Assembly (NCBI RefSeq): GCF_016861785.1 | Contig: NZ_BOLS01000008.1 | Location: 62,001 to 126,000, forward strand | Source: Lacticaseibacillus mingshuiensis | Lineage (GTDB): Bacteria > Bacillota > Bacilli > Lactobacillales > Lactobacillaceae | Direction: 5' to 3' | Length of the DNA: 64,000 bases | Shown: piece by piece, positions 1 through 64,000 of the stretch | Layout of the letters: each line of letters begins with the position of its first letter | Numbering within the stretch: the first letter of the stretch is position 1 | Notes under the pieces: generated by a model | Databases searched by the model: none | The model's input: the letters and a program-made list of their open reading frames with translations, nothing else | What the model was told of the DNA's origin: nothing | Program-made: the position numbers and the translations under genes

Positions 1-80
1 GTCGTTAATTTCCGCAAGCCTGCCTCATCCGTCATCTGGTTGAGCGCACCGCGCCATGCGAGTTCATCTAAGATATTCAT
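1..80 (-). CDS. tyrS: Tyrosyl-tRNA synthetase, N-terminal fragment
   Basis: The first 26 codons of a gene that runs off the left edge. They read MNILDELAWRGALNQMTDEA and onward, the usual start of Firmicutes TyrS, which charges tRNA-Tyr in the cytoplasm. The ATG is preceded by GGAGG about seven bases upstream. A complete T-box leader with a UAC specifier lies directly upstream, which independently supports the tyrosine assignment. The catalytic domain is outside the window. Confidence 0.88.
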   Translation of the reverse strand, partial: MNILDELAWRGALNQMTDEAGLRKLT

Positions 81-109
81 GCTTTCCTCCATTTGTTTTC
101 ATTGGCCGA

Positions 110-325
110 AAAAAAGTCCCTGCTTGCAATTTGCAAACAGGGACGAGTCATCGCGGTACCACCCTTGTTATGGCCGAGGCCATCACTTGACGATGCATAG
201 CGGCATCACCCGCGACCAAAATGACTGAGCGTAATTTCGCGTGTTGTTGCGGGATCGGCTCACAGCGACTGCCGACTCTCTGGGACCGCGCAACAAAGCT
301 ACTGAACTCTTTCGGTCGAATTATT
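110..325 (-). promoter_or_regulatory. T-box riboswitch of tyrS, tyrosine specifier
   Basis: Leader RNA that binds uncharged tRNA-Tyr and switches a terminator to an antiterminator. Seen directly: the T-box core AGGGTGGTACCGCG on the minus strand (152-166), an intrinsic terminator GTCCCTG...CAGGGAC followed by a T-run (110-144), and Stem I features AGAGAGTCGGCAG and GTGAGCCGA (about 255-285). A TAC triplet at 233-231 lies in GAAATTACGC, the expected place of the specifier loop; TAC is a Tyr codon and matches the gene downstream. The position of the specifier is inferred from sequence only, not folded. Confidence 0.9.
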
Positions 326-331
326 ACCGTC

Positions 332-360
332 AGTGTAGCATAGCGCTGCGGCAAAGAAAA
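332..360 (-). promoter_or_regulatory. Promoter of the tyrS T-box leader
   Basis: Minus-strand extended -10 TGCTACACT (TACACT at 337-332) lies 17 bases from a weak -35 TTTTCT (360-355). It sits just before the predicted start of the T-box RNA. Confidence 0.55.
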
Positions 361-380
361 GAGCGGGCCTAGAATCCTCA

Positions 381-682
381 AACGGGCAGCGCCACCCCTT
401 TTTCCCTGCGGCGTCCCTTGCCCTGGATCATTTCATTGACACGGGAAGACGCCGACCACAACTGCTTCGGCTCTTCTTTACATTTGAGATCGTGATCATC
501 CGGCAAACTGTGTTCTTTATTGAGCGAATGATTTATGCGGATGCGGGAAGCAAATTGCTACTGCAGAGACAAGTTCTCAGAGGTATTTTGCGTCGATAAT
601 ATCCGTCAAAATTGGGACTTTATAGAAATCTCTCGAAGGATTCTTTTACGCAAGTTGTACAGACTTTTTACAATCAAACCAG
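381..682. other. Intergenic stretch with no recognised gene
   Basis: Between the tyrS promoter and the promoter of the structured RNA. I see no open frame with a ribosome binding site and no known RNA motif. An imperfect inverted repeat (GGCGTCCC near 410 and GGGAAGACGCC near 450) is present, without a T-run. Confidence 0.4.
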
Positions 683-714
683 TTGACGTATCCGCTTACT
701 GGGGTTATTATAAT
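683..714 (+). promoter_or_regulatory. Strong sigma-A promoter of the structured RNA
   Basis: TTGACG (683-688), then TATTAT at 706-711 (17-base spacing) overlapping a perfect TATAAT at 709-714. Transcription would start near 720. No coding frame with a ribosome binding site follows. Confidence 0.7.
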
Positions 715-719
715 CTCGA

Positions 720-1005
720 CACTGAGAGGCGTGGAGGAGCTGGCCACGAGTTCTCTCCCAGCGTCGGTCAGTCCGGCGGGAGACAACCCGCGACCCACCC
801 CGAGCGACGCAATGACGGTTACCTGCAGTAAGGGGGTAACCCAAAGGGCTAAACGGACCCAGTGCTGAAAGGCACCGGAAAAATGTACCACCTGCATTTC
901 TAACTGAATAAGTTCCCCTAACACCGACGGGAGGAATCTCGAAAATGAAGAGGGAAAGGGATCCAACCTAAAATTTGGCAGGCCGGAGCACGCTTCGGCC
1001 TGTTT
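720..1005 (+). ncRNA. Unidentified structured RNA, about 285 nt
   Basis: A stand-alone transcript is implied by a strong promoter upstream and a terminator at the end. Pairings read by eye: a long closing stem (GAGTTCTCTCCC 748-759 with GGGAGGAATCTC 929-940, continued by CGTCGGT 763-769 with ACCGACG 922-928), GTCCG/CGGAC (771-775/854-858), GCGGG/CCCGC (776-780/787-791), GGTTACC/GGTAACC (817-823/836-842) and GTGC/GCAC (862-865/872-875). It is not a recognisable RNase P RNA, tmRNA, SRP RNA or simple 6S rod. A member of an Rfam family that I cannot recall, for example raiA, is possible. No start codon with a Shine-Dalgarno is present. Confidence 0.6.
979..1005 (+). terminator. Intrinsic terminator of the structured RNA
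   Basis: CAGGCCG (979-985) pairs with CGGCCTG (996-1002), followed by TTT. Confidence 0.6.
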
Positions 1006-1023
1006 GCTGTGCCCTCAGATAAT

Positions 1024-1083
1024 AAAACACCCCAGAGACGCTCAGGCGTTGCCACTTTGCGCTACCTGAACGTTCCTGGGGTC
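1024..1083 (-). terminator. Long hairpin terminator after the ArsR-type gene
   Basis: CCCCAG and GACG and TCAGG on one arm (1030-1045) pair with CCTGA, CGTT and CTGGGG on the other (1065-1081). On the minus strand it is followed by TGTTTTATT, 20 bases after the regulator's stop codon. Confidence 0.6.
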
Positions 1084-1100
1084 CCTACGACCATGCGATT

Positions 1101-1436
1101 TTACAACCCCTGACTCTGCCGCCGCAGTGCCCGGGTCAGGCGCTCGAGTCGGGCGATCGTGTCATCGAGTGTTAGATAATAGTAGACAACATTGCCCACC
1201 TGCCGAGAATCAACCATGCCGATGTCGCGTAATGTCTTGAGATGATGCGACGTTGCCGGCTGAGACAGGCCAATTTTCTCCGCGAGGTCGTTGACCTTGA
1301 TACCGCGATCCCCGGATACTTCCCCCAGTAACATGATCAGCTTCTGCCGATTGGCGTTCGACAACGCGTTCAGATGACCAATGTCGAGCTTGAATTCATT
1401 CAATGCCTCTTGCTGCGCCGCAGAATACTCCGTCAT
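1101..1436 (-). CDS. ArsR/SmtB-type winged-helix repressor
   Basis: A 111-residue DNA-binding protein. The wHTH reads from about residue 30 to 95, with IKVNDLAEKIGLSQPATSHH as the helix-turn-helix, a typical ArsR recognition helix, followed by the wing DSRQVGNVVYYY. No ArsR metal-box ELCVCDL motif is seen, so the effector is probably not a thiol-bound metal. The ATG at 1436 is chosen because GGGAGG lies seven bases upstream; a longer reading to 1562 would run through a palindromic repeat. It is divergent from apbE with a repeat element in between. The target is unknown; apbE is a reasonable guess from proximity only. Confidence 0.75.
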   Translation of the reverse strand: MTEYSAAQQEALNEFKLDIGHLNALSNANRQKLIMLLGEVSGDRGIKVNDLAEKIGLSQPATSHHLKTLRDIGMVDSRQVGNVVYYYLTLDDTIARLERLTRALRRQSQGL

Positions 1437-1477
1437 GATGACGCCTCCCCAAAGTTTCGGTGCTGATACAGCCTGTG

Positions 1478-1634
1478 CGTTGTTGGGCTCTGGTGCTCCT
1501 CCGCACCCAGATGTTGTTGGGCTCTGGTGCGCATGGTCGAGACAGCTAGGGACGCCCTTCACTCGGTGGCAAGGCCCGCCACCAAGCGCTGGGCTAGCCT
1601 ACCTGCTCGACCATGACCGCGCACCTCCGCACCC
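1478..1634 (-). repeat. Palindromic repeat family A, full copy plus internally deleted copy
   Basis: A full copy (1513-1634, minus orientation) starts GGGTGCGGAGGTGCGCGG and ends GCGCACCAGAGCCCAAC. Paired arms are ATGGTCGAG with CTCGACCAT and the inner stem CTTGGTGGC with GCCACCGAG. Directly after its end lies a remnant (1478-1512) in which the left and right termini of a second copy are fused, with the middle deleted. It occupies the space between the ArsR-type gene and apbE. Confidence 0.75.
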
Positions 1635-1672
1635 AGATGCAGGTCAATTGTTGCCGCAACGCGAAAAAACGC

Positions 1673-1701
1673 TTACACTAGATGTACAGGTTCAGTATAA
1701 C
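1673..1701 (+). promoter_or_regulatory. Promoter of apbE
   Basis: TTACAC (1673-1678), 17 bases, TATAAC (1696-1701), 24 bases before the start codon; the ribosome binding site AAAGGAAGG follows. Confidence 0.6.
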
Positions 1702-1724
1702 ACTGATCAAAGGAAGGTATTCTC

Positions 1725-2660
1725 ATGAGTGAATATGTGTCGTTCAAAGCACTTGGCGCGACCAACGACTTGACGATCTATGGTGGCGGCACCCCGGAAA
1801 CATTTGACCACAGCATCGCACTGGTCTCAGCCTATTCCCGCCTCTTATCCTTTTATGATAAAGACTCCATCATTAGCCAGATCAATCAAAACGCTGGCGT
1901 GGCGCCGGTGACAATCGAGGTGCGCCCTGTTTTCAACCTGATCGCACGGGCCGTGGCCTGGAGCAAGCGCGGCGCGGGGTACAATGCGCTGATCGGGCCG
2001 CTGGTCGCCTTGTGGCATATCGGCTTCGATGATGCCAAAGTGCCTGACGAAGCGGCCATTCAGGAAAAATTGCGGCTGTGTGACCCGAATCTGGTGGCGC
2101 TTGACGGCGAGAACCAGACTGTTTTTCTCACCCGCGCCGGCATGGAACTGGATCTGGGCGGGATCGCCAAGGGGTTCATCCTCGATGAGCTCAAGCGACT
2201 ATGGGCCAAGGAAGGTGTCACCGGCGGGCGGATCAACCTGGCGGGCAACGAGGTGTTGTTCCGCAATAGTGCCTCGAACATTCCGCTGTGGCAAGAGCCC
2301 ATTGCTGATCCGCGCGATCCCTCTGCCCTGCCGATTGCGACCCTGACCACGGCGCCAAACGCGGTGGTCACCACCGGCATCTTTTTCCGCCACTTCGACA
2401 AAAATGGCCAGATGTATCACCACCTGCTGGATCCAAAGACCGGCCGGCCCGTCGACTCCGACATGGCCAGCATCACTGTTGTCGCCGACTCTGCGGAAAC
2501 CGCCGATGTGCTGTCTTCAGTCGGCTTCTACCAAGGGCTGCCCGGTGGCCTGGACTTCATCGAAAATGAAGGCGCAGAGGCGATCTTCATCACAAAGGAT
2601 ATCCGCATGACCCAGACCAGTGGCCTCCGCGAGACCCTCCTGCCAACCATGGGCAATTAA
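1725..2660 (+). CDS. apbE: FAD:protein FMN transferase, cytosolic form
   Basis: Transfers FMN from FAD to a Thr or Ser of a target flavoprotein. The 311-residue product shows the family motifs DLGGIAKG (143-150), HHLLDPKTGRPV (232-243) and the Mg-binding segment VVADSAETADVLSS (252-265). Length is normal for the family. Many Firmicutes ApbE proteins are lipoproteins, but this one begins MSEYVSFKALGATND with no signal peptide, so it should act in the cytoplasm, on a soluble target such as a fumarate-reductase-like or NADH-dependent flavoprotein. No such target gene is adjacent. It has its own promoter and a terminator behind it, so it is monocistronic. Confidence 0.88.
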   Translation: MSEYVSFKALGATNDLTIYGGGTPETFDHSIALVSAYSRLLSFYDKDSIISQINQNAGVAPVTIEVRPVFNLIARAVAWSKRGAGYNALIGPLVALWHIGFDDAKVPDEAAIQEKLRLCDPNLVALDGENQTVFLTRAGMELDLGGIAKGFILDELKRLWAKEGVTGGRINLAGNEVLFRNSASNIPLWQEPIADPRDPSALPIATLTTAPNAVVTTGIFFRHFDKNGQMYHHLLDPKTGRPVDSDMASITVVADSAETADVLSSVGFYQGLPGGLDFIENEGAEAIFITKDIRMTQTSGLRETLLPTMGN

Positions 2661-2696
2661 GCAAAGCAAAATGGCGCAGTCCTGATCGCAAGCGCA

Positions 2697-2738
2697 CAAA
2701 AACGGCGTCGAGACAACATGTCCCGGCGCCGTTTTTGT
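2697..2738. terminator. Bidirectional terminator between apbE and glgP
   Basis: AAAACGGCG pairs with CGCCGTTTT around a GTCGAGACAACATGTCCCGG core. T-runs occur on both strands, fitting convergent genes. Confidence 0.75.
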
Positions 2739-2787
2739 CTGTCCTGATCAGTCGCCACCTTTCAGTTAGGCCTTCGCGAATATCCGC

Positions 2788-5193
2788 TCAGTTTTGCCAT
2801 TTTTCCTGTCCGCCGCGTGCCGGCAGCGCGTGCCAGATCTCTTTGGCGTACCGCCGCACCGTGTCGTCTGCGGAAAAACGGCCGCTGGCGGCAATGTTTT
2901 GCAGCGCCACCGCCGCCCAGCCGTGTGGATCCGTCCACAGTTGGTCGAGCACCCGCGAGGCATGAATATAACTGGCATAATCGGCCAGGACAAAATATTC
3001 ATCATGATCGACCAGCAGCGACTCATAAATGGTGTGCCCCGCCGACCCCAGCGGCAACGACCCGTCGATCAGCATTCCCAGACTTTTTTTCAAACGTGGG
3101 TCGGCTTCGGCAATCGCCGCCGGGTCATACCCCGCTGTCCGGCGCGCCGCCACTTCCTCGGCCGTCATGCCAAACAGCGCAATGTTCGACGTACCCACCG
3201 CTTCAGCAATCTCGATGTTGGCGCCATCCAAAGTGGCCAAGGTGATCGCGCCATCGGTCATCAATTTCATGTTCGACGTCCCGCTTGCCTCCATCCCGGC
3301 CAGCGAGATCTGCTCGGAAATGTCCGCGGCCGGCACGATCTTTTCCGCCAGCGAGACATTGTAATTCGGTAAAAACGCGACCTGCAGTGCGCCATTCACA
3401 GCCGGGTCGTGATTCACAAGGTCGGCGACGGTGTTGATCAACTTGATAATATCTTTGGCGTAGGTGTAACTCGGCGCGGCCTTTGCGGCAAAAATGTGCA
3501 GCCGGGGCGGCCGTTTTTCGCCTGCCCGCAGCGCCTGATACGCCTCCAAGATGCCGAGGACATGCAAAAGCTGCCGCTTATAGGCGTGCATCCGTTTGAT
3601 CTGCACGTCAAAGATCATGGCCGGCGACACCCTCAGCCCCAGTGTCTCTTGAATGTAACCGGCCAGCGCGACTTTGTTGGCCTGTTTCGCGGCGATCAGC
3701 GCATCCAGCACAGCCGGATCGTCCTGCTTGTCAGCCAGTGCGGCGATGTCTCGGGCGTCTGTTCGCCAGCCGGGGCCGATCTGTACATCCAGCAGTCCAG
3801 CCAGCGGGGCATCGGCGAGTTGGAGCCAACGCCGCGGCGTGATGCCATTTGTTTTGTTCACGAAGCGGGCGGGAAAAATGGTGGCCAGCTCCTTGAGCGT
3901 TTGTGTCTTCAGCAATTGCGTGTGCAACTTGGCCACGCCGTTAACGGTGTGGCTGCCGATCACAGCCAGCGCCGCCATTTTGATCTGCCCATCGACAACT
4001 GGCGCGGCGCGATCCACCAACAACTGCCCAAACGGCCCCGTATAGCGCAGGCGAAAGCGGCGGTCGATCTCCTGAATCAATTGCCAAAGCCTTGGCAACT
4101 GCGCCGCAAGCAGATCCACCGGCCATTGTTCCAGCGCCTCGGGCAACAGTGTGTGATTGGTGTAGGACAGCGTTGCGACCGTGGTCTGCCAGGCGCTTTC
4201 CCAACTGAGATGATGCTCATCCAGCAATAAGCGCATCAACTCGGCCACCGCTAGTGCCGGATGCGTATCATTGATATGGACTGCAACATATTTTGGCAGT
4301 TGCAGCACGCTTTTATGATATTTGAGAAAATGTGCGACAATGCTCTGCAGCCCAGCCGACACGAAAAAATATTCCTGGCGCAGGCGCAGCTCCTGTCCAG
4401 CCAAATTGGAATCATCCGGATAGAGCGTCTCGGTGATCGCGGTGATGCGCGCCCGGGCCGCCGCGGTCAGGACTTCCGGCGCATCCGGAACGGGCTCGGC
4501 GTGCCACAGCCGCATGGTGTCGATGCGCGGCTGATGATAGCCGATGATCGCCGTGTCATACGGGACTGCAAAGACTTCCTCGGCGCCGCGATAGACCGGC
4601 GTGATCTGGCCAAGCCGGTCGCGGTCGAGCAACACCTGTCCGCCAAACCGCACGATCACCGCGCGGTCGGCCTTGCGCGTCTCCCACACATCCGCATCGC
4701 GCAGCCAATCATCCGGCAGCTCGACTTGATAGCCATCCACGAAGCGCTGTTCAAACAGCCCTTGATCATAGCGAACGCCATTGCCATTGCCGACAATGCC
4801 CACCGCCGCCATCGCGTCCAAAAAAGCGGACCCCAGCCGTCCCAGTCCGCCGTTGCCCAAGCCCGGCTCAGTCTCTTCGGCATAAAGCGCCGCAGGGTCA
4901 AGGCCGAGGTCGCGCAACCCCGCCTCAACGGGTTCGAGGATGCCCAAATTCAGCAGGTTGGACGCAAGCAGGCGTCCCGGCATGAACTCGATAGCAAAAT
5001 AGTAGACCTGCTTTTGCCCCCGCTCGTCGGCCCCGTGTTTGGCGGCCGCCCATGTCGGTCCGGCCAGCCCTTTCACCACAAAGGCCAGGGCTTGGTATTG
5101 CTGGCGCGGCGGCAGCTCCTCCAGCGAATCCGCAAACAAGGTGATGGCCGCTTCGTGCAATAATTGACTCACTTGCTCTTTTGTCAGATTCAT
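2788..5193 (-). CDS. glgP: Glycogen/alpha-glucan phosphorylase
   Basis: Releases glucose 1-phosphate from the non-reducing ends of glycogen. The 801-residue protein covers the whole family. The PLP site EASGTSNMK places the cofactor lysine near residue 643, and KRMHAYKRQL is the conserved upstream helix. Near the N-terminus GNGGLGRLGSAFLDAMA is the glycogen-phosphorylase signature. It is last in the glgBCDAP operon, four bases after the glgA stop, with AGGAG before its ATG. It gives the cell a route out of stored glycogen using the polymer made by the other four products. Confidence 0.95.
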   Translation of the reverse strand: MNLTKEQVSQLLHEAAITLFADSLEELPPRQQYQALAFVVKGLAGPTWAAAKHGADERGQKQVYYFAIEFMPGRLLASNLLNLGILEPVEAGLRDLGLDPAALYAEETEPGLGNGGLGRLGSAFLDAMAAVGIVGNGNGVRYDQGLFEQRFVDGYQVELPDDWLRDADVWETRKADRAVIVRFGGQVLLDRDRLGQITPVYRGAEEVFAVPYDTAIIGYHQPRIDTMRLWHAEPVPDAPEVLTAAARARITAITETLYPDDSNLAGQELRLRQEYFFVSAGLQSIVAHFLKYHKSVLQLPKYVAVHINDTHPALAVAELMRLLLDEHHLSWESAWQTTVATLSYTNHTLLPEALEQWPVDLLAAQLPRLWQLIQEIDRRFRLRYTGPFGQLLVDRAAPVVDGQIKMAALAVIGSHTVNGVAKLHTQLLKTQTLKELATIFPARFVNKTNGITPRRWLQLADAPLAGLLDVQIGPGWRTDARDIAALADKQDDPAVLDALIAAKQANKVALAGYIQETLGLRVSPAMIFDVQIKRMHAYKRQLLHVLGILEAYQALRAGEKRPPRLHIFAAKAAPSYTYAKDIIKLINTVADLVNHDPAVNGALQVAFLPNYNVSLAEKIVPAADISEQISLAGMEASGTSNMKLMTDGAITLATLDGANIEIAEAVGTSNIALFGMTAEEVAARRTAGYDPAAIAEADPRLKKSLGMLIDGSLPLGSAGHTIYESLLVDHDEYFVLADYASYIHASRVLDQLWTDPHGWAAVALQNIAASGRFSADDTVRRYAKEIWHALPARGGQEKWQN

Positions 5194-5197
5194 GAAG

Positions 5198-6643
5198 TCA
5201 CTCCTGTCCGGTCAGCTCGCGGTAGCCCGCCAGATATTCTTGGGCCGCGATCGCCCAGTCAAAGTCCTCTGCCATGCCATGGTGCTGCAATCCCTCGTAC
5301 ACCAGCAGCTCGTCGCGGTAGATGGCCGCCGCCCACAGCAGCATTTTGCCCAAGGTCGCCGGGGTGAAATCGGCGAAGGAAAAGCCGGTGCCACTGCCGT
5401 CACGAGGATCAAACGGCCGTACCGAATCGCGCAGGCCACCTGTTTCGTGTACGATCGGCACGGTGCCGTACCGCATCGCCATCATCTGGGCCAGGCCGCT
5501 GGGTTCAAAGGCGCTGGGCATCACAGAATAGTCCGCGCCGCCATAGATCTCCTGCGCAAGCGTCACGTCAAACCCGATCACCGTCGCCATTTGCGCCGAA
5601 AACTGATGGGCAAGCGCCTGAAACGCCGATTCCAGCCCTGGCTCACCGGTGCCCAACAACACGACTTGTGCGTGGCTGCCGGCCAGCAACGTGCCCAGCG
5701 CCTGGACCAGCAGCCCCATCCCCTTTTGGTCGGTCAACCGGCTGACGACGCCAAACAACGGCGCCTCGCTGGCCGGCAGATCGACGCGTTGTTGCAGCGC
5801 CAATTTGTCCGCCGCCTTACCGCTGAGATTGAAGCGGTCAAACGGCGCGGCCAATGCCGGATCCGTGAGCGGATCGTACAGCGCGGTGTCAATGCCGTTC
5901 AAGATCCCGATCAGTTTGCCCCGCTGGCGGCGCAGGGTGCCATCCAGATGCTCGCCGAATGCCGGCGTCAGGATCTCAGCGGCATAACTCGGCGACACCG
6001 TGGACACCCGGTCGGCAAAATTGATGCCGCCCTTGAGGTAATTGACCTGGCCATCCTGCGCAAAGCCGTCGTCGTTGAAAAATTGGCGGCCGATGCCAAA
6101 CACATCCTCGAGCACCGAGGCGCCAAACCACCCCTGAAACTGCAGGTTGTGAATGGTCAGCTGAGTCTTGATCTTGGCCAGTGGCTGGACCCAACTATAT
6201 TTGTCCTTGAGTAACACGGGAATCATCGCGGTGTGCCAATCGTTGACATGCAAAATATCTGGAATGAAGTCCAGCACCTGCAGCATCTCGATCACGGCCA
6301 GCGAGAAAAAGCCGAACCGGCCGCCGTCATCCCAGTCGCCGTAAATATGGTCCCGGCCAAAGAATTCCTCGTTGTCGATCAAGTAAACAGGCACCGCCCC
6401 GAGCTTCAGGCACTTGATGCCGACAAACACATCGCGCTGGCCAAACCGAAGCGTGAAATGGGCCAGCTCCTGGATCTCTTTTTGAAAAAGGGGTGGCATC
6501 AGTTGCCCGTAATACGGGAGCACCACCCGCACGTCGACGCCGGCCTTGGCCAACGCTTGCGGCAGGGCATAGGCGACATCGCCCAAGCCGCCTGTTTTAT
6601 AAAACGGTGCGCTTTCCGCCGCCGCAAACAGCACTTTAAGCAT
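5198..6643 (-). CDS. glgA: Glycogen synthase, ADP-glucose type
   Basis: A GT5 glucosyltransferase that extends alpha-1,4-glucan from ADP-glucose. The ADP-glucose-binding KTGGLGDV motif is at residues 16-23. The C-terminal Rossmann domain holds VSRLTDQKGMGLL and the PSAFEPSGLAQM nucleotide-sugar motif. The start at 6643 is supported by AGGAGG nine bases upstream and gives 481 residues. The glgD stop lies inside ATGCTTAA, an eight-base overlap that suggests translational coupling. Confidence 0.95.
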   Translation of the reverse strand: MLKVLFAAAESAPFYKTGGLGDVAYALPQALAKAGVDVRVVLPYYGQLMPPLFQKEIQELAHFTLRFGQRDVFVGIKCLKLGAVPVYLIDNEEFFGRDHIYGDWDDGGRFGFFSLAVIEMLQVLDFIPDILHVNDWHTAMIPVLLKDKYSWVQPLAKIKTQLTIHNLQFQGWFGASVLEDVFGIGRQFFNDDGFAQDGQVNYLKGGINFADRVSTVSPSYAAEILTPAFGEHLDGTLRRQRGKLIGILNGIDTALYDPLTDPALAAPFDRFNLSGKAADKLALQQRVDLPASEAPLFGVVSRLTDQKGMGLLVQALGTLLAGSHAQVVLLGTGEPGLESAFQALAHQFSAQMATVIGFDVTLAQEIYGGADYSVMPSAFEPSGLAQMMAMRYGTVPIVHETGGLRDSVRPFDPRDGSGTGFSFADFTPATLGKMLLWAAAIYRDELLVYEGLQHHGMAEDFDWAIAAQEYLAGYRELTGQE

Positions 6644-7802
6644 GGGTGTTCGCCTCCTGATCAAGCGGCTTGAACACGGTCTGATTTTTACTTAACACCA
6701 GCGGGGCCTCCGCCGTGCCTTCGATCACCAGATTAGGCCCGATCACCACGCCTTTATCCAAGATCGCGTGGCGCACCAAGGAGCCGTTGGAGATCTTACT
6801 GCCTTGCATCACCACACTGTCTTCCACGACGGCGCCGCGATGCACGGTGACATTGCGCGAGATCACGCTGCGGGCGACGCTGCCTTCGATGAAGCCGCCA
6901 GTCCCAAGCAGACTGCCACTCACCTTTGAATCATGGGCAAAAAAGGTGGGCACCTCGTTTTTACTTTTGGTCAAAATGGGAATGGAGCTGTACAGCAGCG
7001 ATTGAAAATTGCGCTCCTGCAGCATGCTCATGTTGGCCTGATAATACCGGTCGACGGCATTGATCAGGGCCAAATAGCCCGTGTATTCAAAGGCATTGGC
7101 ATTTTGCTCCAGCACCGCATCGCGCAACAATTCAGGCAGGCGCGCAAATTCACCGGCGGTATTGGCCTGATCCAGCAGATCGAGCAGATAGACCGTGTCC
7201 AGCAGATACACTTCCATGAAGCGGGGCAGTTTTTCCTCATGCCCGGAAAGGCTCTGCTGGGAGGCATTCAACACGGCGCTGGCGGTGCCCAGTTCGGACA
7301 ACGTGAGCAGCGGATCATCGGCGCGGACGCGATTCGGCGCCACATTTTTATACAGCGCGGTGATCGGGCTGGAACCCAGTTTGTGGTAGGCCAGCACCGC
7401 CGCCAAGTCGATGTTGGCCACATTGCGGGCACCCATCACCACGGTGTATGGCGCGCCGGACCGCCGCAGAAACTGACTGTAATTGTCATAATAGCGCGTG
7501 CGCAGCTCCGCGTTGGCGTAATCGCGCGTCGCGACATACGGAAAGAGGAAGGCGCCACCTTGAATGAGGTCCAGATTCCACGCCTCACCACTGCGCACAT
7601 GATCTTGCACGGAGCGGCTGGAGCGTGGCATGAACAGCCCGACGCTATACACATTCGCGCGGGCCACCGCCGACAACGGAAAATCGATCAGGCGGTAGCG
7701 CCCGGCAAACGGCAATGTCCCAATGGGCCGCGCCGCTGTCAGTGACCCCAGCGCGCCGTCTTCATTCAGATCGATGATCGCCGCAATTTCACCTTTTTTC
7801 AT
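6636..7802 (-). CDS. glgD: Glucose-1-phosphate adenylyltransferase, GlgD subunit
   Basis: The non-catalytic or regulatory partner of GlgC in Firmicutes ADP-glucose pyrophosphorylase. The nucleotidyltransferase fold is kept ([11 protein letters not shown] near residue 33), but the usual GGGxGTRL loop is replaced by [12 protein letters not shown], as is normal for GlgD. The C-terminal half is a left-handed beta-helix of hexapeptide-like repeats ([19 protein letters not shown]). It starts four bases before the glgC stop (ATGA overlap). Confidence 0.93.
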
Positions 7803-8941
7803 TCTTTTTCCCTCCGTCCGACCACTTCGCCATAGCCGACGACCGCGATCTCATTTTCCGTGCCGATCACCTCACCGCCATCCCCCACCACCGCATTTTC
7901 ACCGATGATCGCATGGTCGATGTGGACGTTCTTGCCGATCACCGCATCCGGCATCACCATGGTGTCCTTGATCACCGCCCCTTCGCCGACCTTAACGTTG
8001 CGGGAAATGATGCTGTGGATGATGGTGCCGGCGATGAAGGCGCCATCGACCACCATCGCCCGGTCAAGCGTCGCAGAGGTGGTGACAAACAGCGGCGGAT
8101 TGGCGTCCGCTTGCGAGTAGATGCGCCAGCTACGATCCGCGATATTCAGTGAATTGTGCGGGGATAAAAACTCCATGTTCGCCTCCCACAGCGAGTGAAT
8201 CGTACCAACATCCTTCCAGTAGCCGTGAAACGCGTAGGCATAAGTCGGCTCGTTGTGCGCCAAATAGGCAGGAATCACGTCCTTGCCAAAATCCTCAAGG
8301 CCGCTGCCGGTCGCATAACTTTCCGTCAGATAACGGCGCAGCGTGTCCCAGTTGAAAATATAGATGCCCATCGAGGCCAAATTGCTCTTAGGCTTGGCCG
8401 GCTTTTCCTCAAACTCGATGATGCGCTCGGTGTCATCGGTGTTCATGATGCCAAACCGAGTCGCCTCATCCATTGACACCGGCATCACTGCCACCGTCAG
8501 CGCCGCCTTTTTGGCCTTGTGCTGCGCGAGCATCTGCTCATAATCCATTTTGTAAATATGATCCCCCGAAAGAATGAGCAAATATTCCGGAGCATATGAA
8601 TCGATGTAGGCAATATTTTGATAGATCGCATGGGCGGTCCCTTCGAAAAATTTTTCGCCTTCGCTGGACGCATAGGGCTGCAGAATCGTGACCCCGGCGC
8701 CGCGTTCGTTGAGCCCCCAACTCGCCCCGTTTTGGACATGCCGGTTGAGCTCCAGCGGCTGGTACTGCGTGATCACGCCCACTGTGTCCACGCCGGAATT
8801 GCTCAAGTTGCTCAAGGTAAAATCGATGATGCGATACCGGCCGCCAAACGGAACGGACGGCTTGGCCGTACTTTTTGTCAACTTGCCGAGCCGCGTCCCC
8901 TGACCGCCCGCCAAGATCATCCCCAACATTTCTGTTGCCAT
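7799..8941 (-). CDS. glgC: Glucose-1-phosphate adenylyltransferase, catalytic subunit
   Basis: Makes ADP-glucose from ATP and glucose 1-phosphate, the committed step of glycogen synthesis. Residues 7-42 contain [10 protein letters not shown] followed by [15 protein letters not shown], the intact catalytic loop and signature 1. The 380-residue length matches the family. The C-terminal beta-helix follows from about residue 290. The gene lies 48 bases after glgB and overlaps glgD by four bases, with AGAGGGG before its ATG. It probably forms a hetero-oligomer with GlgD. Confidence 0.95.
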
Positions 8942-8989
8942 ATAGACCCCTCTTTTCGCTGGCGACTGACCCGCCGCCGGTTCCCCCTG

Positions 8990-10861
8990 TCATTTTCCAC
9001 TCATGCCTGACCCACCGACGCGATGCGGCACCAAGATCAACGCCCCCATGGCCGGCAACGTCACACGCACGCTGTCGGGCTGGCCGCGCAGCGGTTTGCC
9101 CGTCGGCTTGAGGCGGCGCTGCAGGCGCGTCCAGGTGCCGCCAAACGTGAGACTTTCCGAGTTGAGCGCCACTTCATATACCGAGGAAGTCGGCACTGGC
9201 ACAAAAAAGCCGCGCCGCTCCTCCGGCAACAGATTCAGCACGATCACGGCTGCGTCTCCGCGTTTTTTCCCCCAGCGGATGTAGCTGAGCACATCCGCTT
9301 GATCGCCGATCGTCACCGTGAGCCCCGCCGGCACGTGGTCCTGCTCATACAGCGCAGGCAGCGTGCGATACAGATGCGCCAGCGTCCGGGTGAAGGTCTG
9401 CATGCCGCGGTTCAGCCGATCGCTCAGCGCCGCCCATTCCAGCGCGCTCCAGTCTCGCCATTCAAGGTACTGACCGAATTCGCCGCCCATGAACAAGAGC
9501 TTCTTGCCGGGATGCGTCATCAGCCACGTGAGCATCACGCGCAGATTGGCGAACTGGTTGTACCGATCTCCCGGCATCTTGTTCATCAGCGAGCGCTTGC
9601 CGTGCACCACCTCATCATGGGAAAACGGCAAGATGAACTGCTCATCGAACAGGTAGACAAAGCTGAACGTCAGCCAGTCGATGTGCGCCTGCCGCGCGTA
9701 AGGGTCCATGGCAAAATAGCGCAGTGTGTCATTCATCCAGCCCATGTTCCACTTGTAGTTGAAGCCGAGCCCGCCCTCCGCCACGGGTTTGGTCACCCCG
9801 GGATACGAGGAACTTTCCTCCGCGATCATCAGCACATCCGGATGCTGGGCAAAGATCGCCGTGTTCAGCCGTTTCAAAAACGCGATGCCGGCCAGATCTT
9901 CTCGACCACCCAGCTCGTTGCGGGCGGCATCCTTGCCACTGTCATAATCCAGATACAACATGTTCGACACCGCATCGACGCGCAGGCCGTCCAAATGCGC
10001 CCAGGTCAGCCAGTAATTGGCGCTTGAAAGCAGGAAACTTTGCACCGGCGGCGAACCAAGGTCAAAATTCAGCGTGCCCCACCGCTCATTTGCTGCACGA
10101 TGGGCATCCTGGTATTCGTACTGCGCGGTGCCATCATAGCGGGCCAACGCATCCGTATTTTGTATAAAATGTCCCGGCACCCAATCCATGATGACGCCCA
10201 GCCCCATCTGATGCGCGGCATCGACCAGCGCAAGGAAGTCTTCCGGTGGACCAAAGCGGCTGGTGGGGGCAAAATAGCCCATCAACTGATACCCCCAACT
10301 GGCATCGAGCGGATGCTCCATCAGCGGCATGAACTCCAGATGCGTGTAGCCTTGTTCCTTCACATATGGCAGTAGGTCCACGATTGCCTCACGGTAGGTC
10401 AGATACCGACCGCCTGGCCGCATGAACGAGCCAAGATGGACCTCATAAATGTTGAGCGGCCGCGCATATGGCGGATGATGGCGCCGCCGTTTAAGCCACG
10501 CCTTGTCCTGCCAATGATGGATCGGAATATCCATCAAGACCGCCGCCGTCCCTGGTTTAGGTTCAAAAGCAAAGGCAAACGGGTCGATCTTTTCCCGCAC
10601 CTGACCGTCCGCGCCGGTGACCACCACCTTGTAAAGGGCCCCGCGGCGGGCAGCCAACGCGCCGACCCACAAGCCAGCCGCTTCAGGGTCAGGCGCAAGG
10701 GCCAGCGGCTGCCAATTGGAAAAACTACCTTCAATCGCCACCGCCTGCGCATGCGGCGCCCAAATGCGAAACTGCCACAGGCCCCGGCTGATCTCGTGAG
10801 CGCCCATCAGTTCGTATGCGTCCAGACTTTCCCCACTCAAAAGAGTCGTTGTGACCGCCAT
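8990..10861 (-). CDS. glgB: 1,4-alpha-glucan branching enzyme
   Basis: A GH13 enzyme that introduces alpha-1,6 branches. An N-terminal CBM48 domain (about residues 15-110, RIWAPHAQAVAIEGSFSNW) precedes the TIM barrel. The catalytic nucleophile lies in GLRVDAVSNMLYLDY and the acid in LMIAEESSSYPGVTKP; the FILPFSHDEVVHGK motif is also present. The ATG at 10861 is preferred over the upstream start at 10900 because GGAGG precedes it; this gives 623 residues. It is the first gene of the glg operon. Confidence 0.94.
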   Translation of the reverse strand: MAVTTTLLSGESLDAYELMGAHEISRGLWQFRIWAPHAQAVAIEGSFSNWQPLALAPDPEAAGLWVGALAARRGALYKVVVTGADGQVREKIDPFAFAFEPKPGTAAVLMDIPIHHWQDKAWLKRRRHHPPYARPLNIYEVHLGSFMRPGGRYLTYREAIVDLLPYVKEQGYTHLEFMPLMEHPLDASWGYQLMGYFAPTSRFGPPEDFLALVDAAHQMGLGVIMDWVPGHFIQNTDALARYDGTAQYEYQDAHRAANERWGTLNFDLGSPPVQSFLLSSANYWLTWAHLDGLRVDAVSNMLYLDYDSGKDAARNELGGREDLAGIAFLKRLNTAIFAQHPDVLMIAEESSSYPGVTKPVAEGGLGFNYKWNMGWMNDTLRYFAMDPYARQAHIDWLTFSFVYLFDEQFILPFSHDEVVHGKRSLMNKMPGDRYNQFANLRVMLTWLMTHPGKKLLFMGGEFGQYLEWRDWSALEWAALSDRLNRGMQTFTRTLAHLYRTLPALYEQDHVPAGLTVTIGDQADVLSYIRWGKKRGDAAVIVLNLLPEERRGFFVPVPTSSVYEVALNSESLTFGGTWTRLQRRLKPTGKPLRGQPDSVRVTLPAMGALILVPHRVGGSGMSGK

Positions 10862-10915
10862 GCCACCACCTCCATCCTCACTTTTGAGTGTAGCCAGCAT
10901 TTTTGTCTTTTCCTA

Positions 10916-10944
10916 ATGATATGCTTGTGATTTTTTAATCATAA
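10916..10944 (-). promoter_or_regulatory. Promoter of the glgBCDAP operon
   Basis: Minus-strand TTATGA (944-939), 17 bases, TATCAT (921-916). Transcription would start about 50 bases before glgB. I see no clear cre box here. Confidence 0.5.
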
Positions 10945-11019
10945 GGATGGACACCGTGAAAGCCTGTGGCGCCGGCTTTTCCCAGGCCAATCAATGGGCA
11001 AATGCGCGCATTTCGGTGC

Positions 11020-11048
11020 TTGCGTTTCGTTGTGAGGACGCCTACAAT
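11020..11048 (+). promoter_or_regulatory. Promoter of ilvE
   Basis: TTGCGT (11020-11025), 17 bases, TACAAT (11043-11048). There is no T-box or leader peptide in the short gap before the gene. Confidence 0.6.
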
Positions 11049-11081
11049 GCTTGTCAAACCTGTTTGCAAAGGAGACTGCTT

Positions 11082-12107
11082 ATGAGCGTCAATATCAATT
11101 GGAACAACCTTGGCTTTGATTACATGAATCTGCCTTACCGCTACCGTGCCACCTGGAAAAATGGGGCGTGGGAGGCGGGGCAGTTGACCCAGGACAACCA
11201 GATCACCATGAGTGAAGGGTCGCCGATCTTGCACTATGGCCAAGGCGCGTTTGAAGGCTTGAAGGCCTATCGCACCCAGTCCGGCGCGATTCAGCTGTTC
11301 CGGCCGGATCAAAACGCCAAGCGCATGCAGCAGTCAGCGGAAAAACTGTTGATGCCGGCCGTGCCGACTGAGATGTTCCTCGATGCCGTGCAGCAGGTCG
11401 TGGCCGCCAACAATGAGTATGTCCCACCCTATGGCACCGGCGCGACGCTGTATGTTCGGCCGCTTTTGATCGGCATCGGCGACAACATTGGCGTCAACCC
11501 GGCGCCGGAATACCTCTTCACCGTTTTTGCCATGCCCGTTGGCCCCTATTTCAAAGGCGGCATGGTCCCGACGCGCTTCGTGGTGGCCGACACGTTCGAC
11601 CGCGCCGCACATTATGGCACCGGCCAGGCGAAGGTCGGCGGCAATTACGCAGCCAGCTTGCAAGCCGGCAAGTTTGCCCATGAAAATGGGTTTGGCGATG
11701 CGATCTACCTCGACCCGCTGGCCCATCGCTACATTGAAGAAGTCGGATCCGCCAACTTTTTTGCCATCACCAAGGACGGCACGCAACTACAGACGCCAAA
11801 GTCGCCTTCGATTTTGCCAAGTATCACAAAATACTCGATCTTGGCGCTGGCCAAGGAGCGCTTCAACTTGACGCCGGTCGAGACTCAGATCGACATTCAC
11901 GACCTCGACACGTTCAGCGAAGCCGGGGCATGCGGGACCGCCGCAGTGATCACACCGATTCAAAGCATCACCTTCGAAGGCCACGAGCACGTCTTCGGCG
12001 ATGGCACCACCGGCCCGCTCACCCAGCGACTGTACAATGAATTGACCGGCATCCAGTTTGGCGATGTGACCGCCCCGACTGGCTGGGTCGTGCCTGTCGA
12101 ATACTAA
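11082..12107 (+). CDS. ilvE: Branched-chain amino acid aminotransferase
   Basis: A PLP fold-type IV aminotransferase that interconverts Leu, Ile and Val with their keto acids. The 341-residue form (class II, bacterial long type) shows GQAKVGGNYAAS with the PLP lysine near residue 184 and EVGSANFFAI downstream. The ATG at 11082 has AAAGGAG seven bases upstream; the open frame extends further 5' without a ribosome binding site. It is a single gene divergent from the glg operon. In lactobacilli the enzyme more often degrades branched-chain amino acids than makes them; which holds here cannot be told. Confidence 0.92.
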   Translation: MSVNINWNNLGFDYMNLPYRYRATWKNGAWEAGQLTQDNQITMSEGSPILHYGQGAFEGLKAYRTQSGAIQLFRPDQNAKRMQQSAEKLLMPAVPTEMFLDAVQQVVAANNEYVPPYGTGATLYVRPLLIGIGDNIGVNPAPEYLFTVFAMPVGPYFKGGMVPTRFVVADTFDRAAHYGTGQAKVGGNYAASLQAGKFAHENGFGDAIYLDPLAHRYIEEVGSANFFAITKDGTQLQTPKSPSILPSITKYSILALAKERFNLTPVETQIDIHDLDTFSEAGACGTAAVITPIQSITFEGHEHVFGDGTTGPLTQRLYNELTGIQFGDVTAPTGWVVPVEY

Positions 12108-12108
12108 A

Positions 12109-12227
12109 AGTTGGGTTTCGGCCCGCATGATAGGCGCATCTAACTGGCGCTTGCACTCGAGGCCAAGAACACCTCAAGCACTAGCACCAAGTTAGCTGCC
12201 CGACCATTGCGCGGGCCGACACACCCA
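12109..12227 (-). repeat. Palindromic repeat family A, single copy
   Basis: It begins one base after the ilvE stop codon. Read on the minus strand it contains the family core GGGCAGCTAACTT, the inner stem CTTGAGG with CCTCGAG, and CAGTTAGATG, with outer arms GGCCCGC and GCGGGCC. The middle stem is weaker than in the other copies. Confidence 0.7.
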
Positions 12228-12233
12228 GAATCA

Positions 12234-12270
12234 AAAAGGCGCCGAGATCAATTTCTCGACGTCTTTTCTT
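12234..12270. terminator. Bidirectional terminator between ilvE and yitT
   Basis: AAAAAGGCGCCGAGA and TCTCGACGTCTTTT form a hairpin around ATCAATT, with T-runs on both strands. Confidence 0.65.
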
Positions 12271-12280
12271 TTGCTCAAAA

Positions 12281-13117
12281 TCAATTCAGTGTCCCGCCAT
12301 GCACCTCGACGGCCGCCGCCGCGAGGATAAAGGCTTGCGGATCGACGGCCTGCACCCGGTCGACCAGGCTTTGAAAATCACTCTGTTCGACCACCACCAT
12401 CAGCATCTCCTGCGCCTTACCAGAATAGCCGCCGGTCACATGATGGACGGTCAGCCCATGGTCCGTTTGGTCGCGCAACGTCTGTTTGATCGCAGGCAGC
12501 GCCAGCGGGGACATGATATAGACGATCTTTTTCCGGTCCCAGCCGGTCTCAAGCACACTCATGGTCAGCGAGGTCAAAACGATTGCAAAGGTCGCCAGAA
12601 TAAAGGCTTCAAATCCGGCCACGGGAATATTGAAAAGCGTCACGATCATGTCGACGATCAAGAGCCCCACCGCCGGCTTCACGCGCCAATATTTTTGCAT
12701 GATCATCGGCGGCACCGTGGTCCCCCCGCTCGAGGCGTTGATGCGGTAATTCAACGCCACGCCAAGCGCGAAGATCGCGCTGCCTGCGATCACGGCCAGT
12801 AAGCGATCTTTGACCACCATTTGTTCGGGAATGATTGCCAGGAGCGCTGGCAATAACAAGCTGCCGGCCAAAATGCGGCGGGCGGTCTGTTTATCGAGCA
12901 GCCACCAGGCCAAGATCAGCATGAGTGCATTCACGGCCAGGGTGGTCACCGCGGTCGGAATATTGAAGGCGGCCTGCACGAGAATGGCGATGCCGGTCGC
13001 CCCGCCTGGCGCCACTTCATGCGGGGCATAAAAGAGATTGATGCTGATCGCGATCAGCGTCAAAGCGAAGATCATGGTCACGAGTTTTGTCAGCTGGGGC
13101 GGCAGTTTGAGGCGCAT
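12281..13117 (-). CDS. YitT family membrane protein
   Basis: A 278-residue integral membrane protein with an N-terminal block of about five hydrophobic segments (roughly residues 12-190) and a C-terminal soluble DUF2179 domain (about 200-275, with GYSGKAQEMLMVVV). The stretch NLFYAPHEVAPGGATGIA matches the YitT family start. The function of the family is not established. The ATG has GGAGGG upstream. The gene is alone between a terminator and a large palindromic element. Confidence 0.82.
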   Translation of the reverse strand: MRLKLPPQLTKLVTMIFALTLIAISINLFYAPHEVAPGGATGIAILVQAAFNIPTAVTTLAVNALMLILAWWLLDKQTARRILAGSLLLPALLAIIPEQMVVKDRLLAVIAGSAIFALGVALNYRINASSGGTTVPPMIMQKYWRVKPAVGLLIVDMIVTLFNIPVAGFEAFILATFAIVLTSLTMSVLETGWDRKKIVYIMSPLALPAIKQTLRDQTDHGLTVHHVTGGYSGKAQEMLMVVVEQSDFQSLVDRVQAVDPQAFILAAAAVEVHGGTLN

Positions 13118-13223
13118 ATGGGTCCCTCCATCTGGTTTGTCTTACTTCCAGTGTATCATATGTGCTTCGAGGGACTTTTTGGTGCAATACTTCTTAGTTC
13201 GAAAAAGGTTTGAAAAACAATGC

Positions 13224-13428
13224 GGGTGGACCCCGGCCAGAAATTGGCTGGCGACCGAAGTAGAAGCTCCCAAGTGACTTTAAGCCCGCAAAAAGCGCGG
13301 TCTTAAAGCTCACTTTCGGTGTAAGCGGCTTTGCCGCTAACGCCGACGAGGGGGCTTGCTATGGGCGTTGGGCGTTTACGCCTTACGCCCAGACATGCGA
13401 AGCGAGCCATTTCTTGCCGGGACCCGCC
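13224..13428. repeat. Large cloverleaf-like inverted repeat (element C)
   Basis: Outer arms of about 25 bases (13224-13249 and 13404-13428, GGCCAGAAATTGGCT against AGCCATTTCTTGCC) enclose a second stem (TAGAAGCTCCC 13261-13271 with GGGGCTTGCTA 13351-13361). Inside are three hairpins: GTGACTTTAAG with CTTAAAGCTCAC (13274-13312), AGCGGC with GCCGCT (13323-13338), and nested GGGCGT/ACGCCC around GGCGT/ACGCC (13363-13390). No gene, promoter or T-run is associated. Only one copy is in the window. Confidence 0.55.
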
Positions 13429-13734
13429 CTCACATCGAGTATTCAATTTATTTGAATCTTGATCACGTGAAAGGACAAAAATATCCAGTCACTTCAGAAG
13501 TAATATTGATGCAACAGCTGGTACCCCACCATCTGCACCAATGCACTCCTTAGCGAACGATTTACCTACCTGCCCCCATTCAGCCGTCACTCAACAACCG
13601 ACCAAATGGCCCACCACATGCATTCCCATCTCAGTGCCCTCCCTTTTTGCCCTCACCCCCTCGCGCTGTACCACCCCGATGAACACAGGGCCACATTTCT
13701 GTGTCAGTGACAGGGAGAATTTTTGCCAGTCGTG
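13429..13734. other. Intergenic stretch upstream of the pox promoter
   Basis: Nothing recognisable. An open frame continuous with pox extends back to 13541, but it lacks a ribosome binding site and crosses the pox promoter, so it is not coding. Confidence 0.5.
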
Positions 13735-13763
13735 TTGCAACCGCTTTCGTTTCATGATACATT
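13735..13763 (+). promoter_or_regulatory. pox promoter with overlapping cre box
   Basis: TTGCAA (13735-13740), 17 bases, TACATT (13758-13763). The -35 is embedded in TTGCAACCGCTTTCGT (13735-13750), which matches the CcpA operator consensus WTGNAANCGNWNNCW at all but the last position. CcpA bound here would block RNA polymerase, fitting catabolite repression of pyruvate oxidase known in other lactic acid bacteria. Confidence 0.7.
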
Positions 13764-13825
13764 GTAAACGTGAAAATCGTAGACAACACGTTCTGCGAAA
13801 AACGACAAAAGGAAGGTCCTGTCTC

Positions 13826-15658
13826 ATGTCTAATCCATCCACTGTACCAGCCAGCGTCGCGATGCTGCGGGTCCTCGAAGCCTGGGGCGTTAAGCACGTC
13901 TTCGGTTATCCAGGTGGTTCGTTCAACTCCACGATGTCTGCCCTTGAAAAAGAAAAAGAGCGCATCGACTATATCCAAGTGCGTCACGAACAAGTTGGCG
14001 CATTGGCCGCGGCGGCCGATGCCAAATTGACCGGCAAGATCGCCGTCACGTTTGGCTCGGCCGGCCCTGGTGCCACGAACCTGCTCACGGGGCTTTACGA
14101 TGCCCGCGAAGATCACGCCCCGGTTTTGGCGCTGGTCGGCCAGGTGCCGCACACCAACATGAATTACAATTTCTTCCAGGAATTTGACGAAAACCCGATG
14201 TTCGCCGACGTGTCCGTTTACTGCCGGACGGTGATGACGCCTGAAAGCCTGCCGTATGTGGTCGACAAGGCGATTCGTGAGGCGTACAAGTACCGCGGCG
14301 TCGCAGTCGTGATCATTCCGAATGATTTTGGCTTTGCTGAGATTCCGGATGTGCCGTACAAGAGCACCTCCCCTTCCGACAACAAGCCGGCGCCGCAACC
14401 ACAGGCAACTGACGAAGAGGTCGATCAGGTCCTCGCGTTGCTCAAAAAGGCCAAGCGCCCGGTATTCCATGTGGGCCGCGGCATTCGCGAAGGCGGCGAC
14501 AGGCTGATCGAGCTGTCGAAAAAGCTGCAGATCCCGATCATCATGACTGGCTTGGCCAAGGGGTTGATCGACGAAAGCTACGAAGGCAATATTGGCTTCG
14601 TCAACCGGGCTGGCTCCAAGTCTGCCAATGAGATCATCGACATCGCGGACCTTGTGATCGCGATCGGCGCCGACTTCCCATTTGCCAACAACGTGTACAC
14701 GCGCCATGACTTTACCTTCGTCCAGGTCGACAACGACGACGCGCAATTTGGCCGTCATCACTACCTGGATCTCGGCATCTGGTCCGACGCCACCGGCTTT
14801 GTTGAAAAAATGCTCGCGCGCAGTGAAGCAGCGGCGCCAAGCAACTTTTTCAAGGCGGCAGTCTTGGACAACAACAACTGGAAGGATTACCTCAAGAAGT
14901 TGACCGACCGCGAAACAGATCCGCTGCAGTATGAACAGGTCTATCGCGAACTCAACAAAATCGCAAACCCGGAAACGGTCGTTGCACTCGATGTCGGCAA
15001 CAACACGGTCGACACGCTGCGCTTCATGGACATCAAGCCGACCAACAAATGGGTGATCTCCGCGCTGTTCGCCTCCATGGGCGCCGGCATTCCAGGAGCG
15101 ATCGCCGCACAATTGTCCTACCCGGATCGCCAAGTGGTCTCGATCTCCGGCGATGGCGCGTTTTCCATGGTGATGCAGGACCTGATCACGGAAAAGAAAT
15201 ACCACCTGCCGATCTTGAACATCGTGACCTCAAACACCACACTCGGCTTCATTCGCGATGAACAAGCCGATATTCCAAGCATGCACGACTACTCCGGCAT
15301 CGACTTGGAAGACCAGGACTTTGCAATGATCGCCAATGGGATGGGAATCGAAGCGGCCACCGTCACCAAGAGCAGCGAATTGCCAGCCGCTTTTGCCAAG
15401 GCCGCCGAAGTCATGGCAAGTGGCCGGCCATTCGTCCTGAATGCCAAGATCACCATGAAGCGTGGGTTCGCCGTTGAAGCGCTGAAGGTCAAGATCGTTG
15501 ATGGCAAGATCGAAGAAACGATCGACCCCGCCTTCAACGCCAACCAGGCCGAGACCCATATCACCACCCTGCCCGACTTCTTCGAGCATTACGAAGGCGA
15601 AGACGTCCTCAAGCCGCTTCAATACTTCTTGGATGAAGCCGGCGTGACCCTCGACTAA
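13826..15658 (+). CDS. pox: Pyruvate oxidase
   Basis: A TPP/FAD enzyme that oxidises pyruvate with O2 and phosphate to acetyl phosphate, CO2 and H2O2. The 610-residue protein has the TPP-activating Glu in RHEQVGA (E55), the central FAD-binding domain, and the TPP/Mg motif GDGAFSMVMQDLITEKKYH (GDG at 442-444). The start at 13826 is set by AAAGGAAGG eleven bases upstream. Closest in kind are Lactobacillus Pox and streptococcal SpxB. No catalase gene is in the window. Confidence 0.92.
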   Translation: MSNPSTVPASVAMLRVLEAWGVKHVFGYPGGSFNSTMSALEKEKERIDYIQVRHEQVGALAAAADAKLTGKIAVTFGSAGPGATNLLTGLYDAREDHAPVLALVGQVPHTNMNYNFFQEFDENPMFADVSVYCRTVMTPESLPYVVDKAIREAYKYRGVAVVIIPNDFGFAEIPDVPYKSTSPSDNKPAPQPQATDEEVDQVLALLKKAKRPVFHVGRGIREGGDRLIELSKKLQIPIIMTGLAKGLIDESYEGNIGFVNRAGSKSANEIIDIADLVIAIGADFPFANNVYTRHDFTFVQVDNDDAQFGRHHYLDLGIWSDATGFVEKMLARSEAAAPSNFFKAAVLDNNNWKDYLKKLTDRETDPLQYEQVYRELNKIANPETVVALDVGNNTVDTLRFMDIKPTNKWVISALFASMGAGIPGAIAAQLSYPDRQVVSISGDGAFSMVMQDLITEKKYHLPILNIVTSNTTLGFIRDEQADIPSMHDYSGIDLEDQDFAMIANGMGIEAATVTKSSELPAAFAKAAEVMASGRPFVLNAKITMKRGFAVEALKVKIVDGKIEETIDPAFNANQAETHITTLPDFFEHYEGEDVLKPLQYFLDEAGVTLD

Positions 15659-15694
15659 TTGCCACCCAATTCATTTGCCGAATCAAAAAAGGAA

Positions 15695-15805
15695 GTGGGA
15701 CAAATGTCGTTTTTGGGCCCGACAGGTAAGTGTTCCAAGCGCCAGGTCCGAACTTAGGGCCAGGCGCTTGGGACCTTAGCTGCTCGGGCCCGGACATTTG
15801 GCCCA
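15695..15805. repeat. Long interrupted palindrome (element B)
   Basis: Three successive stems nest symmetrically: GTGGGACAAATGTC (15695-15708) with GACATTTGGCCCAC (15792-15805), GGGCCCG with CGGGCCC, and GTTCCAAGCGCC with GGCGCTTGGGAC. They are separated by matching internal loops and capped by a loop of about 20 bases. It follows the pox stop by 36 bases but has no T-run, so it is not an ordinary terminator. A GTGGGACAAAT fragment recurs near 20050. Confidence 0.6.
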
Positions 15806-15832
15806 CGACACTGCTGTAACATTAGTGCACCA

Positions 15833-15880
15833 AAAAGGACCCGGGACAAAACGTTTGTTTTGTCCCAGGTCCATTTTTGT
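15833..15880. terminator. Bidirectional terminator between pox and clpL
   Basis: GGACC-GGGACAAAA and TTTTGTCCC-GGTCC form a hairpin at 15837-15872, flanked by AAAAA and TTTTT. Confidence 0.75.
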
Positions 15881-15926
15881 GCGAAGCACTCACCAGAACG
15901 TGCCACGCGGGTCGCCGATCAACTGA

Positions 15927-18044
15927 TCATGCAGCGACTGCCGCCTTTTCACTGATCACGATCGCGCCGTCGACCAGATTCGCTTCAAGGTGCTTCACAT
16001 CGAGATGCGCCAAGTAAAAATCGGTGACCTTATCGCGGATGTTGGCTTCAATGACCCGCCGCAGTGGCCGCGCGCCCATCGCCTCATCGTAGCCTTGCGC
16101 GATCAGCCAATTCTTGGCGTCATCACTGACGGTCAGCGTCAACTGCTTTTTCGCCAGAGTCTGATTCACGTCAGCGAGCATCAAATCCACGATCTGAGCG
16201 AGGTCAGCCGTCGTCAAGTGACTGAATTCGACGATACCATCGAAGCGGTTGAGAAATTCGGGGCGGAAGTATGGGGCTAGGCGCGTCATCAAGGCGGTGT
16301 CCTCAGCCTTCTTGCCCGTCAACGCCTCGTTGCCAAAGCCGGCGTTGGACGTCGCGATGATGATCGTATTTTTGAAATCGACCACATTGCCTTGCCCATC
16401 CGTCAACCGCCCATCGTCGAGGACTTGAAGCAACAGCGTCAACACTTGCGGGTCCGCTTTTTCGATCTCATCGAGCAGCACGATCGCATATGGATCGCGG
16501 CGCACTTTTTCCGTTAAGGTGTTGCCGTTATCCTCATAGCCGACATAACCGGCAGAGGTGCCGATCAGCTTGGACACCGCGGTGCGATCGGCGTATTCGG
16601 ACATGTCGAGCCGAATGATCGCCTCTTTGCGGCCAAAAAGATCCAAGGCCAGCTGCTTGGCCAGCTCTGTTTTCCCAACCCCGGTCGGCCCGACAAACAG
16701 GAAACTCCCGATCGGCTTCTCGCTGTCGTCAAAACCAGCGCGGTTGCGGCGAATGGCCCGCGTGACCAGCTCAACAGCTTCGTCCTGGCCGATCACCTTG
16801 CCCTTCAACCGGCCGGCCAGCCCCTGCAAGCGTTCAATGTCGCTGGCGCCAAGCTTGGTCACCGGAATGCCGGTCAAACGCTCGACCGAGGCCGCCACAT
16901 CATCCACCGTCGCAACCACCGGCCGGGCCTCATCATCGGCCCCGGCCAAATCCGCCTGGGCCTTGGCCAATTCAGCCTTGAGCTTGGCGGCTTCTTCAAA
17001 CTGTTCGGCCTTCGCCGCGGCTTCCTTGTCCTGGGTCAACTGCTTGATGTGCTCGGTCAGCGCCACTTTATCGGTGACCGGATGCTGGGCAGCCAAATGC
17101 GCCGCCGTCATATCAAGCAGGTCGATCGCCTTATCCGGAAGGGCGCGCTGCGGAATGTATTGCACCGCGTAGTCGACCGTCGCTTGGAGCACCTCATCCG
17201 GCAAGGTGACGTGATGATGTTGCTCATACAACCCGCGCACGCCCTGCAAGATCTTTAGCGTTGCGGCCTTGGAAGGTTCGCCAACCGTCACGTCATTGAA
17301 CCGCCGCGCCAATGCCGCATCCTTCATGATCGTGTTGCGGTATTCGTCCTGGGTGGTCGCGCCGATCACGGTCAACTCCCCGCGAGACAAGGCCGGCTTG
17401 ATCATGTCGCCAAGCCCTTTTGCCCCTGCCTCGCCGGTCGAGCCGGTGTGCAAGATCTGCTGAATCTCGTCGAAAAACAGAATCACGTTACCCGCCTTTT
17501 TCACGGCCTTGAGTAAATTCTGAATGTTTTCCTCAAACGCGCCGCGGTATTGCGTGCCAGCTTCCAGACTGGCAAGGTCAATAGACCAGATCGCCTTATC
17601 CTGAATCGCCGCGGGCACATCGCCCTTGACGATCGCCTGGGCCAGACCTTCGACGACCGCAGTCTTGCCGACCCCGGCGTCACCGACCAAGATCGGGTTG
17701 TTCTTCGTGCGTCGGCTCAAGATCTCGGCCGTCTCCTGAATCTCCTTCTCACGCCCGATCACCGGATCAAGTAGCCCCTGTTTGGCCTCTTCCGTGAGGT
17801 TGCGGCCAAACTTGGCCATTGGCGAGGTCGCCTTGGCGTCAGACGTAGGCGCCTGCTGCCCATCGATTGGAATCTCGCTGGCAGTTTGTGCTTGTTGCGC
17901 CTGTTGTGCTTGCTTGAGCTGTGCAACTTCCGCCGCGGACAGCTCGTGGCCGTTCACAACATAACGCGGACGCCCATTCATCTGGTGAAAAATCTGGTCA
18001 AAGAAGTCATCCATGCCATCATTAAAAAAAGGATCATTTGCCAT
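15927..18044 (-). CDS. clpL: Clp-type AAA+ chaperone, ClpL family
   Basis: An HSP100 disaggregase of 705 residues. The short N-terminus ([19 protein letters not shown], then a [10 protein letters not shown] segment and a Gln/Ala-rich linker) replaces the Clp-N repeats of ClpC and the zinc finger of ClpE, as in ClpL. The first AAA+ domain has Walker A GDAGVGKT (121-128), the second GPTGVGKTE (about 450). A short Ala/Lys/Glu-rich coiled region lies between them (about 350-380). I see no ClpP-contact IGF loop. It is transcribed from a CIRCE-controlled promoter, so heat induction through HrcA is expected. It is monocistronic, closed by a terminator. Confidence 0.85.
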
Positions 18045-18200
18045 TGTCCATTCCTCCTCAGGCAGCGCTAGGCTGCGATTTTTGGTGCGGTCAGTGTGAT
18101 TGCCCTGACGTCAACGGCGGCAGAAAAAAGACACCGCCAGCCAGCGATGCCAACACGGTCTATGATCGGTGCATCGCCGCACCTCTTGTTTACATAATTC

Positions 18201-18240
18201 ATTATACACCGTTTTGGCACTCTGTCAACGAGAGTGCTAA
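18201..18240 (-). promoter_or_regulatory. CIRCE operator and promoter of clpL
   Basis: TTAGCACTC-N9-GAGTGCCAA (18240-18214, minus strand) matches the HrcA-binding CIRCE element with one mismatch. The -35 TTGACA (228-223) lies in the CIRCE spacer and, 16 bases on, TATAAT (206-201) is perfect. HrcA binding would therefore occlude the promoter. Confidence 0.9.
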
Positions 18241-18252
18241 TATTTTTTGGAA

Positions 18253-18284
18253 TAAACGGCCCCTCTCCTGTCGAGAAGGGCCTC
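18253..18284 (-). terminator. Terminator of the Mga-like gene
   Basis: GGCCC-TTCTC and GAGAG-GGGCC pair around GACAG (18258-18282), followed on the minus strand by GTTTATT. It separates the regulator from the CIRCE promoter. Confidence 0.65.
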
Positions 18285-18355
18285 CCGGATGGTGCATTAA
18301 TGGTACAGCAGTGTCGAGGGCCAAACGTTTGGCCGGTTTTCCACACACGCCTCGC

Positions 18356-19897
18356 CTAGACCAAGACCAGAGCCGGCGCCCGCCGATGCAGTGCGTGAAG
18401 CACCGCATATAGCGCGCCGAATAAGTCGCTTGACGCATCGGCCTGCCACTGAAAGATCTGTGTATCCGGCCGAACATGGCTCGGCACAGGCAGCCCCGTT
18501 GAGCTGATGATCAGATCGGCATCTTCGTACCGTTCCCCGACCACTTCCACAAAGGCCTGCTGGGTCAAAAAGAGCGAGAGATCCAGATAATCGGCCAACG
18601 TCGGCGTGATCATCAGGGCCACTTTGACCTTTTGCGGCGGCGTGAGGACATGGACCAAATGGCCGAACAAGGCGCTCAGGCTGTTGACCAGTGCCGGAAC
18701 GGCTGGGGTAAAGTCTGTCAGATCGTTCAGCGCGATCGTCGCGCGCAAGCTGTTTTCAAGCACCTGCCGCACCTCGTTGGCCTGCGGGTCGTCCTGCGTT
18801 TTGGTGGCCGCGCCGGACAAATGGGTCAATCCGGCGATATCAAAGCCATACAGAATCGTGGAGGACGCGATCGCCAACATGTTGGCCAGCACCATTTTGC
18901 TTTTCAGCGGAATGATCGCCGGCACCCACTCGCTCGGCAATTGGTCGATGGTGCCGGTCACCAAGCGATACAAGCCGTTTTGATAGCGCTTGAACCGCAA
19001 GACCACCTGCTCCAGCCGCGGATCGTCTGCAGTCTGATAAAGCGGCAGCTGATAATCCAAGTCAAACAGAAAATGCGACTCCGCAAACTGCTGCTCGCGC
19101 GTGAGGTGAATGCCAAACTTTTGAAACGGCGACGACTTGTCCGCAAACAGGTTCGGCACGGGGAACGACACCATCGCCCCACCAGGCGTGTTGAGCACAA
19201 ACCCCTGATGCACACGGTTTTTCACCACGGCCAGCGCGTATAAGCCAAGCTCCTTGACGACAGGATTGCTGAAGGCAAAATCAAAGCTCGCCAGCCCGTG
19301 ATTCAGCAGCACCGTCGCCTCATTGCGGTCGATCGTGACAAACGGCCAGGCCGCCCCATCCGTGGCCAGCCAAAACGCAACCGTGAAGAAGAGCCGAATG
19401 TTGGCTTCTGGCCCAGAGACCTGCAACGTCTCAAGCCGGAGCCTGACGCCCATGAAATTGGCAAGCCCGGCCAGCGGTTTGATGTGCCGCGACACCGTCG
19501 TCTTGGAAAAATTCGTTGCCGCTGCAAAATCCGCCAAGCGGGCATATTTGTCTGTCAGCATCGCCCGCAGCGTATTGAACACGATGTTTTGCTCGATCAG
19601 CGCCATCCGCACCTGGCCGCTGTCAAAGGCAAACATGGCCTGAATCGCGGAATCCCCGCCAGTCATTTGCGTCAATGTCGCGACCAGCGCGGTGTAGGTT
19701 CGATAGACCGAGGTGTAGTTGCGCCCTGTCAAAAGCGAGATGCGCTTGAGATTCACGGCATCCACCAATGGCGCGCCGGCTGCCCGTTTCGCGACCCGCT
19801 CGGCCACCGGCAAGACGGCCTGGGCTTCGCTGATGATCTCCCGGTAAAGTGCCAGCTGCTCGCGTTCTTGTTTGGTCAAAAATAATTCCGTGTCCAT
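18356..19897 (-). CDS. Mga-like helix-turn-helix regulator
   Basis: A 513-residue protein with the layout of Mga/AtxA-type regulators: two N-terminal helix-turn-helix regions (about residues 40-60, LKRISLLTGRNYTSVYRTY, and about 110-135, LADFAAATNFSKTTVSRHIK), a long alpha-helical middle, and a C-terminal region (from about 400) that could be an EIIB-like fold (VKVALMITPTLADYL). No enzyme motif is seen. The ATG at 19897 follows AAAGGGAG. The target genes are unknown; neither neighbour is obviously regulated by it. The family assignment rests on architecture and the HTH sequence. Confidence 0.6.
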   Translation of the reverse strand: MDTELFLTKQEREQLALYREIISEAQAVLPVAERVAKRAAGAPLVDAVNLKRISLLTGRNYTSVYRTYTALVATLTQMTGGDSAIQAMFAFDSGQVRMALIEQNIVFNTLRAMLTDKYARLADFAAATNFSKTTVSRHIKPLAGLANFMGVRLRLETLQVSGPEANIRLFFTVAFWLATDGAAWPFVTIDRNEATVLLNHGLASFDFAFSNPVVKELGLYALAVVKNRVHQGFVLNTPGGAMVSFPVPNLFADKSSPFQKFGIHLTREQQFAESHFLFDLDYQLPLYQTADDPRLEQVVLRFKRYQNGLYRLVTGTIDQLPSEWVPAIIPLKSKMVLANMLAIASSTILYGFDIAGLTHLSGAATKTQDDPQANEVRQVLENSLRATIALNDLTDFTPAVPALVNSLSALFGHLVHVLTPPQKVKVALMITPTLADYLDLSLFLTQQAFVEVVGERYEDADLIISSTGLPVPSHVRPDTQIFQWQADASSDLFGALYAVLHALHRRAPALVLV

Positions 19898-20061
19898 CGC
19901 ACTCGCTCCCTTTCCTGATGCCACCTTTCGAGTATACCCAACAAAAAAGCGCGGCGAAAATCATTTTTCGTAATTTTATACCCTTTCAGATGGTTTCACG
20001 AGCATTGATGCCGCTACCGTTTCGGTTTTTTAACCAGCAATTTGGCAGCGTGGGACAAATA

Positions 20062-20100
20062 ACAAAAAGGACCTCCGAGAAACGCTCCCGGAAGTCCCTT
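20062..20100 (-). terminator. Terminator of the aromatic amino acid ABC operon
   Basis: On the minus strand GGACTTCCGGGAG and CTCGGAGGTCC pair around CGTTT, followed by TTTTTG (20067-20098). Confidence 0.7.
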
Positions 20101-20118
20101 ATTAATAGAAGGAAAAAT

Positions 20119-20922
20119 TTAGCTCAGCAACACTGCATCGTCCACCAACGCCGTCCCACTGCGCTTTTGGAACAAGGCCAGCAGGTCCGGCACGGTCATC
20201 GATGCCTTTTCATCGCCGCGGATATCAACGGCGATCTGGCCGTGATCCAGCATGATCAAGCGGTCGCCGTATTTCAGGGCATCATTCATATCATGGGTGA
20301 TCATCAGCGTGGTGATCTTTTGGGCGGCCACCAACTGCGCAGTCAGGGCCATCACCGTTGCCGAAGTCTTCGGATCGAGCGCAGCCGTGTGCTCGTCCAG
20401 CAGCAGCAATTCCGGCGCCTTGAGTGTCGCCATCAGCAGGGTGATCGCCTGTCGCTGGCCGCCGGATAACAAGCCGATCTCGGTGTTGAGCCGAGTCTCC
20501 AGATCCAGGTTGAGACTCGCCAATTTTTCCTTGAAGAGCTTGCGGTCGCTGTGGCGCACCCCACTGCTCCAAAAATTGCGCCAGCGCCCGCGCTGCATCG
20601 CCAGGGACAGATTTTCCTCGACTGAGAGCCGCGGGGCCGTGCCGGAGCGTGGGTCCTGAAAGACTCGGGAGATCAACTTGGCACGCTTGGCGACCGGCAG
20701 ATACGTCACGTCTTCGCCTGCGATCTTGATCTGGCCGTACACGACCGGCAAGGAGCCAGCGACACTGTTGAGCAGCGTCGATTTACCGGCACCGTTACCG
20801 CCAATAATGGCAACAAACTCGCCTTCCTCAAGCGTTAAATTGATGTTGCGCAAGGCGCGCGTTTCGTTGACGGTGCCTTGTTCAAAATATTGATCGAGTT
20901 CTTTGATCTCAAGTGCTGGCAT
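20119..20922 (-). CDS. ABC transporter ATPase, predicted Phe/Tyr importer
   Basis: A 267-residue ABC ATPase with Walker A GGNGAGKST (about residues 42-50), signature LLSGGQRQAI (about 152) and Walker B LLLLDEHTAALD (about 175). It belongs with TrpX/TrpY-type systems (ABC_sub_bind lipoprotein, LivH-like permease, ATPase). It starts directly after the permease stop and ends the operon. The substrate is inferred from the Phe and Tyr leader peptides of the lipoprotein genes, not from this protein. Confidence 0.8.
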   Translation of the reverse strand: MPALEIKELDQYFEQGTVNETRALRNINLTLEEGEFVAIIGGNGAGKSTLLNSVAGSLPVVYGQIKIAGEDVTYLPVAKRAKLISRVFQDPRSGTAPRLSVEENLSLAMQRGRWRNFWSSGVRHSDRKLFKEKLASLNLDLETRLNTEIGLLSGGQRQAITLLMATLKAPELLLLDEHTAALDPKTSATVMALTAQLVAAQKITTLMITHDMNDALKYGDRLIMLDHGQIAVDIRGDEKASMTVPDLLALFQKRSGTALVDDAVLLS

Positions 20923-21831
20923 TTATTTGTCCTCCGCGATATGTTTGCGATTGGCGCGACGTTGACGAACGCCGACTGTTTCTTTCTTGATCAGCGGCAG
21001 CGCCAGGAACAAGACGAGCATCAGCGAATAGAACAGGCGCAGATAGCTCGGGTCGACGCCCATCGAAAGCACCCACGCGATGATCAGCCGGTAGATGAAC
21101 GCGCCCAGGATGATCGTCAGCAGGCGCTGGCCAAACGTCAGATGCCGCAGCAGCAGCTCCGCAATGATGATGGCGGACAGCGCGATGACCAAGGTGCCGA
21201 CCCCCATCGAGACATCGGCGTACCCGTTCATCTGCGCCATCAAGCTCCCGGACATCGCGATCAGGCCATTTGAGACCATGTAGACAATGATCTTCATATT
21301 ATCGGCATTGATGCCATTGGCCGCGCTCATCGCTTGGTTGTCGCCAACCGCCCGCGCAGACAGCCCCATCTCTGTGTGGAAAAACAGGACCAGCAGCGCG
21401 ATCACGACGGCCAGCAGGAGCCCGCCGACCACGATCACATCCAAGTCACTATTGGCAAAAGTGACCATGTTGAACACCGTCTTCACGCTGATCGGCATGT
21501 TGGCGGCGCCCTTCATCACAAAGAGGTTGACCGAATACAGACCCGTCATGGTCAAAATACCGGTGAGCAGGTCCGGAATTTTCAGCTTCGTGTGCAGCAG
21601 TCCGGAGACCAGTCCGGCCAGCGCCCCGCCGAGAAAGCCATACAGCGTGGCGATCAGCGGGTTGGTCCCACCGGCCAGCGCCCGCACTGTGATGGCGGCG
21701 CCAAAGGGAAAACTCCCTTCTGCCGTCATATCGGCAATATCCAAGATTCGAAATGTCAGATAAACGCCGATCGCCATCAGCGACCACAGCATCCCCTGCG
21801 ATAAACTTGAAACCAGTGTCTCTACGGTCAT
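20923..21831 (-). CDS. ABC transporter permease, predicted Phe/Tyr importer
   Basis: A 302-residue permease with about eight hydrophobic segments, of the LivH/BPD_transp_2 type used by TrpXYZ-like systems. The conserved MSAANGINADNMKIIVYM stretch lies about residue 170. It is followed immediately by the ATPase gene and preceded, after about 175 bases, by the Phe-leader lipoprotein gene. One permease probably serves both lipoproteins. Confidence 0.82.
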   Translation of the reverse strand: MTVETLVSSLSQGMLWSLMAIGVYLTFRILDIADMTAEGSFPFGAAITVRALAGGTNPLIATLYGFLGGALAGLVSGLLHTKLKIPDLLTGILTMTGLYSVNLFVMKGAANMPISVKTVFNMVTFANSDLDVIVVGGLLLAVVIALLVLFFHTEMGLSARAVGDNQAMSAANGINADNMKIIVYMVSNGLIAMSGSLMAQMNGYADVSMGVGTLVIALSAIIIAELLLRHLTFGQRLLTIILGAFIYRLIIAWVLSMGVDPSYLRLFYSLMLVLFLALPLIKKETVGVRQRRANRKHIAEDK

Positions 21832-22006
21832 GTTCGATCCTCCAATAATTTGTCAGACTTGCGGTGGAAAAATGGGTTCCGTTCGCCCAGATGTGGTGCG
21901 CGGCAAAAGCCGTTTGCGGTCAGCCGGCTGGGCCAAGTCGCGACCGCGTCATGCGGCGACCGCTGAGCGGCCACCATTTCGCACGCAGTCAGTGGCCAAG
22001 TTGCGG

Positions 22007-22966
22007 TCAGTCATTTGCGACGTCCGCATCCGTCAGGCCAAACGCCTTCATCATCGTCTTGTTTTTGATCACCGAGGTCTGCGCTGGACTTTCAACAGGC
22101 AGGTCTTGAACCTTCTTGCCCTGCAGAATTTTCACGGCCATCTTCGCGGTCTGCACACCCAATTTGTAATAATCGATGCCGATGCTGGCGACCCCGCCGT
22201 CCTCGACCATCGTGGATGCCGCCGGAACGACCGGCACCTTCATCTTCAGTGACACCTTGGCGACGGTCTTCATCGCAGCCGCCACCGTGTTGTCCGTTGG
22301 CGCATACACAACATCGCAGCGGTTCATCAAGGCCTCAGTCGCCGACTGCACATCTTTGGTGCTGGCAACGGTCGTCGTTGTGACTTTCAAGCCGAGTTTT
22401 TTCACCGCGGCCTTGGCCAATTTGATCTGCACGACCGAGTTCTGCTCGGCGGCGTTATAGATCATGCCGACTGTTTTGGCTTTGGGAAAAAGACGGTGCA
22501 TGTACCCGATCTGTTCCGGGATATCCACCATGTCGATGGTACCGGTGGCGTTGCTGCTAGGATCAGCCTTTGATTTGGTCAGGTTCGCGGAAACAGGATC
22601 GGTGACCGCCGTAAAAAGCAGTGGCGTGTCGGGATCGCCTTTCTGCAGCGCCTGGGCAGCCGGCGTGGCAATCGCGAGGTTCAGATCGTTTTGATCGCTC
22701 TTGAGCCGCTGACTCATCGTCTGTAGGTTCGCCTGGTCGCCTTGCGCGTTCAGGTAATCGATCTTGATCTTGCTGCCCTTGTAGCCAGCCTGCGCCAACC
22801 CGTCCTCAAACCCCTTGCGCGCCTGGGTCAGCGCCGTCTGGTCGATCAATTGCAAAATGCCGACCTTCACCGTGTCATCCTTGGCCTGGGCCGTTTTGCT
22901 GCAGGCTGATAAACTCAGTGCGGCCACCGCCGCAACTGCCAGTGTCAAAAGCTTTGTTTTCATCAT
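22007..22966 (-). CDS. Substrate-binding lipoprotein, Phe-leader copy
   Basis: A 319-residue ABC_sub_bind (TrpX-like) lipoprotein. A signal peptide ends in LSAC with the lipidated Cys at 22. The mature part opens VKVGILQLIDQTALTQARKG. It is a close paralogue of the Tyr-leader lipoprotein at 23394-24368; long stretches such as GYKGSKIKIDY and LNLAIATPAAQAL are shared. The family binds aromatic amino acids in streptococci (tryptophan in TrpX). The upstream leader with four Phe codons suggests phenylalanine. AGGAGG lies before a double ATG; the first is taken. Confidence 0.82.
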   Translation of the reverse strand: MMKTKLLTLAVAAVAALSLSACSKTAQAKDDTVKVGILQLIDQTALTQARKGFEDGLAQAGYKGSKIKIDYLNAQGDQANLQTMSQRLKSDQNDLNLAIATPAAQALQKGDPDTPLLFTAVTDPVSANLTKSKADPSSNATGTIDMVDIPEQIGYMHRLFPKAKTVGMIYNAAEQNSVVQIKLAKAAVKKLGLKVTTTTVASTKDVQSATEALMNRCDVVYAPTDNTVAAAMKTVAKVSLKMKVPVVPAASTMVEDGGVASIGIDYYKLGVQTAKMAVKILQGKKVQDLPVESPAQTSVIKNKTMMKAFGLTDADVAND

Positions 22967-22990
22967 TTTTCCTCCTGAGAATGGCAAAAA

Positions 22991-23158
22991 GCCAGCCACT
23001 GGGGGAAATGCGCCCATGTGGCTGGCCAATTGATCTTCTTCCGGAAAAAGAAAAGGCCACATGGAACATTCCCTGTCCATGTGGCGAGTTGATTGCACTT
23101 TAATGAGTGCCGGCCATCATGGATGCAAGCCGCGGCTTGCATCCCACGATGCAAACCG
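22991..23158 (-). promoter_or_regulatory. Phe attenuator: alternative hairpins and two terminators
   Basis: Minus-strand segments in order after the leader stop: 1 GCGGTTTGCATC (23159-23148), 2 GATGCAAGCCGC (23143-23132), 3 GGCTTGCATCC and CCATGATGG (23131-23113), 4 CCACATGG (23084-23077), 5 CCATGTGG (23064-23057) followed by a T-rich run. Pairing 1:2 is near perfect, 2:3 is perfect over 11 bases, 3:4 gives nine pairs with one bulged A (antiterminator), and 4:5 is the terminator. A second hairpin with a T-run (GCCAGCCAC with GTGGCTGGC, 23025-22991) follows, just before the lipoprotein's ribosome binding site. The logic fits ribosome-mediated attenuation; it has not been tested. Confidence 0.75.
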
Positions 23159-23218
23159 CTATCCGAAAAAGCCGGCGAAAAAGTTGTGATTTAGTTGTGT
23201 TGACATTAGGTTTCTCAT
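23159..23218 (-). CDS. Phe-rich leader peptide, 19 residues
   Basis: Reads MRNLMSTQLNHNFFAGFFG and ends in TAG. AAAGGAG lies eight bases before the ATG. Four Phe codons (TTT TTC and TTT TTC at positions 13, 14, 17, 18) occur just before the stop, and the stop codon abuts RNA segment 1 of the attenuator. It aligns without gaps to the Tyr-rich leader at 24578, with F replaced by Y at each of these positions. The role is inferred to be sensing of charged tRNA-Phe. Confidence 0.8.
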   Translation of the reverse strand: MRNLMSTQLNHNFFAGFFG

Positions 23219-23259
23219 GAACAGCACTCCTTTACACCAATAGCGGTGTTCATGAATGA

Positions 23260-23288
23260 GAATAACGTGACTGTTTTCTCATGTCAAC
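23260..23288 (-). promoter_or_regulatory. Promoter of the Phe leader
   Basis: Minus-strand TTGACA (23288-23283), 17 bases, TATTCT (23265-23260). This is an internal promoter, downstream of the Tyr-leader lipoprotein gene. Confidence 0.75.
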
Positions 23289-23393
23289 CTTAACTTTGAG
23301 GAACCACACAACTTTTTCCGCAAAACTTGTTCGGTCAGGAGGAACTTTTCCAGTGCGGACGCGGGCGCCAGCGTTCGCCTCTGCCAGGAAAAA

Positions 23394-24368
23394 TTATTTG
23401 GCGGCGGCCGTCACATCGGCCTCCGTCAGGTTGAACTGGGCCATGCGCGTCTTGTTGGTGACCAGGCGAACTTTCGCCGGCGCCTCAACTGGCAACTCGG
23501 AGACCTTCTTGCCCTTGAGGATCTTGATCGCCATCTTCGCGGTCTGCCGGCCGAGGTCTTCGTAGTTGATGCCTTGCGTGGCGACCCCGGCGATCGGAAT
23601 CATCGTGGCGTCGGCGTTGATGACTGGCACCGCAAGCTTTTGGGAGATCTTGCCGATCGTTGGCATCGCCGCTGCGGCATTGTTGTCGGTCGGAATGTAG
23701 ATCGCATCCGCCTGGGCAGCCAGTGCTTCGGTCGCCTGCTGCACATCATTGGTCGTCGCCGCAGTCTTCACAACGGCGGTCAACCCCAACTTTTTGATCT
23801 CAACTTCCGCGAGTTTGATCTGGAAAACAGAATTCTGCTCCGCCGCATTGTAGAGCAACCCGATCTTCTTGGCCTTTGGAAACAGCTTGTGAGTGAAATC
23901 GATCTGGCCCTTCACATCTACCATGTCGGTGACGCCCGTCGCGTTTTTATCTGGGGCCTTCGTGTCGGTCACCAGGCCGGCCGAGGTTGGATCGGTGATC
24001 GCGGTGAACAGCAGTGGGGTCTTTGAATCGGCTTTGGCCAAGGCCTGGGCCGCCGGGGTCGCGATGGCAAGGTTCAAGTCATTCTTGTCGGCGGCGAGGC
24101 GCTGGCTCATCGACTGGAGATTTGACTGATCGCCCTGGGCATTGACGTAATCGATTTTGATCTTGCTGCCCTTGTAGCCATTTGCCGCAAGCTCTTCTTC
24201 AAAACCTTTGCGCGCATCATTCAGCGCGCTTTGATTGATCAGTTGCAGAATGCCGATCTTGACGGTGCCGTCTTTCTTGGCGGCGGTGGCGCTGCTGCTG
24301 GAGCAAGCGCCCAACACAACGGCGAGGGACAATGCGGTTAAAGTGGTCAAAAGGTGAGTTAGCTTCAT
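23394..24368 (-). CDS. Substrate-binding lipoprotein, Tyr-leader copy
   Basis: A 324-residue TrpX-like lipoprotein with signal peptide and LGAC lipobox (Cys 22), then a Ser-rich linker and VKIGILQLINQSALNDARKG. It is a paralogue of the lipoprotein at 22007-22966. Its leader carries five Tyr codons, so tyrosine is the predicted ligand. GGAGG precedes the ATG at 24368. It is first in the cluster and lacks its own permease and ATPase; it can be expressed separately because the next gene has its own promoter. Confidence 0.82.
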   Translation of the reverse strand: MKLTHLLTTLTALSLAVVLGACSSSSATAAKKDGTVKIGILQLINQSALNDARKGFEEELAANGYKGSKIKIDYVNAQGDQSNLQSMSQRLAADKNDLNLAIATPAAQALAKADSKTPLLFTAITDPTSAGLVTDTKAPDKNATGVTDMVDVKGQIDFTHKLFPKAKKIGLLYNAAEQNSVFQIKLAEVEIKKLGLTAVVKTAATTNDVQQATEALAAQADAIYIPTDNNAAAAMPTIGKISQKLAVPVINADATMIPIAGVATQGINYEDLGRQTAKMAIKILKGKKVSELPVEAPAKVRLVTNKTRMAQFNLTEADVTAAAK

Positions 24369-24405
24369 GATTTTTTCCTCCAAAAATGTCTGTGGCAACA
24401 GAAAA

Positions 24406-24577
24406 GGCCAGTTGCAAGGTTTCACCCCTGCAGCTGGCCAACAGATTCTTTCCGGAAAGAAAATGGCCACATGGGTGAAATCCTCATCCATGTGGCCTTC
24501 GTATGCATGTTAAATGCTACGACCATCATGGATGCAAACCTGCGCGCGGTTTGCATCCAATCGGCGAATGCAAGCCG
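24406..24577 (-). promoter_or_regulatory. Tyr attenuator: alternative hairpins and two terminators
   Basis: The same five-segment plan as the Phe attenuator: 1 GCGGCTTGCATTC (24578-24566), 2 GGATGCAAACCGC (24558-24546), 3 GGTTTGCATCC plus CCATGATGG (24540-24523), 4 GGCCACATGG (24497-24488), 5 CCATGTGGCC (24474-24465) and TTTTCTTT. Pairing 2:3 is perfect over 11 bases, 1:2 has one mismatch, 4:5 is perfect over ten bases, and 3:4 pairs with one bulged A. A second hairpin with TTTTC (GGCCAG with CTGGCC, 24439-24406) follows. A TTTCCGGAAAG palindrome lies between the two terminators. Confidence 0.75.
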
Positions 24578-24637
24578 CTATCCGTAATAGCCGTAGTAAT
24601 AAACGGAATTCAACTGTGTTGGTTTCATGTTTTTCAT
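24578..24637 (-). CDS. Tyr-rich leader peptide, 19 residues
   Basis: Reads MKNMKPTQLNSVYYYGYYG and ends in TAG. An in-frame ATG also lies one codon earlier (24640), but AAGGAG is better spaced for 24637 (eight bases), and this start gives the same length as the Phe leader. Five Tyr codons (TAT TAC TAC, TAT TAC) occur just before the stop. The TQLN core is shared with the Phe leader. Confidence 0.8.
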   Translation of the reverse strand: MKNMKPTQLNSVYYYGYYG

Positions 24638-24681
24638 CATCAACACTCCTTGCCATGCGCTGTTGCGCTGGTATGTGGACT

Positions 24682-24710
24682 AAGATACACGGACCTTCGC
24701 CCACTGTCAA
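24682..24710 (-). promoter_or_regulatory. Promoter of the Tyr leader
   Basis: Minus-strand TTGACA (24710-24705), 17 bases, TATCTT (24687-24682). It begins right after the stop codon of the histidine-phosphatase gene, with no terminator between. Confidence 0.75.
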
Positions 24711-24711
24711 C

Positions 24712-25377
24712 TCACTTTTTCGAATTATTTTGAATAAAATCAGACAAATCCGCGGCAGGCAGGCCCCAGAAGCGCTTTTCAAAATTTTTGCCGTCCCGTG
24801 TGACGAGTTTCGTGACGGTCGCATTTTTCACGATCTTGTGGTGGCGTAGGTCAGAAAACCGGACCCCGACCAGCGTGTTAAGTAGCAGCAAAAAGATGAT
24901 GCCGTGGCCCACGACCAGAATCTTGCCCGTCGGATAGGTCGCGCGGGCCGTCTGGATCACAGCCAGGCTCCGCGTCAAGGCGGCGCGATACGTTTCGCTG
25001 CCGATCACCGAAGCGACCTCCGCATCAAAGCGCACGGTATCGGTCATGTAGATCTCAACGCGCGCGTCATCATTGACTTCTGCGACGGTCCGGCCGTCCC
25101 ATTGACCGAGTTTCATCTCGCGCAGGCCCGCAACCGGCTGAAGCGGCGTTTGCGCGCGAAATTCATTGGCGGCCATGATCCAATTCGCGGTCGCCACCGC
25201 ACGCGGCATGCTCGAAGCCAACACCTGGGTAAACTGGACAGACGAAAGCGCCTGGCCGACTTCCTGTGCCGCGGTGACGCCAAGCGTTGTGAGCGGCGAG
25301 TCGCTGAGGCCCCCGTTGAATGCCTTACGCCGATTGATCGTGGTCTGGCCGTGTCGTACAAAATAAAATTCAGTCAT
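24712..25377 (-). CDS. Histidine phosphatase family protein (PGM-like)
   Basis: A 221-residue member of the phosphoglycerate-mutase-like superfamily. The catalytic RHG motif is at residues 8-10 (FVRHGQTTINRR) and the second His in ILVVGHGIIFLLL (about 165). It is too diverged from gpmA, also in this window at 41.5 kb, to be the glycolytic mutase and is more probably a broad-specificity phosphatase. The ATG at 25377 is chosen for AGGAGG seven bases upstream. Confidence 0.78.
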   Translation of the reverse strand: MTEFYFVRHGQTTINRRKAFNGGLSDSPLTTLGVTAAQEVGQALSSVQFTQVLASSMPRAVATANWIMAANEFRAQTPLQPVAGLREMKLGQWDGRTVAEVNDDARVEIYMTDTVRFDAEVASVIGSETYRAALTRSLAVIQTARATYPTGKILVVGHGIIFLLLLNTLVGVRFSDLRHHKIVKNATVTKLVTRDGKNFEKRFWGLPAADLSDFIQNNSKK

Positions 25378-25597
25378 GTCATGCCTCCTGCCGCCAATTA
25401 TACCGCAGCGAAAGACTTGGGTGGCGAGTTCTCCCGGGTGGGCACTGGCCAATGGAGACATTGGCCGCGGAAACCATCATTGGATCTCAGTAATTATTGG
25501 GATGTTGCGCCATGCTTTTCCAAGATACAGATGGGCGCCGGCCCGCATGCCGGAGACATCTAGCTACCCCACCATCCCGCAGGCCTGCGCACCCGAC

Positions 25598-25628
25598 AAA
25601 AAAGAGCCGCACTTGGCAGCTCTTTTGC
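25598..25628 (-). terminator. Terminator of efp
   Basis: Minus-strand AAAAGAGCTGCC and the GCGGCTCTTTT arm form a short hairpin with a T-run (25600-25626). Confidence 0.6.
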
Positions 25629-25640
25629 GAAACTAGTCTA

Positions 25641-26198
25641 TTAGGCGCGCTTTTGGTAGGTGCCGTTTGCGGTTGAAACGGTGATGGTCTCGCCGTTTGA
25701 GATGAAGTCTGGCACGTTGACGACCAGGCCAGTCTCAAGGGTGGCTGGCTTGCCGCCGCCTGTCACGGAGCCGCCTTTGATGCTTGGCTGGGTCTCGGTG
25801 ACTTTCAGGTTGACCGTGCCAGGCAAAATGATGCCGATGACTTCGGTGCCGTAGAATTCGATCTCCACCTGCATATTTTCCAGCAGATATTTTGCCTCGT
25901 GCTCGATGCTGGCGGTTGGCAGTTCGTATTGCTCAAATGATTCCATGTCCATGAAATAGGCCAGGTCATCTTGGGTATACAGATACTGAACGGTCTTGGT
26001 GACCATTTCGGCCAGCTCGATCTTTTCGCTTGGGCGCATCGTGGTCTGCACGGTGGAGCCGCTGCGAATATCGTAAAGCTTGAGCTGCATCAGGGTGTTG
26101 CCCTTGCCTGGCTTGTGGTGATTGCTTTCAAGGACCTTGATCAATTTACCGTCTTTTTCATAAGTCATGCCTGCACGCAGGTCGATTGCTGTCGTCAT
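25641..26198 (-). CDS. efp: Translation elongation factor P
   Basis: Relieves ribosome stalling at polyproline. The 185-residue length is standard and the three beta-barrel domains are complete. Lys-32 in HHKPGKGN is the position that carries the post-translational modification in other bacteria; a Lys here is compatible with the B. subtilis type or with no modification. No epmA or epmB homologue is near. The start at 26198 follows AAAGGAAG. Confidence 0.95.
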
Positions 26199-26468
26199 TG
26201 GATGAAACTTCCTTTCTTGTGGGCCGCGCCCACGTTCACTTGTCTTGTCCGCACACACTGCCCGCTACAGGCGGCGGAAGCGGCATTACGAGGGCATGTC
26301 CAAGCCCAGAAAAATACATGAACATCGACATACTCCTTCCCGGCATCCGAGCGCCGGATACAAATCGATTATACGTGAGATGGCGCCGCTTTACCAGTTG
26401 CGGAAAAATCGATTGAATGAGGCCCGCCTTGCGCGCAAAAACGCGAAAAATTGCGGGTCACCCTGCCG
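26199..26468. other. Intergenic region upstream of efp with a possible promoter
   Basis: Minus-strand TATAAT (26373-26368) lies 17 bases after a poor -35 TGGTAA (26396-26391). This could drive efp through a leader of about 165 bases. A GCCGGATAC/GGCATCCGAGC inverted repeat lies at about 26340-26360. No gene is seen. Confidence 0.4.
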
Positions 26469-26927
26469 TCATCTTGCGGCCGCTGTTTTGTCCAGCACCA
26501 TATCCACATGCGGAATACCGTCTTCCAGATAGACATCGGAAACGGCACGAAACCCAAACAAGCCGTAAAAGGCTTGCAGATACGCCTGGGCTTGAATCTT
26601 GACCGGCCGGCTGGGATAGCGTGTCGCGAGCTCACTGAGCAGGGTCGCCACCAACTCACGCGCAAGGCCGCGGCCGCGCGCCGACCGTACCACCAGCACC
26701 CGGCCAAAAGAAATGGCCTTTCCATCATCATGCGGCACGAGGCGGCCATATGCGACCAGCGCCCCATTTTCGCGCAGCATGACATGGACCGCCTGATAGT
26801 CTTTATCATCGACTTCCTGATAGGGACAATTTTGCTCTACCACAAAAACACGCACCCGCGCGGCCATGATGGTCAATAATTCCGCGGGTGTCAGGGCCGC
26901 TGTTTCCTTGATCGTGATCTCAGTCAT
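26469..26927 (-). CDS. GNAT acetyltransferase, ElaA type
   Basis: A 152-residue N-acetyltransferase. Motif A is FGRVLVVRSARGRGLARELV (about residues 72-92), with the acetyl-CoA loop RGRGLA. The segment VRVFVVEQNCPYQEVDDKD (about 26-44) is typical of ElaA-like proteins. The ATG sits inside the end of the nucleotidyltransferase gene (eight-base overlap), implying coupled translation. The substrate is unknown. Confidence 0.75.
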   Translation of the reverse strand: MTEITIKETAALTPAELLTIMAARVRVFVVEQNCPYQEVDDKDYQAVHVMLRENGALVAYGRLVPHDDGKAISFGRVLVVRSARGRGLARELVATLLSELATRYPSRPVKIQAQAYLQAFYGLFGFRAVSDVYLEDGIPHVDMVLDKTAAAR

Positions 26928-27777
26928 CCAATTGCGCCCACAGTGTCTCGTCCGCAAACCAATCGACAAATTGATGCTGGGTCGCGGACAACCGTTCTGG
27001 CAGGTCCAGCGCCAAACCTGCGGCCAGATCCGGCAATTCGCTGTTGTACAGCGCGATGGCGTGGATCAGGCTGGCGCGCGCGTTGGCCAGACTGTCCTGG
27101 TGATACGTCGCGGCCACCGCTTTTTGCTCCGCAAGACTCAGACTGTGCCACACGAATTTTCCAGAGACCCCCGCATCGAAGCGTCCCCCGCGGGCAAGGC
27201 TGGCGCGCCAGGCAAAAAGCCGAATGAGCTCAGGACGCACATAGTGGTTGAATTGTTCGTTGGCGTACATCAAGTTGCCCCGGGACAGGCCTTTGATCAC
27301 ATTCCCGGCGCACCAATAAAACTCGATGATGCGGTCGGTGAACAGCGCCTGATCCGGCAAGCCGATGAAATGACTCGCCGCGCTGGTCGGCCGCGGCGAG
27401 ACCTTGCCCAACCCGCGCCGCCAGACGATCGCATTCAGCGTGTCATCTTCCAAATACGCTGCCTCGTCTTCAGCCGGGGCCATCTTGAAGTCCATGCGCA
27501 TGGTCCCCGAATAACGCGTCAGCCAGCTATACCAGGTGCTTGTGTTTGGCCCGAAAATGGCCTCATCTTTCAAATACTGAACATTCGTCGGCTCGCCAAG
27601 CAGCGTGAGCCACTGCCAGCCAGCCGTTGGGTCCAACTTGTCGACAAACACGGTCACATCCAGATCCGTCCAGCGGTCACCAGCCACCTGGCCATCATTG
27701 GTTGACCCTTCTGTGCCCACCGCCACCACATTGGCATCCTGGCCCGCCTGTTTCAGAATCCGCTCGAGTGCATCCAC
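26920..27777 (-). CDS. Aminoglycoside 6-adenylyltransferase-like nucleotidyltransferase
   Basis: A 285-residue protein of the ANT(6)/AadE family, which transfers AMP to streptomycin in resistant strains. The nucleotidyltransferase motif is present as EGSTND with DRWTDLDVTVFV (about residues 23-46), keeping the two metal-binding Asp residues, and MRMDFKM supplies a third. Chromosomal homologues in Firmicutes often do not confer resistance, so the true substrate is open. It overlaps the ElaA-type acetyltransferase. Base composition is like its neighbours; no mobile element is adjacent. Confidence 0.72.
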   Translation of the reverse strand: MDALERILKQAGQDANVVAVGTEGSTNDGQVAGDRWTDLDVTVFVDKLDPTAGWQWLTLLGEPTNVQYLKDEAIFGPNTSTWYSWLTRYSGTMRMDFKMAPAEDEAAYLEDDTLNAIVWRRGLGKVSPRPTSAASHFIGLPDQALFTDRIIEFYWCAGNVIKGLSRGNLMYANEQFNHYVRPELIRLFAWRASLARGGRFDAGVSGKFVWHSLSLAEQKAVAATYHQDSLANARASLIHAIALYNSELPDLAAGLALDLPERLSATQHQFVDWFADETLWAQLDD

Positions 27778-27877
27778 CTTATCAGCTCCTCAATTTGTGT
27801 TTGACTTTGACTGCTATTCTATCACTAATGATGAAACCGCTCTCGCCTTGTGGTATCATCTGGCCGAGGTGAAACCA

Positions 27878-28669
27878 ATGATCAAATTATTTGCGGCTGA
27901 CATGGACGGCACTTTTTTGCGCCCCAGCCAGGATTTCGACGAGGCCCGCTTTGCCCGCATTCAAGAAGCGATGCGAAAAAACGGGCAGATCTTCGTCGCC
28001 GCCAGTGGCAATCAAAAGCCGCGGTTGCAGCGCATTTTCAAAAACTTCCCGGCGACTTACTTCGTGGCCGAAAATGGCGGCGTGGTTGCCGGCCCCGACC
28101 AAACTTATGCCATCAACGCGTTTTCCGATGACATCGCCAAAAAGCTGATCGAGCTCGTGATGCCGCTGCCGGATTGCCACTTACTGCTGGCAACGCCGGA
28201 CATGAGCTATATGCTCAGCCGCGAGCCGGCAGCTGTGATCGCGGGCCAACATGAATGGTGCCCGCATTTGACGGTGGTCGATGATTTCATCCCCGTCGCG
28301 CATCAAGTGGTGAAGGTGATGGTCAACTGCCGTGCAGAAGACACAGAGCCGCTGATGGCGCGGTGGCAGCGCGAAATGGCGGCGTTTGCCAATCCCACCT
28401 CAAGCGGGCGCGGCGACATCGACATCATCCCCAAAGGCGTCGATAAGGCAAGTGGCCTGCGGGAGCTGGGCAAAGCGCTCGGCATCAGTGAGGCCGAGAT
28501 GTGCACATACGGCGATGGCGGCAATGACATTTCCATGCTCGATGCCGCTGGCCGGGCGGTGGTGATGGCCAATGGCAGCGAAACGGTGAAGCGTCACGCC
28601 GATGTGATCGCCCCGTCAAACCAGGACCAGGGTGTGCTCAGCGACATGATGCAAGTGCTGGGCCTGTGA
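27878..28669 (+). CDS. HAD-superfamily phosphatase, Cof type
   Basis: A 263-residue Cof-like phosphatase. Motif I is DMDGTF (Asp 8 and Asp 10), motif II is VAASGN (about residue 45), and motif IV is YGDGGNDISML (about 210). The insert between motifs II and III is the C2B cap. These enzymes dephosphorylate sugar phosphates or nucleotides; the substrate is not predictable. The ATG at 27878 follows GAGGTG; an upstream in-frame extension has no ribosome binding site. Confidence 0.85.
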   Translation: MIKLFAADMDGTFLRPSQDFDEARFARIQEAMRKNGQIFVAASGNQKPRLQRIFKNFPATYFVAENGGVVAGPDQTYAINAFSDDIAKKLIELVMPLPDCHLLLATPDMSYMLSREPAAVIAGQHEWCPHLTVVDDFIPVAHQVVKVMVNCRAEDTEPLMARWQREMAAFANPTSSGRGDIDIIPKGVDKASGLRELGKALGISEAEMCTYGDGGNDISMLDAAGRAVVMANGSETVKRHADVIAPSNQDQGVLSDMMQVLGL

Positions 28670-28681
28670 GCCGGCACGTGA

Positions 28682-28709
28682 AAAAAGGCCGCGCATTTGC
28701 CGGCCTCAA
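28682..28709 (-). terminator. Terminator overlapping the end of the metal-binding lipoprotein gene
   Basis: GAGGCCGGC and GCGGCCTTTTTT pair on the minus strand; the hairpin includes the stop codon region. Confidence 0.6.
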
Positions 28710-29584
28710 GGAAGCTTCAGATCAGCCAATGCGTCGTACTGGCTCATCATCCAACTGATATAGGTTTTTCCGGCGGGCAATGTCTCGGTCACCTTGAGGA
28801 CTGGCACGCCCGCTTTTTTTGCGCTGGCGGTCGCTTCGTCGACGACGCGACTGTCGGCTTGGGTATTGATGACAAAAAAGGCGACGCGATGCTGGGCGAA
28901 GGCGCGTTGAAGCCCTTCGACATCCTGCGGCGATGGATCGGTGCCATCCTCGATTGCTTTGGCAAAATGGCCGGCGACCTCGCGAATGCCCAGTGCATCC
29001 AAGCTGTAGCCAAAAACCGGTTCCGACTGCGCCGCAGCCTGTCCGCTCAATTGTGTTTTCAGGCGCGCCACCAAGGCCGTGAGCGGGGCCAATTTTTTCA
29101 GATACGCCTTGGCGTTGGCCGCATAATCACTGGCATGCGTCGGATCCAGCTTTGCAAAGCGAGCAGCCAGCGCATTCGCGAGCTTCGGCATCGTGGTCGG
29201 GTCGTACCATAAATGCTCATTGGCGCCATCCTTCTTTTTCAGCAGCTGCTCGCCGACCTTCAAATAATCGGCGGTTTTGTCGCCGCCCGCCACGACCCGG
29301 TCCATCCAACTGTCATACCCCAGGCCATTTGCCAAGATCAGCTTCGCGCCGGCGACCTCTTTTGCCACCGCCGTCGTGGGTTCGTAATCATGCGGGTCGA
29401 TGGCCGGGTCATCGATCACCGAGACCACGCGCACATGCTTGCCGCCGACCGCCTGCGCCACTTCACCGTAAAAATCCAGCGTGGCGACCACGGTCATTTT
29501 GCCGTTTTGGGCTTGCGGGCTGCCGCATGCGGTCAAAAGTAGCAGCAAGACCGCTGCCATTAGCCAAGTGAGTCGTTTTTTCAT
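28706..29584 (-). CDS. Zn/Mn-type metal-binding lipoprotein (ZnuA/AdcA-like)
   Basis: A 292-residue cluster A-I binding protein for an ABC metal importer. A signal peptide ends in LLTAC (Cys 20). Candidate metal ligands are His in DPHDYEPT, His in NEHLWYDP and the late Asp/Asn in FFVINTQADSRV. No permease or ATPase gene is adjacent, so it must work with a transporter encoded elsewhere. The ATG at 29584 is used; a TTG one codon upstream is unlikely. A CAAACGTTTG palindrome and TATAGT lie upstream near 29620. Confidence 0.82.
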   Translation of the reverse strand: MKKRLTWLMAAVLLLLLTACGSPQAQNGKMTVVATLDFYGEVAQAVGGKHVRVVSVIDDPAIDPHDYEPTTAVAKEVAGAKLILANGLGYDSWMDRVVAGGDKTADYLKVGEQLLKKKDGANEHLWYDPTTMPKLANALAARFAKLDPTHASDYAANAKAYLKKLAPLTALVARLKTQLSGQAAAQSEPVFGYSLDALGIREVAGHFAKAIEDGTDPSPQDVEGLQRAFAQHRVAFFVINTQADSRVVDEATASAKKAGVPVLKVTETLPAGKTYISWMMSQYDALADLKLP

Positions 29585-29676
29585 CAACGTGCCCCCGTTT
29601 CCTTATCTCTACTATACCAAACGTTTGCCCTCTGCATCGCCCAACTTTGGCTTTGGCATAACGGCCGGGCATAGCG

Positions 29677-29722
29677 TAAAAAAAACCGGCATACGCCAGA
29701 GATCGCCTGGCGCAGGCCGGAA
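29677..29722 (-). terminator. Terminator of the gene at 29744
   Basis: CCGGCCTGCGCCAG and CTGGCGTATGCCGG pair on the minus strand, followed by eight T. Confidence 0.75.
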
Positions 29723-29743
29723 AATAGAGTCACTTGTTTTGCG

Positions 29744-30052
29744 TTAGCCCAAAATGCCTTGAAACATGCCTTCTTCAAGCCAGGCCGCGATCAGCCGCCC
29801 GGCGACCAGTTGGCCCGAGTCGGTGTCCAGCGCGGGCTTCACCGTCTGAATCAGCCTCCCCAGCGTCCGCACCGAAACAGCATGCTCAGCCACGGTCTGA
29901 CCAAGCATGAACTGGTTGAGTTGGTCGATCTCATCGGCCGTAAAATCATAGTCCAAGTACACCAGCGAGCTGGAATGGACACGCATCTTTTCGCAAAGTC
30001 GGTCCAACACATCTTGGACCAACGCCATTCGCTCATCATTTCGCTTGCTCAT
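29744..30052 (-). CDS. Small soluble protein, possibly DUF1878 (YhaI-like)
   Basis: A 102-residue, mostly helical acidic protein with no signal peptide, membrane segment or catalytic motif. The pattern of hydrophobic helices and the C-terminal LIAAWLEEGMFQGIL resemble B. subtilis YhaI (DUF1878), whose function is unknown; I am not sure of the match. It has a good ribosome binding site (GAAAGGAAG) and is followed by a strong terminator, so it is a real gene. Confidence 0.55.
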   Translation of the reverse strand: MSKRNDERMALVQDVLDRLCEKMRVHSSSLVYLDYDFTADEIDQLNQFMLGQTVAEHAVSVRTLGRLIQTVKPALDTDSGQLVAGRLIAAWLEEGMFQGILG

Positions 30053-30119
30053 CTTCGCGGCTTCCTTTCTCTTTCAGTATAGCTGAGGACGCCGGGAAAA
30101 ACACCAATCAATACTCGCA

Positions 30120-31040
30120 TCAGGCATACCAGCTGAAAATGCCAAAATGCTTGCGCACCCGCGGCGGCGGTGGGGTCTCAAAGCGCGCCACCGAAACACC
30201 AGAGGTCGCCTCTGCGACAAGGTCCACCTCCAGCAGAAAATCCAGCAGCTGATCGGCCAACACATGTGGATCCGCCTTGTCGTTCAACAGGTCCATGGCC
30301 AGGCGGCGGCTGGGAATCCGGTAATCGTCATACCATTGCGGCTGCCGGCGCGCGTGCGGATTCTGTTCAAACAGCACGACGCCATCAACGCGCCGCGCGA
30401 CTTTGGCGATCGCATCATTTTTGAAGACCGCCCCAAACAGCATCCGCACATCAAAATCACGCTGCGGGTGAAAATCATATAGTGCATCGATATCAAATCG
30501 CTCACAAAGCGGCATGATCCCACGATTTTTCAAAAGGGTGAGGGCCTGCTGGAGCTTCTTGCTTTGGCTGGCGGTGCCGTAGACCAGCAGCTCCAGGTCC
30601 TTATCGCCGCGCTTGCTGCCAAACGCGAAGCCAGACTGGTAGCCGTGCATCAGATCCAGCGTGATCAACACCCCGCGCAACAGGTCCGCGCCCTTGACCG
30701 CATCCATCATGCCAAACAGGCGGCCGGGAATATCCGCGACCACAATGGGATAGTCATGGAGCATCTGCTTCAAAAACGGGGTGCGGTAGCGGACCTGGGG
30801 CGCCACGAGCACCGCATCAAACACCGTCCCCATCTCAAAGGCCGTGTCCGGGCGAATCGCCCCTTCCCCACCATAAGCAAAGTTGAGGTCGGCGCGAAAA
30901 TCCGTCGGCCGCGTCAGCATCGCCTGCGCATCGGTAAAACTAGCTGAGAGATTGGGGTCATGCTGCTGAAACCCCGTCGCCATTCGCTGGCAAAATAAGC
31001 TGGAGGAGCCGCCTCCTGCACAACACACAAAGATATTCAC
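30120..31040 (-). CDS. Protein with PTS EIIB-like N-terminal domain, unknown C-terminus
   Basis: A 306-residue protein. The first 115 residues resemble lactose/cellobiose-type EIIB: a beta strand then CCAGGGSSSLFCQRM, with Cys-7 in the place of the phosphorylated Cys, and later DAVLVAPQVRYR and YPIVVADIPGRLFGMMD. The remaining 190 residues are unrecognised. No EIIA or EIIC gene is near. The GTG at 31040 is chosen because AAAGGCGG lies seven bases upstream. It follows a GntR/UTRA regulator gene by 65 bases in the same direction, so the two may be functionally linked. It could be a phosphorylation-sensing protein, but that is speculation. Confidence 0.55.
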   Translation of the reverse strand: MNIFVCCAGGGSSSLFCQRMATGFQQHDPNLSASFTDAQAMLTRPTDFRADLNFAYGGEGAIRPDTAFEMGTVFDAVLVAPQVRYRTPFLKQMLHDYPIVVADIPGRLFGMMDAVKGADLLRGVLITLDLMHGYQSGFAFGSKRGDKDLELLVYGTASQSKKLQQALTLLKNRGIMPLCERFDIDALYDFHPQRDFDVRMLFGAVFKNDAIAKVARRVDGVVLFEQNPHARRQPQWYDDYRIPSRRLAMDLLNDKADPHVLADQLLDFLLEVDLVAEATSGVSVARFETPPPPRVRKHFGIFSWYA

Positions 31041-31073
31041 CGCGCGCCGCCTTTCTGATCTTTTCGAATTCAA

Positions 31074-31100
31074 AAAAGCCGGGGTTCGCGCCGCCAGCTC
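31074..31100 (-). terminator. Weak hairpin after the GntR gene
   Basis: Minus-strand AGCTGG and CCGGCT arms around a GC-rich loop, followed by TTTTTTG. It may give only partial termination before the EIIB-like gene. Confidence 0.4.
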
Positions 31101-31105
31101 TCATT

Positions 31106-31825
31106 TTAGTTCTGATTGATATCCAGCACCGTGTACGAGCGGTTGCGCGCCAAATTTCGACTGATCGAATACTCGATATTCTGGCCCGTCGTCAACCACA
31201 CCACCTGCTCGACTTGAAGAACCGGCTCGCCTTCTTTGCCGCCCAGATTGTCGATATCCTCCTGGGTGGTCAAGGTCGCACCGATGCGGCGATAGGCCCC
31301 ACCAAATTTCAGGTGCAGGTCGTTATTGATGTATGCGTAGATCGAGTGCTCGAGAATCTTGTGGGTGAGATTGGGCACCATTTTCACGCGAAAATAGGTG
31401 TGTTCGATGATCCACGGCTCGCCGTCGATCAGGCGCAACCGGCGAATGTCATAAACAGGATCATCTGGGCCGATCACCAACTGTTTTTGAACCTTCGGCG
31501 AGGGAAAAGTGATGTCGAACTTCAGAATCTTCGAGCGGACATGGGCGCTTCCCACCAACTTGGTCAGGCCATCGAACCGCTCGGCCGGCGAGTCTTCCCC
31601 ATTTTCAAGGGCGATGCCAAGCACCACGGTCCCGACCCCAGATTGCTTATAGATCAAGCCCTCCTGAGCCAAGCCGTCCAGCGCCTTTTTGATGGTCAGA
31701 CGGCTGACGCCAAATTCTTTGGCTAATGTATTTTGATCCGGCAACAGGCTCTTTGGCGCATACGCATGTTCTTTGATTCGCTTGCGCATGGTCGCAGCGA
31801 CCTGTTGATATTTTGGTAGACTCAC
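31106..31825 (-). CDS. GntR-family regulator, HutC/UTRA type
   Basis: A 239-residue transcription factor. The winged helix spans about residues 3-70, with LAKEFGVSRLTIKKALDGLA as the helix-turn-helix. The UTRA effector domain spans about 95-235 and contains PVYDIRRLRLIDGEPWIIEHTY, typical for sugar-phosphate-sensing members. The start is the GTG at 31825, supported by GGAAGGG nine bases upstream; the in-frame ATG at 31843 has no ribosome binding site. The likely target is its own operon with the EIIB-like gene. Confidence 0.82.
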   Translation of the reverse strand: MSLPKYQQVAATMRKRIKEHAYAPKSLLPDQNTLAKEFGVSRLTIKKALDGLAQEGLIYKQSGVGTVVLGIALENGEDSPAERFDGLTKLVGSAHVRSKILKFDITFPSPKVQKQLVIGPDDPVYDIRRLRLIDGEPWIIEHTYFRVKMVPNLTHKILEHSIYAYINNDLHLKFGGAYRRIGATLTTQEDIDNLGGKEGEPVLQVEQVVWLTTGQNIEYSISRNLARNRSYTVLDINQN

Positions 31826-32168
31826 GACGTTGATCCCTTCCATTTCACAAAACACGAAACCGCATTCATAATGATTATAACCTAGTATCAATGTGAAATG
31901 AACTGAAATAGCAAACAAAGTATAGACTTTCGCTGCGGTAACCACCATTAGTTTGAGCCGGACGGTCACTGATGGGCGGCAGGCGGCGATGCGGCGGCGA
32001 TCCACTCAGCTATCATGACGATTCCAACGCAACAAGACGTGTGCGCATTTGCACTGCGCCCCACCTGATGCCTGGTCAAAAATACCCAGATATCGAGGAA
32101 CTTTGTATCGCTGCTCTGGAATCGTTTATAATAAAGCCAATATGTGCCATGAGAAAGGACGTGGGAAA
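31826..32168. other. Intergenic region between divergent genes
   Basis: Contains a minus-strand TATAAT (31879-31874) that probably serves the GntR gene, with only a weak -35. On the plus strand the promoter TTGTAT (32103-32108), 18 bases, TATAAT (32127-32132) drives the acetyltransferase at 32169. Nothing else was recognised. Confidence 0.5.
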
Positions 32169-32723
32169 ATGCGACTGACATATGCACCGGTCATTCGGCA
32201 AATGAAGGATTATCCGCTGATCAAGCGGCTTTATCTCAGCGCTTTCCCCGCGGCGGAGCGCGCCCCACTGCGCAGCTTGTTGCGGGCGGGGCAACGCCCT
32301 GGCAATGAATTTGTCGCCTATTACCACGACCATCAGTTTGTGGGCTTCAGTTATCTAGTCACGTCTGGCGATCTGGCTTACCTGATGTTTTTGGCTGTGG
32401 ACGACAGACTGCGCGGCAAAGGCTATGGCAGTCAGATCTTGGAGGCCGTGGCGGCTGGCCGCCCGACTGCCCGCCTCTTGCTCAATGCTGAGGTGCTCGA
32501 TGCCGATGCGCCAAACGCGTTGACACGCCAGCGCCGTCGGGAATTTTATGAAAATAATGGTTTCGTCTCCAGCGGTTGGCAGGTGACAGAGTTCGGGGTC
32601 GATTATGAACTGATGTGTCGGCCGGGTCGGGTCAGCCCAGACGAATATCGTGACTTGACCAAGAAATATGCAGGCTGGAAATATTTTCTATTTCACCAGC
32701 AATTCGCACGGCTGGGCAAATAA
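32169..32723 (+). CDS. GNAT-family acetyltransferase
   Basis: A 184-residue acetyltransferase. LAYLMFLAVDDRLRGKGYGSQILEAV (about residues 70-95) holds motif A with the acetyl-CoA loop RGKGYG, and NALTRQRRREFYENNGF is motif B. The substrate is unknown. AAAGGACGTGGG precedes the ATG. It is a single gene with its own promoter and a terminator. Confidence 0.8.
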   Translation: MRLTYAPVIRQMKDYPLIKRLYLSAFPAAERAPLRSLLRAGQRPGNEFVAYYHDHQFVGFSYLVTSGDLAYLMFLAVDDRLRGKGYGSQILEAVAAGRPTARLLLNAEVLDADAPNALTRQRRREFYENNGFVSSGWQVTEFGVDYELMCRPGRVSPDEYRDLTKKYAGWKYFLFHQQFARLGK

Positions 32724-32762
32724 AAGCGCGCATCCTCATTTGGGGGTGCGCGCTTTTATTTG
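32720..32762. terminator. Bidirectional terminator
   Basis: AAAAGCGCGCA and TGCGCGCTTTT pair around TCCTCATTTGGGGG. It lies between convergent genes. Confidence 0.75.
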
Positions 32763-32789
32763 AGTTGAACGGATCTCAGGTCTGGGTCC

Positions 32790-33437
32790 CTATGCGATAG
32801 TCCCTTCAACAGTCTCGATGTCACCTTTGCCATCGCGGTCCACAATGGCGCCGATTGCTGCGGTCAGCCCGCGCACCATGTCTTCAAGCGCCATCGAAGG
32901 CGTCTCGGGCCGAGCCACGACCTGTTCCGGCAAGAATGGAATGTGGATGAAGCCTGCCTTGATGCCTGGGAAGAACTTATCGCGCATGTATTGAACCTGA
33001 TACATGATATGGTTGCAGACATACGTCCCCGCTGTGTTCGACACCGCAGACGGCACGCCAGCCTCGCGAATCGCCTTTGCCATCGCCTTGATCGGCAGCT
33101 GGGTGAAATAGGCCGTGTCCCCATCCTCGTGAATCGTGTGATTGAATGGCTGATAGCCCGCGTTGTCGGCGATGCGTCCGTCGTCGAGGTTGATTGCCAC
33201 TCGCTCCGGCGTCAGGCCAAACCGCCCGCCTGCCTGCCCGACATCCAGCACGTAATCCGGCTGCTCTTTTTCGATCGCCGCCTTTACCACGTCGGCCGAA
33301 ATATTGAACTTGGTGGGAATCTCCAGCTTCACGATCTGAGCGCCGTGAATCTCATCCGGCAGCCGCTTCACAGCCTCGATCGCCGGATTGATCTTATCCG
33401 TGCCAAAAGGATCGAACCCCGTCACAAGAATTTTCAT
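32790..33437 (-). CDS. pcp: Pyroglutamyl-peptidase I
   Basis: Removes N-terminal 5-oxoproline from peptides. The 215-residue product has the catalytic triad in family context: Glu-78 in [13 protein letters not shown], Cys-141 in [13 protein letters not shown] and His-165 in GFIHIPFLP. The N-terminal [12 protein letters not shown] is typical. The ATG at 33437 follows AGAGGA. It is the last gene of the DUF969-DUF979-pcp operon, so it probably processes peptides linked to 5-oxoproline transport. Confidence 0.94.
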
Positions 33438-33455
33438 GATCATGTCCTCTTTTCG

Positions 33456-34370
33456 TTAAAATGCCAGGAAATACATCAGCGCGATCTGCACCACCAGCAA
33501 AATGATTGCAATTGGGGCTTGTTGCTTGATGACGCCCATCGGATCTTCCATTTCCTGAAGCGCGACAGGCAGGCTGTTGAAATTCGCCGCCATGGGAGTC
33601 AGCAGCGTCCCGCAATAGCCCGCAGTCATACCGATCGCCGCAACAGTCGCTGGCTCGCCGCCTTGCGCGATGACAAACGGAATCCCGATCGCCGCGGTGA
33701 TCACGGCAAACGCCGCAAACGCGTTGCCCATGATCATCGTGAACAGTGCCATCGCGACACAGTATAACACGACCCCGACCAAATGATTGCCGGCCGGTAA
33801 GATTCCGGCGATCAGCTTCGCGGTCAGGTCGCCAACGCCGGCCGCGGTAAACACCGCGCCCAACGTCGCGAGCAGCTGTGGCAAGATCCCAGGCGCCCCC
33901 ACTGAGCGCACCATCCGTTGCGTGTCCGTGTACACCATTTTGGCTGGGGCCTTGGTCATCACGATCACAAGCAAAAGCGCCGTGATTGCACCGATTCCGA
34001 TGCCGACCTGGCCACCGAGCGCCGTGAACTGGGCGACGCAGATCGACACGACCGCCATCACGATGCTGGGCAGAAAAATGCGCCAGCCAAACTGTTTGGC
34101 GGCCGCCTCCGCCTTTTCGTCATCGATCTGAGGTAACTTGCCGACCTGAATCTGCTTGAACAGCGCCAGCGCCCCGATCACGATGATCATCGCGCCGATC
34201 AGCCAATGTGGCATGAAATTGCCCAACGCAAAAATTAGCGCCAGCAACCACCAAAATGTGCCAGTCCCATAGCGGGTCGGATTATCTTTGGCCTTGAATG
34301 CCTCGGTCCCGGCGACAGCCATCAAGATCCCAATGAGGGCATACAAAACGATCAATAAATTGTCGACCAT
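33456..34370 (-). CDS. DUF979 membrane protein, predicted 5-oxoproline transporter subunit
   Basis: A 304-residue membrane protein with about nine hydrophobic segments. In many bacteria DUF979 and DUF969 genes are neighbours and cluster with pcp or 5-oxoprolinase genes, which led to their naming as 5-oxoproline transporter subunits; that role rests mainly on genomic context. Here it overlaps the DUF969 stop by one base (TAATG) and lies 18 bases before pcp. Confidence 0.8.
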   Translation of the reverse strand: MVDNLLIVLYALIGILMAVAGTEAFKAKDNPTRYGTGTFWWLLALIFALGNFMPHWLIGAMIIVIGALALFKQIQVGKLPQIDDEKAEAAAKQFGWRIFLPSIVMAVVSICVAQFTALGGQVGIGIGAITALLLVIVMTKAPAKMVYTDTQRMVRSVGAPGILPQLLATLGAVFTAAGVGDLTAKLIAGILPAGNHLVGVVLYCVAMALFTMIMGNAFAAFAVITAAIGIPFVIAQGGEPATVAAIGMTAGYCGTLLTPMAANFNSLPVALQEMEDPMGVIKQQAPIAIILLVVQIALMYFLAF

Positions 34371-35041
34371 TATGCCGCCCCCTTCGTCGCTTTAAAACGC
34401 CGATCGAATAAGACGTTATAAATATAGACAATGACCAGGGTGACCAGGGCCACCGGAATCGACCGCGTCACGACCTGAATCGGCGTGACCGTGTATTTCA
34501 GCGATTCCATCGTGCTCGAGATCAACAGGACCGACCCCGACGCAACGAACAGGTTCTGGGCAAAAAAGTTCCCGAAATTATCGACCGCTGCCGCACGCCC
34601 CTTGATCAGGTCGATGTCTTTTGGCGTCAGTTTCCGCCGGACTTCAGCGGCGGCCGTCACCATCGGCGTGATCAGCGGTCGAACGAACTGCACCTGGCCG
34701 GACAGCGAGATGCCAAACACCCCACCGAGCTCGCGAACCGCCAGATACAAATTGAGAATCCGGCTCGGCGTCATTTTCTTCAGTTTGCGAATGCCGTTGA
34801 CAGCCACTTCCTTGAGCCCATAACGCTCCGCCAACCCAATCATCGGCAGCGTCAGGAAAAACAATGACACGGGCCGATTGGTCATAAACGCGGTTCCTAG
34901 GGTATTGAGCAGCTCCATCACACTCATCCCGGAAAAAAGGGCCGTGACGATTGCCGACACCACGACCACCGCCGTCGTATCCCATTTAAGGGCAAAACCG
35001 ACGACGATGATCACAATGCCGAGTAGTTTGAGGTATTCCAT
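34370..35041 (-). CDS. DUF969 membrane protein, predicted 5-oxoproline transporter subunit
   Basis: A 223-residue membrane protein with about five hydrophobic segments, the partner of DUF979. The loop MTPSRILNLYLAVRELGGVFG matches the family. GAGGAGG precedes the ATG. It is first in the operon, under a promoter overlapped by a 29-base palindrome. Confidence 0.8.
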   Translation of the reverse strand: MEYLKLLGIVIIVVGFALKWDTTAVVVVSAIVTALFSGMSVMELLNTLGTAFMTNRPVSLFFLTLPMIGLAERYGLKEVAVNGIRKLKKMTPSRILNLYLAVRELGGVFGISLSGQVQFVRPLITPMVTAAAEVRRKLTPKDIDLIKGRAAAVDNFGNFFAQNLFVASGSVLLISSTMESLKYTVTPIQVVTRSIPVALVTLVIVYIYNVLFDRRFKATKGAA

Positions 35042-35076
35042 CTTGCGTGCGCCTCCTCAGGCAGTTAATTATCTTT

Positions 35077-35121
35077 ACGATACGCGAAAGGCGCTACCTG
35101 CGTCAAATTGATGCAAGTAGC
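35077..35121 (-). promoter_or_regulatory. Promoter and palindromic operator of the DUF969-DUF979-pcp operon
   Basis: Minus-strand TTGACG (35106-35101), 18 bases, TATCGT (35082-35077). The -35 lies in a 29-base imperfect palindrome (35121-35093): GCTAC, TGC and TCAA on one side mirror TTGA, GCA and GTAGC on the other around a central T. No terminator-like T-run follows, so an operator is more likely than a hairpin terminator. Confidence 0.6.
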
Positions 35122-35255
35122 GTCTTCTGTTTCAGAGCCTAGCCAATTTGGGATGACCAGGTAAATTGTGCAATTGCGTGTAGAACGTCTCCGTTAGTTT
35201 GCCTTGCGTATCATGTTCCCTTAAGACACCAATAATTTGTGGAAGAAAGGCGAGC

Positions 35256-35269
35256 TGAAAGCGTTTTCT
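35256..35269 (+). promoter_or_regulatory. cre box in a divergent intergenic region
   Basis: TGAAAGCGTTTTCT matches the CcpA operator consensus TGWAANCGNTNWCA except for the last base. It directly precedes the probable -35 (TTTCGC, 35270-35275) of the small membrane protein gene and lies 215 bases before DUF969. Confidence 0.6.
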
Positions 35270-35333
35270 TTCGCAATCATTTGATGCGTGCTAAAATACG
35301 ACATAGATGGGTAATGCCGAAAGGAGGAGCACT

Positions 35334-35510
35334 ATGAATTTGATTGAATGGTGTGTGGCGGGTTTTATAGTTGTCATAGGCGCTTTCTTCATAGACTTTG
35401 ACGGCTTCGTTGCGATAGGGGAGGTTGTTATACGCGCCAGAATGGATACTGAGAAAAAAGGGCGGTGGCATCGCGCACTCAAGGCCGTGATTCTCGGAAC
35501 GTATCATTGA
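35334..35510 (+). CDS. Small single-pass membrane protein
   Basis: A 58-residue protein: one hydrophobic segment (about residues 7-30, VAGFIVVIGAFFIDFDGFV), then a basic tail. AAAGGAGG six bases before the ATG and a promoter with TAAAAT (35292-35297) show that it is real. It is not recognised. A cre box overlaps its promoter region and a terminator follows, so it is a catabolite-linked single gene. Confidence 0.6.
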   Translation: MNLIEWCVAGFIVVIGAFFIDFDGFVAIGEVVIRARMDTEKKGRWHRALKAVILGTYH

Positions 35511-35631
35511 ACACCACAGACCAAGACCCCCAAGCGATTCTTTATCGTTCAAAAAAGCTTTGGTGACAATCAATACAGTTAGATCACAGCTTTGTGGCTC
35601 TGGGTCAAGTAGTGTCGAATGATCGTCTCAT

Positions 35632-35671
35632 TGATAGGCAGGCGTTGCATTTGAAGGGCCTGCCTTTTTGC
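35632..35671 (+). terminator. Terminator downstream of the small membrane protein gene
   Basis: AGGCAGGC (35636-35643) pairs with GCCTGCCT (35658-35665), followed by TTTT. Confidence 0.7.
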
Positions 35672-35999
35672 GCTGTTTCAACGAATATTCAACACTACTG
35701 GGCAGATCCAACAGCCCTCAACAACTTTTTGAAACTGGCCATGAACAGATACCGAAAGCAAGGCGCCCGCTGACCCAGTGAAAAGTCAGTGGCCTTTCCA
35801 ATGTTTCAATGACCCTAGACAAGGTTCAGAAAGAGAGGTGTGCTCGGAGAAAAAACTATCTTATTGATTGCGCAGAAATCAAGGCTGCGGCGCAAAAAGT
35901 GAGAAGACAAATTGCTTCCATATCCTCCTCCCCAATAAGAATCGGCATACCGATCAGTTTCTGTAGCATCGATCCTCGCAGGCCCCCGTCAAATATCGT
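35672..35999. other. AT-richer intergenic stretch without a recognised gene
   Basis: Lower GC than its surroundings. An open frame at 35809 runs into the oxidoreductase gene on the other strand and has a poor context, so it is not called. Confidence 0.4.
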
Positions 36000-36950
36000 T
36001 CAGGGCAAGACAACAACCTTGCCAAAGCTCTCCTGGCTGTCCAAAAATGCTTGGGCCTCGCCGGTATGGGCCAGATCAAAGACTTTGGTCGGCGTTGTGT
36101 CGATGTGGTGTGCTGTGATCACATCCAGCATCGCCTGCACATTTTCGGCATTGGCCGAGTCGGAGCTAAAATTGGTCAAATAGGCACCACTTGGAATTGA
36201 GAAGACCTCAAAATCCGGCACCGTCCACTCACCGCCCAGCTCACCGGTCATGCAGCAGATGCCGCCGACCGTGAGCAGTGGCAAGGAGTTCATCAAGGTC
36301 TTCGGACCGACCAACTCAAGAATCGCATCAAAGTGCCCATCTGTGGCCAGCTGCCCCGCCGTTTCCAAGATTGCGTCATCAAAGCCGACCTCACGCACCC
36401 GTGCCAATTTCTCAGGCTTGCGGGTCGAACCAGTCACAACGATACCCGGGTTCATCGCTTTGGCCAGCTTCAAGGCCGCCACGCCAACACCGCTCGTGGC
36501 CGCTCGCACCAGCAGCGTTTTCGCCTGCGTGATCTTCAGATTCAACAGCGATCCATACGCGGTGAAATAAGTCTCGGGAATCGCCGCCAGTTCTGGCCAA
36601 GGCAGATCCGTCTGAACCGGATAGAGCTGCTTATTGGGCAATAATGCATATTCCGCGTAACTGCCATCGAAGTCGCGCCCCATGCCGCCCATCAGCGAGA
36701 TCACTTTTTGACCAACTGGCAAGTGCGCGGGATCGCTGGTCGCCGCGATGAGACCGACCCCCTCGATACCGAGAATCCGCGGAAAATTGACAGAAGGCGA
36801 CCAACCGTTGCGGGTAAAGATCTCAGAGCGGTTGATGCCAAATCCTTTGATCTGAACCAGACTCCATCCCGGCTTCACGGTCGGTGTTGGCACGTCCTTG
36901 AGCTGCAACGCTTCTGGCTCGCCGGCGTTGGTGATCACAATTGCTTTCAT
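36000..36950 (-). CDS. Zinc-free MDR family oxidoreductase (quinone-oxidoreductase-like)
   Basis: A 316-residue medium-chain dehydrogenase/reductase. An N-terminal GroES-like domain (PRILGIEGVGLIAA) is followed by a Rossmann domain with LLVRAATSGVGVAALKLAK, the NADPH-binding AxxGxxG equivalent. The zinc-binding Cys/His set is absent, as in QOR-type enzymes. It is the last gene of a MarR-amidohydrolase-MDR operon, 22 bases after the amidohydrolase. It probably reduces a reactive quinone or enone. Confidence 0.82.
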   Translation of the reverse strand: MKAIVITNAGEPEALQLKDVPTPTVKPGWSLVQIKGFGINRSEIFTRNGWSPSVNFPRILGIEGVGLIAATSDPAHLPVGQKVISLMGGMGRDFDGSYAEYALLPNKQLYPVQTDLPWPELAAIPETYFTAYGSLLNLKITQAKTLLVRAATSGVGVAALKLAKAMNPGIVVTGSTRKPEKLARVREVGFDDAILETAGQLATDGHFDAILELVGPKTLMNSLPLLTVGGICCMTGELGGEWTVPDFEVFSIPSGAYLTNFSSDSANAENVQAMLDVITAHHIDTTPTKVFDLAHTGEAQAFLDSQESFGKVVVLP

Positions 36951-36972
36951 GAACAAAAACCTCCCCTGTAGA

Positions 36973-37941
36973 TTATAACTTGAACAATTTTTCGGCGGTG
37001 CCGTGCGCAAAGGCCTCACGCTCAGGCGCACTCATCTCGGCATTCGCGACGAATTCCGCAACGCCGCCTTCTCGCTTGATGTACGGATAATCCTCGGCAT
37101 CCAGCAAATGGTCGGCGCCCATTTCCGCCTTGACGAGCGCAAGTTGTGGGGCCGTGTACATCCCCGATGGCGTCACATAGACCTGGCGCTTGTAATACGC
37201 GGAAAATGGCTGGCTCAAGGTGCTGACCTTGCCAAATTCGTCCAGCCGCTCCAAAAACATCGGCACAAATTCGCCCCAGTGACCGGACACCAATTTCAGT
37301 TTCGGATGTTTCTCCAAAACGCCGCCAAAGATCAGCCGCACCATCTGAATCCCCTGCTCTTGATGCCAGCCCCATGCGGCCCCGGCCAGCATCGTCGCCA
37401 TCAGCGGGGAATAGCTAGTACTGTCATACAGCGTCACCTTTTGCGTGTCAGTGATCACGCCGGGATGTAAGTAAAGCGGAACATCCAGTGCCTCGGCAGC
37501 CGCGAAGATCGGGTCAAACCGCGGCGCATCCAGAAACTCCCCATTCACGGAGCCGCTGATGATGCCACCTTTAAGGCCCAGCTTGGTCACGGCACGCGTC
37601 AACTCGTCTGCGGCCGCGTCCGGCAACGCCGCTGGCAACACAGCCAACCCAGCCAAGCGGTCTGGATACGCCGCAAGTCCTTCTGCCAGCGTGTCATTTT
37701 GCTCGCGGCTTGCCGCCACCACCATGTTGTCGGGCAACACTTGCGGGGAATTGCCGGCATCCGAGATGACCTGCATCGCGATGCCATTTTTATCCATATA
37801 CGAAATGCGGCTGGCAAAATCGGTCAGATCGTGATTCAGCGCGTCTTGGTGTGGGTTGTTGTTCGGCACCTTCGAATACTTCTTGAAATTCTGGACGTTG
37901 GCTTGTGTATCAAAATGCTCTTCAACTGTAATGATCTTCAT
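36973..37941 (-). CDS. Amidohydrolase-2 family, decarboxylase-like
   Basis: A 322-residue TIM-barrel metal enzyme related to gamma-resorcylate, 5-carboxyvanillate and ACMS decarboxylases. The N-terminal metal motif is VEEHFDTQ (Glu-x-His type, residues 6-13). Further ligands are His in LYLHPGV (about 170), His in SGHWGEFVPM (about 228) and Asp in DAEDYPY (about 285). An aromatic-acid decarboxylase is a plausible role, but other hydrolase activities exist in the family. It begins one base after the marR stop. Confidence 0.72.
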   Translation of the reverse strand: MKIITVEEHFDTQANVQNFKKYSKVPNNNPHQDALNHDLTDFASRISYMDKNGIAMQVISDAGNSPQVLPDNMVVAASREQNDTLAEGLAAYPDRLAGLAVLPAALPDAAADELTRAVTKLGLKGGIISGSVNGEFLDAPRFDPIFAAAEALDVPLYLHPGVITDTQKVTLYDSTSYSPLMATMLAGAAWGWHQEQGIQMVRLIFGGVLEKHPKLKLVSGHWGEFVPMFLERLDEFGKVSTLSQPFSAYYKRQVYVTPSGMYTAPQLALVKAEMGADHLLDAEDYPYIKREGGVAEFVANAEMSAPEREAFAHGTAEKLFKL

Positions 37942-37942
37942 A

Positions 37943-38398
37943 TTAGTGCTCCTTATCTGTGTCGCCATGCAAGCGGCCGATAATCTGTAGCGCGGCCAAA
38001 AACCGCTGGGCGTCAAATCCCGGCACAGCCTGGCCGACTTCATCGCGAAGCAGCTGTTCTTCCGCATCGAGCAGCGCCCTAATCTTCGGATACAGGGCCT
38101 CCCCCTGCGCCGTCAGCGTCAACAGGAACGCCCGTTTATCGCTCGGATCCGGGACCCGTGTGACAAGACCCTGCGCTTCCAGTTGCTTGATTGCCCGGGT
38201 GACGTTGCTGGGGTCCAGAAACTCCTTGGCGACCAGATCTTTTTGCGTGATGCCAGGCAGCTCATGAATCTTCAGAAGAAAAATATACTGGCTCGCGCTG
38301 ATCCCTAATTCGGCCAATTGTTGGCCAAGGTGCTGGCTGATCTGTCGGCCCGCGATCACCAACCATTTGCTGATGGCAGTCTCGTCGGTCTCTTGCAT
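37943..38398 (-). CDS. MarR-family regulator
   Basis: A 151-residue MarR protein. The winged helix spans about residues 45-110 (ITQKDLVAKEFLDPSNVTRAI, then the wing DPSDKRAFLLTLT). It is first in the operon with the amidohydrolase and MDR genes. A perfect TTGCG-TG-CGCAA palindrome overlaps the -35 of its promoter, so autoregulation is expected, relieved perhaps by an aromatic compound. Confidence 0.85.
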   Translation of the reverse strand: MQETDETAISKWLVIAGRQISQHLGQQLAELGISASQYIFLLKIHELPGITQKDLVAKEFLDPSNVTRAIKQLEAQGLVTRVPDPSDKRAFLLTLTAQGEALYPKIRALLDAEEQLLRDEVGQAVPGFDAQRFLAALQIIGRLHGDTDKEH

Positions 38399-38426
38399 GT
38401 AAACACAACCTTTCTCAACGGACATA

Positions 38427-38455
38427 GTATAGTCTCATTTATTTGCGTGCGCAAC
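38427..38455 (-). promoter_or_regulatory. marR operon promoter with palindromic operator
   Basis: Minus-strand TTGCGC (38455-38450), 17 bases, TATACT (38432-38427). The 12-base palindrome TTGCGTGCGCAA (38444-38455, plus-strand reading) covers the -35. Confidence 0.65.
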
Positions 38456-38501
38456 TAAATTGTCGCAGGACGCGCCGCCAAAGAACGACGATGCTGGATG
38501 C

Positions 38502-38600
38502 AAAAAAGTCGGACCCATTGCGCAAGCGTCGCGCTTAGGTCCGACTTATCTGTGCGTTTCAAAATAGTTGTGTGGCATGCCAACAGCAACGCCACAAACC
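38502..38600 (-). terminator. Two hairpins downstream of the UvrA-like gene
   Basis: Closest to the gene, TTGTGGCG pairs with CACACAA-type arms (38564-38599). Further on, AAGTCGGACC pairs with GGTCCGACTT (38506-38547), followed by TTTTTT on the minus strand. The second is the likelier terminator. Confidence 0.6.
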
Positions 38601-38610
38601 GATGTGCCTT

Positions 38611-40908
38611 CTAGCGCTCGGCATTTTTCTGGTCTGCTTCCTGCTGAGCCAATTGCTGACGAAGCGCCACCCCGGTTCTGGAGGCCTCGTGCTGCATGCT
38701 GGCTTCGGGTGTCCCCTCAAAACAGATCTGCCCGCCGTATTTACCGGCGTCCGGCCCCATGTCCACGAGCCAATCCGCGTGACTGATCAATGCCAGATTA
38801 TGCTCGATCAAGATCAGCGTATTGCCGCGTTCGACCAAGGTCTCAAACAAGTCGATCAGGCGCTTGGTGTCGTTCAAATGCAGTCCCGTCGTTGGCTCAT
38901 CGAGGAAATACAGCGACCCTTGGTGATCCAACTCCATCGCCAGCTTGACCCGCTGCACCTCGCCACCCGATAGCGTCGTCATACCTTGGCTCAAATTCAG
39001 ATAACCAAGCCCGACCCGCTCCAGGAGCTGAACCTTGCTATCGATCGCCGGGACATCCTTGAAAAAGGCAAGCGTTTCGCTGATCGACATCCCCAGCACT
39101 TCCGCAATGTCCTTGCCGTGATAGTTATACTGCAAGGCCTCTTGACTGTAGCGCTTGCCGCCGCACAACTCACAGCGCTGAATGACCGGATCCATGAAGG
39201 CCATTTCGGTGATTGTCACGCCTTTGCCCTTACACCGGGGACACGCGCCTTTGCCGTTATAGCTGAAAAGTTGTGGTGAGACGTGATTGGCATCCGCAAA
39301 CAATTTGCGCAGCGGATTCAAGATGCCAAGATACGTGGCTGGCGTCGACCGAATGTTGATGCCCACCGCGTCTTGGCTCAGATCGATATAATCCTGATCG
39401 GCGACCTTGTCTTTAATTGCCCGGACCAACGTACTTTTCCCAGACCCTGCCGGCCCAGAGATCACGGTCATCACGCCTTCAGGAATGCGGGCGCTGACAT
39501 CGTGCAAATTGTGGTTGGTCACATGTGCGACCTCAAGCCAATTTCGCCCCACCCGCGGCTCTTGGAACGTCAGCGGCTCCCGCAACATTTGGCCGGTGAT
39601 GGTATCCGAGGCCAAAAGCGCCTGATAAGTGCCGGTGAACGTGACCTCGCCGCCGCCCTGACCGGCTTTTGGCCCGATCTCGACGACATAATCCGCCGCG
39701 CGAATGATCGCCGGATTGTGGTCGACCAAAACGATCGTGTTGCCCTGCGCCTTAAGCTTGGCCAGCGAGCGCGTGATCAGCTGAAGATCATGCGGATGCA
39801 GACCGACACTCGGTTCATCGAGGACATAGACCAGATCCGATAACGAGCTCGTCAAAAACTTGGCGATCTTGATGCGCTGGGCCTCACCGCCCGACAGCGT
39901 ATCCGTGCCGCGATCCAGCGACAGATACCCCAGCCCAATATCCACAAGGGCCTGCACCTTACTGCGCAACTCGCGAACCATTGTCGCGGCGATCGGATTC
40001 TTGATCGTGGCCAAATACTGCAAAACAGTGACCAGGTCCATGGCCCCCACTTCCGCAATATTTTTGCCTTCGATCGTCGCCTTCAATGCGTCTTGGTTGA
40101 GCCGCGAGCCATGGCAGACCGGACAAGGCTGGCGACTGACGATCTTAGCCAACGCGGCTTGATGATGTCGACCCGACGCGCTGTGAATCACCGAGCGCAT
40201 CATCCGCGGGACAAGGCCCTCATATAATGCAGTGCGACCCCACTCCGCCGGCGGATTCTTAAGTTTCTGCCGCGGGGCATGCATGAAGAGGTCATATTCC
40301 TCTTTCGTATAATCCTTGATTTTTTTATCGAGATCAAAAAGGCCGCTATCACCATATTCACTCCAGCGCCACGTGCCTGGCTGAAAACCGGCAAACGTCA
40401 TCGCGCCTTCGTTCAGCGACTTGTCCGGATCGATCAGCTGGTGCTCGTCGACCACATCGACAAAGCCTAAACCCTCACAGTTTGGACACATCCCCTGCGG
40501 CAAATTGAAGGAGAACCATTCAGAGTAGCCGACCCAGGGCTTGCCGACCCGGGAAAACATCAGGCGCAGCACAGAATAGATGCCCGTGTATGTTGCCACC
40601 GTCGACCGGGCATTGCGGCCGATCGGTTTTTGCTCGACCACGATCGCGACAGGCAGATGATCGATCTGATCAACCTCGGGCTGACCGTATTTTGGCAAAT
40701 ACTGCTGCGTAAAGCTCGGAAACGTCTCGTTGAGCTCACGCCGCGAGACCGCCGCCAACGTGTCGAAAACAAGCGAGGATTTGCCTGCCCCTGACAACCC
40801 CGCAAACACCGTCGTCTGATGTTTGGGAATCGCCAAGTCGATATTTTTTAAATTATTTTCTCGTGCGCCATGAATATTAATGGCGCCATCTGCAAATAGC
40901 TCTGTCAA
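38611..40908 (-). CDS. UvrA-like ABC ATPase paralogue
   Basis: A 765-residue double-ABC protein. Walker A motifs GLSGAGKSS (about 38) and GPAGSGKST (about 487), signatures LSGGEAQR and LSGGEVQR, and zinc-finger Cys pairs CPNCEG, CPVCHG, CPRCKG and CELCGG are all present. It is about 180 residues shorter than housekeeping UvrA, matching the UvrA2/DrrC-like class that lacks the UvrB-interaction region. Such proteins are linked to drug tolerance or DNA-adduct handling; uvrB is not adjacent. It is divergent from an HxlR regulator. Confidence 0.82.
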   Translation of the reverse strand: MTELFADGAINIHGARENNLKNIDLAIPKHQTTVFAGLSGAGKSSLVFDTLAAVSRRELNETFPSFTQQYLPKYGQPEVDQIDHLPVAIVVEQKPIGRNARSTVATYTGIYSVLRLMFSRVGKPWVGYSEWFSFNLPQGMCPNCEGLGFVDVVDEHQLIDPDKSLNEGAMTFAGFQPGTWRWSEYGDSGLFDLDKKIKDYTKEEYDLFMHAPRQKLKNPPAEWGRTALYEGLVPRMMRSVIHSASGRHHQAALAKIVSRQPCPVCHGSRLNQDALKATIEGKNIAEVGAMDLVTVLQYLATIKNPIAATMVRELRSKVQALVDIGLGYLSLDRGTDTLSGGEAQRIKIAKFLTSSLSDLVYVLDEPSVGLHPHDLQLITRSLAKLKAQGNTIVLVDHNPAIIRAADYVVEIGPKAGQGGGEVTFTGTYQALLASDTITGQMLREPLTFQEPRVGRNWLEVAHVTNHNLHDVSARIPEGVMTVISGPAGSGKSTLVRAIKDKVADQDYIDLSQDAVGINIRSTPATYLGILNPLRKLFADANHVSPQLFSYNGKGACPRCKGKGVTITEMAFMDPVIQRCELCGGKRYSQEALQYNYHGKDIAEVLGMSISETLAFFKDVPAIDSKVQLLERVGLGYLNLSQGMTTLSGGEVQRVKLAMELDHQGSLYFLDEPTTGLHLNDTKRLIDLFETLVERGNTLILIEHNLALISHADWLVDMGPDAGKYGGQICFEGTPEASMQHEASRTGVALRQQLAQQEADQKNAER

Positions 40909-41052
40909 GTCGTCCCTCCTCTACCTGTTGACACAAAAATCGTGGCCACCCCTGCGATTCTCTCGCAGTTCGCGCTCACGTCTGTTGTATAATTATGATA
41001 CCATTTCGGCGAATTACAATAAGGCACTTTCAGGATACCTATGGAGACGCTT

Positions 41053-41466
41053 ATGACAGATGTTGTACGGAAACAGGTGCTGACGAAGCTGACTCACGGC
41101 GATTATAACTGTGAAAAAGAATTCACGCTCGCGATGTTCAGTGGCAAATATAAACTGGTGATTCTCTGGGAGCTCGGGCATGTTAAAAGCATGCACTTCA
41201 ACGAGCTGTTCCGCGTCATCGATGGCGTGACGAAAAAAGTGTTGACTAGCCAACTCAAGGAGCTGGCGGCCGATCAATTGATCATGCGCAACGCCTACAC
41301 GGAAAACAATCGAGCGTTGGTGGTTTACAGCATCTCGGACCTTGGGCAGACGCTCCTGCCCATCATCGATCAAATGTATCAATGGGGCAAACAGCGCGTG
41401 CAGGACTACCAGATTCCCGCCGGTTTTAAGCTGGCCGTGGAAAATGATCTGCCAAAGACGCCCTGA
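41053..41466 (+). CDS. HxlR-family regulator
   Basis: A 137-residue winged-helix protein. The motif YNCEKEFTLAMFSGKYKLVILWEL opens the HxlR domain, with the conserved Cys near residue 19 that senses thiol or aldehyde stress in some members, followed by MHFNELFRVIDGVTKKVLTSQLKEL. GGAG precedes the ATG at 41053; an in-frame ATG at 41041 has none. TATAAT lies at 40987. It is divergent from the UvrA-like gene, which could be its target. Confidence 0.82.
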   Translation: MTDVVRKQVLTKLTHGDYNCEKEFTLAMFSGKYKLVILWELGHVKSMHFNELFRVIDGVTKKVLTSQLKELAADQLIMRNAYTENNRALVVYSISDLGQTLLPIIDQMYQWGKQRVQDYQIPAGFKLAVENDLPKTP

Positions 41467-41475
41467 TCTTGCGAA

Positions 41476-41513
41476 TCAAAAAACGGCCGCCAAAGTTCGC
41501 GGTCGTTTTTGCT
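41476..41513. terminator. Bidirectional terminator between hxlR and gpmA
   Basis: AAAAACGGCCGC and GCGGTCGTTTTT pair around CAAAGTTC. Confidence 0.75.
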
Positions 41514-41522
41514 AAGCTGACA

Positions 41523-42212
41523 TTAGTCGAGCTTGGTCTTGTCGGTGACCTGCAACTTGTCGTCGAAGGTATAAACAACAGGCTCGCCAGTCGCCATTTC
41601 AAGATCCATGATATCGTCATCGGAAATGTTTTCGATATACTTGGTCAAGGCACGCAGGGAGTTACCATGCGCTGCGATGATGACGTTCTTGCCGGCCAAC
41701 AGATCTGGTGCAATGTGATCTTCCCAGAAAGGAATGACACGTTCGAGGGTGACTTTCAAGTTCTCGCCACCAGGAATGATGCGTGGGTCCAAGTTGGCGT
41801 AACGACGATCCTGTGCGGCAGAACCTTCGTCGTCAGCGGACAAAAGTGGCGGCAAAGTATCGTACGAACGACGCCAGATATGAACCTGCTCGTCGCCATA
41901 CTTGTCGGCAGTTTCCTTCTTGTTCAGACCCTGCAGAGCGCCATAGTGACGTTCGTTCAAACGCCAGGTCTTCGTTTCAGGAATCCAGAGCTGGCCGGAG
42001 CCTTCCAGTGCATAGTGCAGTGTCTTGATCGCACGGGTCAAAACAGAAGTGTAAGCCTGGTCGAATTCAAGCCCTGCAGCCTTGATCAATTCACCGGCAT
42101 GCTTTGCTTCCTCAACACCCTTGTCGCTCAGGTCAACATCGACCCAGCCAGTGAACTGGTTGGACAAGTTCCATTGACTTTGGCCGTGACGGATCAGTAC
42201 CAATTTTGCCAT
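41523..42212 (-). CDS. gpmA: 2,3-bisphosphoglycerate-dependent phosphoglycerate mutase
   Basis: Glycolytic interconversion of 3- and 2-phosphoglycerate. The 229-residue product has [12 protein letters not shown] (catalytic His 9), [12 protein letters not shown] and the late [12 protein letters not shown] with the second His. Codon use looks more regular than its neighbours, fitting a highly expressed gene. It is monocistronic, closed by the shared terminator. Confidence 0.96.
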
Positions 42213-42313
42213 CTTAGAAATTACCTCGCTTTTAAGATTTGTCAGTCTGCTGACGGTTTTACATCTATTTATAATACATCATTTCAGAAAACTTTGCATT
42301 GAGAATCAGGGAA

Positions 42314-42508
42314 GGGTGCGGAGGTGCGCGGGATGGCGGATCAGCTAACTTGGCCCTGGCGCTTGAGGCGCGCTTCGCCTCGAGTGACGGGGACAGTTAG
42401 CTGCATCCGCCATGCGCACCGGAGCCCAACTGGGGGAAGGGTGCGAAGCGGGGCGCTTAGGGATGAGCGGCTAGTTCGGCTCTGGCGCTACGGCGTCCTT
42501 TGCCTCAC
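42314..42508 (+). repeat. Palindromic repeat family A, full copy plus 3'-truncated copy
   Basis: A full copy (42314-42431) has arms ATGGCGGAT with ATCCGCCAT, CAGCTAAC with GTTAGCTG, and inner stem CTTGAGGCG with CGCCTCGAG. A second copy begins at 42439 with the same left end (GGGTGCGAAGCGGGGCGC) and stops in the apical loop at about 42508, just before the next gene's promoter region. Confidence 0.8.
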
Positions 42509-42561
42509 AAAAACGCGTCCCCCTCACCTGTTCCATGATATAGTATTCCCGGAGGATCATT

Positions 42562-42771
42562 ATGCGAAAAATCTGGTTCGGGGTCGGCGTTTTGTGGCTG
42601 GTCAGCATTGTTTATTTTCTGATCTACGTGAACACGCCTGCGTTGCGCACCCTCGTTGATACGACGGGCTTGTGGGCCGGGGTCCATGTGGCGGCTGATT
42701 TTGCGCTGATCGGCGGCGGCATCGCCTTGATCATTCACTTCATCCGCAAATTCGTGCACCACGACGACTGA
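42562..42771 (+). CDS. Small two-pass membrane protein
   Basis: A 69-residue protein with two hydrophobic segments (about residues 4-23 and 40-62) separated by a short polar stretch, and a His/Asp-rich end (FVHHDD). GGAGG six bases before the ATG supports expression; TATAGT lies near 42538. No family was recognised. Confidence 0.65.
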   Translation: MRKIWFGVGVLWLVSIVYFLIYVNTPALRTLVDTTGLWAGVHVAADFALIGGGIALIIHFIRKFVHHDD

Positions 42772-42773
42772 AT

Positions 42774-42824
42774 CTAAAAATCGGCCGAGCGCAGCAAAAC
42801 ACACCTGCCTCAGCCGATTTTTCC
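42774..42824. terminator. Bidirectional terminator
   Basis: AAAAATCGGC and GCCGATTTTT arms enclose a large loop (42776-42822). Confidence 0.65.
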
Positions 42825-42842
42825 AATCAAGTGGTCATTGAT

Positions 42843-44018
42843 TTACTTTGAGTCTTTCTCGTCCGTCTTCGGTTTCGCCGAGGCGGGCGTTTTTGATTCC
42901 GGCGACACGTCCTGGGAATCAGGGCCGGCTGCCGTCGATTTTTCCGTCTGCGCACTCACCTCGGTTGCCGGATCCTCCGCCGGTCGCGGCAGGTCCTCCA
43001 CCAGTGACTCGCTTCCTGAAGCTTTTTTCACCCCAATGATGTCAAGCAAGAAGGTGAAGATCGGGATGCCGACGATCAGGCCCCAGGTGCCAAACAAGCG
43101 CTCAGCGACCAGCAGGATGACGAAGGTGAAAAACACGGGCAGGCTCGTGCGACTGCTCATGAACTTCGGATTGAGCACGTACGCTTCCAAAATGTGAATC
43201 ACGATGATCATGATGACGATCGTGATGACTCCTTGCAGGCCATCGACGGTGAACGCGATGATCGCCAGCGGCACGACCGAGATGATCGCCCCGGCCACCG
43301 GAATCAGCGACAACAGGAAGACCATGATCGCCAAACTCGGGACATTTGGCATCTTCATCACCAGCAGCGTGACCGTTGTGATGACCGTATTGACGATGGC
43401 GATGAAGATCTGCGCCTCAATGACCACCCCGAAAGTATCAATGAATTTCGTCGCAAAATAGTGCAGATCTGCGAACAGCCAGCCAAATGGGGATTTGATA
43501 AAGAGGTTGCCGAAGCGCTTCAGCTCATCGATTTCAACGGTGAAAAAGAAGCTGAGCAGAAAGGCCAACAACAGCGTGACGCCCATGGCCCCCACGTTGC
43601 TGGCATATTCCAGGACCGTTTTGACCCCGCCTTCCAGCTGGGTGCGCAGATTGAGCGACTGCACATTTTTCAGCACCCACTGCATCGCCTGATTATGGGC
43701 AAATTCATCGCTGTAGTAAAACTTCTGCACTGAATTGAAAAGCGCCACGCTTTGCCGGATGATCGCCGGCACATAATGGACCGCGGCATACGACAACCCA
43801 AGCAATACCGCGAGATAAAGCGGTCCGACCACCACCACTGGGCGAATGTGGACATGCCGACGAATTGCGTTGACCAAGCGGGTACACAGAAACGCGAAGA
43901 TGAACGTCAATAAGATGATGCTCATGACGCTGCGTGCGAGCCACAAGATCAGCGCCACCCCAGCAAGCACGACCGCCCGCCGCAATGGGATATTACTGAT
44001 GAATTTGCGATAAGTCAT
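42843..44018 (-). CDS. AI-2E family transporter
   Basis: A 391-residue membrane protein (PF01594 type) with about eight hydrophobic segments, including the typical C-terminal pattern IILLVAERLFGTWGLIVGIPIFTFLLDI. The last 45 residues form an acidic Ser/Pro/Glu-rich tail that is probably disordered. Members export diverse small molecules; the autoinducer name is historical and the substrate here is unknown. The ATG at 44018 follows GGGAGGGG. Confidence 0.8.
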   Translation of the reverse strand: MTYRKFISNIPLRRAVVLAGVALILWLARSVMSIILLTFIFAFLCTRLVNAIRRHVHIRPVVVVGPLYLAVLLGLSYAAVHYVPAIIRQSVALFNSVQKFYYSDEFAHNQAMQWVLKNVQSLNLRTQLEGGVKTVLEYASNVGAMGVTLLLAFLLSFFFTVEIDELKRFGNLFIKSPFGWLFADLHYFATKFIDTFGVVIEAQIFIAIVNTVITTVTLLVMKMPNVPSLAIMVFLLSLIPVAGAIISVVPLAIIAFTVDGLQGVITIVIMIIVIHILEAYVLNPKFMSSRTSLPVFFTFVILLVAERLFGTWGLIVGIPIFTFLLDIIGVKKASGSESLVEDLPRPAEDPATEVSAQTEKSTAAGPDSQDVSPESKTPASAKPKTDEKDSK

Positions 44019-44065
44019 TTCGGACCCCTCCCTTGACACCCGGTTATTATAGCAGAGCTTCAGCC

Positions 44066-44104
44066 AAAAAAAATACATCCTGCGCCGGAGTGCGGGATGT
44101 ATCC
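44066..44104 (-). terminator. Terminator of the sortase gene
   Basis: Minus-strand ATACATCC and GGATGTAT arms around CGCACTCCGGCG, followed by eight T. Confidence 0.75.
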
Positions 44105-44126
44105 AAGCTTATTTGTGCACGCGTCA

Positions 44127-44825
44127 TCAATCGAACACGCTAAGGGTACTGCTGGTGGCCTTGGCCGTCTTAGTCAGCTCACCTTGGACCACGATGCGGT
44201 GCGTCTCCCCTTCAGTCGGTGAGGCACACGTGATCAGCGTGAGCAGCTTTTTCCCAGGCACGTCTTCGATCCACTGGACCTGCGTCTCATACACCACTGT
44301 CTTGGTCGTTACGCGGTACGTGTAGACCTTGGACATGTCCGTGATATACATATTGTCGCCTTTTTCAACGCCTTTCAGCGGGGAAAATAGGACGCCACTG
44401 GCCGTCATGTAGTGGCCCGCCAACGCATAATTGCCGTCGCCCATTTTCTGGCCGGCGTTCATCGTGCCTGCCCCTTGTGACAAATTTTCGTTGGCCAGCC
44501 CGAGCAAGATCGGCAACCGCATCTTCACAGAAGGGATGGCGATCTTGCCGATGCCGTTCACCTTGCTGGTTGTCGCCTTGCCGACGGTGGCGACGTCGAG
44601 GGCCTTGACCGACTTGAAGTCGAAGTTGCCCTCTTTTTTTTCATTCTTCTTGACCGTTTCCTTCGAAATGGTCTTCATCGTCGATTGGCCCATCCAGTTG
44701 ACGACAAATAATTTGATCTGCTCGTTGAACACAAGCGCTAGGCCGACGACCAGCCCCAGCACAAGCAGTGTGCGCCACAGCCAAGTCTTGCCGCGTGTGT
44801 GTTTTTTATTCTTTCGATCCGCCAT
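44127..44825 (-). CDS. srtA: Class A sortase
   Basis: Transpeptidase that anchors LPxTG proteins to peptidoglycan. The 232-residue protein has a membrane anchor (about residues 15-33) and the catalytic triad His-138 in LAGHYM, Cys-200 in TLITCAS and Arg-210 in HRIVV. An extracellular stretch of about 60 residues precedes the barrel. A GTG nine bases upstream is the alternative start. The promoter gives a very short leader. No LPxTG substrate gene is adjacent, as expected for the housekeeping enzyme. Confidence 0.9.
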   Translation of the reverse strand: MADRKNKKHTRGKTWLWRTLLVLGLVVGLALVFNEQIKLFVVNWMGQSTMKTISKETVKKNEKKEGNFDFKSVKALDVATVGKATTSKVNGIGKIAIPSVKMRLPILLGLANENLSQGAGTMNAGQKMGDGNYALAGHYMTASGVLFSPLKGVEKGDNMYITDMSKVYTYRVTTKTVVYETQVQWIEDVPGKKLLTLITCASPTEGETHRIVVQGELTKTAKATSSTLSVFD

Positions 44826-44851
44826 CCGGGCCACCGTCCTCTCGTAAATGT

Positions 44852-44880
44852 ATTGTACACGTGCGGCCGCCTTTGAACAA
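44852..44880 (-). promoter_or_regulatory. Promoter of srtA
   Basis: Minus-strand TTGTTC (44880-44875), 17 bases, TACAAT (44857-44852). Confidence 0.6.
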
Positions 44881-45005
44881 CTTTGTGGGCCATGTTCGGA
44901 CGCGGAATTTGCGTGCCCCTTGTTGTCTATAAACTAGCATAATTGCTTACTAAATACAAGCGTCTGGCATTTTTGCTTTTGAAACGGTTACATTGCGCCG
45001 CCGCC

Positions 45006-45059
45006 TTGTACGTCAAACTAGAATGATTATAATTAAAGATGATGTTAGGGCGACCTAAC
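45006..45059 (+). promoter_or_regulatory. Promoter and palindromic operator of the MFS exporter
   Basis: TTGTAC (45006-45011), 16 bases, TATAAT (45028-45033), then GTTAGG-GCGA-CCTAAC (45044-45059), a perfect six-base inverted repeat around the expected transcription start. This is the usual layout of a repressor site for drug-efflux genes. The repressor gene is not adjacent. Confidence 0.65.
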
Positions 45060-45080
45060 GACTAAGAGGAGTTGAATAGT

Positions 45081-46454
45081 TTGACCGAAACAAATGCACC
45101 ATCATCGCAACGCGCCTTTATCGCGACCTTACTGACGGGTACCTTTTCGATGTCGATCTCACAATCATCGCTGAGCACCGCCTATCCCACTTTCATGAAA
45201 ACATTTGGGCTCGGCGCGGACACGATCGCCTGGCTGACGACCGGTTTCATGCTAGTCATGAGCCTGATGATCCCCGTCTCGCCATGGCTACTCAACAATG
45301 TGCCGTTCAAGCGGTTGTTTCAGAGCGTTGTCGCCATTTTCGGCCTCGGCACCGCGCTTTGTATCTGGGCGCCTAGTTTTTCCGTCCTATTGGTTGGCCG
45401 GCTGCTGGAGGCGCTGGCGGTCGGGATTCTTTTTCCCAGCTATCAGACGGTGATGTTGACGATCACGCCGCAGGAAAAACGCGGAGCCGTCATGGGCACG
45501 GCTGGGCTGGTCATGGGATCGGCCCTGGCAGTCGGACCGATCATCTCCGGTGTTCTGCTCCACTGGTTTGCGTGGCAGGCGCTTTTTGTCGTCTTCCTCC
45601 TCGTCGCGCTCGGCGTCTTTCTCGCCTCGACCGTGACCATTACCGATGTCATGCCGCTGCACGTGTCGCAACTGGATTGGCTGTCCGTCGTGCTTGCCGC
45701 CAGTTTTCCGGCCTTGCTCTATGTCCTGACTGTGACCACAAGCCGCGGGTTCTCCTGGCCACTTGCAATATTGCTTGTGGCGGCCGTGCTCGCAGGCATC
45801 TGGTTCATTGTGCGTCAGTGGCGCGCCACTCAGCCACTGCTTCAGCTCCGCGTTTTTGCCACGCCGATGTTTACAAAGTCAGTCCTGATGACCGGCATCT
45901 CTTATATCGGCTTGATCGTCACAACCATTGTGATGCCGCTGTATTTTCAGAAGGTCCTGCACGAAAACACGCTGATTTCCGGCCTGTCGTTGGTGCCGGC
46001 CGCCGTCCTGCTCAGTCTGCTCAATCCGCGGGCGGGCAAAATGCTTGACCGGCTGGGGCCGCGGCTCGTCGTGACCACCGGCATGGGCTTGATCACTGTT
46101 GGATTTGCGCTGATGGCCTTGCTTGCCGGGCGCATGACTCTGCCAATGGCGATCATCGGCGCGATGATCGCCGAAGCCGGCAACGCGTTTGTCATGATGC
46201 CATCTGTCACCGCCGGGGCAAACGCATTGCCCAAGGACTTGATCTCAGATGGCACCGCCGTCACTACCACCGTGCGTCAGCTCCTTGGCTCGACAGGCGT
46301 GGCCGTGGCGACCCTGATTCTCCAACAGGTCCAAGCCCTGTCCGGCAGTTTGATCACTGGATTTCATTTCACCTTCTTGGTTTTTGCCATCGTCGGTGCG
46401 GCGGGCCTAATGCTTGGCATGACGATGCCGGGCAAACAGGTCAAGGCACGATAA
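45081..46454 (+). CDS. MFS multidrug exporter, DHA2-like
   Basis: A 457-residue proton-driven exporter with at least twelve hydrophobic segments. Motif C-like GLVMGSALAVGPIISGVLL follows segment 5, typical of antiporters, and the N-terminal ISQSSLSTAYPTFMKTF is typical of the EmrB/QacA branch. The start is the TTG at 45081, eight bases after AGAGGAG; no ATG fits. It is monocistronic with its own operator, so it is probably induced by a compound that it exports. Confidence 0.83.
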   Translation: MTETNAPSSQRAFIATLLTGTFSMSISQSSLSTAYPTFMKTFGLGADTIAWLTTGFMLVMSLMIPVSPWLLNNVPFKRLFQSVVAIFGLGTALCIWAPSFSVLLVGRLLEALAVGILFPSYQTVMLTITPQEKRGAVMGTAGLVMGSALAVGPIISGVLLHWFAWQALFVVFLLVALGVFLASTVTITDVMPLHVSQLDWLSVVLAASFPALLYVLTVTTSRGFSWPLAILLVAAVLAGIWFIVRQWRATQPLLQLRVFATPMFTKSVLMTGISYIGLIVTTIVMPLYFQKVLHENTLISGLSLVPAAVLLSLLNPRAGKMLDRLGPRLVVTTGMGLITVGFALMALLAGRMTLPMAIIGAMIAEAGNAFVMMPSVTAGANALPKDLISDGTAVTTTVRQLLGSTGVAVATLILQQVQALSGSLITGFHFTFLVFAIVGAAGLMLGMTMPGKQVKAR

Positions 46455-46458
46455 GGAA

Positions 46459-46513
46459 AAAGCGTCAGCGTCGGCCTGCCACATTCGCGTGTGACACCCG
46501 ACGCTGATGCTTA
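46459..46513. terminator. Bidirectional terminator overlapping the sfsA stop
   Basis: AAGCGTCAGCGTCGG and CCGACGCTGATGCTT pair, with T-runs outside. Confidence 0.75.
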
Positions 46514-47233
46514 TTTTTCAACTTCAGTAAACTGACGTGCCAGATCGAACTTGATGCGATGATCCAACTCGATCAAGCCGGGCCCCGTTTGGCAACCGAT
46601 CGCCAGCACCTTGACTCCGGCCGCCTGTGCCTGGGCGACGGCGGTGGTCAACTCTGGAAACCGCTGATCATAGATCGTGCAGGTGGCGATGCCTGGCAGT
46701 TGGACCACCAGCACCAAATAGCTTGCGATGCCTTGCTGAACCGCGTCGGTCAACGTGTGCACATGCTTGAGCCCGCGTTCAGTCGGCGCATCCGGAAAGG
46801 CGGCGTGCTTCCCATTGGCCAATGTGACGCCTTTCACTTCCGCCAGCCAGGACCGGCCACGGGCATCTCTGCCCGCAAAATCGATCCGCGAATCGCCAAA
46901 GACCGTTTCCGGGTGAACCTCATAAGGCAAGACCATCCCCGGCAATTTCAGGGTGCCTGTCATCAGCCCCGCCCGCACAACGCGATTTGGCGCCAGGCTA
47001 TCGATATTGATCCAGCGGCCGTCACGGCGCACCGCAAGCACATCCCAATGCGTCTTGCGCTCGGGGTTGGCCGCAGGGGCCACGCTGATCGGCGCGCCGG
47101 GCCGCAAAAGCTCTTTGTTGCGGCCAGTATTGCTAATATGAGTGGCCACGATCTGATGATTGAGTGCGACCATCACCGTAAACCGGCTCACACGCTCAAT
47201 GACATGACCCACTTGAACATTTTGATAGCGCAT
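46511..47233 (-). CDS. sfsA: SfsA family protein
   Basis: A 240-residue SfsA homologue (sugar fermentation stimulation protein), thought to be a nucleic-acid-binding or nuclease-like protein of unclear role. The conserved segments IDFAGRDARGRSWLAEVKGVTL and FPDAPTERGLKHV are present; the Asp and Glu-x-Lys in the first resemble a restriction-endonuclease-fold active site. GGGAGG precedes the ATG at 47233. Confidence 0.85.
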   Translation of the reverse strand: MRYQNVQVGHVIERVSRFTVMVALNHQIVATHISNTGRNKELLRPGAPISVAPAANPERKTHWDVLAVRRDGRWINIDSLAPNRVVRAGLMTGTLKLPGMVLPYEVHPETVFGDSRIDFAGRDARGRSWLAEVKGVTLANGKHAAFPDAPTERGLKHVHTLTDAVQQGIASYLVLVVQLPGIATCTIYDQRFPELTTAVAQAQAAGVKVLAIGCQTGPGLIELDHRIKFDLARQFTEVEK

Positions 47234-47357
47234 CACGCACCTCCCGCCTCACTATACCATGGATAATTTCCCGGGCAATAACCCGCGCAAAGGAACTCGT
47301 CTTTCATTGCCGCCAGCCGCCGCGTAAAATAATGGTCGAAAGCGAGGGGAAACAACC

Positions 47358-47978
47358 ATGTCGATCGGACCACAGCTCAGAAATGCGCGCACGACCCAGC
47401 AACTCACTCAGCAACAAGTCGCCGACTCATTAAACGTCACCCGCCAAACGATCTCCAGTTGGGAGACCGGGCACAGCTATCCGGATGCAGGGAGTTTGAT
47501 CGACCTGAGTCGACTGTATCAGCTCTCATTGGACACCCTGCTCAATGAGGATGCAGACCTAGTCACAGATATTCACCGGCAATCGGCCGTCTTGCACCGC
47601 ATCAAAACGGTGTCGCAGTTGAGCCTGGTCGTCGATCTGACCTTTCTCGCCTTAATACTTGGTGACTTGTTGCATTGGCCAGGCATGGCGATGGGCGAAA
47701 TTGCCTCATGGCTCATCACTGCATTGATTCTGATCAACTTAGCCATCATGTTCAACATCAGCCACAGCGAACGCCTGATGCGCCGTCTCCCGGATCCCCC
47801 GCGGATCATTCGCCAGACATTTATCATCGCGTTTCTGGGCGGCGTCGGGTATGCCGGCCTTTTTCTCCTCATCGGCGGGCCTTGGTGGCTCTGGACCATC
47901 GTCGGGTGCGTGCTACTCGCACTGTTGGTGACGCGGCTCCTGCATGGTATTCAACAAGCCAATGGCCAAAAAAGCTGA
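47358..47978 (+). CDS. XRE-family HTH protein with membrane segments
   Basis: A 206-residue protein. The Cro/C1-type HTH spans residues 5-60 (LTQQQVADSLNVTRQTISSW), and three to four hydrophobic segments follow from about residue 85 (LVVDLTFLALIL and onward). Membrane-bound XRE regulators of this type are common in lactobacilli and may sense envelope state. The target is unknown. GAGGGG lies before the ATG. Confidence 0.78.
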   Translation: MSIGPQLRNARTTQQLTQQQVADSLNVTRQTISSWETGHSYPDAGSLIDLSRLYQLSLDTLLNEDADLVTDIHRQSAVLHRIKTVSQLSLVVDLTFLALILGDLLHWPGMAMGEIASWLITALILINLAIMFNISHSERLMRRLPDPPRIIRQTFIIAFLGGVGYAGLFLLIGGPWWLWTIVGCVLLALLVTRLLHGIQQANGQKS

Positions 47979-48006
47979 GCGGAAATTTTCCGCCCAGCTT
48001 TTTTTG
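47968..48006. terminator. Bidirectional terminator
   Basis: AAAGCTG-GCGGAAA and TTTCCGC-CAGCTTT pair, with T-runs on both sides. Confidence 0.75.
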
Positions 48007-48017
48007 TTACCGCAAGA

Positions 48018-48878
48018 TCACCAGGTCGTGGTGTCCGGATTCGTGGCTAGCCCCGCGACGCCGCGCAGGCCATCCAGGGTCTTCATATCTTCGGCCGAAA
48101 TACTGAAGTCAAACAGTTCCGTATTTTGCCGAATACGGTCTTCATGAACCGACTTGGCCAGTGGCAAGAACCCGTGCTGCAGAGACCAGCGCAACAGGAC
48201 CTGGGCCACGGACTTGCCATAATGACCCGCCACTGTCGCCAGCCGCGCATCGCTAAGCAACTTGCCGGTGCCAAGCGGGCTGTAGGCTTCGTTCAAGATC
48301 TTGTTCTTGTCGTTCATCGCCGTCACTTCAGGCTGCAGATCAGACGGGTTCAGGAAGATCTGGTTGACCGCCGGCATCACAGAACCGGTCGCAGTGATCA
48401 CATCCAGGTGAGCCTGGCGGAAATTGGAAATGCCGATCGCCCGGGCCTTGCCTGCCTTGTAAATGGCTTCCATCCCGCGCCAGGTGTCCGCGAGGCTGTC
48501 CGGATAGCTGTCACGTGCGCTCACTGGATTTGGCCAGTGAATCAGATACAGGTCCACATAGTCGAGGCCCAGCTTAGTCAATGACGTATCGATGGCTTGT
48601 TGGCTCAGGTCAAAACTGTGCGCGTTGTTATTCAGCTTGGTGGTCACAAACAGCTCGTCGCGCTTGATGCCCGATGCATGGATGCCTGCGCCGACCGTCT
48701 CCTCGTTGCCGTACATCGCCGCGGTGTCGATGTGGCGATAGCCCGCCGCGATCGCCGCTTCAACGCTCTTTTGCGCGACATCACCATCTGGCGTTTGCCA
48801 CGTGCCGAACCCGACGACCGGAATCTCGACCCCGTTGTTCAGGGTAAACGTGTCTGTCATACCATTCAATTCAGTCAT
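48018..48878 (-). CDS. Aldo/keto reductase
   Basis: A 286-residue NADPH-dependent reductase of the AKR5-like 2,5-diketo-gluconate reductase group. The tetrad is Asp in YRHIDTAAMYGNE, the Tyr of that motif, Lys in LFVTTKLNN and His in YLIHWPNP. The ATG at 48878 follows AAAGGAG. Single gene; general detoxification of carbonyls is likely. Confidence 0.88.
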   Translation of the reverse strand: MTELNGMTDTFTLNNGVEIPVVGFGTWQTPDGDVAQKSVEAAIAAGYRHIDTAAMYGNEETVGAGIHASGIKRDELFVTTKLNNNAHSFDLSQQAIDTSLTKLGLDYVDLYLIHWPNPVSARDSYPDSLADTWRGMEAIYKAGKARAIGISNFRQAHLDVITATGSVMPAVNQIFLNPSDLQPEVTAMNDKNKILNEAYSPLGTGKLLSDARLATVAGHYGKSVAQVLLRWSLQHGFLPLAKSVHEDRIRQNTELFDFSISAEDMKTLDGLRGVAGLATNPDTTTW

Positions 48879-49027
48879 ATGCTGTCTCCTTTGATGTGAT
48901 AACGGCTCATTGCTTGTCTTAAGTAAGTATAGCAATATCAACCGCTTGATGCGAAGCAAACCGGCTGGTAGTTTTGACCTAAATCGACGCCGCCTTCGTC
49001 CTGACTCGATCAATCAGGGACCAGTGC

Positions 49028-49057
49028 ACTAAAAAAGCCGCCGCAGCGACTTTTTTT
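49028..49057 (-). terminator. Terminator of the universal stress protein gene
   Basis: AAGTCGC and GCGGCTT arms around a small loop, with a T-run on the minus strand (49031-49055). Confidence 0.55.
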
Positions 49058-49061
49058 CATA

Positions 49062-49529
49062 TTAGCGCACAATGATGACTGAGGCGTTCGCCTCGCGTGC
49101 GATCTCGCTTGCGACATGACCAATATGCGAGTGGCCACGGGCCGTGTGCGAGCCGACGATGATCAGATCCGGATTGAAACTTGGCGCGATGTCTTCCAAG
49201 ATCACGCGGGCCGGTTTGCCCTCGCCGATCAGTGGTTGCACATCTTGGACGCCAAACGCCTGCGCTTTTTCAACATAGGTGTTCAGATGGGCCACGATCT
49301 CGCTGCGCCGATCACTCAGCATGTCCGGTGACAGCGATTGATAAATGTTCAGATCGCCGGTCTCAAGGACTGAGACGATGCCCAGTGGAACTTCATAGAC
49401 TTTTGCGACGGTACATGCATAATTGAAAGCCTTGTGGGACGAATCATCGTCGTCATCGTCAACTGCAAGGAGCAGCCGGGAATAATGCATCGACTCGACG
49501 ACAAAATCTTCTTCTGTTTCTTCTGCCAT
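49062..49529 (-). CDS. Universal stress protein, UspA family
   Basis: A 155-residue Usp domain. The nucleotide-binding signature is LIIVGSHTARGHSHIGHVASEIARE (about residues 122-146). An N-terminal acidic loop, LAVDDDDDDSSHKAF, is unusual in its run of six Asp. It is the next gene after the D-aspartate ligase in the same direction, 47 bases on, so it could be co-transcribed. Confidence 0.85.
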   Translation of the reverse strand: MAEETEEDFVVESMHYSRLLLAVDDDDDDSSHKAFNYACTVAKVYEVPLGIVSVLETGDLNIYQSLSPDMLSDRRSEIVAHLNTYVEKAQAFGVQDVQPLIGEGKPARVILEDIAPSFNPDLIIVGSHTARGHSHIGHVASEIAREANASVIIVR

Positions 49530-49576
49530 GCGATGATCCTTCTTTCTGTTGAGGCATTTCCAACGCCTTTAGTTTA

Positions 49577-50836
49577 CTACGCCTTGGCACTATTTTCCGC
49601 AAAATACTGCTTATACCGCACCGCATAGTTGTGCCACATGTAGCGCAGCAGCAACCAGCGCTTCGGCGACATATCATGCTTGTAAAAGACAGTCGTGCCG
49701 GACTGGCCTTTTGCAAGCAGCGCCAGCGCCTCGTCCTTGGCAGGATTTTCAGCGGCATACTTTTTGAAAACAGATTTGCCAACGCCCAGCCAAAGTTGGC
49801 GCTTGGCCGCATCCTCATTGGCGAAAACAGTCGGCTGATCGGCCAGGGTGCCAGCGATATAATCCTGCACCGGCCACGCCGCCAGATTGTAGCCATTCAG
49901 CGTCACGTAAAACGAGCTGCGGCCCTGGCGGATATTGATCTCAAACAACTTGAAGGTCTTATCGCGGCGATCATATTTCAGGTCGAAGTTGGCAAACCCA
50001 GTGAATTGAATGGCCTCAAGGAACGTTTTCAGCTGGTCGTAAAGCGCCTGATCAAATTCCGGCAAGATCGCGACGTAATTGCCAATCGCATACGGCGTCG
50101 GATCCTGCAGCAGTGGATGGCCCAGGCACATCATTTTCACATGATGGTACTGGTCGACATAGGCGTTGACGACACGGTCATTACTGTCATCGCCCGGAAT
50201 GAAGTCCTGCAAGATCAGGTCCGAGGTATACCCATTGTCGTAGATCTTGCCGATGATCGTGTTCAGCTCCACCTGTGAGTGAATCGTGAACGCCTTTTTA
50301 CGTCCCTCAAAGTGGATATTCAGCCATTCGACCGAGTTCGCCGGCTTGAGGGCCAGCGGAAAGGCAAACGGCGCAGTGACAGGCACCTTGCTGTCGTACA
50401 TCGCCTGCGTCACGATCATCGTGTCCGGGTAAGGCAAATGATATTGATCGCAGACTATATAAAAGTTCTCTTTATTATTCAATTGCCGAAGCAAGTCATA
50501 ATCCACATACGGACAGATGAACGTCTTGCTCAGCTCGTCCTTATGCTTGGAGACCAGCTCCGCATAAGTGTCCCCGCAAGCAATCAGGAGCTTTGGCCCA
50601 GGCACGGCGGCATACTGATCCACCAACTTGCGCATCGCGTCAATAAAGAATGGATCCGCATCGAAATGCTCGATCAAATGCACATCGACGATCTTGGAAA
50701 AACGCGTGGGTGCTAGCTGTTCACGGGCATAAATGGCCACCGGCTTGCCGGTCAATTCATGAAAAGACCGCGCCATGCCATAAACATTCATATCACTGCC
50801 CAACAGGATCGGGGTAAAAGCGGGTAATTCAGTCAT
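49577..50836 (-). CDS. D-aspartate ligase, ATP-grasp family
   Basis: Activates D-Asp as the acyl phosphate and adds it to the Lys epsilon-amino group of UDP-MurNAc-pentapeptide, making the D-Asx cross-bridge known in Lacticaseibacillus casei and Enterococcus faecium. The 419-residue sequence follows the E. faecium enzyme closely from memory: FTPILLGSDMNVYGMARSF, APTRFSKIVDV, FPLALKPANSVEWL, DFIPGDDSNDRVVNAYVD, FEINIRQGRSSFYVTLNGYN and KRWLLLRYMWHNY. The ATG at 50836 follows AAGGAGAG. No aspartate racemase gene is adjacent. Confidence 0.85.
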   Translation of the reverse strand: MTELPAFTPILLGSDMNVYGMARSFHELTGKPVAIYAREQLAPTRFSKIVDVHLIEHFDADPFFIDAMRKLVDQYAAVPGPKLLIACGDTYAELVSKHKDELSKTFICPYVDYDLLRQLNNKENFYIVCDQYHLPYPDTMIVTQAMYDSKVPVTAPFAFPLALKPANSVEWLNIHFEGRKKAFTIHSQVELNTIIGKIYDNGYTSDLILQDFIPGDDSNDRVVNAYVDQYHHVKMMCLGHPLLQDPTPYAIGNYVAILPEFDQALYDQLKTFLEAIQFTGFANFDLKYDRRDKTFKLFEINIRQGRSSFYVTLNGYNLAAWPVQDYIAGTLADQPTVFANEDAAKRQLWLGVGKSVFKKYAAENPAKDEALALLAKGQSGTTVFYKHDMSPKRWLLLRYMWHNYAVRYKQYFAENSAKA

Positions 50837-50886
50837 TAATAAATCTCTCCTTAAGCAAAACAAAAGCCGTCAAAGCATTATAACAC

Positions 50887-51076
50887 AGGGTGCGAAGCCG
50901 AGCGCTTAGGGGTGGGCAGCTAGCTTGGCTCGGGTGCTTGAGGCGGGCTTCGCCTCGAGTACACGAGACAGCTAGATGTCCCACCCCTGCTCGGCTGAGC
51001 CCAACTACAGGGTGCGAAGGCCCGCGGGATGGCGGGGCAGCTAGCTTGGCTCATGCGATTGATGGCGCGCGTCGCG
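50887..51076 (+). repeat. Palindromic repeat family A, full copy plus 3'-truncated copy
   Basis: The full copy (50887-51007) has arms GGGGTGGG with CCCACCCC, CAGCTAG with CTAGATG, and inner stem CTTGAGGCG with CGCCTCGAG. Two bases later a second copy starts (51009, GGGTGCGAAGGCCCGCGGG) and is lost in its middle at about 51076. It lies just upstream of the D-aspartate ligase gene. Confidence 0.8.
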
Positions 51077-51217
51077 AAACTATCTACCAACTTGAGTCAT
51101 TCTGCATCCAAAATTCGTCCCGACGCAGGCAGTGCAGAAACACCCCATTTTCTCATGTTACAAATTCTTTACAGCGTCCACTCTAACACCCTGACGCCGG
51201 CGGTTCAATCTTTGCGC

Positions 51218-51256
51218 AAGAAAAAACCGGTGTCACGCGTTTGCGGGCCCGGTCAG
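51218..51256 (-). terminator. Terminator of the second MFS gene
   Basis: ACCGG and CCGGT arms with further pairing inside, followed by TTTTTTC on the minus strand. Confidence 0.5.
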
Positions 51257-52482
51257 TTTGCTTTTTTTGCCTCATCTTTTATTAATTCTGGCGCGCCAAA
51301 TCTAAGGAGCAATAAGTTCACCAGAAGCATCGCCGCCGTCGCGATAAATACCGCATTGTAATCCAACCAACCGGCAAGCAAGCCGCCGAAAAAGGCGCCG
51401 AACATACTGCCGAGGGCCTGGAAGCTCTGATTCCAGGAAAAGATCGTACTGGTGGCATCCACCGGCACATTTTTCGTCAACAAGGTCTGAATGGTGGGAA
51501 ACAGCCCGGCATCGGAGACCCCAACCAACAGGCGCAACACGCCTAGGCCGATCACGCTGCCGATGAACCCCTGCGGCAAATAGACAAGCACCGCGAACAG
51601 GTAACAGCCCATCAAAACGCGCCCTGACCCGCGGCGGTCCCCATAACGGCCAAGCCGCGGCGCCGCCAAGATGTTTGAGATCCCAGGCAAGGCCGCGATC
51701 ACACCTGCCACGACGGTGATCGCGCCTTGTCCATGCATCAGCTCTTGAATGTACAGGCTGATGATCGGATAGATGGAGGAATTCCCCATCTGCACCACCA
51801 TCGTCGAGATCAGCAGAATCACGATCAATTTCGGATCGGCCAAACGTCGCAACAACCCTGGCTGATTTTTCTGCGAGGCCGGATCGACTCGCACAAAGGA
51901 TTCCTGAACCAATAACCCGGACATCAGCGCGACCACCATCAATAGGCCCGTCGTGATGAAAAACGTCATCCGAATCGAAAAGGCCTGCGCCAGTATCCCC
52001 CCGATCACCGGGCCAAGCAGCGTGCCCGACACCGAGCCCGTGACCAAGGTACCCAGCGCCGCTCCGGAATGCTCACGCGGCGTCTGCGAGGCGACCAGTG
52101 CTTGGGCGTTGGGAATGTAGCCGTCGAAAATGCCTTCCACGATGCGTGCACCGAGTAGCGCCCAAACATTCGTGCACAGCGCCATCAGCAAGGTCGCAAA
52201 GCCGATGCCCAGACTCGCCCGCACCAACATCACTTTGCGCCCAGTGCGATCCGCCAGCCGGCCCCAAAGCGGCGACACGATCGCCGTCACCAGATACGCC
52301 ACCGCGTAGATAAGGCCGCTCCACAAGCTGAGTTGCGCCTTGGAAAAGTCGCCCATTTGGCTGACAAATAGCGATAAAAACGGCGATATCTCAGAAAATG
52401 CCATGCCGGCCACAAAGGTACAAAACCACAGCACCGATAAATTTCGCCGCCAAGGTCCTTTTTCCCGCATCGCATCATCCAC
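51253..52482 (-). CDS. MFS exporter, MdtG-like
   Basis: A 409-residue protein with twelve predicted hydrophobic segments. Motif A is GRLADRTGRKVMLVR (about residues 75-90) and motif C-like LGTLVTGSVSGTLLGPVIGGIL follows segment 5, both typical of drug-proton antiporters of the DHA1 group. The GTG at 52482 is favoured by GGAGG eight bases upstream; ATG at 52470 and TTG at 52497 are alternatives. The substrate is unknown. Confidence 0.8.
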   Translation of the reverse strand: MDDAMREKGPWRRNLSVLWFCTFVAGMAFSEISPFLSLFVSQMGDFSKAQLSLWSGLIYAVAYLVTAIVSPLWGRLADRTGRKVMLVRASLGIGFATLLMALCTNVWALLGARIVEGIFDGYIPNAQALVASQTPREHSGAALGTLVTGSVSGTLLGPVIGGILAQAFSIRMTFFITTGLLMVVALMSGLLVQESFVRVDPASQKNQPGLLRRLADPKLIVILLISTMVVQMGNSSIYPIISLYIQELMHGQGAITVVAGVIAALPGISNILAAPRLGRYGDRRGSGRVLMGCYLFAVLVYLPQGFIGSVIGLGVLRLLVGVSDAGLFPTIQTLLTKNVPVDATSTIFSWNQSFQALGSMFGAFFGGLLAGWLDYNAVFIATAAMLLVNLLLLRFGAPELIKDEAKKAN

Positions 52483-52563
52483 GCCGACCGCCTCCAAAAA
52501 AATAAACTAGTGGCAAGTATGACACAGCGCGCGACACATTTGAACGGCCAACTGTCCTGAGCG

Positions 52564-52598
52564 CATAAAAAATCGATGTCTCAAATGCGACATCGACT
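52564..52598 (-). terminator. Terminator of the cysS-mrnC-rlmB-rae1 operon
   Basis: TCGATGTC and GACATCGA form a perfect eight-base stem (52573-52596), followed by TTTTTT on the minus strand. Confidence 0.75.
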
Positions 52599-52610
52599 GA
52601 TATGACCAAC

Positions 52611-53165
52611 TTATTTTTTGTTGGGCCGCTGCCACTTGGGCTTAGGGCCTTCCAAACTCTTACGCATTTTTTCCAGCCGGTCGAGCTGTTCGCCGCGCCA
52701 AGGCGTGTTGCGCGGGGCCTCGCGCATGATGAACGGATCAGTGCCCTTCGTGAATTCGCGGTGCGAGCGCTGCACCTCCTGCAAAAATTCGCGGGAAGAG
52801 ATCCGCAACGCCCCGCGGGAAAAGACGGTCCACTGCTCGGCTTGATCGGATGTGACCACCGTCAGTTGCACCAGCGGCGTGTTCAGCTGATCCGCAAGCC
52901 GTTCGATGTAGCTATCGGCTGTTTCATCCTGAGGGGTGAAAACGACTTGCAAGTCCCATTTGTCATACCGCTGGCCGATGCCTGGCACATACATCGCATC
53001 GAAAACGACCAGCATCTCGGCATTTTCATGGCTCCGGTATTCAGCCAAAATATCCAGCAGGCGATCGCGCGCGGCATCAAAGTGACCGGTCGCCTTGAGT
53101 TTCGCCAACTCCGGCCAATTCCCGATCACATTATAGGCATCGACGATCGTCAGATGCCGGCGCAT
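52611..53165 (-). CDS. rae1: NYN-domain ribosome-dependent endoribonuclease (YacP)
   Basis: A 184-residue PIN-like NYN protein, the homologue of B. subtilis Rae1, which cleaves mRNA in the ribosomal A site. Acidic residues expected at the active site are seen in IVDAYNVIG, VVFDAM, DETADSYIE and VVTSDQAEQ. Its start overlaps the rlmB stop (TAATG). It is last in the operon, in the conserved cysS-mrnC-rlmB-yacP order. Confidence 0.88.
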   Translation of the reverse strand: MRRHLTIVDAYNVIGNWPELAKLKATGHFDAARDRLLDILAEYRSHENAEMLVVFDAMYVPGIGQRYDKWDLQVVFTPQDETADSYIERLADQLNTPLVQLTVVTSDQAEQWTVFSRGALRISSREFLQEVQRSHREFTKGTDPFIMREAPRNTPWRGEQLDRLEKMRKSLEGPKPKWQRPNKK

Positions 53166-54136
53166 TAGTGGCCTCCCTGGCGACTAGTGAACGCCTGATA
53201 CATCAAAATGCCGGCTGCGACGCTCGCGTTGAGGCTCTGGACATGGCCGACCATCGGAATCGTCAGCGTCTGATCCATCAATTTCGCCACGCCTGGACTG
53301 ATACCCTTGCCCTCGTTGCCGATGACCAGCGCAACCTTACCCTGCGCGGACCACTGGCGGAAATCCTGGCCATCCATCGCCGTGCCAAAGATCCACAGCC
53401 CGCGGTCCTTCAGCGTCTTGATCGTCTGCGCCAGATTTGTGACGCGGGCAACCGGCACATGCTCGATCGCGCCGGTCGAGACCTTCGCCACCGTACTCGT
53501 CAGCCCGACCGCCCGGTGCTTGGGAATGATCACGCCGTCGACGCCGATCGCATCCGCCGTCCGCAGAATCGACCCCAGGTTATGCGGGTCCTCGAGATTG
53601 TCGAGAATAAGGAAAAATGGGTCGTGGCCGGCTTCTTCCGCATGCGCAAACAGGTCATCTAGACTCGCGTACGCATACGGCGTCATGGCGACCATCACGC
53701 CTTGGTGATTGCCACCATCTGACAAGAGATCGAGTTTGGTCTTTGGCACCTCGGCCACGAGAATCTTTTTGCTGCGGGCCAGGCCAACCAACGTGTTGAT
53801 CGCCTCGCCACCCAGTTTTGTCTGGACGAAAAATTTGTTGATGGTCTGGCTACTGCCATTTTTCAAGGCTGCTTCAACGGCATGCCGGCCAAAAACAAAT
53901 TCACTCGCATCTTCATCCGTATCCTCTGGCTGCCCAGGGGCTGACTGGACATTGGCGACCTTGCCGGGACGGCGGCCACGCCGCGCATCACTGGGCCGAC
54001 CGCCTTTGCGCTCATCGCCACGCTGGCCGCCCCGCGCCTCGCCGAACCGGCTGCCTGCTTGCTGATTGCCGCGGGCTGACGTCGGCCGTCCGCTCCGGTC
54101 ACGATCATTATTCTTCGGTGTGTTTGGCTTTGCCAT
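53165..54136 (-). CDS. rlmB: 23S rRNA 2'-O-methyltransferase, TrmH/RlmB type
   Basis: A SPOUT methyltransferase that modifies a 23S rRNA guanosine. The three SPOUT motifs are [26 protein letters not shown] and [13 protein letters not shown] in the last 160 residues. An N-terminal extension of about 75 residues is rich in Arg, Gly, Lys and Asp and probably disordered, longer than in E. coli RlmB. The ATG at 54136 lies within the mrnC coding region (29-base overlap). Confidence 0.92.
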
Positions 54137-54545
54137 GCCCAGTTTCCCCCTTTTCAACATACGCGATGCACCAGTTCGCCAAGTCGTCGATGCGCGCGGT
54201 GTTACCCGTCAGCTTCAGATAGCCGAACAGCGCCTCAAAGCCGGTAGAGATACGATACGTCACCACATCCGTGTGCTTGGCATGCGTATAACTCTTCGCA
54301 TTACGCCCGCGCTTAAAATAGTCCAGTTCATCCGTCGTCAACAAGTCCGCTTCCGTCATGCCCTCGATCAATGCCGCTTGGGCCTTGGCCGACACAAAGC
54401 TCTTCGCCGCCTTTTGCAACTGCGCCGGTCGGGTCAACCCCCGGGCCAACAGGTGCTCGCGAATGTAGACTTCATACACCGCATCCCCGAGGTAGGCCAG
54501 CGCGATGCCGTTGACCTGCTGCGGATCTGTTTTCTCATTCGTCAT
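54108..54545 (-). CDS. mrnC: Mini-ribonuclease III
   Basis: A 145-residue RNase III catalytic domain without the dsRNA-binding domain, which matures 23S rRNA ends. [19 protein letters not shown] is the signature with the catalytic acidic residues, and [12 protein letters not shown] follows. The start at 54545 lies before the cysS stop (11-base overlap). Confidence 0.93.
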
Positions 54546-55950
54546 CGCGGTGCCACCTCGTTCCCTGGGCTGTGTCTTCCAAAATAATGTGCTTGCTGGC
54601 CAGCTCGTCACGAATCTGATCGCTCAGGGCAAAATCCTTGGCCGCCCGCGCGGCATTGCGCTGCGCGATCAACGTTTCGATATCCGCATCCAGCAGCTGG
54701 TCCGCCGCCTTCAACACCACGCCAAAGATCGCGAGCCAGCGCGCCTGCTTCGCGAGCAGTGCCTGAATCCCGCCGGCAAAAACGGTCTCAGCCGCGGCAT
54801 ACGTATTCATCTGCTTCATCAATTCATAAACGACCGCAAGTCCATTTTGGACATTAAAATCATCATCCATCGCAGCGACAAAGCGGGCTTGTAAGTCATC
54901 AAGCGCGACATCGATCGCCGGATCATCGCCGACCAGCGCGTCTTTGAGGCGATAAGTCAAATTATCATGAGCCGTTTGAAGCCGCTCCAGCACACGTTTG
55001 GCCTCATCGAGTCCGGCCTGCGAGTACCGAATCGGCCGGCGGTACTGGGTGCCCACCATCAAGAGGCGGAGCACTTGCGGATCGACGGTCTTGAGCAGGT
55101 CATGGACCATCACGAAGTTGCCGAGGCTCTTGCTCATTTTTTCATCGTCTTCGCCAACCGTCACAAAGCCGTTGTGCATCCAGACGTTGACGAAGCGCTT
55201 GCCCGTTTCCGCCTCGCTTTGCGCGATCTCATTTTCGTGATGCGGGAACTCGAGGTCCTGGCCGCCGCCATGAATATCCAGCGTGTCGCCAAGTAGGGTC
55301 GTACTCATCACCGAGCATTCGATGTGCCAGCCGGGCCGCCCCTGCCCCCATGGCGAAGGCCAAGAGATCTCGCCAGGCTTTGCGTTTTTCCACAACGCAA
55401 AATCGATTGGGTCCTCCTTGCGCGCCGTTTCCGCCGCATCGACATGTTGGCTGGCGCCTAGTTCCAGCTCATCCACATTTTTGTTGGACAACTCACCGTA
55501 ATGCTTGAACTTCCGGGCCCGGTAATAAACATCCCCGTCCGCCTCGTACGCGTAACCCTTTTTGATCAGATCCGCGACAAACGCGACGATCTCCGGAATC
55601 ATCTGTGAGGCCCGCGGATGCGCCGAAGCCGGTTCAATGTTCAGCGCCGCCGTGTCAGCCATGTACGCATCGATGAAGCGTTGCGCCAGCTCAAGCGGGG
55701 CCTCGCCTGTTTCCTTGGCCGCATTAATGATCTTGTCATCAACATCTGTGAAGTTAGAGACATAAGTCACCTTATAACCCTGGTCTTCAAGATAGCGGCG
55801 CACAGTGTCAAACGCAATGGCCGACCGGGCGTTGCCGATATGAATATAGTTGTAGACAGTGGGGCCACAGACATACATATGCACCTCACCGGGAACCAAC
55901 GGCTTGAACGGTTCCTTGGTCCGTGTCAATGTGTTATAGATTTCAAGCAT
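54535..55950 (-). CDS. cysS: Cysteinyl-tRNA synthetase
   Basis: A class Ia synthetase of 471 residues. The HIGH motif is [15 protein letters not shown] is intact ([10 protein letters not shown]), and zinc ligands lie in [16 protein letters not shown] and HHENE. AAAGG lies nine bases before the ATG at 55950; two ATGs further upstream overlap that site and are rejected. No T-box is seen upstream. First gene of the operon cysS-mrnC-rlmB-rae1. Confidence 0.95.
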
Positions 55951-56111
55951 CCCCATCATCCTTTCTGTGTGCTATCAGTTGTATCATACCCGAATTCTAG
56001 GTGAAAAAACATGAGGCGCGTTCCTATTATAATAGAAGAAAAAGCCAAGGCCGCAGCTGACCGACCAGCCGCCAGCCCCGCCGCGTCAGGTTTCTGCATC
56101 AAACCCGCCGT

Positions 56112-57878
56112 TCACGAGGCCACTGCCTCTTGCAGCGCCGTCAAAAAGATCTCACCATATCGAGTCAACTTGGCTTGGCCAATGCCTTTGACATCGGCCA
56201 TTTCATCCAACGTCTGCGGCTGGGCCGTGCAGATGGCCCGCAGCGTCTTGTCCGAGAAAATGACAAACGGTGGGACGCCTTGCTCCTCCGCCAACTCCCG
56301 GCGAACCGCCCGCAGTTTCTGAAACAGGGCATCGTCCACCGGCACCGCGGCACGCGCCTGAATGGCTTGCTTCCGCATCACCTTTTCCTCGCCGCGAAGG
56401 ACCGCGGCGCCGCTTGCCGTCACATGCAAGATCGGGTACTGGCCGCCCAGCGCCTCGAGATACTCACTGGCCACCAGAAAATCGATGAACTCGGAGATTC
56501 GCTTCTGCGGCATGCTGGCCATGATGCCATAAGTCGGCAGGTCCTGCAGATGCAGCTCGCGAATGCGCTGATTAGCCGAGCCGCCCAGCACCTGTGCGAC
56601 CAGCCCCTTGCCGAACCGTTCCCGCATCCGGACCACACAGGACAGCACCTTTTGCGCATCCGTGGTGACATCCACTGCCTCACGCTGGTCCAAACAATTC
56701 GAGCAGCGCTGGCACGGCGCGCTTTCCTGGCCAAAATACTGAAGAATATATTCCTGCAAGCATTCCCCGGTATTGGCATATTGATTCATCACCTGGAGTT
56801 TTTGATATTCGCGCTGCTTATAATCCTCGTCACCTTCCGATTGATCGATGAAGAACCGGCGGATGTGCAGGTCGCCTTGGGAAAAAAGCAGAATCGCCTC
56901 ACTGGGCAAGCCGTCTCGGCCGGCACGACCAGCCTCCTGATAATAGCTTTCCAGGTCCGCTGGCACCTGATCATGAATCACGAATCGGACATTACTTTTA
57001 TCAATGCCCATGCCAAACGCGTTGGTCGCGATCATCACCGGCTTGCGGTCAAACAGGAAGTCTTCCTGATTTTGACTGCGTTCTTCCTCCGAAAGCCCCG
57101 CATGATATTTCGTCACCGGCAAATGCTTTTTGGTCAAAAGCGCATCCAGCCGGTCGACTTCCTTGCGCGTCGCCGCGTACACGATGCCCGACTGATCCGG
57201 ATTCAGGCGCAGGTAATCGATCAGGAATTTATCCTTGTCCTGATCCCGCACGACCTGGAAGCTCAGATTCTCGCGGGCAAAGCCGGTGTTGATGCGCCCC
57301 TCTGCCGGAATGTCGAGACGCTGGCAAACATCGTCGGCCACCCGCTCCGTCGCCGTTGCGGTCAGTGCCACGACAGTCGGGTGACTCGGCAGGCTTTTTG
57401 CGACTTCCTGCAAGGCGAGGTAACTCGGCCGAAAATCATGGCCCCACTGCGAGATACAGTGCGCCTCATCGATCGCCAAGACCTGCACATTCAGGTCCGC
57501 AAGCTCCGCCTGAAAGCCGCTCATTGCCAGACGCTCCGGCGCAACATAAAGCAATTTAACTTCGCCTCGTGCCGCCATTGATAATCGCTCATCAGCATCC
57601 TGATAATCCAGCGTCGAGTTAATAAAAGTCGCCGGAATATCATTATCATTCAATGCATCGACTTGATCCTTCATCAGGGCGATCAGCGGCGAGACCACCA
57701 CCGTCAACCCATCCAAGAGCATCGCCGGAATCTGATAACAAAGCGATTTTCCGCCGCCCGTGGGCATAATGACCAGCGTGTTTTCGCCATGAAGCACACG
57801 ACTGACCGCCGTGTCTTGGCCGGGCCGAAAACTGTCGTAGCCGAATTTTTCCTTTAAGACTGCAAGCGCCGCATCCAT
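56112..57878 (-). CDS. recQ: ATP-dependent DNA helicase RecQ
   Basis: A 3'-5' helicase of 588 residues. Walker A is MPTGGGKSLCYQ, the Walker B box is IDEAHCISQWGHDFRPSY, the zinc domain holds CLQEYILQYF and CQRCSNC, and a C-terminal HRDC domain spans about 505-580. GGAGGG precedes the ATG. It sits between gltX and cysS, which are adjacent in many lactobacilli, so it appears to be inserted in that island. Confidence 0.93.
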   Translation of the reverse strand: MDAALAVLKEKFGYDSFRPGQDTAVSRVLHGENTLVIMPTGGGKSLCYQIPAMLLDGLTVVVSPLIALMKDQVDALNDNDIPATFINSTLDYQDADERLSMAARGEVKLLYVAPERLAMSGFQAELADLNVQVLAIDEAHCISQWGHDFRPSYLALQEVAKSLPSHPTVVALTATATERVADDVCQRLDIPAEGRINTGFARENLSFQVVRDQDKDKFLIDYLRLNPDQSGIVYAATRKEVDRLDALLTKKHLPVTKYHAGLSEEERSQNQEDFLFDRKPVMIATNAFGMGIDKSNVRFVIHDQVPADLESYYQEAGRAGRDGLPSEAILLFSQGDLHIRRFFIDQSEGDEDYKQREYQKLQVMNQYANTGECLQEYILQYFGQESAPCQRCSNCLDQREAVDVTTDAQKVLSCVVRMRERFGKGLVAQVLGGSANQRIRELHLQDLPTYGIMASMPQKRISEFIDFLVASEYLEALGGQYPILHVTASGAAVLRGEEKVMRKQAIQARAAVPVDDALFQKLRAVRRELAEEQGVPPFVIFSDKTLRAICTAQPQTLDEMADVKGIGQAKLTRYGEIFLTALQEAVAS

Positions 57879-57985
57879 GTAACACCCTCCATTCGCTCTA
57901 TCAATTGTACGTGTGAAACGAGTCGCTGTCCATGGAGTAGATTTCGCAAACAGGCGGGAAAGGCCCCCGCGCCCAGCCTCCCCAA

Positions 57986-58018
57986 ATCAAAAAAGAGCTG
58001 AGACAACTGTCCCAACTC
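57986..58018 (-). terminator. Terminator of gltX
   Basis: GAGTTGGGAC and GTCTCAGCTC pair with wobbles on the minus strand, followed by TTTTTTG. Confidence 0.65.
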
Positions 58019-58047
58019 CCATGAGTCGCGTATTAATGGGTCTAAAA

Positions 58048-59535
58048 TTAGTTCATTTGGCTCAGCACAGACGCGATGTTCTTCAGCGTCTGGTCGCGGC
58101 CGATCAATTCGATGGTCTCGGCCAATTGCGGCCCGTGCATCACACGCGTCGTCGCAATGCGAATCGGCATGTAAAGCTTGCGGCCCTTGACCCCGGTCTC
58201 CTGCCGCACTTCATTGACCAACTGGTTGATGAAGTATGCAGAGAAGGTGTCCAGCCCCTGCAATTTCGTTTGGATGGCCTCGATGACAGGACGCGCACCG
58301 TCTTTTTCAAGCTCGGCTTGTTCCTTATCGTCAAGCGGCGCTGGCTCCGTGAAGAAAATGTCGGAGAGCTCGCTGATCTGGCCCGTGTAACTCATCTGCG
58401 GAATGTACAAGCTGATCAGCTGACGTGCCCACTCAATGGTCTTTGGATCCGGATCTTTTTGGATGCGGCCAGACTCGATCAAGTTGTTCAAGGACAGCGC
58501 GGTCAGTTCGTTCACGTCCGCCTTTTTAATGTATTGGTTGTTGACCCATTCAAGCTTCTTCTTGTCAAAACGGGCCGGCGACTTGCTCAGACGCTTCTCG
58601 TCGAATTGCTCGATGAATTCCTTCTTCGTGAAGATCTCGTCTTCCCCAACCGGCGACCAGCCAAGCAAGGTGATGAAGTTGAACATCGCATCCGGCAAAT
58701 AGCCGAGCTCGCGGTACTGTTCGATGAACTGCAAAACAGACTCATCGCGCTTGGACAACTTCTTGCCGGTCTCGCCGTTGATGATCAGCGTCATGTGGCC
58801 AAACACCGGCACATCCCAGCCGAGTGCTTCGTAGATCGCGATCTGCTTTGGTGTGTTTGCGATATGGTCATCCCCACGCAGCACATGGGAGATCTCCATC
58901 AGATGATCATCGATGACGACCGCAAAGTTATACGTCGGCATGCCATCCGCTTTTTGAATGACAAAATCACCGCCGATGGTATTGCCATCGATCGAGATGT
59001 CGCCTTTGACAATGTCGTCCCATTCGTAGGTGTGATCGGCCGGAATGTGGAAACGAATGACCGGCTTGAGCCCTTTTGCCTTAGCCTCATCGATCTTCGC
59101 TTGCTTGTCTTCGGCGCTCAGGCCTTCATATTCGTAAACATAATGAGGGGCTTCATGTGCGGCTTTTTGCGCATCACGATCTGCCTGCAATTCCTCTTCG
59201 GTCTTGTAGGATTCGTAGGCGTCGCCTTTTTCGACGAGCTCCTGGATATACTTTTGATAGATATCCTTTCGCTCAGACTGCCGGTACGGGCCAAAATCGC
59301 CACCGACATCGGGACCTTCATCCCAGTCGATGCCAAGCCAGTGCAGGTTCTCGATCTGACTCTTTTCCCCGTCGGCGATATTGCGCTTCGTGTCTGTGTC
59401 TTCGATCCGAAGCACCATCGTTCCGTTGTTGTGTCGAGCGAAAAGGTAATTGAAAAGGGCCGTCCGCGCATTCCCGATGTGAAGATGCCCGGTCGGACTA
59501 GGTGCATACCGCACCCGAATTGGTCGATCTGCCAA
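58048..59535 (-). CDS. gltX: Glutamyl-tRNA synthetase
   Basis: A class Ib synthetase of 495 residues. The HIGH motif is [13 protein letters not shown] and the KMSKS motif is KKLSKRDES. The start is the TTG at 59535, nine bases after GGAGG; the ATG in between is out of frame. As in most Firmicutes the enzyme may be non-discriminating and also charge tRNA-Gln, but the sequence alone does not settle this. Confidence 0.95.
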
Positions 59536-59590
59536 TGCATTACGCCTCCATTTATTTAAACAATGCATGGCTAGTGTACCATAAAATGAA

Positions 59591-59866
59591 AGGCTGCGGA
59601 GCCGCGCGATCATGTTCGGGCAGATAGTTCAAGCCAGTGCTTGGGGCTGCTTTTTGCCCCGAGAGCTGGCTTGACTAGATGTCCCGAACATGCGCGGCGG
59701 AGCGCAACTAGGCTGCGGAGCCGCGCGGTCATGTTCGGACAGGTAGCCTAGCCATGGCGCTTGGGTCCGTTCCTTGGACCCGAGTGACATGGCGTAGCTG
59801 GCTGCGCCGAACCTGCCCCGCGGAGCGCAACTATGAAAGGCTGCGGAGCCGCGCGGTCATGTTCGG
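59591..59866 (+). repeat. Palindromic repeat family A, two full copies and a truncated third
   Basis: Copy 1 (59591-59710) pairs ATGTTCGGG with CCCGAACAT and CTTGGGGC with GCCCCGAG. Copy 2 (59711-59833) pairs GCCATG with CATGGC and CTTGGGTCC with GGACCCGAG. Copy 3 (59838-59866) keeps only the left end, GGCTGCGGAGCCGCGCGG, and stops two bases before the permease pseudogene's stop codon. All are head to tail. Confidence 0.85.
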
Positions 59867-59868
59867 CA

Positions 59869-61192
59869 TCAACCCGCAATTTTCTCCTTCGGCTTGTTTC
59901 GCCGATCATCCGTCGCATAGACAATGGTCCCAACAACCGCCATTCCGACGGCGATCAGCCAAGTCGTCCACGCTAAACTGGTCATCAGATACAAGATCAC
60001 GAGCAGCCCAATGATTGGAAAAAGCATTCCTCCGGGCATTTTCATTCCCGTCGGTAGCGTTGAATCATGGCGCAACTTGAACCAAGAGAAAATCGTCGTG
60101 ATGTATTGCAAAAACGCGGCGAGGACGATCAGATTGACCAGGAATAAATAGCTTCCCGAAAGAATCAACAGCGCCGCCAAGCCGATCGTGACCAAAACAG
60201 CAACGATCGGGGTGCCACTTTTGTTGGTGCGACCAAAAACAGCGGGCAGCAATTCTTTTTCCGTCGCCAGTGACGCCATCTCAACAGGGGTGTCAAAGGA
60301 AACAGCAATGGCGACGCCGAGAATCGACACCAACATGCCCAGTAGCACAACGATTTTTCCCCAAGTGCCGACCACTGTGGCGAATGCATTCGCGACCGGC
60401 AGCGCGTTTCCGCTCAGTGCCCCGCCAAGAATCGCCATCGTGGCCAGATCCGTCAGCGTATACACGACCATCACGATCGCCATCACGATCAGCAAGGCCC
60501 GCGAAGGCCCGCGGCAATGTTTTCTCTGGATTCGCCATCTTTTTGGCTGCGACCGGCAAGAACGAAAAGCCCGTGTACATGTAAAAGGTTGCGGCGAACG
60601 ATTGACTGAACCCGCCGCCGTTGGAACCTGCTGAAGGCAGCTCGAAGGAATGCTGGCTGATGAAAAATCCGGCAGCTCCCACAAAGACGACGATGATGCC
60701 GATTTTCAGGACGCTGGAGAGATTATCGATCAATGTCAGGAGCGAGGACCCAACCAAGTTGAGAATCGCCAATATCGCTAAGATGCCCATCGCGACGGCG
60801 AGATAAACAGGCCGCGTCTTGACCGCCGGGACCAACCCGCCCAGTGTTGTCAAAAACGCTGCAATCTCCGCCGCGATGGTGATGACACCGAGAAACCAGC
60901 CGAACCAGCCCGTCTGAAACCCGAGAAAGCGGCCAAACGCGCGGTCGGCATAGACCCACGCCCCACCATCATCGTCGATTTTCGACGCCATGGCCGCATA
61001 GCACAGCGCGATCATCGTCGTCACCAGCCCCGCCGCGATCAGGGCCAGGACACTCCATTTGCCGCTTTGCTGATAAAGCGTGCCTGGTAACAGGAAAATA
61101 CCCGAACCGATAATGCCGTTGATGCCTAACAACAAGACACTGCCAAAAGAAAGCGTGCGCCCGGTCGCATGCCGTTTCGCCGCTCGTTGCAT
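59869..61192 (-). pseudogene. APC-family amino acid permease, frameshifted
   Basis: Two overlapping frames together make a normal permease of about 440 residues. The first (from the ATG at 61192, after GAGGTG) begins LSFGSVLLLGINGIIGSGIFLLPG, a classical APC segment 1, and runs to KKMANPEKTLPRA. The rest continues in another frame from ALLIVMAIVMVVYTL to the stop at 59869. The switch coincides with a 10-base tandem duplication (60493-60502 and 60503-60512, CAAGGCCCGC and GAAGGCCCGC). Removing one unit restores the frame. A sequencing error is possible but the duplication makes a real mutation likely. Confidence 0.8.
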
Positions 61193-61370
61193 CGCGATCA
61201 CCTCGTTATTTTATTTGCCATAAGCATAACAAATGCGGACAGGAAAAGCACTCAATGACCCCTTGCGTCATGACCGGTCGATTTTCACGGGAAAAACCTT
61301 ATATATCGGGTTTTGACTTATATTTGTAGACCTCGGACCGACCTGACAGTCCCACACCGGCCCCGCGACC

Positions 61371-62318
61371 CTAATTCGCATGAAAATCCTTCCGCATCAA
61401 ATGCAGCGCGGTCAACCCGCCCATCAAAAGGGCAAACGCCGTCATGATCAAAAAGCCCCACCAGGAGCGGTCGCCTGGGATACCGCCGACGTTCATCCCC
61501 CACAGGCCGCCGATCATCGCCGGCACCGACACGACCAGCGCCGCCGAATCCAGATACCGCATCAAATGATTGAGCCGGTTGTCCATCATTGCGGAAAATA
61601 GGCTGCTGGAGGTCTCCAACAGATCGCGGTAAATGGTCACCATTTTCACCGCATACCGGTGACGCTGGAGAATATTTTGCGCCAAGCGTGAATCACCCAG
61701 CGCATCCGAAAAATCCGCGTCCGCCAGCAATTTATCCAGCACGTCCCGCTGATCATCCAGCGTGTGCTCCAGATACACCATATCGCGGGACAGGTCGGCC
61801 AGTTGGAACAGCTCCTGATTGCGCGTGGTCTTGCGCGCCGCCTGATCAAGATGGTCGATCGCCTTTTTTTGACTTTTCAACACATGCACAAAATGGTGGC
61901 CGATCAGCTGCAACACCGCCCCAATTACCCGGGCCGGCGAGCGAAGGAGATGGCGATCATTTTTCGCGAGCAGCTCCCCTTCAAGCGCCGAATTTGGCAC
62001 CAGATGCATCAGCAGGCCTTCCTTGGCCACCACCATCGTCACCGGCTGGAGGCGTTTTTCGATGCGCTCATCATTATTTTCATCAAGATCCATCACCACC
62101 AGCGCCTTGGCGTCCGTCAACCGGGTGCCGGGCAGGTCCTCGTAGCGCAAGGCTTCCTCAGGGGCATCGGCGCCGAGGAAAATTGCTTCAGGAAGCGCGT
62201 ATTGTTTGCGCACGGCGGTCATTTCGCGCTTATCATCCGTGACCATCAAAATATAATTGCTAGTCTGGCCGTGGCTTTCGGCCAGCCCGTTTTCATCGAC
62301 AAAAAAATCGTGCCGCAT
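61371..62318 (-). CDS. corA: CorA-family Mg2+ channel
   Basis: A 315-residue protein: a soluble N-terminal domain, a long helical stalk (about 140-250) and two C-terminal membrane helices. The signature GMN lies in GGLWGMNVGGIPG between them (about 282). Divalent cation uptake is expected, Mg2+ or Co2+. AAAGGAGG precedes the ATG. It stands between the permease pseudogene and yacL, in the same direction. Confidence 0.87.
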   Translation of the reverse strand: MRHDFFVDENGLAESHGQTSNYILMVTDDKREMTAVRKQYALPEAIFLGADAPEEALRYEDLPGTRLTDAKALVVMDLDENNDERIEKRLQPVTMVVAKEGLLMHLVPNSALEGELLAKNDRHLLRSPARVIGAVLQLIGHHFVHVLKSQKKAIDHLDQAARKTTRNQELFQLADLSRDMVYLEHTLDDQRDVLDKLLADADFSDALGDSRLAQNILQRHRYAVKMVTIYRDLLETSSSLFSAMMDNRLNHLMRYLDSAALVVSVPAMIGGLWGMNVGGIPGDRSWWGFLIMTAFALLMGGLTALHLMRKDFHAN

Positions 62319-62515
62319 GCGGCGTTCCTCCTTTCCGGCAAGGCACCCACTACTATCTCTATTGTAAGAGAGCCTCGATGGCCTGCGCCATTATCCAGCC
62401 TCGGGAGCCCAGTGAAAAGCAGCTAGCATCGCGGCCGTCGCAGGTTTTCGCTGTAGGTATACCCTGCAGCCTTCCTCGCAGATTTTCTCCGCCCGCGGCA
62501 CTGCGCACTGCGCGC
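62319..62515. other. Intergenic region between corA and yacL
   Basis: A minus-strand TACAAT near 62360 may serve corA, with no good -35. No gene was recognised. Confidence 0.4.
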
Positions 62516-62553
62516 AAAAAAGGCGGCACCCGTGATGGATGCCGCCTTGCGCA
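62514..62553 (-). terminator. Terminator of yacL
   Basis: GGCGGCATCC and GGGTGCCGCC pair around ATCAC, followed by TTTTTT on the minus strand. Confidence 0.8.
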
Positions 62554-62560
62554 ATGACGA

Positions 62561-63703
62561 TCAGCGTTTCTGTTTTTTCTTATTCGTCGTGTCGTCCGCT
62601 TCCGGTTTTTCCCGCAGCGATTTCTGCTGGTGGGCGGGCTTGGCGAAGATCATCCGGCCAGCCGCGGTTTGCAGTGCCGAGGTGACGATCACATCAAGCG
62701 GTTGACTCATGTAATACTGGCCGTCTTCGACCACGACCATCGTGCCATCTTCCAGATAAGCGACCCCCTGCTGGCGCTCGGTACCGGACTTGATCACGGT
62801 GACCGTCATGCCTTCGCCCGGAATCACATCCGGCTTGAGCGCGTTGGCCAGCGCATTGATGTTCAAGACCGGCACATTTTGAAACTGTGCGACCTTGTTC
62901 AGGTTGTAGTCGTTGGTCATGACGACCCCATCGAGCAGCTTGGCGAGCTTCAGCAACTTGCTGTCGACTTCGGTCATGTCGTCAAAATCACCATCGTACA
63001 TCTCGACGTTGATCTCTGGATCGGCCTTCATCTGGTTGATAATATCCAGGCCGCGCCGCCCACGTCCGCGCTTGAGCGCATCTGCGGAATCGGAGATCAG
63101 CTGAAGTTCATGCACCACGAAGGTCGGCACCAGCAATGTGCCCTCGAGAAACCCAGTCTTGGCGATGGCTTGCACCCGGCCGTCGATGATGACGCTGGTG
63201 TCGAGCAACTTGTACTTGCGGAAGTTGTCGCCCACCTTGCGTTCAAGCACCTCGCCTTCTGAGTCTTTCGGCTTCGTTTTGATATTGAGCAACTTGCGCC
63301 ATTCCTCGCGGCGCGTGGTGCCCACCCGAAAGCCGAGATACCCCAGCAGGATCATCAGGATAATTGGAAAAAGAGTACCAAATGGGCCGGGTAAATTATT
63401 AAGTGGAATCGAAATAATGGCTGCTAACACAAGGCCCACAATGGTACCGAGACTGCCGAACAAGAGATAACTGGCCGAGCGCTCGCTCAACGCTTTTTCG
63501 ATCTGTTTGAGCTCGCGCAGGATCCAGCCGCTGGAAAGCTCACCCAAGATCAAAAAGATCAACGCGCCGAGGACGGCGTTGGCCACAGGACTGATCAGCC
63601 ACGACTGTTCAAGGTTCAGGGCGGCCCATAAATATGGCAATGCGCCAAGCCCGACCCCGAAACCGACAGCCGCAAAGATCAGTGAGATCATTCGTTTCTT
63701 CAT
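62561..63703 (-). CDS. PIN-TRAM domain membrane protein YacL
   Basis: A 380-residue protein: four N-terminal membrane helices (about residues 8-130), a PIN nuclease-like domain starting LLDTSVIIDGRV (about 167) with further acidic residues in VVHELQLISDSAD and VVMTNDYNLNK, and a C-terminal TRAM domain (MTVTVIKSGTERQQGVAYLE) that may bind RNA. The tail is Lys-rich. It is in the conserved radA-yacL-gltX-cysS neighbourhood. Nuclease activity of this family is not well established. Confidence 0.88.
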   Translation of the reverse strand: MKKRMISLIFAAVGFGVGLGALPYLWAALNLEQSWLISPVANAVLGALIFLILGELSSGWILRELKQIEKALSERSASYLLFGSLGTIVGLVLAAIISIPLNNLPGPFGTLFPIILMILLGYLGFRVGTTRREEWRKLLNIKTKPKDSEGEVLERKVGDNFRKYKLLDTSVIIDGRVQAIAKTGFLEGTLLVPTFVVHELQLISDSADALKRGRGRRGLDIINQMKADPEINVEMYDGDFDDMTEVDSKLLKLAKLLDGVVMTNDYNLNKVAQFQNVPVLNINALANALKPDVIPGEGMTVTVIKSGTERQQGVAYLEDGTMVVVEDGQYYMSQPLDVIVTSALQTAAGRMIFAKPAHQQKSLREKPEADDTTNKKKQKR

Positions 63704-63831
63704 AGAATCCTCCTTTCACTGTGCAGACCGGCCTCGCTGCCACTCGAGCCCGGTGCACGTTAGATCTGGCCGACCGGTACGCCCATGTCGGCCAGGTGAT
63801 GCAAAATTTGATGGGTCGGTCGCAAACCAAC

Positions 63832-64000
63832 TCAGCCGCGTTCGTTGAACACCTTATTCATCGCCTCGGCGACGCTGGTCACACCGATCACCTGAATCGG
63901 TTCATGTGACTGCCACCCCGCGAGATTATTTTTCGGGACAAAAATGCGTTTGAACCCGAGTTTGGCCGCCTCTTTGATACGATCCTCGATGCGGCTGACC
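63832..64000 (-). CDS. radA: DNA repair protein RadA, C-terminal fragment
   Basis: The last 55 codons of a gene that enters from the right edge. They end in KRIFVPKNNLAGWQ, then IQVIGVTSVAEAMNKVFNERG, the usual end of the Lon-protease-like domain of RadA/Sms, which promotes branch migration in recombination. The N-terminal zinc finger and RecA-like ATPase are outside the window. yacL follows it 128 bases on. Confidence 0.88.
   Translation of the reverse strand, partial: VSRIEDRIKEAAKLGFKRIFVPKNNLAGWQSHEPIQVIGVTSVAEAMNKVFNERG

Follow-up and report, generated by a model that had tools for sequence, protein, structure and literature searches.

A predicted tyrosine-reading leader peptide ahead of an ABC transporter gene in Lacticaseibacillus, with phenylalanine and tryptophan counterparts

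In the enterobacterial his, leu, ilv and pheA attenuators, a leader peptide with regulatory codons is combined with alternating RNA helices. Leader-peptide attenuators also precede his genes in Firmicutes, as described in the available parts of two reports (PMC2965389, PMC9413887). In Acholeplasma, the short open reading frame (ORF) uORFC-13-1 lies before aroF with a terminator adjoining it, and the available text proposes that it reads Phe (PMC8632094). The Streptococcus suis gene trpX, which belongs to a related transporter, is placed under a Trp T-box in the available part of another study (PMC9382623), and other lineages therefore control the Trp paralogue differently. The Rfam family RF02863 is named for the Enterococcus faecium sRNA_2410, to which it is linked by name, and the available part of the source reports two transcripts on Northern blots (PMC5593968). 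The gbs2033 element of S. agalactiae, stated to be conserved in Lactobacillales, has been proposed to be a riboswitch whose ligands are aromatic amino acids or their precursors; for a set of eleven new elements, to which gbs2033 apparently belongs, the parts of that paper at hand give short and long transcripts that share their start (PMC4448216).

We describe here a 64,000-nt stretch of Lacticaseibacillus DNA, referred to as the window, whose minus strand holds in succession a promoter-like site, a 19-codon ORF, two tandem terminator hairpins and a gene for a PF04392 substrate-binding protein (SBP). A twin unit with Phe codons has the same arrangement ahead of the next SBP gene on this strand, which is followed by a permease and an ATPase gene. 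The 19-codon peptide is very probably a Tyr gauge that switches the transporter gene on when Tyr is short. Relatives of the element have been recorded under other headings, as an sRNA (RF02863) and, to judge from the published description, as the S. agalactiae candidate riboswitch. No description of the leader peptide was found in the open papers searched, a search outside which most of the subscription literature lies.

Twin leaders and their genes in the window

Table 1. Features of the Tyr and Phe units, in window coordinates
Feature	Position	Strand	Observation
Promoter-like site, Tyr leader, TTGACA-17-TATCTT	24682..24710	-	10/12 consensus matches
Tyr leader peptide ORF, MKNMKPTQLNSVYYYGYYG	24578..24637	-	GGAG upstream; 19 codons then TAG
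RNA segment 1	24563..24578	-	Starts on the final base of the TAG; partner 2
RNA segment 2	24546..24560	-	Partner 1 or 3
RNA segment 3	24520..24540	-	Partner 2, or 4 (antiterminator)
Terminator hairpin 1 (segments 4 + 5, U-run)	24456..24497	-	-21.0 kcal/mol in the L031 copy
Terminator hairpin 2 (segments 6 + 7, U-run)	24397..24439	-	-23.7 kcal/mol in the L031 copy
Predicted Tyr-binding ABC SBP lipoprotein (PF04392)	23394..24368	-	Asp/Tyr at two specificity positions
Promoter-like site, Phe twin	23259..23287	-	Promoter scan
Phe leader ORF, MRNLMSTQLNHNFFAGFFG, then stop	23159..23218	-	ORF reading and conservation
Terminator hairpin 1, Phe twin	23045..23085	-	-18.0 kcal/mol (L077)
Terminator hairpin 2, Phe twin	22983..23026	-	-25.3 kcal/mol (L077)
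Predicted Phe-binding SBP lipoprotein (PF04392)	22007..22966	-	Ala/Tyr at specificity positions
ABC permease (PF02653)	20923..21831	-	Pfam
ABC ATPase (PF00005)	20119..20922	-	Pfam

The features of both units are listed in Table 1. The region scanned contained 3 promoter-like sites, against 0.9 in shuffled sequence. The short ORF has the SD and the clustered codons for the regulating amino acid that are expected of a ribosome-mediated attenuator. A second in-frame ATG (24640) stands directly ahead of the Tyr leader start, and through it the peptide may be 20 residues long. The initial annotation had presented the two leaders as 19-codon twins that align without gaps, have TQLN and the final G in common and carry Tyr in place of F13, F14, F17 and F18, and this description holds. 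Ungapped, 8 of the 19 positions are identical (M1, N3, T7, Q8, L9, N10, G16 and G19); position 15 is a further difference between the twins (A vs Y). Both window SBPs pass the Pfam gathering threshold of PF04392 (229.5 and 265.1 bits vs 25.9) and miss the cut-off of 390 for the TrpX equivalog NF041285 (309.6 and 323.2 bits). The nearest named record of the window SBP, from L. yichunensis, is 99% identical.

PF04392 relatives are present in all 30 Lacticaseibacillus genomes sampled. Tyr-type leaders, defined as Y-only or mostly Y, occur in 30 of these 30 genomes, and this conservation rules out a chance ORF. F-only leaders were counted in 28 of the 30, namely 25 by a script that left some minus-strand loci unread or read them on the opposite strand, and three added by reading (G004, G005 and G029, which have gene fragments or an irregular tail). 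Across Lactobacillaceae, 58 of 64 unique leaders are pure, 32 being Y-only and 26 F-only, and 6 are mixed; the standard tail is present in 58 of the 64. Among standard-tail leaders, the second base of the four codons is A in 30/30 Y-only and T in 22/22 F-only leaders, a split that follows in part from the class definitions, and no other base separates the two classes cleanly. The aromatic codons switch together between the classes, and their third bases vary synonymously.

Alternative folds of the leader RNA

Five recurring segments with the same pairing in both copies and a single terminator hairpin had been proposed for this RNA. The recurring pairing is borne out, and two mutually exclusive folds both show covariation, but the segments number seven, and there are two hairpins, the second (24439..24397) being part of the chain. 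The L031 copy, whose last 250 bases are identical, stood in for the window Tyr copy in folding. In hairpin 2 of the Tyr copy, segment 6 may alternatively pair with segment 5; by eye, this 5:6 pairing consists of two short blocks only. Folding found all four window hairpins, none of which was listed by a simple terminator scan with a loop limit of 8 bases. In most Lactobacillaceae leaders, folding places a hairpin and U-rich run ~75-110 and 130-170 nt past the stop. Hairpin 1 usually lacks a qualifying U-run in Streptococcus and Enterococcus, and overall the run is present in 68 of the 89 leaders analysed, one further leader having been skipped.

Pairing between consecutive segments averages -15.2 to -26.2 kcal/mol, compared with -5.7 to -9.4 kcal/mol for shuffles. 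The pairs 1:4, 2:5, 1:6 and 2:7 are close to the shuffled level, and 3:6 (-12.5 vs -9.3) and 4:7 (-11.4 vs -7.1) exceed it. Cognate pairing is stronger than the mean non-cognate pairing in 65 (1:2), 73 (2:3), 49 (3:4), 77 (4:5), 62 (5:6) and 77 (6:7) of 78 cases.

Covariation was assessed in an alignment of 63 sequences, restricted to leaders whose hairpin 1 carries a U-run, and kinship was ignored in the shuffle statistics. The OFF fold (2:3, 4:5, 6:7) lies above shuffles on all measures, with 128 cells changed on both sides against 38.6 in shuffles, a value that 0/500 shuffles reached. The ON fold (1:2, 3:4, 5:6) has 53 such cells against 18.2 (again 0/500 as high), and it also beats all 500 shuffles on cells paired and on covariation score. 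The number of ON pairs with changes on both sides, 13, was reached by 10/500 shuffles, and the observed value for pair types by 29/500. When the ON fold was slid along the alignment, 18 to 39 cells were changed on both sides. Helix 3:4 has just 2 covarying pairs. The alignment points to mutually exclusive terminator and antiterminator folds in the leader, and support for the ON fold is thinner than for the OFF fold.

The effect of ribosome position was computed by folding the ribosome-free part of the RNA, from the ribosome edge to the end of segment 4, with a footprint that we assumed to extend 13 nt past the A-site start. The mean probability of 3:4 pairing, in which segment 4 pairs upstream, is 0.71 with the ribosome on the first aromatic codon, 0.66 on a middle one, 0.34 on the last and 0.38 on the stop; the last aromatic codon thus gives stop-like pairing. 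Moving the ribosome from the stop to the first aromatic codon raises pairing in 87/87 leaders, the direction expected, and the shift exceeds 0.3 in 45. In the other 42 of the 87 it is 0.3 or less, and both window copies are among these, moving from first codon to stop from 0.84 to 0.60 (Tyr) and from 0.82 to 0.59 (Phe). Shuffling segment 1 lowers the mean 3:4 pairing to 0.44; in 84 of 88 leaders the unshuffled sequence lies above the control mean.

Relatives of the leader and the transporter pocket

Related leaders are found at loci of Lapidilactobacillus, Streptococcus and Enterococcus. At E <= 0.001, RF02863 has a match in 214 of the 395 Lactobacillales genomes sampled, with 98 above the cut-off, and in none of 14 controls. 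Two Enterococcus leaders, L073 and L074, reach gathering level; the window Tyr copy falls below the gathering cut-off (24.1 vs 61 bits), and an Rfam search at gathering gave no match anywhere in the window. Set against window 24594-24372, the RF02863 model starts within the last leader codons, so that most of the coding part is outside the family. A T-box was rejected for the window: no T-box matches at gathering, and none figures in the five hits that the interval 22950-24760 gives up to E = 1. We read 60 further regions, 55 from RF02863 matches and 5 from a pattern search, and all 60 contain an FY-rich short ORF. It leads into a PF04392 gene in 36 regions, into aromatic biosynthesis genes in 23 and into another transporter in one. 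The first genes of the 23 biosynthesis regions encode shikimate dehydrogenase, DAHP synthase, chorismate synthase or prephenate dehydratase. Leaders with mixed Phe and Tyr codons stand before shikimate-pathway, prephenate dehydratase and related genes in L199, L200, L203, L207, L208, L210, L229, L234 and others. At L228:340-3916, an FY leader lies ahead of an SBP_bac_3/permease fusion, which suggests that the leader element was recruited by another transporter family.

A comparative check for further variants, for example for Trp, had been called for, and it turned up a Trp leader in the same genome. A more distant paralogue there (L112, G000:C19:10000-15000, minus strand) is preceded by the Trp-codon leader MTNITLQLKSWQSQQ, ending in a stop, and has Val/Gln in the pocket; the Gln of this SBP sits at the Trp-specific pocket position. 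A family-wide pattern search loose enough for Trp codons produced many chance matches, its reversed-pattern control also giving matches, and W leaders were collected by reading upstream of the more distant paralogues. They are present in 19 of the 23 genus genomes in which that locus was examined; no W ORF was found at the locus of G012, G018 and G023, and G015 has a gene fragment. A set of 56 non-redundant SBPs, all with Gln but for one, includes 44 whose W leader shows an ATG, an SD and the WQ motif; three of the remaining SBPs are second genes of a locus. L140 and L145 were rejected as Trp-codon leaders, their open frames having no ATG. A helix chain comparable to that of the Tyr and Phe leaders is visible in an alignment that covers 15 of the 22 distinct W leader regions of the genus. 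RF04312 matches at gathering level upstream of the Trp-type SBP genes with W leaders in L268 (2587-2696, minus) and L281 (1224-1327). Neither the window nor L112 has a gathering-level match to it, the window Phe copy scoring 30.6 bits and the Trp copy of the same genome 25.3 bits against a cut-off of 59.

The available part of the CD0873 structure paper points to two pocket positions. At the first, Tyr-binding CD0873 has Glu-263, and Phe-binding VC_1101 and Trp-binding SP1069 have Ala; at the second, Tyr-279/Tyr-262 are set against Gln-284 in SP1069 (PMC6816091). We read both strands and, from 274 SBP ORFs, removed 42 duplicates and 2 gapped sequences, leaving 230, of which 23 are downstream in an operon and 9 are without a recognised leader. 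Behind Y-only leaders, the first position is Asp in 28 of 33, Thr in 4 and Ser in 1. It is acidic in 0 of 32 SBPs behind F-only leaders, which have Ala (27), Val (2) or Ser (3, all three from Enterococcus). Mixed leaders go with Ser in 65 of 72 (Ala 5, Phe 2), and mostly-Y leaders with Asp in 7 of 12 (Ser 3, Ala 2). At the second position, Gln occurs in 47 of 48 SBPs with W leaders, a count corrected from 48/49 by removal of a spurious L125 leader, vs 0 of 149 with F/Y leaders. The initial annotation had held that the leader codon predicts the ligand of each SBP, and the codons do track the structure-linked pocket residues, the ligands being predicted. In L249 and L250, two or three SBP genes follow in tandem behind one mixed leader; the first specificity position is Ala in the leading SBP and Thr in those after it. 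L079, L080, L107, L108 and L109 have an extra copy of the Tyr-leader SBP, which shares about half of its residues with the query and has Asp and Phe at the two specificity positions.

In a tree of 153 SBP rows, the leader classes cluster and the Asp rows form one group; a second clade, of Lapidilactobacillus and others, has Y-only leaders with Thr and F-only leaders with Val. The tree is a quick build with long-branch warnings and a smaller row set, in which some minus-strand loci are missing. Because the leader classes cluster, independent events are few, and Fisher values on the pocket counts therefore do not come from independent cases.

Proposed mechanism and comparison with known systems

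Sequence analysis shows the ORF, its conservation, two covarying folds and a match between codons and pocket. We consider it likely that the Tyr leader is a ribosome-mediated transcription attenuator reading the charging of tRNA-Tyr, and that the SBP, as predicted, binds Tyr; that the ribosome stalls, that transcription terminates, and that charged tRNA is the signal and Tyr the ligand is what we infer. With plentiful Tyr, the ribosome would reach the UAG stop and mask segment 1, so that 2:3, 4:5 and 6:7 would form and transcription would end at either of the tandem terminators. With scarce Tyr, it would stall on the Tyr codons, upstream of segment 1; 1:2, 3:4 and 5:6 would form, both terminators would be disarmed and the SBP gene would be transcribed. 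The Phe copy and the Trp copy, the latter at another place in the genome, would respond in the same way to Phe and to Trp, respectively. Attenuation is also favoured by the short transcripts of relatives, as in the two sRNA_2410 forms on Northern blots (PMC5593968, available part), and by the 24 regions read that have no PF04392 gene, 23 of which place a related leader ahead of aromatic biosynthesis genes.

The same regulatory sign would be expected if the peptide were a TnaC-like nascent-chain sensor, in which QLN and the aromatic tail in the exit tunnel sense free Tyr or Phe and not tRNA charging. QLN (24608-24616 in the window) is conserved at the amino-acid level, which tRNA reading does not need: 54 of the 67 unique leaders from Lactobacillaceae and Enterococcus carry it, its three codons vary synonymously while residues 2-6 vary freely, and it or a near form recurs in many Trp leaders. 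Standard-tail leaders, moreover, end in TAG in 54 of 58 and have GGA as the last sense codon in 53 of 58. However, the Streptococcus leaders examined lack QLN, the number of aromatic codons and their concerted switching fit tRNA reading, and GGA-TAG may be an RNA constraint because it abuts segment 1. We regard a pure nascent-chain sensor as improbable. Somewhat less doubtful, and still tentative, is a hybrid in which tRNA charging and the nascent QLN chain together gate the ribosome, the seven-segment relay disarms two terminators, and codons and pocket were rewritten together after transporter duplication, from a dual Phe/Tyr ancestor to Tyr-only and Phe-only forms.

A metabolite riboswitch for an aromatic amino acid or precursor would be in line with the published proposal for the Lactobacillales-conserved gbs2033, apparently a relative, but against it stand the conserved ORF, with codons that track the SBP pocket, and the alternating helices, which account for the conserved RNA; the word 'peptide' occurs 0 times in the text of that paper as available (PMC4448216). 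This reading seems very unlikely to us. An independent trans-acting small RNA, to which the Rfam type of RF02863 (Gene; sRNA) and the E. faecium Northern signal in the available part of its source (PMC5593968) would correspond, is harder still to credit, given the position of 59 of the 60 regions before PF04392 or aromatic biosynthesis genes, with one before another transporter, and a model that starts inside the leader codons.

If the leader is an attenuator reading tRNA charging, the Rfam 'sRNA' of those 214 Lactobacillales genomes becomes one sensor that can be read, its codons telling which amino acid is sensed, and the published candidate riboswitch probably falls under the same sensor. 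There are Tyr, Phe and Trp versions of apparently one attenuator, with matching transporter pockets. Since codons track pocket residues, the leader can aid the annotation of transporter ligands, which sequence similarity alone serves poorly. A Tyr/Phe/Trp set in one genome is also a natural test of joint change in the specificity of regulator and transporter.

Compared with the his, leu, ilv and pheA attenuators, the window element has seven segments, two terminator hairpins in phase and a presumed stall upstream of segment 1. The Acholeplasma uORFC-13-1, as far as the available text describes it, belongs to another organism group and has another motif (PMC8632094). RF02863 is catalogued as an sRNA (PMC5593968, available part); relatives such as the Enterococcus leaders match it, the window Tyr copy being below the cut-off. 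The trpB motif RF04312 is found ahead of the Trp-type SBP genes of L281 and L268, the window and L112 staying below gathering. The gbs2033 element resembles the leaders in preceding one member of a pair of paralogous ABC operons and also, as reported, E. faecium aroFBC-tyrA; it differs in being read as a metabolite riboswitch, and we equate it with the leader family by description only, from the parts of the paper at hand (PMC4448216). The T-box of S. suis trpX, in the available account, binds tRNA directly and has no leader peptide, yet it is tRNA-dependent, like the control proposed for the leaders (PMC9382623).
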